In this document: positions 1 through 41,099 of the stretch, in pieces
Numbering within the stretch: the stretch's first letter is position 1
Layout: every line of letters begins with the position of its first letter
Source: Oligoflexia bacterium
GTDB taxonomy: Bacteria; Bdellovibrionota; UBA1018
Assembly (NCBI GenBank): GCA_903881565.1
Contig: CAIRTR010000110.1
Span: forward strand, 1 to 41,099
Direction of reading: 5' to 3'
Length of the DNA: 41,099 nucleotides
The notes under the pieces: model-generated
Database searches by the model: none
What the model saw: only the letters and a program-made list of their open reading frames with translations
What the model was told of the DNA's origin: nothing
Position numbers and translations under genes: made by a program

Positions 1-59
1 CGAGGTTCAAAATAGAGGACGTCAGTGACTTTTGAGGGGTGTTGCGGTAGGGTGGTTTC

Positions 60-500
60 ATGAAACCCGGACCTATTGATTTACTCATCACTGAGATTGA
101 AGGTAAACTTCTAAAGGCGCTGGCACGTTTCGAATCCTCCTTGGGCCGGCTTCCGGCAATGAAAGACAGCGTCGATTCTTTTTCTGATCAGGAATTGGGA
201 GTTTATGACGAATTTATGAGTCGGTTTGCGCGGCTGACCGATATTTTTCTGTCCCGCTATGTGCGTGCATGTGTGAAACGCTCTGATCCTGCTTTTCGCG
301 GTTCTTTTCGTGATTCTTTGGATTTGGCGGAGAAACTTGGCGTCATTGACTCTGCTAATGAATGGTACGGTATTCGCGAATTACGAAACCGCCAGGCTCA
401 CGAGTACGAAGATGAAGATCTATTGAACCTTTTTCGGGAAACCCTTGCTCAAACAGATCGGATTCGATCGATAAAAAAAGCTGTCACTCATGCGACTTGA
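60..500 (+). CDS. hepT: HEPN-domain protein, HepT-type toxin candidate
   Basis: This 146-residue, mostly helical protein carries R109-x4-H114-x-Y116, reading RNRQAHEY. That is the RX4HXY motif of HepT ribonuclease toxins of the HEPN superfamily. In characterised HepT-MntA modules the HEPN protein cleaves RNA and is silenced when its partner nucleotidyltransferase adds AMP to the motif tyrosine, which would be Y116 here. The next gene is exactly such a nucleotidyltransferase and overlaps this one by 11 bases (ATG at 490, TGA at 498-500), so the two are probably translated together. The start at 60 is the first ATG after the window edge; the 59 bases before it show no clear Shine-Dalgarno sequence. 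The family call rests on one motif plus the gene pair; whether it is toxic in this host is unknown. Confidence 0.75.
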   Translation: MKPGPIDLLITEIEGKLLKALARFESSLGRLPAMKDSVDSFSDQELGVYDEFMSRFARLTDIFLSRYVRACVKRSDPAFRGSFRDSLDLAEKLGVIDSANEWYGIRELRNRQAHEYEDEDLLNLFRETLAQTDRIRSIKKAVTHAT

Positions 501-831
501 GCCTAAGGAGATTGAGCAGGTCTGTGCGGTCATTGAGTCCTTTATGGGAGAGACTCGGGCTGAGCTTCGACTTTATGGAAGTCGGGTCGATGACACTCTC
601 AAGGGCGGCGATATCGATCTGGTCATAGTTTTTTCAACAGAGCTCGAGAGGCGTGCTTTTTCGGTAGCTCCGCATGTGATTGTGGCCGCTCTTAAGCAGA
701 AACTCGGAGAGCGTAAGATCGATTTATCACTTATTTCAAAAGAAGATGAGCTGAAACCATTTTGGGCACTTGCCCTTCAAAACTCCATAGTACTTTGTTC
801 TTATCCCCATGCTTCACATTCACGGTCTTAG
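490..831 (+). CDS. mntA: MNT-family nucleotidyltransferase, MntA-type antitoxin candidate
   Basis: A 113-residue minimal nucleotidyltransferase. The active-site signature is visible as G30-S31 followed nine residues later by D41-I-D43 (YGSRVDD then GGDIDLVI), with a third acidic residue at D78 in KIDLSLIS, as in pol-beta-fold NTases. In known pairs MntA uses ATP to AMPylate the HEPN partner and so acts as antitoxin. It overlaps the HEPN gene by 11 bases at its start, and its last 23 bases overlap the start of the downstream ABC-F ATPase in another frame. That triple overlap suggests translational coupling of a toxin-antitoxin pair to a cellular ATPase. Its small size is normal for the family. 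Confidence 0.75.
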   Translation: MRLEPKEIEQVCAVIESFMGETRAELRLYGSRVDDTLKGGDIDLVIVFSTELERRAFSVAPHVIVAALKQKLGERKIDLSLISKEDELKPFWALALQNSIVLCSYPHASHSRS

Positions 832-2761
832 CAAACAATACGGCCCCAAAGTCCTTTTCGAAGATGCGGAAGCGCATCTCGGGCATCGCTCCCGCTTGGC
901 GCTCATTGGACCCAACGGTGCGGGCAAGAGCACGCTGATCAAGATTATTCTGGGCCTCGAAACCCCTGACTCGGGCCGAGTCACTCGGGCCTCCCATTTG
1001 ATGATTGGCTACCTGCCTCAAGAAGTGCCTAAGTTTTCCGGCAAAACGGTTTTAGAAGAAGTTCAAAGCATGGGCGGTCGTCGCGAGGAGCTCTTGGATC
1101 TGAGGCGCGAGCTTGAAGAGAAGCTTGCACAAAGCGCATCCAGTGAACATGAGGCTGATCTTGAGCGTTACGGCCGAGTTCTTGAGGAGCTTGAACACTT
1201 AGATGAATATCGCCTCGAATCCCGCGCTAAATCGATCCTAGGGGGAATGGGTTTTCGCCCCTCGGATTTTCACCGGCCCTTGACTGAGTTCAGCGGGGGA
1301 TGGCTCATGCGGGTCGCTCTATCCCGCATCTTGCTCATGGATCCCGATTTGTTGCTTTTGGATGAGCCCACCAACCATCTTGATTTGGAGTCTCTACTTT
1401 GGCTTGAGAATTTTCTGCGCGCGTTTCGTGGCGCGATTCTTGTCATTAGCCATGATACAGAATTTCTCAATCGCGTCGTTCATGAAGTACTGGAGATTGA
1501 CCAAAGGCGCCTGTGGAACTATCGCGGCAATATCGAAGCCTATGTCCTTCAAAAGCAAGAGCGCTTGACGATCTTGCGGGCCCAATACGCAGGCCAGCAG
1601 GCGAAAATCGCTGAAATTGAAGCTTTTGTGGAGCGCTTCGGAGCTAAAGCCACCAAGGCCCGCCAGGCACAAAGCAGGCTCAAGCAATTGGAGAAGATGG
1701 AGCTGATCGAGCTTCCGGATGACAACTCCAGTGTACGCTTTCGCTTTCCCCCCGCGCCTCACTCGGGCAAAGAAGTCATCACCATGAAGAGCGCGGGCAT
1801 GTCGTACGGCGAAAAAACGGTCCTTCGCGATTTGAGCTGGGTGATTTCGCGCGGAACTCGCACGGCGATTGTGGGGGTCAACGGCGCGGGCAAGACCACA
1901 CTTTTGAAACTTCTTTCGCAGAAGATGTCACCCACCGACGGCGAAGTGCGCTTGGGGCATCAAGTAAAGGTCGGATATTATGCCCAAATGCAGGCGGAGT
2001 CTCTGAACCCTGCTCTCACCATCTTGCAAGAACTTGAAGCCGTGGCTCCCGAATGGCCGATCTCGCGGGTGCGCGCCATTGCAGGTGCGTTTCTATTCAC
2101 AGGGGATGCAGTCGAAAAGCGATGCGGCGTGCTTTCGGGCGGCGAGAAGGCGCGCGTGGCTCTGGCGAAACTTTTGCTATCGCCTTCAAACTTCTTGATT
2201 CTTGATGAACCGACCAATCACTTGGATGTGGAATCTCGTGGCGTGCTTCTCGAAGCACTTCAGAACTACTCCGGGACGCTTTGCCTGGTTTCCCATGATC
2301 GAGCGTTTGTCTCTCCGCTAGTGGATGCGGTATTAGAGATTGTTCCGTCGCCCTCAGGATCTGAAGTGATTCATCTCCTGGGAGGTTACGAGGACTATCT
2401 CGCGCGCAAGATGAAAGAGGCTACGGGCGGTTTGTCGGACACCGGTGGAAGCGCTGCAGGGACAGGGATTGCGGTTGGCAGCGGCGGTGGCAATTCCTCC
2501 GAGGAAAAGAAGAAACCCACGGGACCTTCGAACAATCAAAAGCGCGCGTGGGAGAAGGAAAAAGAAAAAGTCGAGCAGGTGATTTCCCAGCTTGAAAAAG
2601 AGCAAGCGACGATTCAGACCCAAATGGCGGATAACTCGACTTACGACGACAAGGCAAAAACCCTGGCGCTGATTGCGCGGCAGCGTGAGGTTGAGTCAGC
2701 GCTTGGCGGGAAACTCGCCCGGTGGGAAGAGTTGTGCTTGGCGCTGGAGGGGGCAACATGA
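809..2761 (+). CDS. ABC-F family ATPase, YheS type
   Basis: Soluble twin-ABC protein of 650 residues without membrane segments. First cassette: Walker A GPNGAGKS (34-41), signature FSGGW (161-165), Walker B LLLLDEPTNHLD (181-192). Second cassette: Walker A GVNGAGKT (356-363), signature LSGGE (442-446), ILDEPTNHLD (464-473). The inter-domain arm around 278-300 (AKATKARQAQSRLKQLEKME) resembles E. coli YheS, and FSGGW also fits that group. A glycine/serine-rich linker (540-565) leads to a charged C-terminal coiled coil (about 575-645). ABC-F proteins bind the ribosomal E site and relieve stalled translation; the exact role here is not evident. The start lies inside mntA with no good Shine-Dalgarno, so translation may depend on ribosomes finishing mntA 22 bases later. 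Confidence 0.92.
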   Translation: MLHIHGLSKQYGPKVLFEDAEAHLGHRSRLALIGPNGAGKSTLIKIILGLETPDSGRVTRASHLMIGYLPQEVPKFSGKTVLEEVQSMGGRREELLDLRRELEEKLAQSASSEHEADLERYGRVLEELEHLDEYRLESRAKSILGGMGFRPSDFHRPLTEFSGGWLMRVALSRILLMDPDLLLLDEPTNHLDLESLLWLENFLRAFRGAILVISHDTEFLNRVVHEVLEIDQRRLWNYRGNIEAYVLQKQERLTILRAQYAGQQAKIAEIEAFVERFGAKATKARQAQSRLKQLEKMELIELPDDNSSVRFRFPPAPHSGKEVITMKSAGMSYGEKTVLRDLSWVISRGTRTAIVGVNGAGKTTLLKLLSQKMSPTDGEVRLGHQVKVGYYAQMQAESLNPALTILQELEAVAPEWPISRVRAIAGAFLFTGDAVEKRCGVLSGGEKARVALAKLLLSPSNFLILDEPTNHLDVESRGVLLEALQNYSGTLCLVSHDRAFVSPLVDAVLEIVPSPSGSEVIHLLGGYEDYLARKMKEATGGLSDTGGSAAGTGIAVGSGGGNSSEEKKKPTGPSNNQKRAWEKEKEKVEQVISQLEKEQATIQTQMADNSTYDDKAKTLALIARQREVESALGGKLARWEELCLALEGAT

Positions 2762-2788
2762 GGAGCGTATTTTAGTTGCTGGGTTTGC

Positions 2789-3142
2789 TTACTTCGTCGC
2801 AGGTGCAACCGGTGCCGCAGGCGCTGCTGCTGGAGCAGGAACTGCCGCAGGCGCGGCCGGCGCAGGCACACTTACGGGTGCTGCGGCAGGAACGCCTTCA
2901 AACAAGCTCTTCTTATTCTGACTTCCCATGATCGTGAGAGTCAGTGAAGTGATCATGAACAATGTCGCAGCGCCTTGGGTAAACTTCGTAAAGAAGTTAG
3001 CACCGCCGGAGCTTCCGAACACGGTCTGGCTCGAGCCGCTGAAAGACGCGCTGATCTCGGCACCCTTCCCCGATTGGAGGAGGACAACGAGAACGAGCAA
3101 AATACAAGTCACAACATGAACTACCGTTACGAGTGTGGTCAT
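2789..3142 (-). CDS. secG: Preprotein translocase subunit SecG
   Basis: SecG is the small accessory subunit of the SecYEG channel in the inner membrane. The 117-residue product has two hydrophobic segments (about 5-23 and 53-72) separated by the typical polar loop LLQSGKGAEISASF and a phenylalanine/glycine-rich stretch (GSSGGANFFTK), all standard SecG features. Residues 85-117 form an alanine/proline/valine-rich tail that is longer than in E. coli and is probably disordered on the cytosolic side. The gene starts 13 bases after the fusA stop, so fusA-secG are likely one transcript. It converges with the ABC-F gene; only 27 bases separate the two stops and no terminator hairpin is visible there. 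Confidence 0.95.
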   Translation of the reverse strand: MTTLVTVVHVVTCILLVLVVLLQSGKGAEISASFSGSSQTVFGSSGGANFFTKFTQGAATLFMITSLTLTIMGSQNKKSLFEGVPAAAPVSVPAPAAPAAVPAPAAAPAAPVAPATK

Positions 3143-3155
3143 TTAAATGAGCCCT

Positions 3156-5258
3156 TTATTTGCCTTCTTTGGCGCGTTTTTCTTGGTGTTTCTTAACCAT
3201 TTCGTCTTGGAGGTTGCGAGGGACAATTGAGTACTTCGCAAATTCCATCGTGAACTCGCCCTTACCTTGGGTCGCAGAACGGATGTCGGTTGAGTAACCG
3301 AACATGTCGTTTAACGGCACTTCAGCTTCAATGACGCAGAAACCTTCGTTGGTGGAGCTGTTCAAGATCACACCGCGGCGTTGATTGATCTGGCCGATCA
3401 CGGAGCCTTGGAACTCTTCGGGAGCCGAAGATTCAAGCTTCATAATAGGTTCCAAAATCGCAGCGCCCGCGTTTTCATAGGCTTCACGGAAGGCCATGAG
3501 AGAAGCTGTTTTGAAAGCTTGCTCGGAGGAGTCGACCGCATGGGATGCGCCGTCGTCAATCGTGACTCGCACGCCAACGATCGGGAACCCAATCAATCTG
3601 CCTTCTTTAACCGCTTCGACGAATCCCTTTTCGCAAGCAGAGATGAATTCACGAGGAATCGATCCCCCGACGACTTCATCCACGAACTCGAATTGCGCCA
3701 CAGCATCCGCTGGCAGAGGTTCGATGAAGCCGGCGACGCGTCCATACTGACCTGAACCGCCGGTTTGCTTCTTGTGCGTGTAGTTGAACGTCGAGCGTTT
3801 CGTGATGGTTTCTCGGAAAGCGACCTGGGGTTTTCCCACGACGACTTCGCAAGCGTACTCACGCTTAATACGTTCGCAATAGATCTCAAGGTGAAGCTCG
3901 CCCATCCCGCTGATGATCGTCTGTGCGGATTCTTCATCGCGATGCACGCGAAGGGTTGGATCTTCTTTTGTGAACTTGTTGAGCGCTTTAGAGAAGTTGG
4001 CAGTGCCAGCTTTGTCTTTAGGCGCAATCGCAAGCGAAATCACGGCATTCGGCACGAACATCGACGTCATGGTGACTTTATGGGTTCCATCCGTAAATGT
4101 ATCTCCCGAAGCGCAATCCACGCCGAAGAGAGCTACGATATCCCCGGCTTGTGCTTCAAGGATATCGTTCATCTCATCAGCATGCATGTGCACTAAGCGT
4201 GGGATCTTGACCTTGCGGTCATTGGTGCTGTTAAAAATGAAGTCACCCTTCTGGATGGTGCCTTGATAAATACGCATGTAAGTCAACTGTCCATAGCGGC
4301 CTTCATCCAATTTGAATGCGAGACCCACAAACGGAGCTTTTGCATCAGACTTGAGCACGATCTTGGCTTCGTTCGCGTTTTGGTCAAGAGCGATGTTCTC
4401 TTTTTCGCCGGGAGCAGGAAGATAATAGGTCACGGCATCCAAGACTACTTGAACGCCTTTGTTTTTGTAAGCAGAGCCCATGATCACAGGGGTGAACTCA
4501 AGACTCATGGTGGCTTTACGAATTGCGGCGCGGAGTTCGTCGATACTGACGTCTTGCCCTTCAATGTACTTGAGGCCGACGTTATCGTCGAATTCACCCA
4601 CAGCAGCGATTAAAGTTTCACGATACTTTTGAGCTTCGCCCAGGATATCAGCAGGGATCTCTTCAATGCGAATAGTTTCCCCGTTATCGCCATCAAAGTA
4701 CATCGCTTTCATGGTTACGAGGTCCACGATACCCTTGAACTGGTCTTCGGCGCCGATCGGATAGGTAATAAAATGGGCGTTATGCCCCAACTTTTCACGG
4801 AGCATCTTGAGCCCGCGGAAAGGGTTTGCGCCTGCGCGATCCATCTTGTTGATGAAGCACATGCGAGGCACTTTGTAGCGTTTCATCTGCCGATCGACCG
4901 TAATCGACTGGGATTGGACGCCTGCAACTGAGCAAAGAACGAGAATAGCGCCGTCAAGGACGCGAAGAGCGCGTTCCACTTCGATTGTGAAGTCAACGTG
5001 GCCTGGGGTGTCAATAAGGTTGACCTGATAGTCTTTCCACTCGCAATAAGTCGCAGCAGATTGAATGGTAATCCCTTTTTCTCGCTCCAAATCCATGAAG
5101 TCCATGGTGGCGCCAACGCCTGATTTACCCTTAACTTCTTCGATTTTATGGATTTTGTTCGTATAGAACAAGATACGCTCAGACAGCGTCGTTTTGCCAG
5201 AATCGATGTGGGCGGAAATACCGATGTTGCGAACCTTATCAATAGAAATGCGAGTCAT
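3156..5258 (-). CDS. fusA: Translation elongation factor G, spd/mitochondrial-like type
   Basis: A 700-residue translational GTPase that moves tRNA and mRNA through the ribosome after peptide bond formation. G1 is AHIDSGKT (16-23), G3 DTPGH (83-87), G4 NKMD (137-140). After the G domain come the usual EF-G domains II-V, ending with the [13 protein letters not shown] segment of domain V. G1 reads [17 protein letters not shown] rather than bacterial HIDAGKTT-TTERILFYT, and the following [20 protein letters not shown] and [13 protein letters not shown] are close to mitochondrial EF-G1. In bacteria this type (spdEFG1) is known from spirochaetes, planctomycetes and delta-proteobacteria. The start has a good GGAAGAGG ribosome site. 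It is divergent from orn, and 81 bases between them must hold both promoters. Confidence 0.97.
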
Positions 5259-5339
5259 TGCAAACCTCTTCCTTGCTTTAAAGTGTCAGACTTTGTAACC
5301 AAAAAGAAACCTTTTAATCAAGAAAAAAGGGGAGGCACC

Positions 5340-5888
5340 ATGAAAAAGCTTTTTTGGATCGATCTCGAAATGACTGGCTTGGATGAGAAAGTGGATTCCA
5401 TCCTCGAAGTGGCAGTTGTTGTGACGGATATGGACTTAAATCCGTTAGAGGAATTTCACCGAGTCGTCTTTCAGCCCCATGAGGTTGTTGAGAAAATGAA
5501 CGATTGGTGTAAAAAAACGCACGGCGATAGCGGCTTAACGCAAGCCATCCCGGGAGGGACCCCTCTTGCCAAGGTGGAGGAGGAACTCATCGCGTTGGTC
5601 AATCGGCATTTCAACACGAAGGATCGTGTGGTCTTGTGTGGCAATTCTGTGGGCAATGATCGCCGATTTATCGATCGGTATTTGCCGGAATTTGAAAAAC
5701 GTCTCCATTATCGCCTCATTGACGTGAGCTCATTTAAGGAGATTTTCCGAGAAAAATACGCCGTTTCTTTTGATAAAAAGAACGCGCATCGTGCGGTGGG
5801 TGATATCTATGAGTCGATTAAGGAATTAGCGCACTACCTGTCCTTTGTGTCAGTACCGGCACCTGCCCCTAAAAAGGAGAACGTATGA
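5340..5888 (+). CDS. orn: Oligoribonuclease (3'-5' DEDDh exonuclease)
   Basis: Orn degrades the 2-5-nucleotide RNAs left by other nucleases, including pGpG from cyclic-di-GMP turnover, in the cytosol. The 182-residue length is normal. DEDDh residues are visible: D8 and E10 in WIDLEMTGLD, an acidic residue in CGNSVGNDRRFIDRY, and the H...D pair in NAHRAVGD. The ATG at 5340 is chosen over an upstream in-frame ATG at 5148 because it follows a strong ribosome site (GGGGAGG, 5329-5335) and begins the family's conserved N-terminus; the upstream extension lies antisense inside fusA. It ends in a proline/alanine-rich tail and overlaps the next start by four bases (ATGA). Confidence 0.95.
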   Translation: MKKLFWIDLEMTGLDEKVDSILEVAVVVTDMDLNPLEEFHRVVFQPHEVVEKMNDWCKKTHGDSGLTQAIPGGTPLAKVEEELIALVNRHFNTKDRVVLCGNSVGNDRRFIDRYLPEFEKRLHYRLIDVSSFKEIFREKYAVSFDKKNAHRAVGDIYESIKELAHYLSFVSVPAPAPKKENV

Positions 5889-6304
5889 GTCGGCCCAGTT
5901 TTGAGGCGATTTATCTGCATTTGGCCCAGACGCTTTCCAGACGCTCGACGTGCGTGCGGTTGCAGGTCGGGACCGTGATTACTTCGACTGATTTTAGAAA
6001 AGTCCTGGCAGTGGGATACAACGGCAATGCGACGGGATTGCACAACGGCTGTGATCGAGAAGAGCCCGGTAATTGCGGGTGTCTACATTCTGAAGAGAAC
6101 GCTGTCATCAATTGTGATGCCCCTCGGTCTATTGAGAAGTTTGTGTTCGTGACTCATCTGCCTTGCGTGGCTTGTGCGAAACGGCTGATCAACCTCGGGA
6201 ACGTAAAAGCGGTCTATTATGCCCAGGATTATCGAGTGCGGGATTCTCTGGAAATCTTAAAATCCGTAGGAATCGAAACAATCCAACTCGACCCCGCCCT
6301 ATGA
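5885..6304 (+). CDS. dCMP/cytidine deaminase-family protein (deoxycytidylate deaminase)
   Basis: A 139-residue zinc-dependent deaminase of the CMP/dCMP family. Zinc and catalytic residues are H68-x-E70 (HSEENAV) and P93-C94-x2-C97 (PCVACAK). The segment VGYNGNATGLHNGC (43-56) matches the substrate/effector loop of ComEB-type dCMP deaminases, which convert dCMP to dUMP for thymidylate synthesis. The extra cysteines before the histidine (C56, C64, C66) are also typical of this subgroup, where they help bind a second zinc. It sits between orn and the M1 peptidase with ATGA overlaps at both ends, so the three genes are almost certainly co-transcribed. A late-competence role (as in ComEB) is possible but nothing nearby supports it. 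Confidence 0.9.
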   Translation: MSRPSFEAIYLHLAQTLSRRSTCVRLQVGTVITSTDFRKVLAVGYNGNATGLHNGCDREEPGNCGCLHSEENAVINCDAPRSIEKFVFVTHLPCVACAKRLINLGNVKAVYYAQDYRVRDSLEILKSVGIETIQLDPAL

Positions 6305-9099
6305 ACAGGGTTGCGCTCATTCTTTGGATTCTTCTCGCAGCCGTTATTGCGGGTGGAGTTTCCTGCTCGACTTTGAAGGCCCTGGCGCCTTCGGTTTCCT
6401 GGCCCGGTCCTGCTCCCTCTGTTCGCCCCACCGCTGTCCAAGAGGCAATGCTGAAATCAAAGGCCCGCAAGGCTTGGGCTCTCACGCAAGCGGAGGCGGA
6501 GTTTCGTTCGCTCTTGATTTCGAAAACGAGTTACAATCTTCGGTTTCGATTGGGGGCTGAGAGTCGCGATTTTGAAGGGTATGCCCAGATACGCTTTCAA
6601 TTTAAGAGAGTCGATAAGAGAGGCGATGATGAGGTTGTCTGGCTTGATTTTGAGGGGGGAAGCATTCGGCAACTGACTCTCAATGGGGCGCAAGACAGTC
6701 AGCCGCGTTTTGATCGGCATCGGATTTACTTTTCGTCGTCGGAACTTCGAGAGGGGAGCAATGAAATTGAGATTTCTTTTTCGCATCCTTATAGTCATGG
6801 ACGTGGAGCTCCCAATTTGCGCGATGAGGGCGGGCTGGTTCGGGTTCAGGATGCGAAAGACGGGCGGATCTACCTTCACACAAATCTTGAGCCATTTGCC
6901 GCAAATCGCGTGTTCCCGTGTTTTGATCAGCCCGATTTAAAGGCGCGTTTTGACCTGACCATCGAGGCCCCGCAAGATTGGTTGGTGATCGCAAATGCGC
7001 CGGAGCAACTCGTGAAAAAAGAGGAAGGTCGGACCGTTTGGGCTTTTCAGCCTACCGAGGTCTTAAGTACTTATCTTTTTGCTCTGCATGCAGGCCCTTA
7101 TCGGATGTGGAAACAAAGCCTCGACGGCGGAATGGTGCTTAGACTTTTTGCCCGTCCCTCCTTGGCTGAGGCGGTGGATGCGAATGAGTGGTTTGAGACG
7201 ACGAAAAAAGGGATCGCCTATTTTACGCGGGTCTTCGGGGTGCCGTTTCCCTTTTTAAAATATGATCAGGTCATTGCCCCTGGGTTTTACGAGGGGGGGA
7301 TGGAGAGCGCTGCGGCGCCCCTGTTTTCGGAAACTCTGGTGCGCTCTTCTGGCTTTGCGCTTGATGAGCGGGCCCTTCGGACCAAGACGATCTCCCATGA
7401 GCTTTCCCATATGTGGTTTGGAGATTGGGTGACCCCGCGCTGGTGGAACGGGCTTTGGCTGAACGAGAGTTTTGCGACTTTTTCCGCTGAAGAGGCGATG
7501 GGCGAAAGTTTTATGACCTCCAAGCGCTGGGCCTATTGGGTTGATTCGTCCTCGCTTGTGCATGCGGTTGATTTTACCGTGCCGGACACGGATTTGATCG
7601 AAGAGAACTTTGACGCCATCACTTATGAAAAAGGTGCAGCGGTCATTCGTCAGCTTGCTTTTCAGCTTGGCGAAAATATTTTTCGCGAAGGGGTTCGAAG
7701 GTATCTGGTGAACTTTGCTCATTACCATGCCACACAAGATGCTTTTTTTAAGGTGCTCTCAGAGGTAGCGGGGCGCGATCTTTCTGAATGGCAACGACTT
7801 TGGATTCAGACGCCTGGGGCGAATTCGCTTCACGCCGAGTGGGCTTGTAACAAGAATAAAATCTCGACCTTCAAATTGGTGCAAGGGAGTACAGGGCCCT
7901 CCGCTGTTCTGAGGCCACATCAGACGAGGATTTTCATGCTCTTGCCCGGCAAGAAAACTTTTTCGATCGATGCGCAGTATTCCGCAAAAGAAACCGAAGT
8001 TTCAGGCCTTCTCGGCAAACGCTGTCCTGTTTTTGTCTTCCCAAATGAAAAGGATCGAGATTATGTGAGAGTCGGGCTTGATCCCGTCTCCCAGGAATAT
8101 CTGCTGGGGCACCTCACATCGATTAACGACGTATTTTTGAGGCGATTGATCTGGTTTTCACTCTGGGATTCGGTTTTGGAAGGGACCTTGGCTTCAAACA
8201 GTTATCTGAAGATCGTGTTTGCGCAGATTCGCTCAGAAACGAATCCGAGTGTGTTGGGCCAAGTCTTGGAGACGATTTCGGGGTCGTCAAAATCGGGCGC
8301 ACAGGTGCTGGATTTTCAGCGGGTGTCTCAAATTCCGACGGCGTTGAGTTTATTGTCGCCGACCGAGGGCTTGCGATGGCGTGGGCAGTTCGAAGCGCTC
8401 GTGCGGGCCGATTTTGTTTCGGGCAAAGGGTGGGCGGCGGGAAATGCTGAAACGGGCCGAGTCGTTTTCGATTTTTTCCTGGCGCTGAGTTCGAGTTCGT
8501 TTTCTGCCGATTCGGTCGAGGTTCTCAAGGGGCTTTTTCTGGGGTCCCTCCCACTTCGCGGTTGGACCCTCGGGCCCCAACAGCGTTGGGGCATTCTCAA
8601 GGCGCTTTCGCGGGCGGGTTTCCGCGATGTTTATTCACTTCTTGATCCTGAACTGCAAAAAGATCGTACCGATAATGCGCAAAACGAAGCCCAAAAAGTA
8701 CGGGCGCTTTTTCCTGACCCGCAAAATCGCAAATTTTGGCTCAAAGGTTTTTCCGAAGGGGCGTCAGGCCGTTTGCGGGGCGCTTTAACGGATTTCCATG
8801 CAGCAGGTGAAGAAGATCCATTGCTGGCGCTGGGGCCGGAGTTTTTTACGGAACTCGAAAAGATTTTCGCAAGCCCTCTTTCCCCTGAACGGGTTGAATG
8901 GGCGTTTTTGTTTGTGAAATACCTGTATCCCCCCTCTTGTGATTTGGAGGTGGCGAAACGGACTCGCGGATTTCTGGATTCTCATCCGGATGCACCAAAA
9001 TCAGTTCGTCTTTCTCTTGAGTTATCGCGCGAAAGTGTGGAGCGATGTGCGAGGATCAGGGCCGCCTATTCACGGAGTTCCAACACCACGGGGCAATGA
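6301..9099 (+). CDS. Exported M1-family metallo-aminopeptidase
   Basis: A 932-residue gluzincin peptidase. The zinc site is complete: H366-E-x2-H370, then E389 after exactly 18 residues (HELSH ... NES). The exopeptidase motif reads GGMES (332-336) instead of G-x-M-E-N, keeping the glutamate that binds the substrate amino group but changing the last residue. The catalytic tyrosine is probably the one in FDAITYEKG. The N-terminus (MNRVALILWILLAAVIAGG) is a signal peptide or anchor ending in GVSC; C22 could carry lipid although the lipobox is poor. The start at 6301 overlaps the deaminase stop (ATGA). The last 250 residues look like the helical M1 C-terminal region. Its likely job is trimming peptides outside the cytoplasm. 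Confidence 0.92.
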   Translation: MNRVALILWILLAAVIAGGVSCSTLKALAPSVSWPGPAPSVRPTAVQEAMLKSKARKAWALTQAEAEFRSLLISKTSYNLRFRLGAESRDFEGYAQIRFQFKRVDKRGDDEVVWLDFEGGSIRQLTLNGAQDSQPRFDRHRIYFSSSELREGSNEIEISFSHPYSHGRGAPNLRDEGGLVRVQDAKDGRIYLHTNLEPFAANRVFPCFDQPDLKARFDLTIEAPQDWLVIANAPEQLVKKEEGRTVWAFQPTEVLSTYLFALHAGPYRMWKQSLDGGMVLRLFARPSLAEAVDANEWFETTKKGIAYFTRVFGVPFPFLKYDQVIAPGFYEGGMESAAAPLFSETLVRSSGFALDERALRTKTISHELSHMWFGDWVTPRWWNGLWLNESFATFSAEEAMGESFMTSKRWAYWVDSSSLVHAVDFTVPDTDLIEENFDAITYEKGAAVIRQLAFQLGENIFREGVRRYLVNFAHYHATQDAFFKVLSEVAGRDLSEWQRLWIQTPGANSLHAEWACNKNKISTFKLVQGSTGPSAVLRPHQTRIFMLLPGKKTFSIDAQYSAKETEVSGLLGKRCPVFVFPNEKDRDYVRVGLDPVSQEYLLGHLTSINDVFLRRLIWFSLWDSVLEGTLASNSYLKIVFAQIRSETNPSVLGQVLETISGSSKSGAQVLDFQRVSQIPTALSLLSPTEGLRWRGQFEALVRADFVSGKGWAAGNAETGRVVFDFFLALSSSSFSADSVEVLKGLFLGSLPLRGWTLGPQQRWGILKALSRAGFRDVYSLLDPELQKDRTDNAQNEAQKVRALFPDPQNRKFWLKGFSEGASGRLRGALTDFHAAGEEDPLLALGPEFFTELEKIFASPLSPERVEWAFLFVKYLYPPSCDLEVAKRTRGFLDSHPDAPKSVRLSLELSRESVERCARIRAAYSRSSNTTGQ

Positions 9100-9830
9100 T
9101 CCGATCCGCGCACTTCAGGCTGATGGACCACGCTCTTCAATCGGTCCCTTAATGAAGGATCGACGCAAAAATAGTCTAGCCGCCATCCGATGTTTTTCTC
9201 ACGAACCCCGGGGCGATAACTCCACCAGGTATAATGGCCCCCTTCGGGAGTGAAGTTGCGGAAGGTGTCGATGTAGCCATGGTTCAAGAAGGATTGCATC
9301 CAGGCGCGCTCTTCGGGGAGAAAACCTGCGTTTTTTTCGTTGGCTTTGGGATTCTTGAGGTCGATCTCGCGATGAGCGATGTTGAAGTCGCCACAAAGAA
9401 TAACCGATTTGCCCTGTTTGCGAAGGGTTTCACAGTACTCGTAGATGGCTTGGCAAAATTCCAGTTTATATCCTAGGCGCGTGTGCTCGCGTTGTGAGTT
9501 GGGAAAGTAGGCATTGAGCAGCGTGAAGTTCGGGTATTCGGCAACGAGAATTCTCCCCTCCGAGTCAAATTGGGGGAGGCCAATGCCCTCTTTAATCGCG
9601 AGCGGTTCTTTTCGGCTATAGATCGCTGTTCCACTATACCCGGGCTTTTGGGCCGGAAACCAAAAGGAGTTGTATTTGAGCGGATGGAGCATGTCGATGG
9701 TGATCTGGTCGGGGGAGGCTTTGATTTCTTGTACGCAAACAATGTCGGCGTTTTGTTGATCGAACCAGTTGAGAAATCCATTGCGTTCTGCAGCGCGAAT
9801 TCCGTTTACGTTCCAGGAAATCAGTTTCAT
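9066..9830 (-). CDS. xth: Exodeoxyribonuclease III
   Basis: A 254-residue AP endonuclease/3'-5' exonuclease of base-excision repair. Family motifs are in order: ISWNVNGIRA (4-13), the metal ligand E35 in VQEIKA, CGDFNIAHREIDL, the WSYRPG...NIGWRLDYF block and the catalytic histidine in GSDHCPV. The ATG at 9830 is chosen because MKLISWNVNG is the usual ExoIII N-terminus; longer in-frame starts up to 9917 add unrelated residues. The 3' end overlaps the convergent M1 peptidase gene by 34 bases, so the two transcripts must be antisense there. It is divergent from the phosphatase gene, with about 100 bases between them. Confidence 0.95.
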   Translation of the reverse strand: MKLISWNVNGIRAAERNGFLNWFDQQNADIVCVQEIKASPDQITIDMLHPLKYNSFWFPAQKPGYSGTAIYSRKEPLAIKEGIGLPQFDSEGRILVAEYPNFTLLNAYFPNSQREHTRLGYKLEFCQAIYEYCETLRKQGKSVILCGDFNIAHREIDLKNPKANEKNAGFLPEERAWMQSFLNHGYIDTFRNFTPEGGHYTWWSYRPGVREKNIGWRLDYFCVDPSLRDRLKSVVHQPEVRGSDHCPVVLELRE

Positions 9831-9933
9831 CGTGGGCCCCTTTGCGCCGGGAACATACCCTGAGGGGTGGGCCGGTGAAAAGTTAAAAAACCTCCTTGAA
9901 GTGTGCGGGCGATTCAAGGAAGGTCAGGGGATT

Positions 9934-11595
9934 ATGAAACTCAGTGCGTATTTAGGTCTCGGGGTGTGTTTTCTTTTGGGGGCTAGTTTGTCAGGCTTTG
10001 CCAGTCCCAAGCGTCCGAAACTCATTGTGATGATTGTCATTGATCAGTTTCGGGCGGACTACCTTCTGCGTTTTGAAAAACGGTTCTTACCCCCTGTTGG
10101 AAAAGGCGGGCGTTTAGGCGGGTTTCGCTATCTCATGAGCAAGGGCGCTTATTATCCTCAGGCCCATTACGATTTGCTTCAATGTATGACCGGGCCGGGA
10201 CATGCGACTGTGCTCACCGGCGCCTATCCTTATCAAGCGGGGATTGGGCTCAATGACTGGTACGATCGCGAACAAGGTGCTCGGGTTTATTGCGCTGAGG
10301 ATAAGGCGATCGCAACTGTGGGTGCAGAGGTTTCGGCTCCTCATGTGGGGACTTCGCCTAAGAATCTTAGGGCGGATACCGTGGGCGATGAGCTTAAGAA
10401 CGCGGGCTATCCTTCAAGGGTGGTTACTTTGGCGCTGAAGGATCGGGCGGCCATTTTGATGGGAGGCCATCGCGCCGATGCGGCGATTTGGCTCAACACC
10501 GAGAATTTTGCCTGGGTTTCGAGTCGTTACTATTTTCCGCAAGGAGAGTTGCCGGCTTGGCTTAAGGAAATGAACGCGTCCCTTCAGAAAGAAAAGGGAA
10601 AATCTTATGTTTGGAAAGCGCAAGGCAAGCCCACCGGTTTTTCCCACGATGATCAAGGTCATTTTCCTCACACCGCAAAAGTAGGAGAGCATGCGGTCCT
10701 GGTGACTCCTTATGGATTGGAGATGGTGCTTGAGGCGTCGAAAAAGGCGTTGGATGCGTTTCATTTGGGGAGAGGGTCCGCTACGGATTTATTTGGAGTG
10801 AGTTTTTCGAGTCATGATTACGCCGGTCATACTTATGGTCCCAACAGTCGAGAGATGGAAGAGATGACGGTTGCGGAGGATCGGATTTTATCTGATTTTT
10901 TGAATCACTTGAATTCGCGAGTTCCCGGTGGTTTGCAGAACGTGTTGATCGCTTTCACGGCTGACCACGGGGTGGCTCCGTTTTTTGAGGAGATCAATAA
11001 GCAAGGTATGGGGCATTTGCCGGGGATGCGAGTGGTCGAAGCAGAGCTTTCGCAAGCCGTAAATGAAAAGCTTAATTCGAAATTCGGTAAGCCCGCTGAG
11101 GGCGATTGGGTCGTTTTCAACCATGAATGGAACATTTTCCTGAGCGCCAAGGCGGTCGCGAAAAAAGGGATTGAGCTGTCAAAAGTTCATGCGGCCGCGA
11201 AAGAGGCAGTTCTGGCCGATCCGCGCTTTAAAGACGCGTTTGCCTTCATCTTCACCGGTTCCGATTTTGCTGAGCGAAAACTGCCTCCCGGGCTTTTGGA
11301 ACGACAGATTTTTCATAGTTATGTCCCGGAGCGTGGCGGAGACCTGGTGATGATTCCGCGCCTGTTTGTTCTGCCTAAGAACTACGACAGTACAACCCAC
11401 CTTACAGGTTATAGTTATGATCGAACGGTTCCCTTGATTTTGTCTGGCCCTGGAATTCGATCGGGGATCTATTCTCAACCGGCTGATGTCGTCGATATTG
11501 CACCTACGTTGTCCTTTTTTGCGGGGGTTTTGCCCCCTGCGATGAATGAAGGGCGAGTGTTGTCAGAGGCGATCATGCCCGCGAAAGGTGATTAG
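9934..11595 (+). CDS. PafA-like alkaline phosphatase, exported
   Basis: A 553-residue member of the type I phosphodiesterase/alkaline phosphatase superfamily with a cleavable signal peptide (hydrophobic 5-20, likely cut after GFA). Metal and nucleophile positions: D37 in VIDQFRADY, nucleophile T86 in MTGPGHATVLTG, N107 in GLNDWYD, the SSHDYAGHTYGP loop, TADHGVAP and the C-terminal histidine in THLTGYSYD. K169-D-R171 (ALKDRAAI) matches the Lys/Arg pair that marks phosphomonoesterases of the PafA group, so it probably releases phosphate from monoesters in the periplasm. The start at 9934 begins the signal peptide; an upstream in-frame ATG at 9769 lies antisense within xth. The CBS gene follows one base after the stop. 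Confidence 0.9.
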   Translation: MKLSAYLGLGVCFLLGASLSGFASPKRPKLIVMIVIDQFRADYLLRFEKRFLPPVGKGGRLGGFRYLMSKGAYYPQAHYDLLQCMTGPGHATVLTGAYPYQAGIGLNDWYDREQGARVYCAEDKAIATVGAEVSAPHVGTSPKNLRADTVGDELKNAGYPSRVVTLALKDRAAILMGGHRADAAIWLNTENFAWVSSRYYFPQGELPAWLKEMNASLQKEKGKSYVWKAQGKPTGFSHDDQGHFPHTAKVGEHAVLVTPYGLEMVLEASKKALDAFHLGRGSATDLFGVSFSSHDYAGHTYGPNSREMEEMTVAEDRILSDFLNHLNSRVPGGLQNVLIAFTADHGVAPFFEEINKQGMGHLPGMRVVEAELSQAVNEKLNSKFGKPAEGDWVVFNHEWNIFLSAKAVAKKGIELSKVHAAAKEAVLADPRFKDAFAFIFTGSDFAERKLPPGLLERQIFHSYVPERGGDLVMIPRLFVLPKNYDSTTHLTGYSYDRTVPLILSGPGIRSGIYSQPADVVDIAPTLSFFAGVLPPAMNEGRVLSEAIMPAKGD

Positions 11596-11596
11596 C

Positions 11597-12442
11597 ATGT
11601 CAGAAATTCGTCCGTCCCCAGCCATCATCGTGCAAGAAGATGTCGCACTGAGTGAATGTGTCCGACAAATGCGGGAAAAGAATGTCGGATCGGTTTTGGT
11701 GGTCAAGAAGGAGGTCTCAGGTGCCTCCGCTGATTCGCTCATTGGGATTTTTACAGAACGTGATTTTATTCAAAAGGTGAGCCTCATGCCAGGCAAGGAC
11801 TGGCAACATCGGACTATCGCTTCGGTGATGACTCTTGAGCCGATTTCCATCAACTTGGCCCAGTTGGACGAGGCTGCGGCCATTATGATACGCTATGGGA
11901 TCCGGCATCTCCCTGTTGTGATCGAGTTGCCGGAAAATCCAAGTGCCTTGGTGGGCGTGGTTTCGATGCGAGATCTGTTTCAACATTATTATGAATTGAG
12001 TTTGGACTTCCCGCTCGGGCCAAGCACGGTGGCTGCGACTGAGGAAGCCCGCGTGTCCCAGGTGGGGCTGCTGACTCAAGATGAGAAAACGCGCGCTCTG
12101 CTCGTGGCCGGTTTGAATGGTTTGAGTGGTTCGATGCTTGTTCGAATGAGCTATGAGGAGGTTTTGACTGAGGCAGGATTGAACCCGACACTCAAGAGTC
12201 TCCAGGTTTTTGTGGTTGATTTGGATTTTTTAGGTTCTGCGAAGTGGTCCTTGCTTTTGCGTTATCTCAACTCGGATCCTGATTCGCCGCCCGCGGTGCT
12301 TGTTTTTAATCCGATGCTTTGCACTCCGCAAGAAGTAACAATACTTCAGAAGCTCGAAGCCTCCCGCAAATTCTCAATTTTCAAAAAGCCGCTGAATCCA
12401 CTGGAGTTGTTCGCGCAGTTGCAGGCGATTTTGGCGCGTTGA
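11597..12442 (+). CDS. CBS-domain pair fused to a receiver-like (pseudo-receiver) domain
   Basis: A 281-residue cytosolic protein. Residues 5-60 and 75-130 form two CBS motifs (GIFTERDFIQK and GVVSMRDLFQH are their typical ends), a Bateman module that senses adenine nucleotides in many proteins. From about 154 to the end it looks like a two-component receiver fold: VGLLTQDEKTRALLVAGL, then VFVVDLDFLG (D208, D210), VLVFNP, and IFKKPLNPLELFAQLQAIL with the conserved Lys-Pro at 264-265. The first strand lacks the normal acidic pair and the usual switch residues are altered, so phosphorylation is doubtful. One base separates it from the phosphatase, suggesting co-transcription. The receiver assignment is by eye from pattern; the target is unknown. 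Confidence 0.8.
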   Translation: MSEIRPSPAIIVQEDVALSECVRQMREKNVGSVLVVKKEVSGASADSLIGIFTERDFIQKVSLMPGKDWQHRTIASVMTLEPISINLAQLDEAAAIMIRYGIRHLPVVIELPENPSALVGVVSMRDLFQHYYELSLDFPLGPSTVAATEEARVSQVGLLTQDEKTRALLVAGLNGLSGSMLVRMSYEEVLTEAGLNPTLKSLQVFVVDLDFLGSAKWSLLLRYLNSDPDSPPAVLVFNPMLCTPQEVTILQKLEASRKFSIFKKPLNPLELFAQLQAILAR

Positions 12443-12453
12443 GGGGGTGCGGG

Positions 12454-14811
12454 TCAGGGTTGACTTCGAAGGCTTCTCAGGGCTTCGCTCAGGCATCGCG
12501 CCGTTTTCTTGAACAGCGAGTCTTTTTTCGGAATTGAGTAGAGCTTTTTCTTTTGGATAAATTGGGAGACGGCCGGGGCGAGGTCAGGAGATACTTCGCC
12601 CATGGCTAACTGTTTTCGAATGGCCGATGAGGAAGTGTCAAGATTGGCGCCGTTTTCTAGAAAAATAACGGGGCTGGTTCCCGCGAGAAGAGTCGAAGGC
12701 CTGCCTTCGCCACGCTGAGCGACCACCAAAGTGAGTTTTTTGACGGAGCTTTCTTTCGCGCGCGCGGCCCTGCTTTCAAACCGATCTTCACCCATGATTT
12801 GAAAAAGTTCGGCTTCTGGGTAAAGTTGCTCAAGCCTTCTAAGGACGGAGTTCATAGAGCCTTTGGCAGAGGCCGCTTCCAGATTTCTATCAGCAACGGT
12901 TATGCCCTTCTCTTTGGCAAAGGCAAGGCGAGCCATTTCTTTTCGGAGTTCGTAAGGCGTCGCGCCGGGCTTGGTCTGCGGATCAACATTGGGTACCACG
13001 TAGAGAATGTCCAGACCCAGTGATTCTTTGGTGTTGCGTATCGTTTCAAGATGTCCCGCATGCGGAGGATCAAAAGTTCCCATCATCACACCGATTCGCT
13101 GTCGCTTGCCTAGGTTGGTCCGCTGCCGCTGGGAGAGTCCATAATCGACAAGTGAGTCAATCGCCGTGAGCGCGTCTGAGGTCAACGCACTGAAATCCTT
13201 TTTGCCTTCGTAGATGTCGGCGACGAGGGCTCGATGTTTTTGAAAGCTCGCAAGCCCCGGTTCTGCTCTCGTCACTGCTCCGACTCGATGCGCGCGCGCG
13301 ATCCACTCCTGGGGGCCGCGTGAGGCGGCTTGATTGAGGCGGGCTTCAAGATAAAGTGCCTTTACCGCATTAATGTATTCTCGGGCTTCTTCTCTTTGCG
13401 TGGCATAGCGATCCAGGGTGTTCCAGCTTCTTTCGTTCTCAAAAAGTTTTTTCCATGCAGCGTCTTGTTCAACGGACGGGAGTGCGAGGACCTCTATCGT
13501 TCCCTTGAGAATCTTTCGGACATCGAAGGCGGCAGGCACGATGGATTTTTTTCCAAGGCTTGCTTTGTTGTGCCCTTCGGCGCTGGCAAGTCTCATCACG
13601 GCTTCAAAAAGGTTCCGTTTGGCGGAAAGCGGGAGTTTGGTTACATCCTCGGGAGAGAGCCCTAGCCTTGTGAGCCAGTGCTCCGTCATTTTTGCCTGTG
13701 CGGTTTTGAGGAAAAGATCTTTTAGCTTTGCGGTTTCGGCGTCATCAATCGCATGGGGATACTTTGCTTGAGTCATGATTCGCTTTAGGGACGAGATGTA
13801 GTCGCGCATCTGGTCCGTTTGCCCACTGAGTTTCAATTGTTCGAATAAATAGTCATACTCACCATGGTGCGCATCAAGATAGCGAAAGGTTCCCATGTCG
13901 ATGGTGGAGCCCTGAGTGGTGCGGTTGCCCTGAGTGGGCGAGGCATGGACTGCGTGAAGATCGAAGTATCGAGCCGCTTCTTCGCCGAGGTTTTCAGCAA
14001 AGTTCTTCAAGTAGTTCTGGACTTCAGCTTTTCCTACGGAGGCATCCAGAGCAAGGCCCAGGTCGCGCCGGACCGTGTATTCGAAGATTTTTTTAAACTC
14101 AGCGGGGTTGTCAGAAAAGTACCGTGGATGGGCCACGCGAGTTTGATTCCCCACTCGAACGGTGATCGCTGCTTTGCCGATCTGGATTACGGCCAGATCA
14201 ACCGTTGAGTCGAGTTGATTGCGAAAATTGGCTTCGCTCATGACAAAGCTGTGAACAGCTTCTTCGATACTTTGGAGTCCGTCGGAGTGATCTTTGTCGG
14301 GATGGTTGGTCCAGGCAAGTGGGGTCTGTCCGATGCCTTTTATCACGACGTCGACGTAAGCGGTTTTTCCGTTGGCTTGAGGTAGGCGGATTTCACCTGA
14401 CCAGGCTGCGCGGCCATCACCTAAGGCTTCTCCAGGGGCTTTTGAATTGCTGTCTTGATAGCGAGTGGCGAAAAGTTTGTGCGGGGAGTGGCCTTCTGGA
14501 TCGATTTGAAATGCAAAGTGATCCAGGATCAGTTTCTCAAGTGCTTTCGGATCTTCAGGGAGTGCGAGACCTAAGTGTTGAGCTGCCGAGGGATTGAAGA
14601 GCACGAGTCTTGCGTTGGGCGCGGGTTTGACGGAGAGAGGAACTGAATATTCAGGTCCGAGCGTGAGGTAGGAGTGGTTTCCGGAAGAAGCCTCGTCCCA
14701 ATCCGCTGCAAGGCAAAGGGTGAGTTGAGTCGCAAGAAGCGCCAGTGAAATCGCCAGAGGGGCAATGACCGAAGTGAAGCGCTTTTTGAGGTGCGACAAA
14801 GAGTGACGCAT
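12454..14811 (-). CDS. Exported SelO/YdiU-like region fused to NadD-like nucleotidyltransferase
   Basis: A 785-residue fusion. Residues 1-36 are a signal peptide (basic start, hydrophobic 15-35, CLAA cleavage site). Residues 60-345 follow the SelO/YdiU order: LFNPSAAQHLGL, ALGDGRA (129-135), IKGIGQTP with K158, HSDG plus IEEAVHSFVMSEA (E184), RVGNQTRVAHPR, and GSTIDMGTFRYLDA with D305 at the metal-binding position. SelO proteins are pseudokinase-fold enzymes that AMPylate proteins. Residues 350-570 are helical and unrecognised. Residues 572-760 are NadD-like: GTFDPPHAGH (578-587), VPNVDPQTKP, SMNSVLRRLEQLYP, MGEDRF and TSSSAIR near 726-732, so NaMN adenylyltransferase chemistry is expected. 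No clear ribosome site precedes the ATG. It converges with the CBS gene. The joint function, and where ATP would come from outside the cytoplasm, are unknown. Confidence 0.8.
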   Translation of the reverse strand: MRHSLSHLKKRFTSVIAPLAISLALLATQLTLCLAADWDEASSGNHSYLTLGPEYSVPLSVKPAPNARLVLFNPSAAQHLGLALPEDPKALEKLILDHFAFQIDPEGHSPHKLFATRYQDSNSKAPGEALGDGRAAWSGEIRLPQANGKTAYVDVVIKGIGQTPLAWTNHPDKDHSDGLQSIEEAVHSFVMSEANFRNQLDSTVDLAVIQIGKAAITVRVGNQTRVAHPRYFSDNPAEFKKIFEYTVRRDLGLALDASVGKAEVQNYLKNFAENLGEEAARYFDLHAVHASPTQGNRTTQGSTIDMGTFRYLDAHHGEYDYLFEQLKLSGQTDQMRDYISSLKRIMTQAKYPHAIDDAETAKLKDLFLKTAQAKMTEHWLTRLGLSPEDVTKLPLSAKRNLFEAVMRLASAEGHNKASLGKKSIVPAAFDVRKILKGTIEVLALPSVEQDAAWKKLFENERSWNTLDRYATQREEAREYINAVKALYLEARLNQAASRGPQEWIARAHRVGAVTRAEPGLASFQKHRALVADIYEGKKDFSALTSDALTAIDSLVDYGLSQRQRTNLGKRQRIGVMMGTFDPPHAGHLETIRNTKESLGLDILYVVPNVDPQTKPGATPYELRKEMARLAFAKEKGITVADRNLEAASAKGSMNSVLRRLEQLYPEAELFQIMGEDRFESRAARAKESSVKKLTLVVAQRGEGRPSTLLAGTSPVIFLENGANLDTSSSAIRKQLAMGEVSPDLAPAVSQFIQKKKLYSIPKKDSLFKKTARCLSEALRSLRSQP

Positions 14812-14929
14812 TACTATGACTTTTCGGTAAATGGGGAGAAACGATTAACCGGCAAAGTGTGGTTAGATCGGGTTTATTTTGAGTGAAGAAGGGTTTGGGC
14901 GCCTTGTTTTCACGAATTTCGAGGCTTTG

Positions 14930-15300
14930 TCAAATTTCTGTCGATTTTCGCGCGCCACGGACGTGGATCCACGAGTGATGAGCAAAGAGTCGTAAGGTTC
15001 TCAAGAGTATTTAGCCCGCCTTCGGACACGGGGATCTTATGATGAATATCCAACCAACGTCGTTGTTTGCACCTTTCGACTCACGGTGATCAGATTGTAG
15101 GCGACACCTTCAGAGAGACGCAGTTCATGGACCACGTAAAGAAAAAGACTTGAGTGCCCGTGTTGGAGATAAACGCGATGGCGATCGACCTGTTCGAGAA
15201 TTTCTAAGAGTTCTCCTTCGGCTCTTTTGAAGCGCACGCTGATTTCGAGTGCGCGACGATGGATTTGATCGGTAATTGAGATGGCGGTGGCAAAAGACAT
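14930..15300 (-). pseudogene. Decayed HNH endonuclease gene (internal deletion plus frameshift)
   Basis: From the ATG at 15300 the frame gives about 75 helical residues (RRALEISVRFKRAEGELL, then HGHSSLFLYVVHELRLSEGV) like the N-terminus of a family of HNH nucleases frequent in Bdellovibrio-like genomes, then stops at 15037 after VSRKV plus a few out-of-frame residues. Shifting frame at about 15075 restores CKQRRWLDIHHKIPVSEGG and LNTLENLTTLCSS, the HNH motif. A second shift near 14975, where two bases appear lost, restores HSWIHVRGARKSTEI and a stop at 14930-14932. So the middle of the gene is missing and the HNH part carries a 2-base deletion. It is unlikely to make an active nuclease. The family comparison is from memory. 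Confidence 0.75.
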
Positions 15301-15436
15301 AGGGTTTCTCCGGGTGAAATGGGTTGCACACCTTATCGTAAAGAGGGCATTGTGCAAGACAAAATGCCATTCGGAGTAGTCCGAAATCACGACGCGTTAC
15401 AAAAGAAACTTTCGTCGAAGAGTCCGCTTTTCGGAC

Positions 15437-15772
15437 CTACTTCCCCTGCGATTTTCTCAAAATAACCTGCGGCCCGGATGGCTTCGCAGCGGGCGCCTCT
15501 TCTGGCGCTTTCTCCACAGCTGATCTTTTTCGCACCGGCTTGTCTTCACCTGAAAGTGTGCGTGCCCATTCCTCTGCCGTAGGCGCTCTGCGCTCTTCAG
15601 CCCACGATTCGCGGTGATTCATCGTCGGCAAGTGTGCGTCCCAACAAGAGACGGAACAAAACGCAAGGCCCGTTCGCTTGCGATTGCAAGTCGAGACGTT
15701 GCAGACCCAATACAGCGATCGAAAGTCAATTGGTTTCTTACAACTATTACAACGTCGCCAAGGTTCACTCAT
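15437..15772 (-). CDS. Small cysteine-rich (zinc-ribbon-like) protein of unknown function
   Basis: A 111-residue basic protein. The N-terminal half has cysteines spaced like a zinc-binding module: C8-x2-C11 (RRCNSCKKP), C24 and C30 (VCNVSTCNRK), C39-x3-C43 (AFCSVSCWDAH), plus histidines at 47 and 53. The C-terminal half is charged and alanine/proline-rich and looks disordered. No enzyme motif was seen. It is divergent from the UvrD helicase gene, with 56 bases between their starts. It may bind nucleic acid or protein through the zinc module, but that is a guess. A short hairpin (15422-15436) abuts its stop codon without a U-run. Confidence 0.7.
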   Translation of the reverse strand: MSEPWRRCNSCKKPIDFRSLYWVCNVSTCNRKRTGLAFCSVSCWDAHLPTMNHRESWAEERRAPTAEEWARTLSGEDKPVRKRSAVEKAPEEAPAAKPSGPQVILRKSQGK

Positions 15773-15828
15773 TTATCTCTGATTTTGAAGGCATTTTAAA
15801 TTAACGTCAAGTTCTCTTAGAAAAGTTC

Positions 15829-18027
15829 TTGGCAAAAACTGCCCCCACGCTTTATTCCTACTCCATCGTGACTTTGAATCTTAGTCGATTAAATGAAAAT
15901 CAAAAAAGGGCCGTTCTCCACGGAGATGGGCCGCTGCTTGTCTTGGCGGGCGCCGGGAGCGGCAAGACGAGCACCATGAGCTATCGCATCGCTCATTTGG
16001 TCTCAGCACGCGGGGTAGCGGCGTCCCAGATCTTGGGCTTGTCGTTTACGCGCAAGGCCGCTGAAGAGCTCAGGGAACGCGTTAAAGGGTTAATCACGAA
16101 GGTGGCGGGATCTAAAGCCACCCACGGCCTGACTGTGACGACATTTCACAGTCTTTGTGCCCGGATCCTCAGGGCTCATGCCGAAAAGGTGGGTTACAGC
16201 AAAAACTTCACAATCATGGATCGCAGCGATCAGGTTGATGTGCTGAGACAGATTTTAAGAAACATCAATGTCGATGACCGCAAGTTTGATCCCGATGTCC
16301 TGCTTTTTGAATTTGGGCAAGCTAAGAATAAATTCATAGGCCCGGCACAGGCCGAGTCCTTCTTTTTTGATTCGGGAAAACTGGCGAATGATTATGCGAT
16401 TGTTGCGCAATCCTGTTTCGGTCGTTATCAAGAGCAGCTGAAGGCGTTGTCTGCGATGGATTTTGACGACTTGCTTTTTTCTGCGGTGACACTCCTGGAA
16501 AATCACGCCGAAGTGCGTGCGGATTATAATGAGAAATTCCGTTACATCTTGGTAGACGAATATCAGGATACGAACCCCGCGCAGTCGCGGCTGCTGAAAC
16601 TCTTGACTCAAAATCGGCAAAATATTTGTGTGGTGGGTGACGACGATCAATCCATCTATGCGTGGCGAGGTGCGGATCCGACGCACATTTTGAATTTTGG
16701 GGAGCATTATCCGGGCGCCCGCGTGCTGACGCTTGAGCAAAATTATCGCAGCACCACAACGATACTCAACGCGGCCAATGAAGTGATTGGCAAGAATCGC
16801 AATCGCCATCCAAAGTCCTTGTGGTCTGATCGCGGCGAGGGTGAGCCCATCGAGATGATCATGGTGGATGGGGATCGCGCTGAAGGTGAAGTGGTTGCCG
16901 AGGAGATCTTGAAGCGAGCACGTGACGTTCATGAAGGCGTGATCACGCAAAAGCGGCCTTGGAAAGATTTTGCAGTTCTTTATCGGAGCAATCCGCAGTC
17001 CCGGATTTTCGAAGAGACGCTTCGCATGCGCGGGATCCCCTACAAAATAGTGGGCTCGATGTCGTTTCTGAATCGGAAAGAGATTAAAGATGTTCTGTCT
17101 TATTGGAAACTCATCTTGAATCCAAAAGATGATTCTTCGGCCAGACGAGTTATTAATTGGCCCTCACGAGGAGTCGGTAAAACAAGTCTTGAAGTTCTCA
17201 ATGCCCAAGCGGTAGAGAAGGGGATTTCCTTTTTCGAAACCTTGGGTCAGGCGTGCGATTTAACCACCAAAGCCGCCTCTGGGGTGGCAGGCTTTAAAGC
17301 CCTCGTTGATAAGATGCGCACGGAGCTTGAAGCGTGCGAAATCTCGCGCCAAGGCTTGGCACTTTGGGCAAAACGATCACTAGAACTCATTGGGGTGAAG
17401 CAAGGTTTTGAGCAGGACTCCGATGACGCCAAGGAAATCTCCCGAAAAATGGATAGCGTGGATGAGCTCGCAAATGCGGTTGGGCAAATGAATCTTGCGG
17501 ATATTCTCACTTCTGAAACGGAAGCGGGGGGAGTCGCAACCAATGGCATAGATGTGCTGCGCGAATTCATTGTGCGCATGACTTTGGATTCGATAGACGA
17601 AGCGGAACGAGATGAAGAAAAGCAGGAAAAAAAGGATCAGGTCACCCTACTCACGCTTCACGGGGCGAAGGGACTCGAGTATCCGATTGTGTTTCTGGTC
17701 GGAATGGAAGAAGGCCTGCTCCCCCACCGGCGCGTGATCGAAGAGGGTACAGACCTAAGCGAAGAGCGACGGCTTTGCTACGTGGGCATCACGCGCGCGA
17801 AGGATCACCTGATTCTGACTCGTGCGAAGAGCCGCATTCGATACGGCAAAGAAGTGCCGCGAAATCCAAGTCGGTTTTTGGAAGAGATTCCTGCAAATCT
17901 TATCATCACTCGGAACGAGTCCTCGACTCCGGATTTGTCCTCAGATGAGGCGCGCGAGAAACACGAAACCAAAGTAAAAGACTATCTCGGCGCCATTCGC
18001 GCTCAGCTCATGGCTAATAAGAAGTAG
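15829..18027 (+). CDS. UvrD/PcrA-family SF1A DNA helicase (first of two)
   Basis: A 732-residue 3'-5' helicase. Motif I is LAGAGSGKT (39-47), motif Ia FTRKAAEELRERV, motif II VDEYQDTN (242-249), motif III DDDQSIYAWRGAD, motif IV QNYRST, motif V LTLHGAKGLEYPIVF and motif VI EERRLCYVGITRA, so it should be an active translocase. It lacks the C-terminal tudor-like domain of PcrA that the second copy at 29356 has, and is closer to a Rep/UvrD core. The start is uncertain: TTG at 15829 gives the longest form; GTG at 15868 gives MTLNLSRLNENQ, nearer to the family's usual N-terminus. Neither has a convincing Shine-Dalgarno. Roles could be mismatch or excision repair, or removing replication blocks. 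Confidence 0.93.
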   Translation: MAKTAPTLYSYSIVTLNLSRLNENQKRAVLHGDGPLLVLAGAGSGKTSTMSYRIAHLVSARGVAASQILGLSFTRKAAEELRERVKGLITKVAGSKATHGLTVTTFHSLCARILRAHAEKVGYSKNFTIMDRSDQVDVLRQILRNINVDDRKFDPDVLLFEFGQAKNKFIGPAQAESFFFDSGKLANDYAIVAQSCFGRYQEQLKALSAMDFDDLLFSAVTLLENHAEVRADYNEKFRYILVDEYQDTNPAQSRLLKLLTQNRQNICVVGDDDQSIYAWRGADPTHILNFGEHYPGARVLTLEQNYRSTTTILNAANEVIGKNRNRHPKSLWSDRGEGEPIEMIMVDGDRAEGEVVAEEILKRARDVHEGVITQKRPWKDFAVLYRSNPQSRIFEETLRMRGIPYKIVGSMSFLNRKEIKDVLSYWKLILNPKDDSSARRVINWPSRGVGKTSLEVLNAQAVEKGISFFETLGQACDLTTKAASGVAGFKALVDKMRTELEACEISRQGLALWAKRSLELIGVKQGFEQDSDDAKEISRKMDSVDELANAVGQMNLADILTSETEAGGVATNGIDVLREFIVRMTLDSIDEAERDEEKQEKKDQVTLLTLHGAKGLEYPIVFLVGMEEGLLPHRRVIEEGTDLSEERRLCYVGITRAKDHLILTRAKSRIRYGKEVPRNPSRFLEEIPANLIITRNESSTPDLSSDEAREKHETKVKDYLGAIRAQLMANKK

Positions 18028-18031
18028 CCCT

Positions 18032-18053
18032 CCTAGAGTTCTACCTAGAGTTC
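18032..18053. repeat. 12-bp tandem duplication spanning a stop codon
   Basis: The decamer CCTAGAGTTC occurs at 18032-18041 and again at 18044-18053 with TA between, a 12-base period. On the minus strand this reads Glu-Leu-stop-Val-Glu-Leu-stop at the end of the exported HNH-like protein, so the duplication either added or re-created its stop codon. It also fills the gap between two convergent genes. Confidence 0.85.
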
Positions 18054-18521
18054 CAAAAGGTGCTTGGTATACTCGGGGGCTTCGGGAGGATTAGCTTTCG
18101 CCTTTCTGATGATTTCGATGGCTTCGGCTTGCTTGAGTTTACCCTCGGCCATTTTTTGGCAAATAATCGGTTCCAAAGGGTCGGTATACTTGTAAACACT
18201 TTCGTGTTGCGGCCAGAGATTGTCGGATTCGTTACTGCCCCCCATACAAAGCGGAAAGTAGTGGTCAATCTTGAAGTGTTCTCGACCGGTTTGCATGATC
18301 TCGAAGCCTAGCTGACTTTCGTAGGTTTGGATGACCTGCTTTTTGCGGTCGGATTTAACATCACGGCTGCAGTAGGCGATCTGCTCGGGATATCGAATTT
18401 TATCGGCTTTCTTACAAAGAGATCCAGGAGTGAGGGCGCTGTCCGGCGACGTTGGAAACGTGTCGGCTGCGAACAGAGGGGTGCTTACGAACAAGGTGAG
18501 GGCCGCTAGTAGATTCCGCAT
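18045..18521 (-). CDS. Exported HNH-like nuclease
   Basis: A 158-residue protein with a clear signal peptide (MRNLLAALTLFVSTPLFAA, cut near residue 19). The core KIDHYFPLCMGGSNESDNLW (84-103) fits the DH...P...GG...N..L pattern of HNH/beta-beta-alpha-metal nucleases: D86-H87 as base and ligand, N101 for the loop, followed by PQH. Four cysteines (36, 51, 92, 121) could form two disulphides, in keeping with export. The substrate is probably DNA outside the cytoplasm, for scavenging or defence, but is not shown by the sequence. It converges with the UvrD gene and ends inside a 12-bp tandem duplication. Confidence 0.8.
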   Translation of the reverse strand: MRNLLAALTLFVSTPLFAADTFPTSPDSALTPGSLCKKADKIRYPEQIAYCSRDVKSDRKKQVIQTYESQLGFEIMQTGREHFKIDHYFPLCMGGSNESDNLWPQHESVYKYTDPLEPIICQKMAEGKLKQAEAIEIIRKAKANPPEAPEYTKHLLEL

Positions 18522-18832
18522 CGAGTCTCCCTATAGTCTGGCGATCAGTTTTTTGTTTCGCTTGAGGGTCTCTCTTTTAGGCGGCTTTTTGTCAATGATT
18601 CAGTGTCAAACGCCTTTACAGATGCTGTCTTCTTAACAGGCAGAGCAGGGGGGTGCCTGTTTCTTGGTCAAGGCTGATTTTTACTTAAATATCCGCTTTT
18701 ATTAAGGATTTATTCCGGGGTGTCTTTTTGAACCCATGTGGCACTTGGGTTGCACTACCCCCATGTGTAGTAATGAGTTTGGAAGCTCCAGACTCAAGAG
18801 AAGAGAAGCAGAAGAACTAAATAGGAGTAGTT
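18522..18832. other. Intergenic region between divergent exported-protein genes
   Basis: These 311 bases hold no gene I can support. They must contain the promoter of the minus-strand HNH-like gene on the left. The right part carries a sigma-54-type promoter (18739-18754) for the small exported protein, followed by a purine-rich leader of about 70 bases with a possible small hairpin (GTTTGGA/TCCAGAC, around 18777-18793). An A/T-rich stretch at 18675-18720 upstream of the sigma-54 site could be where an activator or bending protein binds; no repeated activator site was identified. Confidence 0.6.
18739..18754 (+). promoter_or_regulatory. Sigma-54 (RpoN) -24/-12 promoter
   Basis: TGGCAC, five bases, then TTGCA: this is the sigma-54 consensus, with the GG at 18740-18741 and the GC at 18752-18753 at the required ten-base gap. 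Transcription should start near 18765, giving a leader of about 68 bases before the small exported-protein gene at 18833. Sigma-54 promoters need an enhancer-binding activator, so this gene is probably switched by a specific signal. Confidence 0.75.
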
Positions 18833-19060
18833 ATGAAAAAGAGAATCATGTTGTTAATTGTCTTTGGCGTTTCGTTTGCGCCTCCCGTTTTTGCCTTTGA
18901 ACCGAGCGCGCCCATGGCGTCAGCTCGTCTTGGCGAAAACTCGGTGCTTGAAACCACACCCGCCGCAGTAAATTGTATCTTTGCTGAACGAGAGAAATCG
19001 GATCAGCAAGAGGCAGCTACGCAAAATGTCGTATCGATCTCGGCTGCAGCCGCGCACTAG
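18833..19060 (+). CDS. Small exported protein of unknown function
   Basis: A 75-residue product with a textbook signal peptide (MKKRIMLLIVFGVSFAPPVFA, cut after residue 21), leaving a mature peptide of about 54 residues. The mature part is alanine- and glutamate-rich, has a single cysteine (C48 in AAVNCIF) and ends in an alanine run (SISAAAAH); no known domain was recognised. Support for a real gene is strong for its size: a good ribosome site (TAGGAG, 18823-18828), a signal peptide, and a sigma-54 promoter placed correctly upstream. The lone cysteine could allow a dimer or attachment to a partner. It converges with the small membrane-protein gene at 19072. Confidence 0.8.
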   Translation: MKKRIMLLIVFGVSFAPPVFAFEPSAPMASARLGENSVLETTPAAVNCIFAEREKSDQQEAATQNVVSISAAAAH

Positions 19061-19071
19061 GTCGCGGGATT

Positions 19072-19401
19072 TCAGCGCGAATGCTGAATCAGCGATTGTA
19101 GTTTTCGGCGCTCCGAAGGTGCGACTGTGTCGCCGGATTCGTTGGCGGACTCGCTTGCGGACGATCGTCGATTACCACTTCGGGCATCCCCAAGAAGATG
19201 ACTTGCCCAGCTTCGTACCGGACTAAGAATCGGCGGGAGCCATTGGCTAGTGGCAGTAACATGTTCGGCCTGAGCAAGTCCGGTTCGGACTTGATCGGAT
19301 ACGGTTTTACCGTCCCAACGAACGATGTGACTGAGCACGAGCACGACTGCCGAAAAAAAGACGAGTTTGAATCCAAAGCCAATCAGCCTAAGCATGTCCA
19401 C
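19072..19401 (-). CDS. Small membrane-anchored protein of unknown function
   Basis: A 109-residue protein with one N-terminal transmembrane segment (about 9-28: GFGFKLVFFSAVVLVLSHIV), then a polar, serine/arginine-rich tail without recognisable domain. The frame is preferred over an overlapping minus-strand frame at 19089-19382 because its ATG follows an AAGGAG ribosome site at ideal spacing and because it starts within the last 14 bases of the CheC-like gene, as expected for an operon partner. It is the last gene of the cheY-cheC-like cluster. The function is unknown; membrane anchoring suggests a partner or output for that small signalling unit. Confidence 0.7.
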   Translation of the reverse strand: MDMLRLIGFGFKLVFFSAVVLVLSHIVRWDGKTVSDQVRTGLAQAEHVTATSQWLPPILSPVRSWASHLLGDARSGNRRSSASESANESGDTVAPSERRKLQSLIQHSR

Positions 19402-19840
19402 GATCTCCTTGCGAGGTCAGGATGATCCATGCATGGACCGTGACTTCAATATCGCCGCATTTATGAATGTACTGGTGATAGGGAAACTCTTGGCCTACTT
19501 TTACGAGTGACTGAAAAACTGTTTTAGAAATTTTCTGCGGTGGTGAAACCGCTAAATCCATTTCCTTGCGCGCACTCAGCGTGGTCACGAGCTGACTGGC
19601 GATGATGTTGCCCATTTCGGCATAGACCGAAAAATCCAGATTCTGATCGAATTGAACGAGGAGCACCCCTTGGAAATCCCCTTGAAGGGAGTAGCCAATG
19701 GTCTTCATCTCTTCATTGGGCGCCGCAGACTTTTGGGCGGCAGGATCGGGGAGTCTGTTGACTTCTCCTAAGTGATAAAAAGGGAAACTTGTCGGAAGCG
19801 CCAGTTCCATTGTTTCATAAATTGAATCGAATTTTTTCAT
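19388..19840 (-). CDS. CheC/CheX-like phosphatase-motif protein
   Basis: A 150-residue protein containing S71-x3-E75-x2-N78-x22-P101 (SVYAEMGN ... P), which fits the (D/S)-x3-E-x2-N-x22-P signature of the CheC/CheX/FliY phosphatases that remove phosphate from CheY. E75 and N78 would be the catalytic pair. A hydrophobic strand before it (GVLLVQFD) and the helix after it (NIIASQLVTTLSA) fit the CheC fold. It lies 32 bases downstream of a cheY-like gene, strongly suggesting an enzyme-substrate pair. Only one copy of the motif is present, as in CheX. The start has an AAAGGA ribosome site. Whether it acts in motility or another CheY-controlled process is open; no flagellar gene is in view. Confidence 0.78.
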   Translation of the reverse strand: MKKFDSIYETMELALPTSFPFYHLGEVNRLPDPAAQKSAAPNEEMKTIGYSLQGDFQGVLLVQFDQNLDFSVYAEMGNIIASQLVTTLSARKEMDLAVSPPQKISKTVFQSLVKVGQEFPYHQYIHKCGDIEVTVHAWIILTSQGDRGHA

Positions 19841-19872
19841 TTTAGATTCCTTTCTTCGGTCCGAGGCAAAAG

Positions 19873-20289
19873 CTAGCCGGTGCGTGCATCGCGATTGGCC
19901 GCCCCCCGTGCAATGGATTCGCCCGCGTCCATAAAGGCCCGTTCGATTGTCTTGAGCACATCAGCGGCACTAAAAGGTTTCGTGAGGTAGTCGCGCGCGC
20001 CGACATTGATGGCATCCATGATGAGATTTTCTTGTCCCATCGCGGAGATGATCACAACCCGCGCCTTTTTATCCATTTTTACAATGCGTCGGGTGGCATC
20101 GATCCCGCTCATATTGGGCATCACGATATCCATCGTGACGATGTCGGGGCGTAGTTTCATGTAGAGCTTGATGGCTTCGGCACCATCCGCCGCCTCGCCA
20201 ACCACTTGATAATGGGCAGCAGTGAGAATTTCAGAAAGCGTTTTCCGAACAAACGCCACGTCATCAACAATAAGCACGGTTTTGGCCAT
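19873..20289 (-). CDS. CheY-like single-domain response regulator
   Basis: A stand-alone receiver of 138 residues. All active-site residues are present: D9-D10 in IVDD, phospho-acceptor D54 in VTMDIVMP, S82 in ISAMG and K104 in YLTKPF. No output domain follows; the C-terminus adds only about 15 mixed residues. It should be phosphorylated by a histidine kinase encoded elsewhere. Immediately downstream is a CheC-like phosphatase, then a small membrane protein. Upstream, the same strand carries two CNNM genes and lon with only 51 bases between, so it may be expressed from the lon promoter as well as its own. Ribosome site GGAAGGCAAAGG precedes the ATG. Confidence 0.93.
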   Translation of the reverse strand: MAKTVLIVDDVAFVRKTLSEILTAAHYQVVGEAADGAEAIKLYMKLRPDIVTMDIVMPNMSGIDATRRIVKMDKKARVVIISAMGQENLIMDAINVGARDYLTKPFSAADVLKTIERAFMDAGESIARGAANRDARTG

Positions 20290-20340
20290 CCTTTGCCTTC
20301 CCCTTCTTCTCTTTATTGTAAACGCTTTATAGAAAAAGGG

Positions 20341-21606
20341 TTAGCTTTCAATTTTTTCGACGAGCACGCTTTCGACTCGGCGCTCGGAGGCCTTTCGAAT
20401 CGTGAATTTGAAGGATCCTGCGGGCGTTGTGAAGAACAGCTCGTCCCCTGTTTCGGGAATCCGACCAAACTGTTGCAGTAAGAACCCGCTCAAGGTCTCA
20501 TATTCCCCTTGAGGGAGATCTAGTTTAAGGATTTCGTTGATTTGCTGAACTTCCATCCGTGCTTGCAGCATCCAGCTCGACGCCGAAAGCTCTTTGTAGA
20601 GCGCCAATTCATTGTCGTACTCGTCTTGGATTTCGCCGACGATCTCTTCAATGACGTCTTCGAACGTCAAAATTCCGACGGCTCCGCCGTGTTCGTCGAC
20701 GACGACCACCATCTCAATGTCCTCAAGGCGCATGTCGTTGAGAAGTTCGTCCAGGGCTTGGGTTTCTGCGACGTAGTGGGGGGAGTTCATGTAGTTTCGA
20801 ATCGGTTGCTCCAGATCGCTTGAAGCAAAAAGATCGGACGCATCAATCACGCCGATCACGTTATCGATGCGCTCGGAAAAGACGGGCATGCGGGAGTGGC
20901 GATGACGCTCGAAACTTTCGAGCGCTTCACGAATCGTGGATGTCTCTTCGATCGCTTCGACTCGAACCAAAGGAATCAATGCATGCTTTGCTTCACTGTC
21001 GCGAAAGTCCAGAATTCTTCGGATCATTCGCTTGGCGCTGGTTTTGATTTCGGTTTCCCGCTTGGTGTAGGACAAAAGCGAGCGCAGTTCCTCGCGAGTC
21101 GTGCGGGGCTTTCCCGCAAGAAGTTCCTCCATGGGACCGACAAGTTTGGAAAGACGACTCATGTAAGAAGAGAGAACGCGAGTAATTGGAAAAAAAGCCT
21201 GATAGACCCCATAGACCGGATAGGCGACATAGGGTGCAAGCTTGAGTGAATAGCGTTGGAAAATGGTTTTTGGAATCAACTCCCCAAAGATAACCACCAG
21301 GGGCGATGTCACGAGCACGGTCAAGATGTCGGCATGTCTAGGATGAGCGGCCAGAAAGTAAAAAGTGATCAAGGCAGAATTGGTGATCACGCAAAGGCTT
21401 GTCATGAGGAGAGTGGCGGAAAGAACGCGCTCGGGTTTGCCTGAAAGTTCGAAGGCAAGTCGATAGCCTCCAAAGTGGTTTTTTGAAAGCTTCTTGAGTG
21501 AGAGTTTGTCGGCAGATAAGAGCGCGATCTCAGATCCCGAAAACAGACCTTCGATCAAGAGAAGGAGGGGGACGATCACACACAAGGTCCAAAGGGAGAG
21601 GGTCAT
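20341..21606 (-). CDS. CNNM-type membrane protein with CBS pair and CorC/HlyC domain
   Basis: A 421-residue inner-membrane protein. Residues 1-190 are the CNNM (DUF21) domain with several transmembrane helices and the characteristic EGLFSGSEIALLSADK segment near the start and VIFGELIPKTIFQRYS later. Residues about 205-330 are two CBS motifs (IDNVIGVIDASDL and VVVDEHGGAVGILTFEDVIE), and the last 85 are a CorC_HlyC transporter-associated domain. Members of this family are linked to magnesium or cobalt export or resistance. Its ATG overlaps the stop of the next CNNM gene (ATGA, 21603-21606), so the two paralogues are translated together, perhaps as a heterodimer. The substrate is not shown. Confidence 0.92.
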   Translation of the reverse strand: MTLSLWTLCVIVPLLLLIEGLFSGSEIALLSADKLSLKKLSKNHFGGYRLAFELSGKPERVLSATLLMTSLCVITNSALITFYFLAAHPRHADILTVLVTSPLVVIFGELIPKTIFQRYSLKLAPYVAYPVYGVYQAFFPITRVLSSYMSRLSKLVGPMEELLAGKPRTTREELRSLLSYTKRETEIKTSAKRMIRRILDFRDSEAKHALIPLVRVEAIEETSTIREALESFERHRHSRMPVFSERIDNVIGVIDASDLFASSDLEQPIRNYMNSPHYVAETQALDELLNDMRLEDIEMVVVVDEHGGAVGILTFEDVIEEIVGEIQDEYDNELALYKELSASSWMLQARMEVQQINEILKLDLPQGEYETLSGFLLQQFGRIPETGDELFFTTPAGSFKFTIRKASERRVESVLVEKIES

Positions 21607-22721
21607 TCTCGATGCCCTCCAGGTAAGGGCGGCCCAAATTCTTCAGGCTCGGGAAGGACTTCTTCGAAGAGCGCATCCAGAACGTCGCTCATCGTGACAA
21701 TGCCCAGGGTATGAAAGTTCACGCCAGAGGTAGACCCGATTTTTGGCGCTTGAACTACCGCGAGATGGGTTTTGTTCTTTTTCATTTTTCGAAAAAGAGT
21801 GTTGAGATGCAGGGTCGGTCCAATCACAAAGGGTTTATGAATCAGAGAAACGATGTTTTCACCGAGGAGGCCGGGCTTCAGGCGTGCGCGGAGGAGATCT
21901 TTGAAGTACAGGACCCCAATGACCTGTTTTTCTGCGCCTTCGGTCACGGGAAGACGCGAATATTTTAGGGTCTTCATGCGATTCAGCGCGTCTTTGACCG
22001 TGGTTGAGGAGGGCAGGCATTGAACGAGTTGAATGGGAGTCATGATGTCGACAACCGTTCGGTTATCGAATTCAAATATGTTTCGAATGAGCTCTAATTC
22101 ATTTTGTTGAATGACCCCTTCTTTGAGTCCTTCTTCGGCAATGAGCAAGAAGTCGCTTTCGCGCAAAAGGTGTTCAGGTTCGGATTCAAGATTGTCACGC
22201 ACTTTTGTCGAAGCAGGTTTCTGTCGCAGCTTGCGCGCCAAAGTCGAAATAAGTCGGATCAGTCCTCGTCGGGGGATAAAACTCACATCATAAAGGGCAG
22301 ATAAGGGAGTTGCTGTGAGGGTGGCGATCAGTTGATTGGCTCGTGCGCCAATCACTTTGGGAGTCAGCTCGCAGGCGAAGAGGAGGATCGGAGTCGCAAT
22401 GATAATATCCAGGAAAGTGTGAATCGCCCAGGGCGGTAAAAACGGGAGCCATTCGATCGTGCCGTGAGAGCCCCTCGAAACCGCTGCCGCAATCAGCGAG
22501 GAGAGCGAGATATTGACCACTTCGTTGAGGACAAGCAGCGTGACCAACAGCCCGCCGGGATCGCCGATCAGTCGCTTGATCTTGCGATAAGCGTGTCTTG
22601 AGCGATCCTTCAGCGATCTCAGCTGAAATCGCGATAAACTGAATATCGCGATTTCAGAAGCTGAGAAGAACGCTGAACTTGCGACTAGCGCTAGACACAA
22701 AAGGAGTTCTAGCGGTGTCAC
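21603..22721 (-). CDS. CNNM-type membrane protein with CBS pair, no CorC domain
   Basis: A 372-residue paralogue of its downstream neighbour. It has the same layout of CNNM membrane domain (SSAFFSASEIAIFSLSR near residue 15, LFACELTPKVIGARAN near 115) followed by a CBS pair (VTEGAEKQVIGVLYFKDL and the block ending GIVTMSDVLDALFEEV), but stops just after the second CBS motif and lacks the CorC_HlyC domain. It begins with GTG nine bases after the Lon stop region, so lon and this gene probably share a transcript. Tandem CNNM pairs of this kind, one long and one short, suggest a two-subunit transporter. Specificity for magnesium, cobalt or another ion cannot be read from sequence. Confidence 0.9.
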   Translation of the reverse strand: MTPLELLLCLALVASSAFFSASEIAIFSLSRFQLRSLKDRSRHAYRKIKRLIGDPGGLLVTLLVLNEVVNISLSSLIAAAVSRGSHGTIEWLPFLPPWAIHTFLDIIIATPILLFACELTPKVIGARANQLIATLTATPLSALYDVSFIPRRGLIRLISTLARKLRQKPASTKVRDNLESEPEHLLRESDFLLIAEEGLKEGVIQQNELELIRNIFEFDNRTVVDIMTPIQLVQCLPSSTTVKDALNRMKTLKYSRLPVTEGAEKQVIGVLYFKDLLRARLKPGLLGENIVSLIHKPFVIGPTLHLNTLFRKMKKNKTHLAVVQAPKIGSTSGVNFHTLGIVTMSDVLDALFEEVLPEPEEFGPPLPGGHRE

Positions 22722-22729
22722 CGGGATCT

Positions 22730-25180
22730 CTACGCCGCCTTATCGACATGCGGGGTATGAGCCCGCTTTTTCGCTGTCTTTGTCGTTTTGGCGGGCTTCT
22801 TTACAAATTGAGTCACTTTGTGAGTCAGCACGATTGCCAAGACATCATCAATCGTTTTGGCAGACACGAAGGTGAGCTTGTTACGGTATTCCTCAGGGAT
22901 GTCCTCAAGGTCTTTTTTGTTCTTGTCGGGAATAATGATCGTCTTAATCCCGTGGCGCATGGCTGCCAACGCCTTTTCCTTGAGTCCTCCGATAGGGAGT
23001 ACGCGTCCGGTCAGAGTGATCTCACCGGTCATGGCCACATCCTTGCGGATAGGGATGCCCGTGAGTTTCGAAATCATCGCGGAGGCCATCGTGATCCCGG
23101 CCGAAGGTCCATCTTTTGGGATGCCTCCTGAAGGGAAGTGGACGTGGATATCGTTTGAAGCAAACCACTCTTCATCGATTCCGAAGTCTTTAGCTCTGGA
23201 GCGAATGAGGCCTAGGGCGGCTTGGCCCGACTCCTTCATTACATCCCCGAGCTGCCCCGTGAGAATCAGCGAGCCTCTACCCTTCATTGTCGAGACTTCG
23301 ACGTAGAGGATTTCTCCTCCCACCGAGGTCCAGGCAAGACCGGTTGCAACCCCGACTTGATCCGTTTCTTGCTCGTCTTCACGGATATAGGGTGCAGGGC
23401 CTAGGAACTTGTTTGTGAGTTCCGAGGTGATTTCGGTCTGCTCCTTTTTGCCTTCAGCCACAAATCTTGCGGTTTTTCGGCAAACATTGGCGATATTGCG
23501 TTCCAGATTACGGAGGCCGGCTTCACGAGTATACTGCGAGATGACTGTTCTGACGCTCTCATCAGTAAAGTGAATCAGGTCGGGCGTAAGTCCGTTTTCG
23601 GTCGTTTGCTTAGGGATGAGGTACTTGCGCGAAATAAAGTACTTCTCCTCTTCCGTGTAGCCTGAGAGCTGAATGACTTCCATTCGATCGCGAAGGGCCG
23701 AAGGGATGGTTTCCAGCATGTTGCAGGTTGTGATGAACATGACGTTTGTGAGATCAAACGGAACGTTCAAGTAGTGATCACGAAACGAATAGTTTTGTTC
23801 AGGGTCCAAAACCTCAAGCAGCGCTGAAGAAGGATCTCCTCTGAAGTCGTTGCCGAGTTTGTCGATTTCATCGAGGACAAACACTGGATTATTCGTCTGG
23901 GCTTGTTTGAGCCCTTGAATAATACGACCGGGCAAAGCTCCGACGTAAGTGCGACGATGGCCACGAATTTCTGCTTCGTCTTTGACCCCGCCCAGAGAGA
24001 TTCGAACAAACTCACGTCCCAGAGCTCGCGCAATGGAGCGGCCGAGAGAAGTTTTTCCGACCCCGGGAGGTCCAGAGAAGCAAAGGATCGGCCCTTTCAT
24101 TTTATCTTTCAACTTGCGCACTGCCAGATATTCAAGGATACGTTCTTTAATCTTAGTGAGGTTATAGTGGTCTTCATCCAAGATCGCCTTTGCGCGTGCA
24201 AGATCAAGATTGTCGACGCTGGACTTGCTCCAAGGCGTGTCAATGACCCAGTCAATATAGGTTCGAAGCATTGAGGCTTCAGAGCTATCCGGATGCATGC
24301 GCTCCAAGCGACCCAATTGCTTAAGGGTTTCCTGCTCCGTTTCAGCGGGCATTTTGCAGGCTGCTACTTTTTCACGAAGTTCAGTGAGCTCTTCAGCTTT
24401 GGAGTCGTTATCGCCTAACTCGGTTTTGATGGCCCGAATCTGCTCACGAAGGAAGTATTCCTTCTGAGATTTGGTCATCTCGTCCTTCGCTTGGGAGCGA
24501 ATCTTAGCTTGCAAGGTCAAGACTTCGATTTCCTTGGCGAGGATATCGTGAATTTTTTGAAGACGTGCGACGGGATCATGAGTTTCGAGGATCAATTGAG
24601 CATCCGAAACTTTAAGTCCGAGATTCGAAGCCACCAGATCCGCAAGACGGCCGGCATCTGTGATGTCATCGAGAACCATGATGATGTCTGGGGAGAGTAC
24701 TTTGCCCAGAGCAATTACTTTTTCCAGCTGCTCGCGAACCGTTCGCATCAGGGCTTCGGGGGCTGATCCTAAGTTTGAAGTATCATCTTCAATCTTTTCG
24801 ATCTTCGCTTCGAAGAAGGGTTGGTTCTGCGAAAACTCTTTAATGTTCGCTTTGCAGAGTCCTTGTACCAGGACCTTGATGCGACCATCAGGAAGTTTGC
24901 GCATGCGCATGATCATCGCAACGGTTCCTGTCCGATAGATTCCTTCGGGGGTAGGATGTTCGTCGCTAATATCTTTTTGAGAGGCCAAGAGGATCAGCCG
25001 GTCGGCGCGGGCTAAACTTTCTTCGATACTCTTGATTGAAGAGTCTCGTCCCACAAAGAGGGGAAGTATCATGTAAGGGAATACCACAATGTCGCGTACG
25101 GGCAACATGGGAAGTGTTCCTGGGATTTCTACCTGCTCGCCGTCGTAGTTTGTTACCATTCCAGAGGCCTCCTCAGCCAT
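22730..25180 (-). CDS. lon: ATP-dependent protease Lon
   Basis: An 816-residue Lon protease, a hexameric AAA+ machine that degrades misfolded and regulatory proteins. Order of domains: N-terminal substrate-binding domain (20-225, PMLPVRDIVVFPYMILPLFV), AAA+ module with Walker A GPPGVGKT (370-377) and Walker B VFVLDEIDK (433-441), and the peptidase domain with the catalytic dyad S693 (KDGPSAG) and K736 (GGLKEKA), 43 residues apart as in E. coli Lon. The tail (790-816) is lysine/alanine/threonine-rich and longer than usual. It heads a same-strand run with two CNNM genes 8 bases downstream. The ribosome site (AGGAA) is weak. No sigma-32 promoter was recognised upstream. Confidence 0.97.
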   Translation of the reverse strand: MAEEASGMVTNYDGEQVEIPGTLPMLPVRDIVVFPYMILPLFVGRDSSIKSIEESLARADRLILLASQKDISDEHPTPEGIYRTGTVAMIMRMRKLPDGRIKVLVQGLCKANIKEFSQNQPFFEAKIEKIEDDTSNLGSAPEALMRTVREQLEKVIALGKVLSPDIIMVLDDITDAGRLADLVASNLGLKVSDAQLILETHDPVARLQKIHDILAKEIEVLTLQAKIRSQAKDEMTKSQKEYFLREQIRAIKTELGDNDSKAEELTELREKVAACKMPAETEQETLKQLGRLERMHPDSSEASMLRTYIDWVIDTPWSKSSVDNLDLARAKAILDEDHYNLTKIKERILEYLAVRKLKDKMKGPILCFSGPPGVGKTSLGRSIARALGREFVRISLGGVKDEAEIRGHRRTYVGALPGRIIQGLKQAQTNNPVFVLDEIDKLGNDFRGDPSSALLEVLDPEQNYSFRDHYLNVPFDLTNVMFITTCNMLETIPSALRDRMEVIQLSGYTEEEKYFISRKYLIPKQTTENGLTPDLIHFTDESVRTVISQYTREAGLRNLERNIANVCRKTARFVAEGKKEQTEITSELTNKFLGPAPYIREDEQETDQVGVATGLAWTSVGGEILYVEVSTMKGRGSLILTGQLGDVMKESGQAALGLIRSRAKDFGIDEEWFASNDIHVHFPSGGIPKDGPSAGITMASAMISKLTGIPIRKDVAMTGEITLTGRVLPIGGLKEKALAAMRHGIKTIIIPDKNKKDLEDIPEEYRNKLTFVSAKTIDDVLAIVLTHKVTQFVKKPAKTTKTAKKRAHTPHVDKAA

Positions 25181-25370
25181 CAGAGTTGTTGTTCCTAATG
25201 AATGGTTCGGCGGGAGGTGGGTTTGTCTTTAGAGATTTCCGAAAAGAAAGTGTGTTCAATTCAAAATAAATTCAAAACTCTCAAAAACGGTAACAACGCA
25301 AGAGGACAAGAGAATCAGTATTTTGGCGCGTTATGAATCTGGGGGTGGCTTTTGCCTAAGGAATAAACAA

Positions 25371-25394
25371 AAGAGGGCACGAATGTGCCCTCTT
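25371..25394 (-). terminator. Rho-independent terminator of dksA
   Basis: A perfect 10-bp stem (AAGAGGGCAC / GTGCCCTCTT) with a 4-base loop. Reading the minus strand it is followed by TTTTGTTTATTC-like T-rich sequence, as required for intrinsic termination. It lies 55 bases past the dksA stop and separates dksA from the lon promoter region. Confidence 0.9.
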
Positions 25395-25448
25395 GGAGTC
25401 AAAAATATGTCGGAAATGTACCGCGAGAGAGAAAATCAGTTTACGCGG

Positions 25449-25811
25449 TTAGGCGTAAATTTTTTCTCGGTGTTCCTGCTTTTCTTTACAGGCAATGCAT
25501 AGCGTTGACGTTGGCCTTGCTTCCATTCGTCGCGGCTCGATGTTCTCTTCGCAGTCTTCGCAAGTTCCAAAGGTCCCATCATCGATTCGAGCCAAGGACT
25601 CGTCAATCTTTGATAGGAGCTGGCGCTCACGATCGCGAAGCTTGAAAATCAGGTTTTGGTTGACCTCGCTTGAAGCAAGATCCGTTTCGTCAGCTAGGTC
25701 ATCTGTAGAGATAACGATCTCATTTTGCAGTGCATTCTTTGTATTATTGAGAATCCGTTGTTTCTCTTCGAGAAGAACCTTCCGGTATTTAGCCAGAGTT
25801 TTCGCTTCCAT
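25449..25811 (-). CDS. dksA: DksA/TraR-family RNA polymerase-binding transcription factor
   Basis: A 120-residue DksA-type factor, which enters the RNA polymerase secondary channel and works with ppGpp to reset transcription. A long N-terminal coiled coil (1-75) carries the tip motif D41-x2-D44-x-A46 (DETDLA) needed for activity, and the C4 zinc finger is complete: C84-x2-C87 and C105-x2-C108 (CEDC, CIAC). It is shorter than E. coli DksA at the N-terminus, as in many delta-proteobacterial members. It is a single-gene unit with its own terminator, divergent from glmU. The nearby Ppx/GppA-family gene is a possible functional link to ppGpp, but it is in another transcript. Confidence 0.93.
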   Translation of the reverse strand: MEAKTLAKYRKVLLEEKQRILNNTKNALQNEIVISTDDLADETDLASSEVNQNLIFKLRDRERQLLSKIDESLARIDDGTFGTCEDCEENIEPRRMEARPTSTLCIACKEKQEHREKIYA

Positions 25812-25920
25812 GGTAAACCCCCCTCACGCACTCCAGTAGTTTTTTTCCCTTCCCCTCATCCTGCTGAGAAGGCTCCACTGTTCTGTTTATTCTAACCGTT
25901 TTATTGGATTTCACAATATC

Positions 25921-25940
25921 TTTTATAAGGTTTTATAAGG
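25921..25940. repeat. Tandem decamer in the dksA-glmU intergenic region
   Basis: TTTTATAAGG is repeated twice without a gap. It lies in the 200-base divergent spacer and each copy contains TATAAG, similar to a -10 element, so it may be part of a promoter for glmU or a binding site. The role is unproven. Confidence 0.6.
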
Positions 25941-25987
25941 AATGACGTCTAATAATCTTTGAACCTATTTCAGTGGGAACTTGAGCT

Positions 25988-26012
25988 GGAGGAAGAATTC
26001 CGGTAACCGGAA
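25988..26012 (+). promoter_or_regulatory. glmU ribosome site with an intervening inverted repeat
   Basis: A strong GGAGG (25988-25992) lies 20 bases before the ATG at 26013, much too far for normal initiation. The gap contains an inverted repeat at 25998-26012 (TTCCGGT, A, ACCGGAA) ending at the start codon. If it folds (5-bp stem, 5-base loop) the effective distance becomes about 5 bases. This could be a simple spacing device or a control point for glmU translation. Confidence 0.5.
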
Positions 26013-27461
26013 ATGATCATGCAAAAAAATAACAAGCCCTTAGCCGTCATGATTTTGGCAGCAGGACAGGGCAAAAGAATGCACTCGGAGCTCCCCAAGG
26101 TTTTACATGAAATTGCGGGGCAATCTCTCTTGTTTCACGTTTTAAAAGCGCTCGAAGCGGTCAGAGATCGAGTCTCTGTTGGAATCGTGGTCGGACATGG
26201 AAAAGAGGCGGTCGAAGCGGCTGTTGAAAAAAGCGGAATCTCTGCGTCATTTTCCGGCGGGATCTCCTTTATCCCTCAGAGCGAGCAAAAGGGGACAGGC
26301 CATGCCGCACGCTGTGCGATGGATTCTCCATGGGGTAAGAAGATCAGGGCACAGGGAGCTGCGGTCCTGGTGTTGCCGGGGGATCTGCCCTTGATTCCTG
26401 CCTCCTTAATAGGCGCGCTTGCTGAACCGTTTAAGGCAAAGACGGTGCTTCGTCTTTTGACCTGCGATTTTGAAAACCCATTTGGCTATGGCCGCGTTTT
26501 GCGTAAGGGAAAAAATGTTCTTCGAATTGTTGAAGAGCGGGATGCGACTCCCACCGAAAAAAGAATTCGTGAAGTGGCGGCCTCTATTTACGCCTTTGAC
26601 GCCAAGTTTTTGGCGGAGTCGTTGCCGAAGCTTACTACCAGCAATGCCCAGGGCGAATACTATCTGACGGATCTTGTTGCTCGGGCCTCAAAAATAAAAT
26701 CAGGCACTGAAATTCTAAAATGGTCCTCTGCTGAGGATCTCCGGGGTGTGAATAACCGGTATGAGCTTTCCGAGGCGGGCCGGATCTTCAATGCTCGACT
26801 GATCAGAAAATGGGCTGAGGCCGGCGTGAGTTTCCGAGATCTTGCTTCGACCTGGCTTGATTCGAGCGTCGAATTAGAAGCGGACGTCACTGTGGGCCCT
26901 GGAGTGGTGTTGCAGGGTAAGACGATTGTTCGAAAAGGGGCGACGCTCGGACCCCATGTTGTGTTAAAAGATGTTGAAGTGGGTGAAGGCGCAAACATTA
27001 AGACGGGATCCGTTGCCGAAGCGTCAAGCATCGGTCGTGGGGTCCACCTTGGGCCTTATGCCCATCTTCGTCCCGACTCGGTCGTCGGAGATGGGTCGAA
27101 GATTGGAAACTTCGTAGAACTCAAGAAAACGAAGATTGGGAACAAGACGAACGTGTCCCATCTTTCATACCTCGGGGATGCCGAGGTTGGGAATCACGTC
27201 AATATCGGGTGTGGCTTTATCACCTGTAATTTTGATGGTCGCGTCATTGAGGGGCAGCGAAAACATCGCACCCTTATAGAGGATGATGTTTTCATGGGGA
27301 GTGATTGTCAGACGGTCGCCCCGGTTCGAATTGGCAAGGGGGCTTATGTAGCCTCAGGCTCAACGATCACGCAGGATGTGGAGCCTGAGGCGCTGGCCAT
27401 TGCTCGCTCTAGACAAGTGAATAAGCTGGGATATGCTCGGAAATTGAAACCCGAAACTTAA
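26013..27461 (+). CDS. glmU: Bifunctional GlmU (GlcN-1-P acetyltransferase / GlcNAc-1-P uridyltransferase)
   Basis: A 482-residue enzyme making UDP-GlcNAc for peptidoglycan and LPS. The N-terminal pyrophosphorylase half has LAAGQGKRM...LPKVLH (15-32), VLPGDLPLI and EGEYYLTDL-like NAQGEYYLTDLV. From about 265 the left-handed beta-helix acetyltransferase begins: hexapeptide-style repeats (VTVGPGVVLQGKTIV, GPHVVLKDVEVGEGANI, HLGPYAHLRPDSVVG), then KKTKIGNKTNVSHLSYLGDA and NIGCGFITCNFDG. Either ATG 26013 or 26019 could start it; both follow an odd ribosome-site arrangement. glmS follows after 29 bases, placing consecutive pathway enzymes in one operon. Confidence 0.96.
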   Translation: MIMQKNNKPLAVMILAAGQGKRMHSELPKVLHEIAGQSLLFHVLKALEAVRDRVSVGIVVGHGKEAVEAAVEKSGISASFSGGISFIPQSEQKGTGHAARCAMDSPWGKKIRAQGAAVLVLPGDLPLIPASLIGALAEPFKAKTVLRLLTCDFENPFGYGRVLRKGKNVLRIVEERDATPTEKRIREVAASIYAFDAKFLAESLPKLTTSNAQGEYYLTDLVARASKIKSGTEILKWSSAEDLRGVNNRYELSEAGRIFNARLIRKWAEAGVSFRDLASTWLDSSVELEADVTVGPGVVLQGKTIVRKGATLGPHVVLKDVEVGEGANIKTGSVAEASSIGRGVHLGPYAHLRPDSVVGDGSKIGNFVELKKTKIGNKTNVSHLSYLGDAEVGNHVNIGCGFITCNFDGRVIEGQRKHRTLIEDDVFMGSDCQTVAPVRIGKGAYVASGSTITQDVEPEALAIARSRQVNKLGYARKLKPET

Positions 27462-27490
27462 AGCCTGGAAATAAAGAAGGAATAAATCTC

Positions 27491-29356
27491 ATGTGTGGAA
27501 TCGTCGGTTACGTCGGACATCGCCCTGCAGTCGAAATTTTATTAAAAGGCCTTAAACGTCTTGAGTACCGCGGATATGATTCGGCGGGCGTTGCTTTTTT
27601 CATGAATGGGAAAATTCAACTCAAGAAGTCCGAAGGGAAACTTGAGAACGTCGAAAAACTTCTTAACGCGAGTGAGCCTCCTTATAGTAGCGCAACCTGC
27701 GGGATCGGGCACACGCGTTGGGCTACTCACGGCAAACCCACGACCCAAAATGCCCATCCCCATCGCACGGGACACATTGTCTTGGTTCACAATGGGATTA
27801 TCGAAAACTATCAGGACCTTAAAAAAGAAATCATCACTTGGGGCAAAACGCCTCAATCAGAAACTGACAGTGAACTTTTTGGTTTCTTAGTCGAGCGAGA
27901 AGTTCAAGGTGGCGCTTCGTTTGTAGACGCGGTTCGTAAGAGTTTCACGCGGCTTGAAGGCGGCTGCAGCGTCGTCGTGATGTCTGAAAATGATCCCGGC
28001 GTCATCGTCGGCGTGAGAAACGGTTCACCGCTGGTTGCAGCCATTGATCCTCAGGGTGGGGCCGTACTGGCGAGTGATGCGCAGCCGCTTTTGGATATTA
28101 CTCAAGAAGTGTTTTTTCTCGAGCATGGAGACGTCGTAGTCGGGACCGAAAAGGGCATCGAGTTCTTTGATCTCAAAACGGGCGCTAAAGTTCAGCGCGC
28201 GATGACCAAAATCGATTGGTCAGTCGAGAAACTCGATAAACAAGGGTTTGCTCATTATATGCTCAAAGAAATTCATGAGCAGCCCACGGCACTGGTCGAT
28301 ACCCTCAACAGTATTCTGGATCGTGCGAAGACGGATCCGTTTCCGTTGGCACTTCAGCCTGCCGTGGGAATTTTGGACAAAGCCGAGCAGATCATGCTCG
28401 TGGCGTGTGGCACTTCTTGGCATGCGGCATTGCTTGGAAAATTTTGGTTAGAAAACTGGGCGCGGATTCCGACCCACGTCGAGCTTGCCAGTGAGTTTCG
28501 CTATCGTAATCCGGTCATCATGCCCGGAACGGTTGTTATTGGAGTGACTCAATCGGGTGAAACCGCAGATACCTTGGCCGTCTTGAAGCAGATGCGCGAA
28601 CTGGGAGTTCCAACCTTGGGCGTGACCAACGTTCGAAACAGTACGGTGTCCCGCGAGGCGGACGCGGTCCTTTATACCTCCGCAGGTCCGGAAATCGGTG
28701 TCGCTGCCACAAAAACGTTCTCTACCCAGATGCTCGTCATGCTGCTTGCGGCGGGTTATCTTGCTATAAAACGCTCGGCGTCGTCGAACAAAGAAGTGAC
28801 CAAGCTTTTTCATGATCTTGTAAAGCTCCCCATGCTGCTCTCGCAGAATCTTGAAGAGGGTGGAGCGTGGATGCAAGTCATTCGCAAGGCGGCTCAAAAT
28901 CTTTACAAGTCAAAGGGCTTCTTTTTTATCGGGCGAGGCTACTCGTTTCCGCTTGCGCTTGAAGGCGCCCTGAAACTCAAGGAAATCGCCTATGTCCATG
29001 CTGAAGGCTACGCCGCCGGTGAGTTGAAGCATGGGCCCATTGCCATGATCGATAACGAAATGGCGGTCATTGTTATCGCCCCTTGTGATCGTTGGCGCGA
29101 TAAGACGATTTCGAACCTCGAAGAAGTTAAAGCCCGCGGCGCGATCATTGTGGGGGTGGGTGAAGAGGGGGATGAGAAATTCAGATCCCTCTGCAATCAT
29201 TGGATTCCGCTGCCGCATGCCTCCGATCTTCACGAATCGTTGCTGCCCTTCTTGGTGGCACCTATTGTGCAGTTGCTCAGTTATGAGCTCGCGGTTCTCA
29301 AAGGGACTGATGTGGACAAACCTAGAAACCTAGCCAAGAGTGTGACGGTAGAGTGA
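27491..29356 (+). CDS. glmS: Glucosamine-6-phosphate synthase (isomerizing)
   Basis: A 621-residue enzyme that converts fructose-6-phosphate and glutamine to glucosamine-6-phosphate, the entry step of amino-sugar synthesis. It begins MCGIVGYVG, where the cysteine after the removed methionine is the glutaminase nucleophile; KRLEYRGYDSAG, HTRWATHGKP and HNGIIENYQDL are the other N-terminal amidotransferase blocks. Two SIS sugar-isomerase domains follow (ACGTSWHAALLGKFW, VTQSGETADTLAVL, FFIGRGYSFPLALEGALKL), and the protein ends PRNLAKSVTVE as in the family. An AAGAAGGA ribosome site precedes the ATG. The 29-base gap from glmU is too short for a glmS ribozyme. The stop overlaps the pcrA start. 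Confidence 0.97.
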   Translation: MCGIVGYVGHRPAVEILLKGLKRLEYRGYDSAGVAFFMNGKIQLKKSEGKLENVEKLLNASEPPYSSATCGIGHTRWATHGKPTTQNAHPHRTGHIVLVHNGIIENYQDLKKEIITWGKTPQSETDSELFGFLVEREVQGGASFVDAVRKSFTRLEGGCSVVVMSENDPGVIVGVRNGSPLVAAIDPQGGAVLASDAQPLLDITQEVFFLEHGDVVVGTEKGIEFFDLKTGAKVQRAMTKIDWSVEKLDKQGFAHYMLKEIHEQPTALVDTLNSILDRAKTDPFPLALQPAVGILDKAEQIMLVACGTSWHAALLGKFWLENWARIPTHVELASEFRYRNPVIMPGTVVIGVTQSGETADTLAVLKQMRELGVPTLGVTNVRNSTVSREADAVLYTSAGPEIGVAATKTFSTQMLVMLLAAGYLAIKRSASSNKEVTKLFHDLVKLPMLLSQNLEEGGAWMQVIRKAAQNLYKSKGFFFIGRGYSFPLALEGALKLKEIAYVHAEGYAAGELKHGPIAMIDNEMAVIVIAPCDRWRDKTISNLEEVKARGAIIVGVGEEGDEKFRSLCNHWIPLPHASDLHESLLPFLVAPIVQLLSYELAVLKGTDVDKPRNLAKSVTVE

Positions 29357-31737
29357 TGTCGTATTTTGCAGGACTAAATGAGCGTCAGCGCGAAGCGGTT
29401 TTGATCACCGAAGGTCCGCTGATGGTGTTGGCGGGCGCGGGTTCAGGTAAGACGAAGATGCTGACTTCGCGCATGGCTCATTTGATCGAGGCCCTGCGGG
29501 TGCCGCCTTGGCAGATTCTGGCGGTCACGTTTACGAACAAAGCCGCAGGCGAGATGCGCGAGCGAGTCGAGCGAGCCTTGGCGTCGGTCGGTGAGGGATC
29601 CTTGAGTATCGCGCGGCCTGAGATCGGGACTTTCCACTCGGTGTGCGTACGAATCCTAAGGCGTGAGATGGCGCATACGCCGTTTTCAAAACCGTTTGTC
29701 ATTTACGACGACTCCGATCAGCTTCGCCTACTCAAAGACGTGATGCAAAAGGTGGGGCTTGACGAGAAGAAGGTGAGTCCCAAATCTCTGCAGGGCGCCA
29801 TCAATCGCTTGAAGTGTGATGCGACGGAACCGCAAGACCTCCAGCCCGCTCCTCATGACCTTTTTGAGCGGCACTTAAAGGTCGTATACGAGCAATATCA
29901 GAAGGATCTGTTTCAGAACAACGCCTTGGATTTTGGCGAGATTCTTTGCATGACCTATCGCTTGATTCGCGACAATGCTGAGATTCGGACGAAGTATCAG
30001 CAGCGGTTTCGCTACATCCATGTTGATGAGTATCAAGACACGAACCGCGCGCAATATCAGCTCCTATCAACGCTTGCGAGCCGAAGACATGGCGGGCACG
30101 AAAACATGTGTGTGGTCGGTGATGAAGATCAGTCGATCTATCGCTGGCGCGGGGCGGATATCAGGAACATTCTAGAATTTGAAACTGATTTTCCCGGTGC
30201 AAAGACCGTGAAGCTTGAACAAAACTACCGCTCCACGCAAACGATTATCAAAGCGGCGGGTGCCGTGATTGCCAACAATACCACGCGTAAAGAAAAGACT
30301 CTTTGGACAGAAAACGAAGAAGGGCTTGCCATCGAGCATTATGATGTCCTGGATGAGCGCGCGGAGGCCGAAAGTGTCGTGGGCGAAGTGAAGCGCCTGG
30401 CGGCTCACGAAGGGTATTCGTACTCGGATTTTGCGATCTTTTATCGCACCAACGCCCAAAGCCGACAGTTTGAAGATGTGTTGAGGCGCGAGAAGATCCC
30501 CTATCAGGTTTTGGGGGGGCTCAGGTTCTATGATCGTAAGGAAATTAAGGACATTCTAGCCTATTTGAAGCTCATCATGAATCCGGCGGATTCGGTGAGT
30601 CTCAAGCGCATCATTAATGTGCCTGCGCGTGGGATCGGTAAAACAACGCTTGAGAAGCTTGATGCCCTGACCTTGTCTGAGGGTGAAGGGTTTAATTATT
30701 GGAGCGCGCTCCACAAAGCGGCCGCGACGCCAGAGTTGACCTCCGCCGGAACGGCTCGAAAATTATCGCAGTTCACGGCTATCATGGGGCGATTGATCGC
30801 AGCCCAAGAAACGCTTTCGATCACGGAGCTGTATCACCGCATTTTGGATGAAACGAGCTACGTTCAGGACCTGCGCCAAGAAGGCACCGAAGAGTCGCTC
30901 TCGCGCATCGAAAACTTAGAAGAGTTTGATACGCTTTTACAGGAATTCGAAGAAGATGCACTTCGCGGACTCTCAGAAGCCGAGACGCAACAGAGACAGC
31001 GTGAGCTTTTGCCCTTGTTCCTGGAGCAATCCACCCTCGTTTCAGATGTGGACTCACTGGACGGTAATGCGTCCACGGTAAAAATGATGACACTGCATTC
31101 CTCCAAGGGCCTCGAATACCCCGTGGTCTTTATGGCGGGTATGGAAGAAGGTCTTTTTCCTTCTCAACGTGAATGGGAAGAGCAAGATCCGATGGAGATG
31201 GAAGAGGAGCGCAGGCTTTGCTACGTGGGGATGACTCGCGCGCGCAAGTTGCTCTTTATGTTGAGTGCGCAGGCCAGACGAATCTGGGGAAACACGGTTT
31301 TTCAGGAAAAATCGAGATTTTTGTCAGAGATCCCTGAGGAGTTTATTCATTCGCGGTCTCCTCGAGTGGAGCACGGCAGTTCTTACCGCGCGCCTGCAAA
31401 GGCGGGTTATTCAGGTAATGCGGGGTATTCGGGCAATTCGGGTCAGTCGACTTATGCGCAAAACCCTGCGTTTTCGCCCTCGCGTTCTGAGGAACGTCAA
31501 CAGGCTCATACGCCGCCTCATTCTCCTGGGCGGCCCAATCTGACGCTTGTTAAGTCAGGTCCTTCCTCCAACGAAATGGTCGGGCAACGCTTGGCGCATC
31601 CCGATTACGGTCCGGGCACGGTGGTCGGAGTCGAAGATTCGGGCGAAAATCAAAAAGTTACGGTAGAGTTTGGAGGCAAGCAGAAGCGCAAGTTCCTGCT
31701 TCGCTATGTTTCGCAGTACCTGGGGCTTGTTTGGTAA
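29356..31737 (+). CDS. pcrA: ATP-dependent DNA helicase PcrA/UvrD (second of two)
   Basis: A 793-residue SF1A 3'-5' helicase with a full motif set: LAGAGSGKT (25-33), FTNKAAGEMRERV, VDEYQDTN (223-230), DEDQSIYRWRGAD, QNYRSTQT, LHSSKGLEYPVVF and EERRLCYVGMTRA. After the core comes a low-complexity linker rich in Gly, Tyr, Ser and Asn with AGYSGN-type repeats (about 680-745), then the PcrA C-terminal tudor-like domain (VGQRLAHPDYGPGTVVGV to the end), which binds RNA polymerase in PcrA. I chose the ATG at 29356, which shares one base with the glmS stop (TGATG), over a GTG one codon earlier. Likely roles are repair and removal of stalled polymerase or recombinase. Confidence 0.95.
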   Translation: MSYFAGLNERQREAVLITEGPLMVLAGAGSGKTKMLTSRMAHLIEALRVPPWQILAVTFTNKAAGEMRERVERALASVGEGSLSIARPEIGTFHSVCVRILRREMAHTPFSKPFVIYDDSDQLRLLKDVMQKVGLDEKKVSPKSLQGAINRLKCDATEPQDLQPAPHDLFERHLKVVYEQYQKDLFQNNALDFGEILCMTYRLIRDNAEIRTKYQQRFRYIHVDEYQDTNRAQYQLLSTLASRRHGGHENMCVVGDEDQSIYRWRGADIRNILEFETDFPGAKTVKLEQNYRSTQTIIKAAGAVIANNTTRKEKTLWTENEEGLAIEHYDVLDERAEAESVVGEVKRLAAHEGYSYSDFAIFYRTNAQSRQFEDVLRREKIPYQVLGGLRFYDRKEIKDILAYLKLIMNPADSVSLKRIINVPARGIGKTTLEKLDALTLSEGEGFNYWSALHKAAATPELTSAGTARKLSQFTAIMGRLIAAQETLSITELYHRILDETSYVQDLRQEGTEESLSRIENLEEFDTLLQEFEEDALRGLSEAETQQRQRELLPLFLEQSTLVSDVDSLDGNASTVKMMTLHSSKGLEYPVVFMAGMEEGLFPSQREWEEQDPMEMEEERRLCYVGMTRARKLLFMLSAQARRIWGNTVFQEKSRFLSEIPEEFIHSRSPRVEHGSSYRAPAKAGYSGNAGYSGNSGQSTYAQNPAFSPSRSEERQQAHTPPHSPGRPNLTLVKSGPSSNEMVGQRLAHPDYGPGTVVGVEDSGENQKVTVEFGGKQKRKFLLRYVSQYLGLVW

Positions 31738-31749
31738 GAAGGGGATCAT

Positions 31750-32055
31750 ATGGACATGAATGCAATTTCACGCTCCGTTGCCAAGCTTGCGCGACTGGAG
31801 CTGAGTGAAGAAGAAGTCACGACCTTCTCTGATCAGCTCAAACAAGTGCTGACTTATATCGATCAACTCCAAAGTGTTCCTGAGAGTAGTTTAGGCGCGC
31901 CCCTTTATCATCCGCTGGAGCTTCCCACTTTGTTGCGCGAAGATCAGGCGAAGACGCCGCAATTGGATTCAGAAGGACGTCCCTCGATGCTATCAGCGGC
32001 CTCGCAAACGGATGGACTCATTGGGACTGCATATAAGGTTCCTCCGATTTTATGA
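31750..32055 (+). CDS. gatC: Asp-tRNA(Asn)/Glu-tRNA(Gln) amidotransferase subunit C
   Basis: A 101-residue GatC. The N-terminal helices VAKLARLELSEEEVTTFS and LKQVLTYIDQLQSV and the later LREDQAKT are family hallmarks. GatC wraps between GatA and GatB and stabilises the complex. Its last four bases (ATGA) are the start of gatA, so the two are translationally coupled. It lies 12 bases after pcrA, preceded by a GAAGGGG ribosome site. Confidence 0.95.
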   Translation: MDMNAISRSVAKLARLELSEEEVTTFSDQLKQVLTYIDQLQSVPESSLGAPLYHPLELPTLLREDQAKTPQLDSEGRPSMLSAASQTDGLIGTAYKVPPIL

Positions 32056-33503
32056 AAAAGATTCAATCGATTGCAGAAGTTCATGACGGCTTTGATAACA
32101 AAGCATTTACTCCGCTCGAGTTGGCGCAAGAGTATTTGGGGCGAATTCACGCAAGTCAGCTTAATGCGTTTTTGACCGTGTCTGAGGAAAAGGCTATTTT
32201 TCAGGCCAAAAAAGCGACAGCTGAACTCATGAAGTGGGGACGCGTTCCTCGTGAGGCGCAGCCGCTTTTTGGAATTCCTTTTGGGTTAAAAGACAATCTG
32301 GTGACCCAGGGTCTTCGTACGACTTGTGGATCGCGAATTTTGGAGAATTATGTTCCGCCTTATTCTGCGACCGTCGTGGAACGAGTCGAGAAGGCGGGCG
32401 CAGTGATTTTGGGTAAGCTCAATATGGATGAGTTTGCCATGGGAAGTTCAAACGAGAATTCTGCTTTTGGTCCTGTTCAGCACCCCACGCATCCCGGCTA
32501 TGTTCCTGGGGGTTCAAGCGGAGGTTCCGCAAGTGCGGTTGCGGCAGGACTTTGTGTTGCGGCTTTGGGCTCTGATACCGGAGGCTCAATTCGCTTGCCG
32601 GCTTCGTTTTGCGGGGTCACGGGCGTTAAGCCAACTTACGGGCGCGTGAGTCGTTACGGTTTAGTGGCCTTTGCTTCGTCGCTGGATCAGATTGGGCCTT
32701 TGACGAATTCAGTGAGAGATTCGGCCACGGTACTGGATGTGATCTCGGGCGCTGATCCGATGGATTCGACGAGTATTCAGGGGGTGTCTGAGAAATATGT
32801 GGCGGGGCTTTCCGCGCCCATGGATTGGTCAAAGGTTCGAATCGGAATTCCAAAAGAATATTTTGTTTCCGGCGTGCAGGCCGAAGTTGCTGCTTCTATG
32901 CAGGATGCGATCAAGTGGTTTGAAAAGCAGGGCGCACAGTGCGTGTCGGTCACACTGCCTCATACCTCCTATGCGGTGTCGGTTTATTATGTTGTGGCGG
33001 TGAGTGAGGCTTCAAGCAATTTGGCACGTTTTGATGGCGTGCGCTTTGGGGTGCGGCCAGAGGGGCTTTCAAGTTCTCAAGGCGATCTCTTGAGTTTTTA
33101 TAAACAGGTACGCACGCGTTTTGGTGACGAAGTAAAACGTCGGATTTTGTTGGGCACGTTTGCGCTCTCCAGTGGCTATTCGGATCAGTATTACCAGAAG
33201 GCTTGTCAGGTGCGGCGTTTGATTCAGCAAGACTTTACCGCCGCTTTTGAAAAGGTCGATTTTATTTTAGGCCCTGTCGCACCGACCACGGCCTTTAAGT
33301 TGGGTGAAAAGTCTCAAGACCCGCTGCAAATGTATCTCAACGATATTTTCACGATCCCGGCGAACTTGGCGGGGCTCCCAGCCCTGAGTGTGCCGTGTGG
33401 TAAGGACTCTGCAGGATTGCCCATTGGGCTGCACTTAGCAGGTCGACTCTATTCGGATTCGGAGCTTATCCGGATCGCAGATGCATTCGAAAGGAGGGCC
33501 TAG
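32052..33503 (+). CDS. gatA: Asp/Glu-tRNA amidotransferase subunit A
   Basis: A 483-residue amidase-signature enzyme that releases ammonia from glutamine for GatB. The Ser-cisSer-Lys triad is in place: K80 in [11 protein letters not shown]155 in [11 protein letters not shown] and S179 in [15 protein letters not shown]. The glycine/serine-rich signature and the C-terminal [12 protein letters not shown] and GLHLAGR blocks are typical. With GatB and GatC it converts misacylated Glu-tRNA(Gln) and Asp-tRNA(Asn), so this organism probably lacks GlnRS or AsnRS, or both. gatB begins three bases after its stop and its ribosome site lies inside the end of gatA. Confidence 0.96.
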
Positions 33504-33506
33504 GCC

Positions 33507-34973
33507 ATGCAATCAGAATTTGAAGCTGTGATTGGTTTAGAAGTGCACTGCCAGCTCTCTACGCGGAGCAAGATTTTTTGCGCTTGCCCCGCTCGAATGA
33601 CTGAGGGGCAATCAGTGGCCGATATCACGCCCAATCTAAATACGTGTCCCGTGTGCACAGGTCAACCTGGCGCGCTCCCGGTCTTAAATAAAAAGGTTGT
33701 CGAGTACGCCGTTCTTGCGGGGTTAGCGACCCATTGTGAGATCCAGATGCACAGCGTGTTTTCGCGTAAGAACTATTTTTACCCTGACTTGCCTAAGGGC
33801 TATCAGATTTCGCAATATGATTTACCGGTGTGCGGAAAAGGTTGGCTTGAAATTCCAGGAGGCTCTGCGCCTAAGCGCATTGGCATCACTCGGATTCATC
33901 TTGAAGAGGATGCCGGCAAAAATGTTCACGAAGTGGGATATTCGGCCGTTAATTTAAATCGCGCAGGCGTTCCGCTAATCGAGATTGTGAGTGAGCCCGA
34001 GATGTTTTCCGCCGAGGAAGCTGGGGCATATTTGCGGACACTTCATTCTCTGGTCGTGACGCTCGGGATTTGTGACGGGAACATGCAAGAAGGTAATTTT
34101 CGCTGTGACGCCAATGTGAGTGTGCGCAAGCGAGGCGCCACGGCCCTGGGAACGCGGGCCGAGATCAAGAATGTGAACTCGTTTCGTTTTATTGAAAAAG
34201 CCATTGAGTATGAGATTCAGCGCCAAATTCAAGTCGTTGTTTCTGGGGGACAAGTTGTTCAAGAAACGCGCGGGTATGATTCGGATAAGAATGTGACTCT
34301 CTCGCAGCGAAGCAAAGAAGAAGCGCATGATTATCGATACTTTCCGGATCCTGATTTGTTGCCGTTAAGGCTCACGCCAGAGTGGGTGGAGAAGTTAAGG
34401 GGAGCGTTGCCGGAGCTTCCGGATCAAAAGCGGGCGCGCTATAGCGAACAGTATAAACTGTCTTCACAAGATGCAGGGACGTTGAGCAATTCAAAATCCC
34501 TGTCTGATTTTTTCGAGAGGACGATTGCATTGTTTCCGGCTGGCGATCTAAGTGCGCCTGCCAAGGCGATTGTGAATTTTCTGACGGGAGAGCTGACGCG
34601 GCTTTCGTCAGAGGCTTCAGTGGAACTTGCGCAGAGCAAAGTAACGCCTCGCCATTTGGCGGATTTGGTACAGGTGTCACTCTCGGGAGTGATTTCGAGC
34701 TCTGGGGCGAAGCAGGTTTTGATTTCGGTATGGAATTCAGGTGCGCCGGTTGATTCGGTCATTGAAAAAGAAGGCCTCAAGCAAGTGAGTGATGTGGGCG
34801 CTCTTGAACCGATTGTTCAGAAGATCATCGATAGCAATCCAAGCCAAGCAGCAGAGCTCAAAGCGGGTAAAGAGAAGCTCATGAGCTTTTTCGTGGGGCA
34901 GGCGATGAAGGCCTCAGGCGGAAAAGCCAACCCCGCGTTAGTTTCTCAGATCGTTAAAAAGTTACTCGCGTAG
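33507..34973 (+). CDS. gatB: Asp/Glu-tRNA amidotransferase subunit B
   Basis: A 488-residue GatB, the kinase/transamidase subunit that activates the misacylated tRNA with ATP. It starts FEAVIGLEVHCQLSTRSKIFC with four zinc-type cysteines (25-27 region, C47-P-V-C50 in NTCPVCTGQPGALP), then the catalytic cradle NYFYPDLPKGYQISQYD, LEEDAGK, NLNRAGVPLIEIVSEP and EIKNVNSFRFIEKAIEYEI. The tail has the YqeY-like helical domain. An AAAGGAGG ribosome site lies just upstream. The AsmA-like gene follows after eight bases with AGGAG overlapping the gatB stop. Confidence 0.96.
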   Translation: MQSEFEAVIGLEVHCQLSTRSKIFCACPARMTEGQSVADITPNLNTCPVCTGQPGALPVLNKKVVEYAVLAGLATHCEIQMHSVFSRKNYFYPDLPKGYQISQYDLPVCGKGWLEIPGGSAPKRIGITRIHLEEDAGKNVHEVGYSAVNLNRAGVPLIEIVSEPEMFSAEEAGAYLRTLHSLVVTLGICDGNMQEGNFRCDANVSVRKRGATALGTRAEIKNVNSFRFIEKAIEYEIQRQIQVVVSGGQVVQETRGYDSDKNVTLSQRSKEEAHDYRYFPDPDLLPLRLTPEWVEKLRGALPELPDQKRARYSEQYKLSSQDAGTLSNSKSLSDFFERTIALFPAGDLSAPAKAIVNFLTGELTRLSSEASVELAQSKVTPRHLADLVQVSLSGVISSSGAKQVLISVWNSGAPVDSVIEKEGLKQVSDVGALEPIVQKIIDSNPSQAAELKAGKEKLMSFFVGQAMKASGGKANPALVSQIVKKLLA

Positions 34974-34981
34974 GAGCGTTT

Positions 34982-36517
34982 ATGAAAAAGGCTTTCCAGA
35001 TTATCGGGCTTTCCACTTTATTTATTGGGCTCGTGTTATTGGTTCTCTCTTTTGCAGTGGATGTGAATCCCTTTCGAGCCAGGTTTGCGGCGAGATTGAA
35101 TCAGTTTGTGGATGGTCAGGTCGAAGTTGGAAAGTTTTCAGTCTCATTGTTGGGGCGCGTTCGTGTGCGGGCGGCGGGACTTCGGATTCGTGACCGCGAC
35201 GGCAATCCCGTGTTCAATGCCCAAGAGGCTGATTTTGATGTGCCGTTGCTTGCGCTTTTGAAGGGGACTCCGGAAATCACGCTTAAGCTCGAGGGCCCCG
35301 AGGTTTTCTCGACGAAGAACGCGGCGGGAAGACATTCACTGCTGGATGTTTTCCACTTAGCAGAGTCTGAGGGTACGTTCACGCTCCCCGGGATTTTGGC
35401 CACGGCTCGATTCGGAGTTGACGTGTCGAATGCCAGGTTCATTTACCGCGATGAGCTCACACACCAAGAGACGGTGTTTTCTAATTTGAATTTTCGCGCT
35501 CAGGACCTGTCTTTGCTAAAACCTATAAAGGCCGAAGCGTGGGGTGTGCTTGATACCAAGGCGGCAGCGGGTTGGACCTTGAAGGGCCCCGTGAAGGCGA
35601 CGTTGGGGCTACAAACAAGTTTAAAGGGTCGAGAGCTGGAAAAAATTTCTACTGAAATCCATTTGGACCTGGATCAGGCAGAATTGGCACTCCCTCAATC
35701 GTATACAAAGAAGGCGGGGGCGATCGCTCATCTGGATGTCGCGCTCGTAGGGACACCGACAGAGCTTGAAATACGACGTTTTGATTTGAGTTTGCTGAAT
35801 GCGGTGTTGTCAGGTTCAGGAGTATTGAAGAAGGGGGGCTCTCTTGGCGAAGGGGGCATCCTCGATTTTAAGGCGAAGACGGCTGATATTTTGCTTAAAC
35901 CTTGGGGTGAGTTCTTTGGCGGGACACGAGAGTTGATCGGCGATGGCACTGGCCATTTTTTGATCACGACCCAAGGTCCTATGGATCAGCTCAAGCCGGA
36001 GTTTCGCTTAGCTGTTGAGGCTCCTGCTTACGGTGGAAAACTCAAGGTTGATTTTGTAATGAATAAGTTTTTGAACGGGATGAGCTCGCCATATCATGTG
36101 ACGGCGAAACTATCAGATGCCCAGGCAAGCCTCATCTCGTCTGCCCTTTTTGGAAGCGCTGTGATGAGCGTGGAGGGTGAGACAGGTGGCTTTTCGAACG
36201 ATGAGTTTTTAGGCCGATTTGTCGGTAAGGGTGAGGGTGCTTTTGAGGGTGCGAAGTTTGAAGGGGTGGCGTTGCCGCTTGAGCAAGTTTCCATCGGATT
36301 TTCTGTTCAAGAAGGGCATTTGGTTTGCACGAATTTGAAGGCGGTTGAGAAGACCAAAAAGATAGTGAAGCAGTATTTTGGAGATTTCCAGCTCTCACTG
36401 CTTGATTCAAAGCTACAAGGGAGTTTGGAGTCATTGAAGAGTCCAAAAGTTATCGGGACGCTGGGCTGTGACTTGGCTAAGCCCTGCCTCCAGATGCAAA
36501 AAGGGAAGCACCCATGA
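34982..36517 (+). CDS. AsmA-like membrane-anchored protein
   Basis: A 511-residue protein with one N-terminal transmembrane anchor (about 7-27) and a long periplasmic part rich in beta strands. The start VDVNPFRARFAARLNQFVDGQVEVGKFSVSLLGRVRVRAAGLRI-type layout (about 27-75) is the AsmA/TamB opening, where a curved beta-groove protein spans the periplasm and carries lipids to the outer membrane. The middle has DFDVPLLALLKG and later TTQGPMDQLKPEFRLAVE blocks that resemble AsmA repeats. It is shorter than E. coli AsmA or TamB. It sits between gatB and the Ppx/GppA gene, with an ATGA overlap at its end, so it is probably part of the housekeeping operon. Function is inferred from the family only. 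Confidence 0.75.
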   Translation: MKKAFQIIGLSTLFIGLVLLVLSFAVDVNPFRARFAARLNQFVDGQVEVGKFSVSLLGRVRVRAAGLRIRDRDGNPVFNAQEADFDVPLLALLKGTPEITLKLEGPEVFSTKNAAGRHSLLDVFHLAESEGTFTLPGILATARFGVDVSNARFIYRDELTHQETVFSNLNFRAQDLSLLKPIKAEAWGVLDTKAAAGWTLKGPVKATLGLQTSLKGRELEKISTEIHLDLDQAELALPQSYTKKAGAIAHLDVALVGTPTELEIRRFDLSLLNAVLSGSGVLKKGGSLGEGGILDFKAKTADILLKPWGEFFGGTRELIGDGTGHFLITTQGPMDQLKPEFRLAVEAPAYGGKLKVDFVMNKFLNGMSSPYHVTAKLSDAQASLISSALFGSAVMSVEGETGGFSNDEFLGRFVGKGEGAFEGAKFEGVALPLEQVSIGFSVQEGHLVCTNLKAVEKTKKIVKQYFGDFQLSLLDSKLQGSLESLKSPKVIGTLGCDLAKPCLQMQKGKHP

Positions 36518-37428
36518 TTCGGGCTTCGATTGACCTAGGAACTAACACCTGCTTGTTGCTTATTGCCGAAGTTGCGGTGGCTGGCGAGCCTGTGTCGAAA
36601 GTGCTCGGGGATTTTGCGCAGGTGGTGCGGCTGGGTGAGGGTCTGGATCAAAACCGGAAATTCAAGAGTGAGGCGATGGAGCGGGCACTTGCGTGCTTGA
36701 GTGATTATGCTGCAAAAGTCCGTGCGCACGGAGTGGACCCCGCCCAAGTCACCTGTATCGCGACAAGCCAGGCCCGTGATTCTGGTAATTGGGAAGAGTT
36801 CAAGGCGCGCGTTCAGCGTGAAACGGGATTTTTGTTCAAGTTGGTTTCAGGCGAAGGCGAAGCTTCACTGAGCTTTCGCGGGGCAATGCTGCCGGGAATG
36901 GATTCGCAAAATACCGCCGTGATTGATATTGGCGGCGGGAGTACGGAGTTTATTGCGCTTGCTGGTACGCGCGCGGTAGGGCACAGCCTGGATGTGGGGG
37001 CGGTTCGATTTACGGAGCGTTATTTGAGATCCGATCCCGTGACCGATGCGGAGTTTTGGAAATGCCAAGATCAGATCGATCAGGCGCTTCTGACGTTATT
37101 GCCTTGGCGCAAAAGTGTTTCGCCATCAGTTGCGTTAGTGGGGGTTGCAGGAACCGTGACGACGCTTGCGGCTTATCAACTGGAACTTGCGACTTTTGAT
37201 GCGCGCAAAATCGATGGCGCGGTTCTGACTCGTGGTGATGTTCATCGCCAAGTTGAAGAGCTTAAGTGGCGAACTGTGGCGGAGCGTTTGAAACTCCCGG
37301 GCGTTGAAGCCGGGCGTGCGGATGTTTTGCTTGCAGGGGCCTTGATCTTGTGGCGCGCGATGGAAGTGCTCGAGTTTCAGAACTGCACTGTGAGTACGCG
37401 GGGACTAAGGTACGGAGCGCTGGGCTAA
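36514..37428 (+). CDS. Ppx/GppA-family phosphatase
   Basis: A 304-residue single-module member of the exopolyphosphatase/pppGpp-phosphatase family (ASKHA fold). Visible motifs are IDLGTNTCLLLIAEV (6-20, phosphate-1 loop), ATSQARDSGN, SGEGEASLSFRG, VIDIGGGSTEF (phosphate-2 loop) and VALVGVAGTVTTLAAY. It stops after the two core domains, lacking the HD-type C-terminal half of E. coli Ppx and GppA, as in many short family members. It could hydrolyse polyphosphate or convert pppGpp to ppGpp. Its ATG overlaps the AsmA-like stop (ATGA). It is the last gene of the glmU operon; the inverted repeat 40 bases downstream has no U-run and is a weak terminator at best. Confidence 0.9.
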   Translation: MIRASIDLGTNTCLLLIAEVAVAGEPVSKVLGDFAQVVRLGEGLDQNRKFKSEAMERALACLSDYAAKVRAHGVDPAQVTCIATSQARDSGNWEEFKARVQRETGFLFKLVSGEGEASLSFRGAMLPGMDSQNTAVIDIGGGSTEFIALAGTRAVGHSLDVGAVRFTERYLRSDPVTDAEFWKCQDQIDQALLTLLPWRKSVSPSVALVGVAGTVTTLAAYQLELATFDARKIDGAVLTRGDVHRQVEELKWRTVAERLKLPGVEAGRADVLLAGALILWRAMEVLEFQNCTVSTRGLRYGALG

Positions 37429-37469
37429 AATGCCTGTATTTTCGTGTTGTTGGATGCTTTGTTCATGGT

Positions 37470-37499
37470 GTGACTAAAATAGGGGTGTCTTTTAGTCAC
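37470..37499. promoter_or_regulatory. Perfect 10-bp inverted repeat upstream of the AAA ATPase gene
   Basis: GTGACTAAAA (37470-37479) and TTTTAGTCAC (37490-37499) are exact inverted copies with a 10-base spacer; centre-to-centre distance is two helical turns. An A/T-rich stretch (TATTATATA, 37506-37514) that could be a -10 element follows, just before the ATG at 37520. This looks like an operator for a dimeric regulator next to the promoter. A terminator for the upstream operon is less likely because no T-run follows. Confidence 0.6.
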
Positions 37500-37519
37500 A
37501 ATTAGACTATTATATACCT

Positions 37520-38869
37520 ATGTTTCGATTTGCCGAAGAAGATCTAAAGTCTTGGTGGAAATCTTCTCGGAGAAAACCCCTGATCCTACGGGGTGCTCGC
37601 CAGGTGGGGAAGTCAACTCTCGTTCGGCAGTTCGCTGCTTCAATGGGGCTTGAGCTCTTCGAACTCAATTTGGAAAAAAGGCCATTGCGTCAGGCCTTTG
37701 AAACGTTGGATCCCAAAGCTGTTTTGAGGGATGTCGAAGCCCTTCTTGGCAAGAGGTTTGATCCTGCGCGGAGCTTGTTGTTTCTCGATGAGATTCAAGC
37801 CAATTCAAAGGCAATTGAGGCGTTGAGATATTTTTATGAAGAGGCCCCGAAGATTCCCGTAATTGCCGCGGGCTCTTTGCTTGAATTTGCAATCGAAGAC
37901 GGTCAGTTTTCAATGCCGGTAGGGCGAGTCGAATACCTCCATCTGGGTCCCATGCGGTTTGGCGAGTTTCTCAAGGCCACTCAAGCGGAGCATCTTTACG
38001 AGCGACTTAGCGAATGTCGCAAGAAGAAGCTCTCGATACAGGAGCATGAACTCCTCCTGCTGAAGCTGCATGAATATTTTTTTGTAGGCGGAATGCCCGA
38101 GGCCGTTTTGGCATTTTCTGAAGGAGGCTCTGTTGTGGAGGCTCGCCGAGTTCAGCACTCCATTCTGGAAACTTATAGAGATGACTTTCCAAAGTATGCC
38201 AAGAAATCCGAAATTGATCGGCTCGACCGCATATTTGAATATGTCCCTCGGGCCCTGGGGCAGAAAGTAAAGTACAGTAACATCGCTTCCGAGGTGCAGT
38301 CGAAATACTTAAAGGCTGCCATAAATTTACTGATTAAGGCACGAGTTATTCTTCCCGTTTTTCACTCTGATTGTTCGGGACTCCCACTTGCTGCGGGAAG
38401 AGCCGATTTAGTTTATAAGCTCTACTTCTTGGATGTCGGGCTCGCAAATGCTTCAATGGGATTAAAGTGGGAGGAGATCAAACAAGCTGAAGCACTTTGG
38501 CTTCAAAAAGGGGCGATCGCTGAGCAGTTTGTGGCGCAACATCTTATCCAACACGCAAAGCCCTATCCTGAGCTCTTTTATTGGTTACGAGACGGGGGCA
38601 AGGGAAATGCTGAAATTGATTTCGTTTTCAGTAGCGGAGGACGAGTCGTTCCGCTTGAAGTCAAAGCTGGGAAGTCGGGATCACTAAAATCTTTGCACCA
38701 GTTCATGCACGAAAAGAAACTGAAACACGCCTTTCGTCTTGATGGAGCTTTGCCGACGAAACAACACGTCGATGTGCAACTCATGACAGCTAAGAGTCAA
38801 GCTCATTCACGATACCAATTGGAAAGTTGGCCATTGTATGCTGTGGATCAGGTCGTGGCTGAAGGTTGA
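37520..38869 (+). CDS. AAA-type ATPase with DUF4143 domain
   Basis: A 449-residue protein of the widespread AAA_14/DUF4143 group. Walker A is GARQVGKS (25-32) and Walker B LLFLDEIQ (86-93); AAGSLLEFA and the GRVEYLHLGPMRFGEFL stretch follow, as usual in this group. The C-terminal domain (about 200-430) has VPRALGQKVKYSNIASEV, YKLYFLDVGLANASMG and RDGGKGNAEIDFVFSSGG, then VPLEVKAG: this last part (E...D...E-x-K) resembles a PD-(D/E)XK nuclease-like core. Members are often found in accessory DNA and their role is unclear. It stands alone with a putative operator upstream. Confidence 0.88.
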   Translation: MFRFAEEDLKSWWKSSRRKPLILRGARQVGKSTLVRQFAASMGLELFELNLEKRPLRQAFETLDPKAVLRDVEALLGKRFDPARSLLFLDEIQANSKAIEALRYFYEEAPKIPVIAAGSLLEFAIEDGQFSMPVGRVEYLHLGPMRFGEFLKATQAEHLYERLSECRKKKLSIQEHELLLLKLHEYFFVGGMPEAVLAFSEGGSVVEARRVQHSILETYRDDFPKYAKKSEIDRLDRIFEYVPRALGQKVKYSNIASEVQSKYLKAAINLLIKARVILPVFHSDCSGLPLAAGRADLVYKLYFLDVGLANASMGLKWEEIKQAEALWLQKGAIAEQFVAQHLIQHAKPYPELFYWLRDGGKGNAEIDFVFSSGGRVVPLEVKAGKSGSLKSLHQFMHEKKLKHAFRLDGALPTKQHVDVQLMTAKSQAHSRYQLESWPLYAVDQVVAEG

Positions 38870-39226
38870 GAAGGTTGCATTACGCACCCGAAATGGGCAT
38901 TAGAGTGTAGAAAGAATGTCCAATACTTCTATGAGAATTGGGCGAGATTTTGCGGGGTTATTTCAGAGTGAAACTGGCGGACTGTGGGGTCTTTGATGAT
39001 CGCATGGCAGTCATTGAACCAATGTCATGTTCTGCGTACTTACGTTAAACCTTATGCCGCCATTCGAATGTAATTTAAACCGAGCAATCCTGATCTAAGA
39101 GTACTGCGCTTTCTTTAGCTGAGGACAGCTTCTAGGTGAATTCGGTGTTTCCAATTTCGGGGCCGGAAAGGACAGATTGCCCGCGCCGGCCATTTTTTTG
39201 TTCTTTAGCCTATTTTTTTTGTCTTT
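38870..39226. other. Intergenic region, no gene recognised
   Basis: These 357 bases contain no convincing coding frame. The first part has short stretches open in all frames but no start with a ribosome site. Near the end is a GC-rich hairpin with a T-run (39161-39199). The region lies in the accessory end of the window and could be remains of a lost gene. Confidence 0.5.
39161..39199 (+). terminator. Possible terminator or attenuator hairpin
   Basis: GGCCGG (39161-39166) pairs with CCGGCC (39186-39191), leaving a 19-base loop, and is followed by A and seven T. The all-GC stem and T-run fit intrinsic termination on the plus strand, but the loop is long. It lies 28 bases before the next start codon, so it could end transcripts from the ATPase gene or limit read-through into the next gene. 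Confidence 0.4.
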
Positions 39227-40276
39227 ATGTTGGGCTCAGTGTTTAATCATATAATGAATAAACGATTGGGCGTTGTGGCGTTAGTCACGTTCGCATTCTC
39301 AACAGGGTTAGCTTTGGGTCTTTTGGTAGACAAGTCCCCGTACCTGAAAAACCTTTTCACTCTCGAGCAGGAACAGCCGACGATTTTGACTCCTGAAGAC
39401 GTAGCACCGGAACAAGCTCCATCATCGCCCACTCCGGAACAAGCTCCATCATCGCCCACTCCGGAACAAGCTCCATCATCGCCCACTCCAGAGCCTTTCG
39501 CACGTAAAGCTTCCGAAGATGAGCTAAAAAAGATGGGGTATTCTAAGTGCCTCGACGTCGGCGTAGCCCTTGTGAATTGTTCGAGCGCAAAACTTCTACC
39601 CAGTGAGGCCGGCGCGAAGACTATAGATACGGTGTGGAACAGCTATTCTGGATATGTCAGCACTCAGGACTACATTGGAGTTTTTCGCTTGCCTTCCTTT
39701 TTTGGAATCGACATTTATGATGGCGAACAATTTCGCCCGCTGGCGGGATCGATCCTAGAAATATTCGAACGCCCAGACGGATCATCAAAGGTTATTGATC
39801 GCTTTGTTACAGATAGCAGTGGGAAAGTTACTGATGATTCTTTTCGGATTTCGAGATTTTCCACGGGATACAAGCAGTACGAATTGCCTTTCCATGCGAC
39901 AAAAAAAGATTTTATTCTGATTTCTTACGAATCAAATAAGGAAACAAAACAGGGTTGGATTAGCACCCGACAGATTACTTGGGCTTCCGGATTAACCTCA
40001 ATTATTTCCAGAATCGCGGGTATAAATCCCCCATCAAAAGTCATGTACGAAACTCCGGGCGGCAAAAGCATACCTATGAAATTTCATTCTGGACTAACCC
40101 ATAGTATTAACGTCACAAAATCTAAGATCCTAGCGGGCAAAATTTGGATCCAAATCGACCATGCAGGGGCAGGTGGATGCGCCGACGGCACTGAAGAAAC
40201 ACCGAAAGAATGGATTGGGAAGTGGCTCCCTTACGCCGAAACTGATTTTGAATTCGATGCGCCTGAAGGCTGTTGA
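39227..40276 (+). CDS. Membrane-anchored or exported protein of unknown function with Pro-rich repeats
   Basis: A 349-residue protein. An N-terminal hydrophobic segment (about 14-33) is an anchor or signal peptide. Residues 59-90 contain three exact copies of the nonapeptide PEQAPSSPT, a proline/serine-rich spacer that would hold the rest away from the membrane. The remainder (95-349) is a polar, beta-rich domain with cysteines at 107, 117 and near the C-terminus (GAGGCADG, final PEGC). The last 90 residues (KVMYETPGGKSIPMKF, IWIQIDHAG, WIGKWLPY) look somewhat like a bacterial SH3-type domain; this is a weak impression. ATG 39227 or 39254 could be the start and neither has a ribosome site. 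Base use is more A/T-rich than in the housekeeping genes, in keeping with transfer. Confidence 0.7.
   Translation: MLGSVFNHIMNKRLGVVALVTFAFSTGLALGLLVDKSPYLKNLFTLEQEQPTILTPEDVAPEQAPSSPTPEQAPSSPTPEQAPSSPTPEPFARKASEDELKKMGYSKCLDVGVALVNCSSAKLLPSEAGAKTIDTVWNSYSGYVSTQDYIGVFRLPSFFGIDIYDGEQFRPLAGSILEIFERPDGSSKVIDRFVTDSSGKVTDDSFRISRFSTGYKQYELPFHATKKDFILISYESNKETKQGWISTRQITWASGLTSIISRIAGINPPSKVMYETPGGKSIPMKFHSGLTHSINVTKSKILAGKIWIQIDHAGAGGCADGTEETPKEWIGKWLPYAETDFEFDAPEGC
39407..39487 (+). repeat. Three perfect 27-bp tandem repeats
   Basis: Units at 39407-39433, 39434-39460 and 39461-39487 are identical at the base level (each starts CCGGAACAAGC) and encode the nonapeptide PEQAPSSPT. A degenerate start of a fourth unit follows. 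Identity at silent positions implies recent expansion by slippage or unequal exchange, so copy number may vary between strains. Confidence 0.95.
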
Positions 40277-40639
40277 CGACTCTCCCAAGGCAATTTCGTC
40301 AGGGCAAAGAGCATCAAAAATGAAACAACCCATATTCGATGAATATGGGGGAAATAAGACTGCTGTGACCAATTAGAGTTTGTTTTAGGGCACAATTGAA
40401 TGTCCCCGTTCATCTAGCGAACTTCAAGTCTAGAAGCTGAACGAAAACCAAATACAAAAAAGCCGAATGACGGACACTTAAGCGCCGTAGAATCGCCCAG
40501 ACTCAAAGCGATAGAACATGACACTTCTAGCCCCCGCGCCTCTTGTGCCAATCGTGAGTATATTCGGCCAGTACCCCAAAATACACCCTGGCATCCGCCG
40601 GGAGATTGGTCGATGCAGGTCGACGGTCTAGTTTGAACA
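40277..40639. other. Intergenic region with hairpins, no gene recognised
   Basis: These 363 bases between convergent genes show no supported gene. They hold a perfect hairpin at 40329-40349 and an imperfect inverted repeat at 40408-40442 (GTTCATCTAG against CTAGA-AGC-TGAAC, with a 3-base bulge). Both could be transcript ends. Confidence 0.5.
40329..40349. terminator. 9-bp stem hairpin between convergent genes
   Basis: CCCATATTC, GAT, GAATATGGG: a perfect 9-bp stem with a 3-base loop, 52 bases past the stop of the unknown-function gene. On the minus strand it is followed by TTGTTTCATTTTTG, which is T-rich, so it may work best as terminator for minus-strand transcription; on the plus strand no T-run follows. 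Confidence 0.5.
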
Positions 40640-40962
40640 CTAGTCCTGTTTAATCCCAATTCTTCTTCTCTTTTGGGGAAGGAGGGGAGTGTTACGCTCT
40701 AGTGTGTCGAGTCTTTGAAATACAATCTTGAATACGTGATCCGTGTCTATTTCCAATTTTTCCATGCGATCCGAAAGAGATTCCTCAAGGATCAGCTGCC
40801 GAAGTCTTACGAATGTACGCATGATCGCGATATTGACACTGACGGACCGGTCGCTACCCAAAACACCTGATAACATTGCGACACCTTGTTCAGTGAAAAC
40901 GAGAGGCAGGAATTTCCTATGTTTTCCTCGTGTTGCGTTTAAGATGCCAATTTGGCATCTTA
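40640..40962 (-). pseudogene. C-terminal part of an ORF6N-domain gene, 5' half cut off by an intron
   Basis: The frame encodes LRCQIGILNATRGKHRKFLP, then LVFTEQGVAMLSGVLGSDR and SVNIAIMRTFVRLRQLI, which is the conserved end of the ORF6N (KilA-N-related) domain, followed by a coiled-coil tail and a basic C-terminus. ORF6N proteins are DNA-binding proteins of phages and accessory islands, usually about 170-300 residues, with the conserved start of the domain before LRCQIG. Here that part is missing: at 40962/40963 the homology stops within a leucine codon and a group II intron-like sequence begins on the opposite strand. An in-frame ATG at 40984 lies within the intron sequence and is probably not a real start. 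The rest of the gene should lie beyond the window. Confidence 0.75.
40941..40961. repeat. Perfect 21-bp palindrome at the intron insertion site
   Basis: AAGATGCCAA and TTGGCATCTT are exact inverted copies around a single T. The sequence is coding (Arg-Cys-Gln-Ile-Gly-Ile-Leu on the minus strand) and ends one base before the presumed 5' end of the group II intron. Stem-forming DNA just upstream of the insertion point is a known target feature of some group II introns, especially class C. Confidence 0.9.
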
Positions 40963-41099
40963 GTGCGCCCAGTATGGGCGACAACTAATCGGTGAGAATC
41001 CGATTTTGACCCTGAAAGGAGGGAACAAATAGGCGAAACCAAGGGTGCCCGAAGAAACTGAGGACCGCCACCTGACGAAGGGACAATGGCGTGTTCCCA
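40963..41099 (+). mobile_element. 5' end of a group II intron (partial, runs out of the window)
   Basis: The sequence starts GTGCG, the 5' consensus of bacterial group II introns, exactly where ORF6N homology ends. Helices expected of domain I follow: CGCCC/GGGCG (40966-40980, 5-base loop), AATCGG/CCGATT (40987-41005), and ACCCT/AGGGT (41009-41013 with 41042-41046) enclosing a purine-rich loop with GGCGAAACC. There is no coding frame. Domains II-VI and any reverse transcriptase would lie to the right. The intron runs opposite to the ORF6N gene, so it could not be spliced from that gene's mRNA and should inactivate it. The subclass cannot be set from this piece. Confidence 0.7.

Follow-up and report, generated by a model that had tools for sequence, protein, structure and literature searches.

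The window, the whole stretch of 41,099 nucleotides analysed here, carries a gene for a protein in which a signal-peptide-like N-terminus, a SelO-like module, a NadD-like module and a short tail with a single cysteine follow one another (Table 1). Both modules represent AMP-handling enzymes normally kept intracellular. The SelO catalytic loop is changed and the tryptophan that in NadD stacks on nicotinate is lost, so the fusion counts as an orthodox member of neither the SelO nor the NadD family. Our preferred reading, to which we give a probability of about 0.4, is an exported effector that would act on the NAD/adenylate pool of a target (prey) cell, with a chemistry, a delivery and a predatory role that we infer. 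Each fold is known by itself; what is apparently undescribed is the exported fusion, the exported NadD-like family without the tryptophan and the terminal cysteine. The preliminary description had called the combination of modules unfamiliar, and we find no exported SelO/NadD fusion in a limited literature search or in the phage and plasmid collections searched.

Table 1. Features of the fusion gene, in window coordinates.
Feature	Position	Strand	Basis
Complete CDS, 785 aa, single open frame	12454..14811	(-)	Homologous fused frames L099/L043 and L100/L004
Signal-peptide-like N-terminus, aa 1-35	14707..14811	(-)	Sequence and simple heuristic
SelO-like protein-kinase-fold module, aa 36-566, including the 350-570 region previously called a linker	13114..14706	(-)	NF000658, hhalign, AF2 and Foldseek, SelO paralog match
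K158 codon, equivalent of SelO Lys113 (phosphate-binding lysine), invariant in family	14338..14340	(-)	Alignment; Lys113 role from PMC8097203
Rewritten catalytic loop, aa 289-307, HASPTQGN...IDMG; N296 and D305 kept, NTDN to TQGN	13891..13947	(-)	PT.GN invariant in 11 family members
NadD-like nucleotidyltransferase module, aa 569-760	12532..13107	(-)	TIGR00482 E=9e-24, PF01467 9e-14, Foldseek 2e-10
GTFDPPHAGH ATP-binding motif, aa 578-587	13051..13080	(-)	Sequence
SSSAIR motif (NadD ISSTxIR-type), aa 727-732	12616..12633	(-)	Sequence
C-terminal tail, aa 763-785; helix 763-782 predicted with low confidence; Cys773 codon 12493-12495, sole Cys of mature protein	12457..12525	(-)	Sequence, AF2

The frame of 785 codons runs uninterrupted from ATG to TGA with no internal stops, as originally described. 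A search for the architecture across Bdellovibrionota finds the full order of signal-peptide-like N-terminus, SelO-like module, NadD-like module and Cys tail in a Bacteriovoracaceae metagenome-assembled genome (L099/L043, 45% identity), and the same fusion order in an Oligoflexia one (L100/L004, 44% identity). In L101 (RIFOXYD12), the SelO-like module is followed by a decayed NadD remnant with FFFSSFDRPLP in place of GTFDPPHxGH. Five more exported SelO-like proteins (L102, L103, L104, L105 and L107) have no NadD module. The fusion in two other assemblies and the decayed copy in a third rule out an assembly or frameshift artefact, the joining of two genes by error that the preliminary description had considered. 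A scan of the genome contigs with the single protein matched nothing, and the relatives were found with an alignment-based search. In 369 Bdellovibrionota genomes, a sharp gap separates nine members with E < 1e-150 from the other SelO relatives, which have E-values of 4e-24 or weaker. In the tree, the nine exported proteins cluster together (92/96), with the non-exported L106 and L108 from Pseudomonadota metagenome-assembled genomes as sisters (96/98). The tree is consistent with about one gain of the fusion followed by loss or decay, with the inner branches weakly supported.

The window is one contig (C110) of a draft genome of 4.56 Mb, 98.75% complete. Among named relatives, those closest to the SelO module come from Bdellovibrionota metagenome-assembled genomes, which bears out the phylum assumed in the preliminary description. 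The source genome also carries an ordinary NadD-like gene (C101, L003) and a second SelO-family gene (C231, L002), which indicates that the window fusion is not the housekeeping copy of either. The fusion gene stands alone, with a CBS-domain gene on one side and small unassigned ORFs on the other. The compared neighbourhoods of 12-18 kb have no operon partner common to the exported clade, so context supports neither action on the NAD/adenylate pool nor protein AMPylation. A role in anti-phage defence was rejected for lack of a PADLOC match, and a mobile-element origin for lack of a full-length relative in the phage and plasmid collections searched. Elsewhere in the window, positions 26013-38869 hold large plus-strand frames in an operon-like run, eight of them of 300-800 aa with one of 101 aa in between.

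Several comparisons identify the SelO-like module. The NCBIfam model NF000658 (YdiU) matches aa 46-391 with E=5e-14, at a score of 52 bits that is below the curated cut-off of 431. Pfam reports only CTP_transf_like in the window protein and no SelO match; the fused relative L004, the same protein as L100, is above the Pfam SelO cut-off (59 vs 22.8 bits). A profile-profile alignment with hhalign against 13 canonical SelO sequences gives a probability of 99.7% and E=5.6e-27 over 332 columns. The AlphaFold2 model, made with 11 sequences, has a mean pLDDT of 78.4 and a pTM of 0.72 and is of low confidence in the tail and in some stretches of the NadD module. Compared with the PDB by Foldseek, it ranks the Pseudomonas syringae SelO structure 6eac at the top (5.7e-19, TMt 0.76), then YdiU structures, three of them NAD-bound (9jym, 9jyn, 9l29), and then many NadD structures from 2e-10. 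The hhalign and Foldseek matches bear out the SelO fold that had been proposed for residues 60-345. The next 220 or so residues (350-570), described earlier as an unrecognised linker, complete the SelO module as its C-terminal half. An HMM of the exported SelO-like clade can be aligned over its full length with ordinary SelO paralogs of 600-650 aa, which rules out a separate linker domain.

The motifs ALGDGRA (R134), IKGIGQTP (K158), HASPTQGN and IDMG (D305) are all found as described. R134, K158, R219, R225, N296 and D305 are invariant across 11 family members with 34-45% identity. By alignment to canonical SelO, we take R219 and R225 as Arg176 and Arg183, N296 as the metal Asn, and D305 as the DFG-type Asp; the roles of the SelO nucleotide-site residues are given in PMC8097203. 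The canonical NTDN aligns with TQGN, where Gly (G295) replaces the Asp. The loop alteration noted at the outset is common to the family, every member of which has PTxGN. The alpha-C Glu136 aligns with S188, a position that is Ser in the nine exported proteins and Glu in the non-exported sisters L106 and L108. E184, which had been placed in the series of SelO motifs, is indeed invariant in the family, but it sits one helical turn before the alpha-C Glu position. Judged from these residues, nucleotide binding looks preserved and catalysis looks altered; the change of the NTDN Asp to Gly together with that of the alpha-C Glu to Ser may even abolish catalysis. With the loop and the alpha-C Glu rewritten across the whole exported clade, the simple protein AMPylation first proposed loses its footing.

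The NadD-like module shows a similar mixture of conservation and loss. TIGR00482 (NadD) matches aa 575-758 at 84.6 bits, below the equivalog cut-off of 112.45; with both modules under their NCBIfam curated cut-offs, neither is an orthodox family member. GTFDPPHAGH, MGEDRF and TSSSAIR are present as reported, but the NadD-type set is not complete as claimed, for it lacks the Trp that stacks on nicotinate along with the sequence around it. This Trp (of GxDxxxxLxxW) is found in 15/15 comparison NadDs and 0/27 exported NadD-like domains (Fisher p=1e-11), nearly all of which keep GTFDPxHxGH and SSxxIR. The equivalent of His45 is Thr in the window protein. E. coli NadD uses W117 and H45 for stacking against the nicotinate ring and Y118 for binding the carboxyl/amide of that ring, and an engineered E. 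coli NadD without the stacking contacts turns its preference to NMN (PMC8035330). Having kept the ATP motifs and lost the Trp pocket, the module is improbable as a NaMN adenylyltransferase; it is probably NadD-like in fold and ATP handling.

The exported state is read from the N-terminus, where KKR is followed by about 20 hydrophobic residues ending in ...LCLA^ADWDE. A simple heuristic agrees with the signal peptide proposed earlier, and similar N-termini occur in all nine members of the exported clade and in neither of the sisters L106 and L108. The window protein is probably exported by a Sec-dependent route; in B. bacteriovorus HD100, Sec signal peptides carry proteins out into the medium (PMC12622784). 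A predatory setting fits the phylum, and predation by the uncultivated source lineage is plausible.

At the other end, all nine exported SelO-like proteins (L099-L105, L107 and the window protein) have a Cys 5-19 residues before their C-terminus. Counting from mature starts picked by eye, the 5664 body residues of the nine proteins include just two further Cys, and the tails have nine where 0.06 would be expected (Fisher p=1e-12). The non-exported sisters L106 and L108 lack the Cys tail. A similar C-terminal Cys is found in ten other exported NadD-like proteins, and most fusions with a ParB-like domain have instead one Cys close to the start of the mature chain (as in AEPVDCSFLL and AENCKVFLES); in L008 and L012 both are missing. 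The tail Cys is not a general export tag in the source genome, as it is rare among the other signal-peptide-like proteins in the roughly 297 kb sampled. In the canonical SelO comparison set the Cys is at -3 (14/14), compared with -13 in the window protein. According to a commentary (PMC13391479) on Jia et al., human SelO requires its C-terminal Cys/Sec to act as an NADase. The tail Cys could take part in catalysis, form a disulphide or serve as a handling tag; since exported NadD-like proteins without a SelO module carry one too, it may be a tag and not a catalytic residue.

The SelO fusion is one part of what seems to be a broader, undescribed family of Trp-less exported NadD-like proteins. 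A profile made from seven exported NadD-like domains retrieves many more across Bdellovibrionota, and when the 27 exported domains are placed in one tree with 15 comparison NadDs, a single branch divides the two sets (99/95). The 27 domains of the exported clade mostly bear signal peptides, by N-termini judged by eye in most rows, and have at least five types of partner; the frames of L085 and L089 are cut or without a clear signal-peptide-like N-terminus. Trp-less rows with varied partners are L007, L008, L010-L012, L076-L086, L088-L093, L095 and L096. Several partner assignments (ParB/Srx-like, kinase-like and papain-like) are impressions by eye with no Pfam match. A conserved N-terminal domain, ParB/Srx-like on this basis, is found in L008, L011, L012, L076-L084, L086 and L091. 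It has about 250 aa with the pattern APGHRxLRxPxQV...DLWNAHHR and no convincing Pfam match, and is the commonest partner (L076-L084, L086, L091). A nucleotidyltransferase-like N-terminus occurs in L007 and L090, the latter with an added alpha/beta hydrolase (E=4e-30). L085 has an IucA/IucC-like siderophore-synthetase domain (E=2e-5), and L089 has weak SLOG-like segments. By reading, L010 has a papain-like C-terminus, and L011 and L091 have kinase-like ones. Single-domain copies with a signal-peptide-like N-terminus also occur (L088, L092, L093, L095).

How might such an effector work? SelO moves AMP from ATP onto proteins (PMC8097203) and YdiU UMPylates (PMC9239237). The commentary on Jia et al. 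(PMC13391479) also reports SelO hydrolysing NAD+ to NMN and AMP with Mn2+, which is the reverse of NMNAT-type chemistry. On the preferred reading, the two-module enzyme would work outside the producer cytoplasm, in a compartment containing ATP and NAD, most simply the target cell. The SelO-like module would bind NAD+ or ATP in the inverted manner of SelO, cut at the alpha-phosphate, and free or transfer AMP. The NadD-like module would bind ATP and pass an adenylyl group to an acceptor that is not NaMN, most simply to NMN or to some other molecule made by the first module. With both modules at work on NAD+ and NMN, the net result could be turnover of ATP to AMP and PPi, carried by NAD, or a net loss of NAD. 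The order of the reactions, their coupling, the acceptor and the delivery into prey are guesses. The three NAD-bound YdiU structures among the top Foldseek matches count for NAD as the ligand, and the near-unique C-terminal Cys of the clade, at another distance from the end, counts for the parallel with the NADase described in the commentary. The Trp lost in all 27 scored domains, taken with the NMN shift of the engineered E. coli NadD, counts for NMN as acceptor, and the loss of the W117 equivalent could also point to an unrelated acceptor. With the NadD module absent from 5/9 clade members and decayed in one, the two activities may run independently of each other.

An alternative that keeps the idea of a secreted effector, modified from the preliminary description, has the SelO-like module AMPylating or UMPylating Ser/Thr/Tyr of target proteins and the NadD-like module adding a second nucleotidylation. 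It draws on the SelO fold, on the kept phosphate-binding Lys/Arg and metal Asn/Asp, and on SelO and YdiU being AMPylases and UMPylators (PMC8097203, PMC9239237). We find it unlikely, because the NTDN Asp and the alpha-C Glu are gone throughout the exported clade, because Salmonella YdiU D248A, mutated at the putative match to G295, is described as without UMPylation (PMC9239237), and because the recurring NadD partner is left unexplained. The same rewritten loop, the decayed NadD remnant of L101 and the missing nicotinate-stacking Trp in all exported copies would suit a pair of nucleotide-binding pseudoenzymes, which would bind ATP or NAD for targeting, sensing or scaffolding and take effect by binding. 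Against this, K158, N296, D305, both Arg and, where not decayed, the HxGH and SSxxIR of NadD are strictly kept over a large divergence, which suggests selection for catalysis and makes pseudoenzymes a distinctly unlikely explanation.

Two further alternatives give the protein a metabolic task. ATP is not expected in the periplasm or the medium. This counts against an extracellular or periplasmic enzyme, not directed at cells, whose NadD-like module adenylylates a siderophore, sugar or cofactor precursor while the SelO-like module salvages NAD. The fusions of a NadD-like domain to the IucA/IucC-like domain in L085 and to the hydrolase in L090 lend this some support, but the patchy occurrence and changing partners resemble effectors and not core metabolism, and we regard it as very unlikely. 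Synthesis of NAD precursors in prey, with the NadD module turning NaMN and ATP into NaAD for uptake by the predator, has in its favour the NadD fold and ATP motifs. This part of the preliminary description becomes doubtful with the W117 equivalent missing in 27/27, Thr at the H45 position and a score under the equivalog cut-off, and we hold it to be highly improbable.

A wider form of the preferred reading, the effector on the NAD/adenylate pool, has Bdellovibrionota using a modular effector family built on a re-purposed NadD-like adenylyltransferase and marked by a near-unique Cys close to one of its ends, in which the SelO fusion would run a NAD-carried futile cycle that burns target ATP or drains NAD; we regard it as unlikely. 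If these readings were true, exported NAD/adenylate enzymes would belong to the toolkit of a predator-rich phylum, and the members of the family would be recognisable by a signal-peptide-like N-terminus, a Trp-less NadD-like domain and a terminal Cys. The recent report of SelO NADase activity would also connect with a naturally occurring protein that joins a SelO-like module to a fold of the NMNAT type.

Among known systems, SelO/YdiU (PF02696; 6eac, 6lna, 9jym) shares with the window protein the kinase-like fold, GDGRA, KGxGxT, the R...R pair, the Asn and Asp of the nucleotide/metal site, and a C-terminal Cys, at 17-18% identity to 6eac. The window protein differs in being exported, in having TQGN for NTDN, Ser for the alpha-C Glu and Leu for the Arg of GDGR (L174, R130), and in lacking the CSS/CGT ending, with the NadD module and a longer tail in its place. 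NadD (TIGR00482; 1kam, 4ymi) shares the Rossmann-like nucleotidyltransferase fold, GTFDPPHxGH and SSxxIR at 22-27% identity, whereas the window module is exported, C-terminal in a multidomain protein, and without equivalents of Trp117 and His45 or the SYT motif. SidJ comes from a different bacterium, Legionella, and is delivered by other means. Likened by description, this effector and polyglutamylase is also a secreted SelO-related pseudokinase with a repurposed active site (PMC12599244), with a different chemistry and no NadD module.

In two distant members only, a selD/selU-type pair lies near the SelO-like gene (L103:7623-11770, L108:3838-9626). The AIRS-domain (selD-type) and rhodanese-domain (selU-type) genes are directly downstream of it in L103 and divergent in L108, a possible selenium link or a coincidence; selU is common in genomes both with and without an exported SelO-like gene. 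The long Bdellovibrionota SelO paralogs (about 600-650 aa) share the fold and match the family profile end to end. One of them, L002 of the source genome (G000:C231, about 617 aa), differs from the window protein in having no signal-peptide-like N-terminus and no NadD module; its loop is WDGDN for NTDN, with Ser at the Lys113 position by eye. SelO paralogs of this WDGDN type, 600-650 aa long, occur in about 200 other genomes, over half of the 369 from Bdellovibrionota that were searched. A separate second SelO-like group, with L031 (G020), G003:C13 and L022 (G005), has about 710-740 aa and the loop FYHGxTxPSN. At least L031 has a signal-peptide-like N-terminus, which indicates that exported SelO-like proteins arose a second time.

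Follow-up and report, generated by a model that had tools for sequence, protein, structure and literature searches.

The 41,099-nucleotide stretch of DNA analysed here (the window) carries a sigma-54 promoter ahead of a very short open reading frame, and the question that it raises is whether this is a genuine regulated gene and, if so, what its product is for. The -24/-12 promoter, TGGCACTTGGGTTGCA, lies at 18739..18754 (+) and is the sole exact copy of TGGCAC-N5-TTGC on either strand of the window. When one mismatch is allowed, three matches are found against 2.5 expected, so that the promoter motif alone does not exceed chance, and this count is what favours regarding the locus as a spurious ORF of small size downstream of a fortuitous promoter-like sequence. 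What raises the locus above chance is the conservation of the ORF together with its promoter, a codon-position bias and a conserved dyad further upstream; promoter, dyad, frame and gene neighbourhood are all conserved, and the idea of a chance motif, refuted by this comparison, retains a negligible probability. Transcription is predicted, from the position of the -12 element, to start at approximately 18765, which would give a leader of 68 nt, and a Shine-Dalgarno sequence, TAGGAG, occupies 18822..18827 (+), 5 nt before the ATG at 18833. The promoter, ribosome site, leader and 75-codon frame described in a sequence-only reading of the window are thus present as claimed.

The ORF, at 18833..19060 (+), encodes a protein of 75 aa, denoted class A, for which no Pfam domain was found at E values up to 1 and no family in NCBIfam or PHROG. 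Residues 1-21 (18833..18895, +) constitute a predicted signal peptide with cleavage after VFA, recognised heuristically and by eye; signal peptides were called throughout by a simple rule of our own rather than by SignalP. The MKKR start and the hydrophobic core of the signal peptide are conserved among homologues, the mature tail is variable, and Cys48 (18974..18976, +) is the sole invariant residue in an alignment of 20 sequences, with a single cysteine in the mature part of all 25 homologues. Moreover, differences among ten genomes over codons 2-21 number 374, 148 and 621 at codon positions 1, 2 and 3, respectively, a pattern which argues that the frame is under coding selection. The cysteine lies well inside the mature part, away from the cleavage site, and identity as a lipoprotein was rejected on this basis. 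A structure model of the 75-mer, made with a 5-row alignment, has a mean pLDDT of 55.5, with only the signal helix formed and values of about 50 elsewhere; the mature part is probably disordered according to this model, which rests on five sequences and fits such a reading without proving it. A profile search of the PDB with class A gave two weak matches, both over the signal-peptide end. Judged by these sequence features export is likely, and of the earlier proposal of a "regulated secreted peptide" it is export from the cytoplasm that stands, whereas secretion proper does not follow, since periplasm, surface and medium are indistinguishable by sequence; the further idea of a surface or signalling role tied to one life stage is conjecture.

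Homologues were collected in three rounds. A single-sequence search of 58 genomes gave five matches, a 5-row profile run against the 35 genomes of the same family gave 13, two of which (L016 and L017) were later dropped, and a 20-row profile, applied to all 58 class genomes, yielded 29, of which 25 were kept after inspection of promoters and neighbours. A single-sequence scan of genome contigs found no relative, and the 5-row profile detected four records among genome contigs, all MAGs, which carry the labels Bdellovibrionales, Bacteriovoracaceae and Oligoflexia and suggest that the window belongs to an uncultivated lineage of Bdellovibrionota. Class A is accordingly assigned to 25 of the 58 genomes, the window's own included, with 22 of 35 inside the family, where G016 and G034 are the weakest members, and three of 23 outside it (G035, G036 and G039); it was not accepted in the other 33, including 13 family genomes. 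TGGYAY-N5-TTGCW (W = A or T) precedes the ATG by 69-157 nt in 25/25 homologues, with GG at -24 and GC at -12 in exact spacing, a figure that is partly by construction because sequences were accepted only if they had the promoter. Among family genomes, 20 reach E < 1e-12 with the 20-row profile and all of them carry it, several of those 20 rows having built the profile. The weak candidates in G020 (L016), G027 (L017), G031 (L289), G042 (L293) and G044 (L291) were dropped because they lacked the promoter, had other neighbours or were another protein; in G020 a different sequence was accepted beside the dropped one. Two further sequences stand outside the 25, namely a profile match without a strict promoter in G055 (L286) and, in G005, a second class A-like gene in tandem that has no strict sigma-54 site (L295, G005:C128:58485-58673). 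The sequence-only reading had staked its case on finding the same promoter before a short exported ORF in related genomes and on the conservation of both, and 25 of 58 genomes keep both.

Upstream of the promoter lies an element that is absent from that reading. The sequence TGTCAAACGCCTTTACA (TGTC-N9-TACA) at 18604..18620 (+), a predicted activator-binding site, was identified from the best N9 dyad in the 25 homologous promoters. It belongs to a 17-bp dyad with the consensus TGTCTAA-N3-TTAGACA, read from position counts and composite matches, that precedes the -24 element by 97-135 nt. Scored against TGTC-N9-GACA, at least seven of eight positions match in 20/25 homologues and at least six in 24/25, and for the sole homologue below six the upstream sequence is only 112 nt long. 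Among the 23 full-length upstream regions, 19 score seven or eight with N9 and between zero and two do so with spacings of 5-8 or 10-13; the mean score of these 23 is 7.04 against 4.93 +/- 0.14 in shuffles, 15 SD above. Dyad bases that were not scored are nearly invariant (base 6 is A in 24/24 and base 12 is T in 23/24), and the refined pattern has a single match on both strands of the window, at 18604-18620. We predict that the dyad serves as an enhancer of the usual kind for an activator of sigma-54. The window's genome carries an rpoN gene and 16 strong matches to sigma-54 activator domains and, with the promoter and the conserved dyad, these lend good support to the earlier statement that the gene would be silent until a dedicated activator fires.

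The dyad and promoter were also searched for as a composite. Dyad-N75-105-promoter has 33 matches in 24 of the 35 family genomes and, class-wide, 50 rows in 37 of the 58 genomes, at least one pair of which, in G015, represents a single sequence that recurs at two contig ends; the backward control gave 0 in both searches. With its spacing of 118 the window falls outside N75-105 and is not among these matches. The genes behind the composite comprise more class A, small exported proteins, lipoproteins and two that, by eye, resemble vWA lipoproteins. In five genomes (L226, L231, L243, L249 and L254) the composite also precedes a small protein that lacks a signal peptide, most copies of which end ..LHSRLRFMLKELEELV.

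Several known regulators were compared as possible counterparts. At PilR-controlled pilin genes, TGTC repeats precede the sigma-54 promoter and the product is exported. Class A is similar in having a TGTC element upstream of a sigma-54 promoter and an exported product but, unlike the PilR-controlled pilins, a prepilin cleavage motif was not found in it. QseF binds TGTC-N10-GACA, and the class A promoters resemble the QseF/GlrR site of glmY in that a TGTC...GACA dyad precedes the sigma-54 promoter; they differ in having N9 rather than N10, a protein-gene target, and one scored site against the three described there at P. mirabilis glmY (PMC8745638). Membership of the QseF/GlrR regulon was rejected, since N10 gives 0/23 at seven of eight and N9 gives 19/23. 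Autoregulation of an activator through the dyad was likewise set aside, as the dyad is absent from the 24 loci L055-L078, which extend about 1.5 kb to each side of the activator and rpoN matches. For 10 of the 16 activators a name was sought in NCBIfam, and no equivalog scored above cut-off.

The genes downstream of class A bear on two further readings. A small membrane-protein gene of no known family, with the C-terminal sequence ...KLQSLIQHSR, faces class A tail to tail at 19072..19401 (-), followed by a CheX/CheC-like gene with a weak family score (E about 0.02) at 19388..19840 (-) and a stand-alone CheY-like receiver protein at 19873..20289 (-; PF00072, 3.6e-30). In many relatives the tail-to-tail membrane protein ends ..ERQKLRALIRELN, and in most loci CheX-like, CheY-like and CNNM/CBS genes come next, as seen by eye in the ORF lists. 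In 22 of the 24 loci open to this test the class A stop faces the end of the membrane-protein gene at a distance between -4 and about 120 bp, the G008 locus, at a contig edge, not being among the 24, and an intrinsic-terminator-like hairpin occurs within 200 nt after class A in only 6/23 loci. Both observations would suit a transcript that is itself the product, either a sigma-54-driven RNA like GlmY or an antisense RNA that silences the membrane protein-cheX-cheY operon, and a precedent exists in the small RNA driven by QseF/GlrR from a TGTC-N10-GACA site (PMC8745638). Such an RNA is quite unlikely, given the coding selection on the frame with its Shine-Dalgarno sequence, signal peptide and invariant cysteine, the lack of Rfam matches in the window, and two loci that depart from the arrangement, G032, whose two genes are about 630 bp apart, and G016, in which the neighbour was not found. 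On the other side of the promoter, at 18045-18521 (-), there is a divergent ORF of 158 aa with a signal-peptide-like start and a weak HNH_5 score (E 0.023). GlmU-like and GlmS-like genes, recognised by domain matches, lie about 7 kb downstream at 26013-29356 (+); in E. coli QseF/GlmY acts on glmS, and the proximity is recorded here as a curiosity.

If the protein is the product, the signalling genes that adjoin it in most testable loci invite comparison with Bd0108 of Bdellovibrio bacteriovorus. Bd0108 is an exported, intrinsically disordered protein of 101 aa that governs the choice between predatory and axenic growth (PMC4267844, PMC3818213). Class A, from a related lineage, is likewise small and exported, and disordered in its model and, by analogy, Bd0108 is its nearest functional analogue, a likeness by description. 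Class A could on this comparison be a periplasmic regulator, a disordered exported protein that reports the state of the envelope or pilus and flips a lifestyle switch, perhaps via the membrane protein and the CheX/CheY-like pair. We consider this unlikely though worth entertaining: Bd0108 has a CXXC pair and class A a single cysteine, Bd0108 lies next to Bd0109 and Tad (type IVb) pilus genes, and class A is convergent with its signalling neighbours rather than cotranscribed with them. More speculatively, the conserved leader and the variable mature tail around one cysteine might point to precursors of a secreted, lineage-specific signal that is released in bursts upon firing of the enhancer-bound activator and read back via the membrane protein/CheX/CheY module. 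This is very unlikely in our estimate; if true, it would constitute a sigma-54-gated peptide signalling circuit in a phylum of predatory bacteria.

A different line of evidence came from the other sigma-54 sites in the family. TGGCAY-N5-TTGCA occurs at 117 sites in the 35 genomes, against 51 for the backward control and 81 for N6, and the raw counts were rejected as evidence, being weak and only about twice the backward control. All 117 site regions were examined, and 57 precede, at 35-140 nt, an ATG ORF with a Shine-Dalgarno sequence and a signal peptide, as do 46 of the 69 sites with a G before TTGCA. The corresponding controls gave 0/30 for decoys with the wrong N6 spacing (30 of the 81 being sampled), 1/117 for reversed sites and 5/219 for shifted positions. 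Besides class A, the families behind these sites are class B, with AGQK/PGQK-type repeats, class C, with 190-220 residues and conserved cysteines, and a smaller family, class D. Class B proteins are exported and of low complexity, with AGQK, PGQK or SKGEQK repeats rich in Gln and Lys that could be cross-linked (L090, G000:C40:1-257, minus strand; also L079, L083, L085, L112, L120, L124, L127, L169, L170, L188, L190 and L194). In the L092 locus of the window's genome a histidine kinase is followed by an activator, a sigma-54 site and a class C gene (exported protein, activator and histidine kinase at L092:167-838, 1176-2564 and 2605-4326, minus strand). In other genomes an activator stands beside most class C sites, with 66-78% identity over the aligned parts, and this conserved activator is a candidate for class C. 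In classes B, C and D the class A dyad was not detected above shuffles, so their activator need not be common to class A. The association of sigma-54 promoters with exported proteins suggests, from sequence comparison, a program given over to remodelling of the cell's exterior.

There is published precedent for such a program. A general connection between sigma-54 and the exterior of bacteria has been described (PMC3162934), as has one with operons for the cell exterior in Desulfovibrio (PMC4641369). Most PEP-CTERM genes stand alone as units of one gene, in which a 17-nt motif that ends in TTTACA is accompanied by a spacer and a sigma-54 motif (PMC1569441), and one PEP-CTERM gene is RpoN-dependent (PMC9850573); this precedent (PMC3162934, PMC9850573, PMC1569441) was counted in favour of a cell-exterior reading of class A. 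The likeness to PrsR/sigma-54 PEP-CTERM genes extends to single-gene units, a large upstream region, the 17-nt motif, the -24/-12 site and an exported product of low similarity (PMC1569441, PMC9850573). Class A might belong with the PEP-CTERM genes that PrsK/PrsR control, within a sorting system linked to exopolysaccharide: the order of activator motif, spacer, sigma-54 motif and start codon is alike (PMC1569441), the window's dyad also ends TTTACA, and the window's genome has one exosortase. An exosortase-like gene (PF09721; L265, G000:C155:1386-2162, and L266) was seen only in that genome and in G024 among the 35. That class A belongs to this system is highly improbable and largely refuted, because it lacks the C-terminal PEP, helix and basic tail, with Pfam empty even at E up to 1, none of the 16 activator matches passes the PrsR cut-off (best 436 against 502.6 bits), and exosortase occurs in 2/35 family genomes against 22/35 for class A, which gives no coupling. 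The class A dyad is, moreover, TGTCTAA-N3-TTAGACA, and the spacer between activator site and promoter is about 80-118 nt against a mean of 62.8 nt given for PEP-CTERM genes (PMC1569441). By analogy, class A works like the PrsR-controlled PEP-CTERM genes without being one.

We therefore favour, as the probable explanation, a single-gene, activator-gated unit for a small exported protein that is part of a wider sigma-54 "cell exterior" program, its regulatory architecture being firm at the level of sequence. A sigma-54 activator (bEBP) would bind the dyad at 18604-18620 and loop to RNA polymerase-sigma54 held at 18739-18754, firing a short mRNA from which the good ribosome site would allow synthesis of the 75-residue precursor. 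The latter would leave the cytoplasm by the general secretory pathway and be cleaved after roughly 21 residues, yielding a product of about 54 residues, probably disordered and with one cysteine, which may serve as a small structural element or adaptor within the envelope or immediately beyond it. Class A would then be one output of a broader sigma-54 program that switches on exported proteins.

The class A and class C families have no match in Pfam or NCBIfam above cut-off, and a literature search, with subscription papers mostly outside its reach, returned no sigma-54 regulon paper on Bdellovibrionota among the matches listed. For these uncultivated relatives within the Bdellovibrionota the locus would provide a defined and testable regulon, consisting of one enhancer sequence, one promoter type and several exported families, and conservation of the enhancer throughout the class opens it to experiments in relatives that can be cultivated. 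The identity of the activator would reveal the signal for rebuilding the cell exterior, a question which is tied to attachment and predation.
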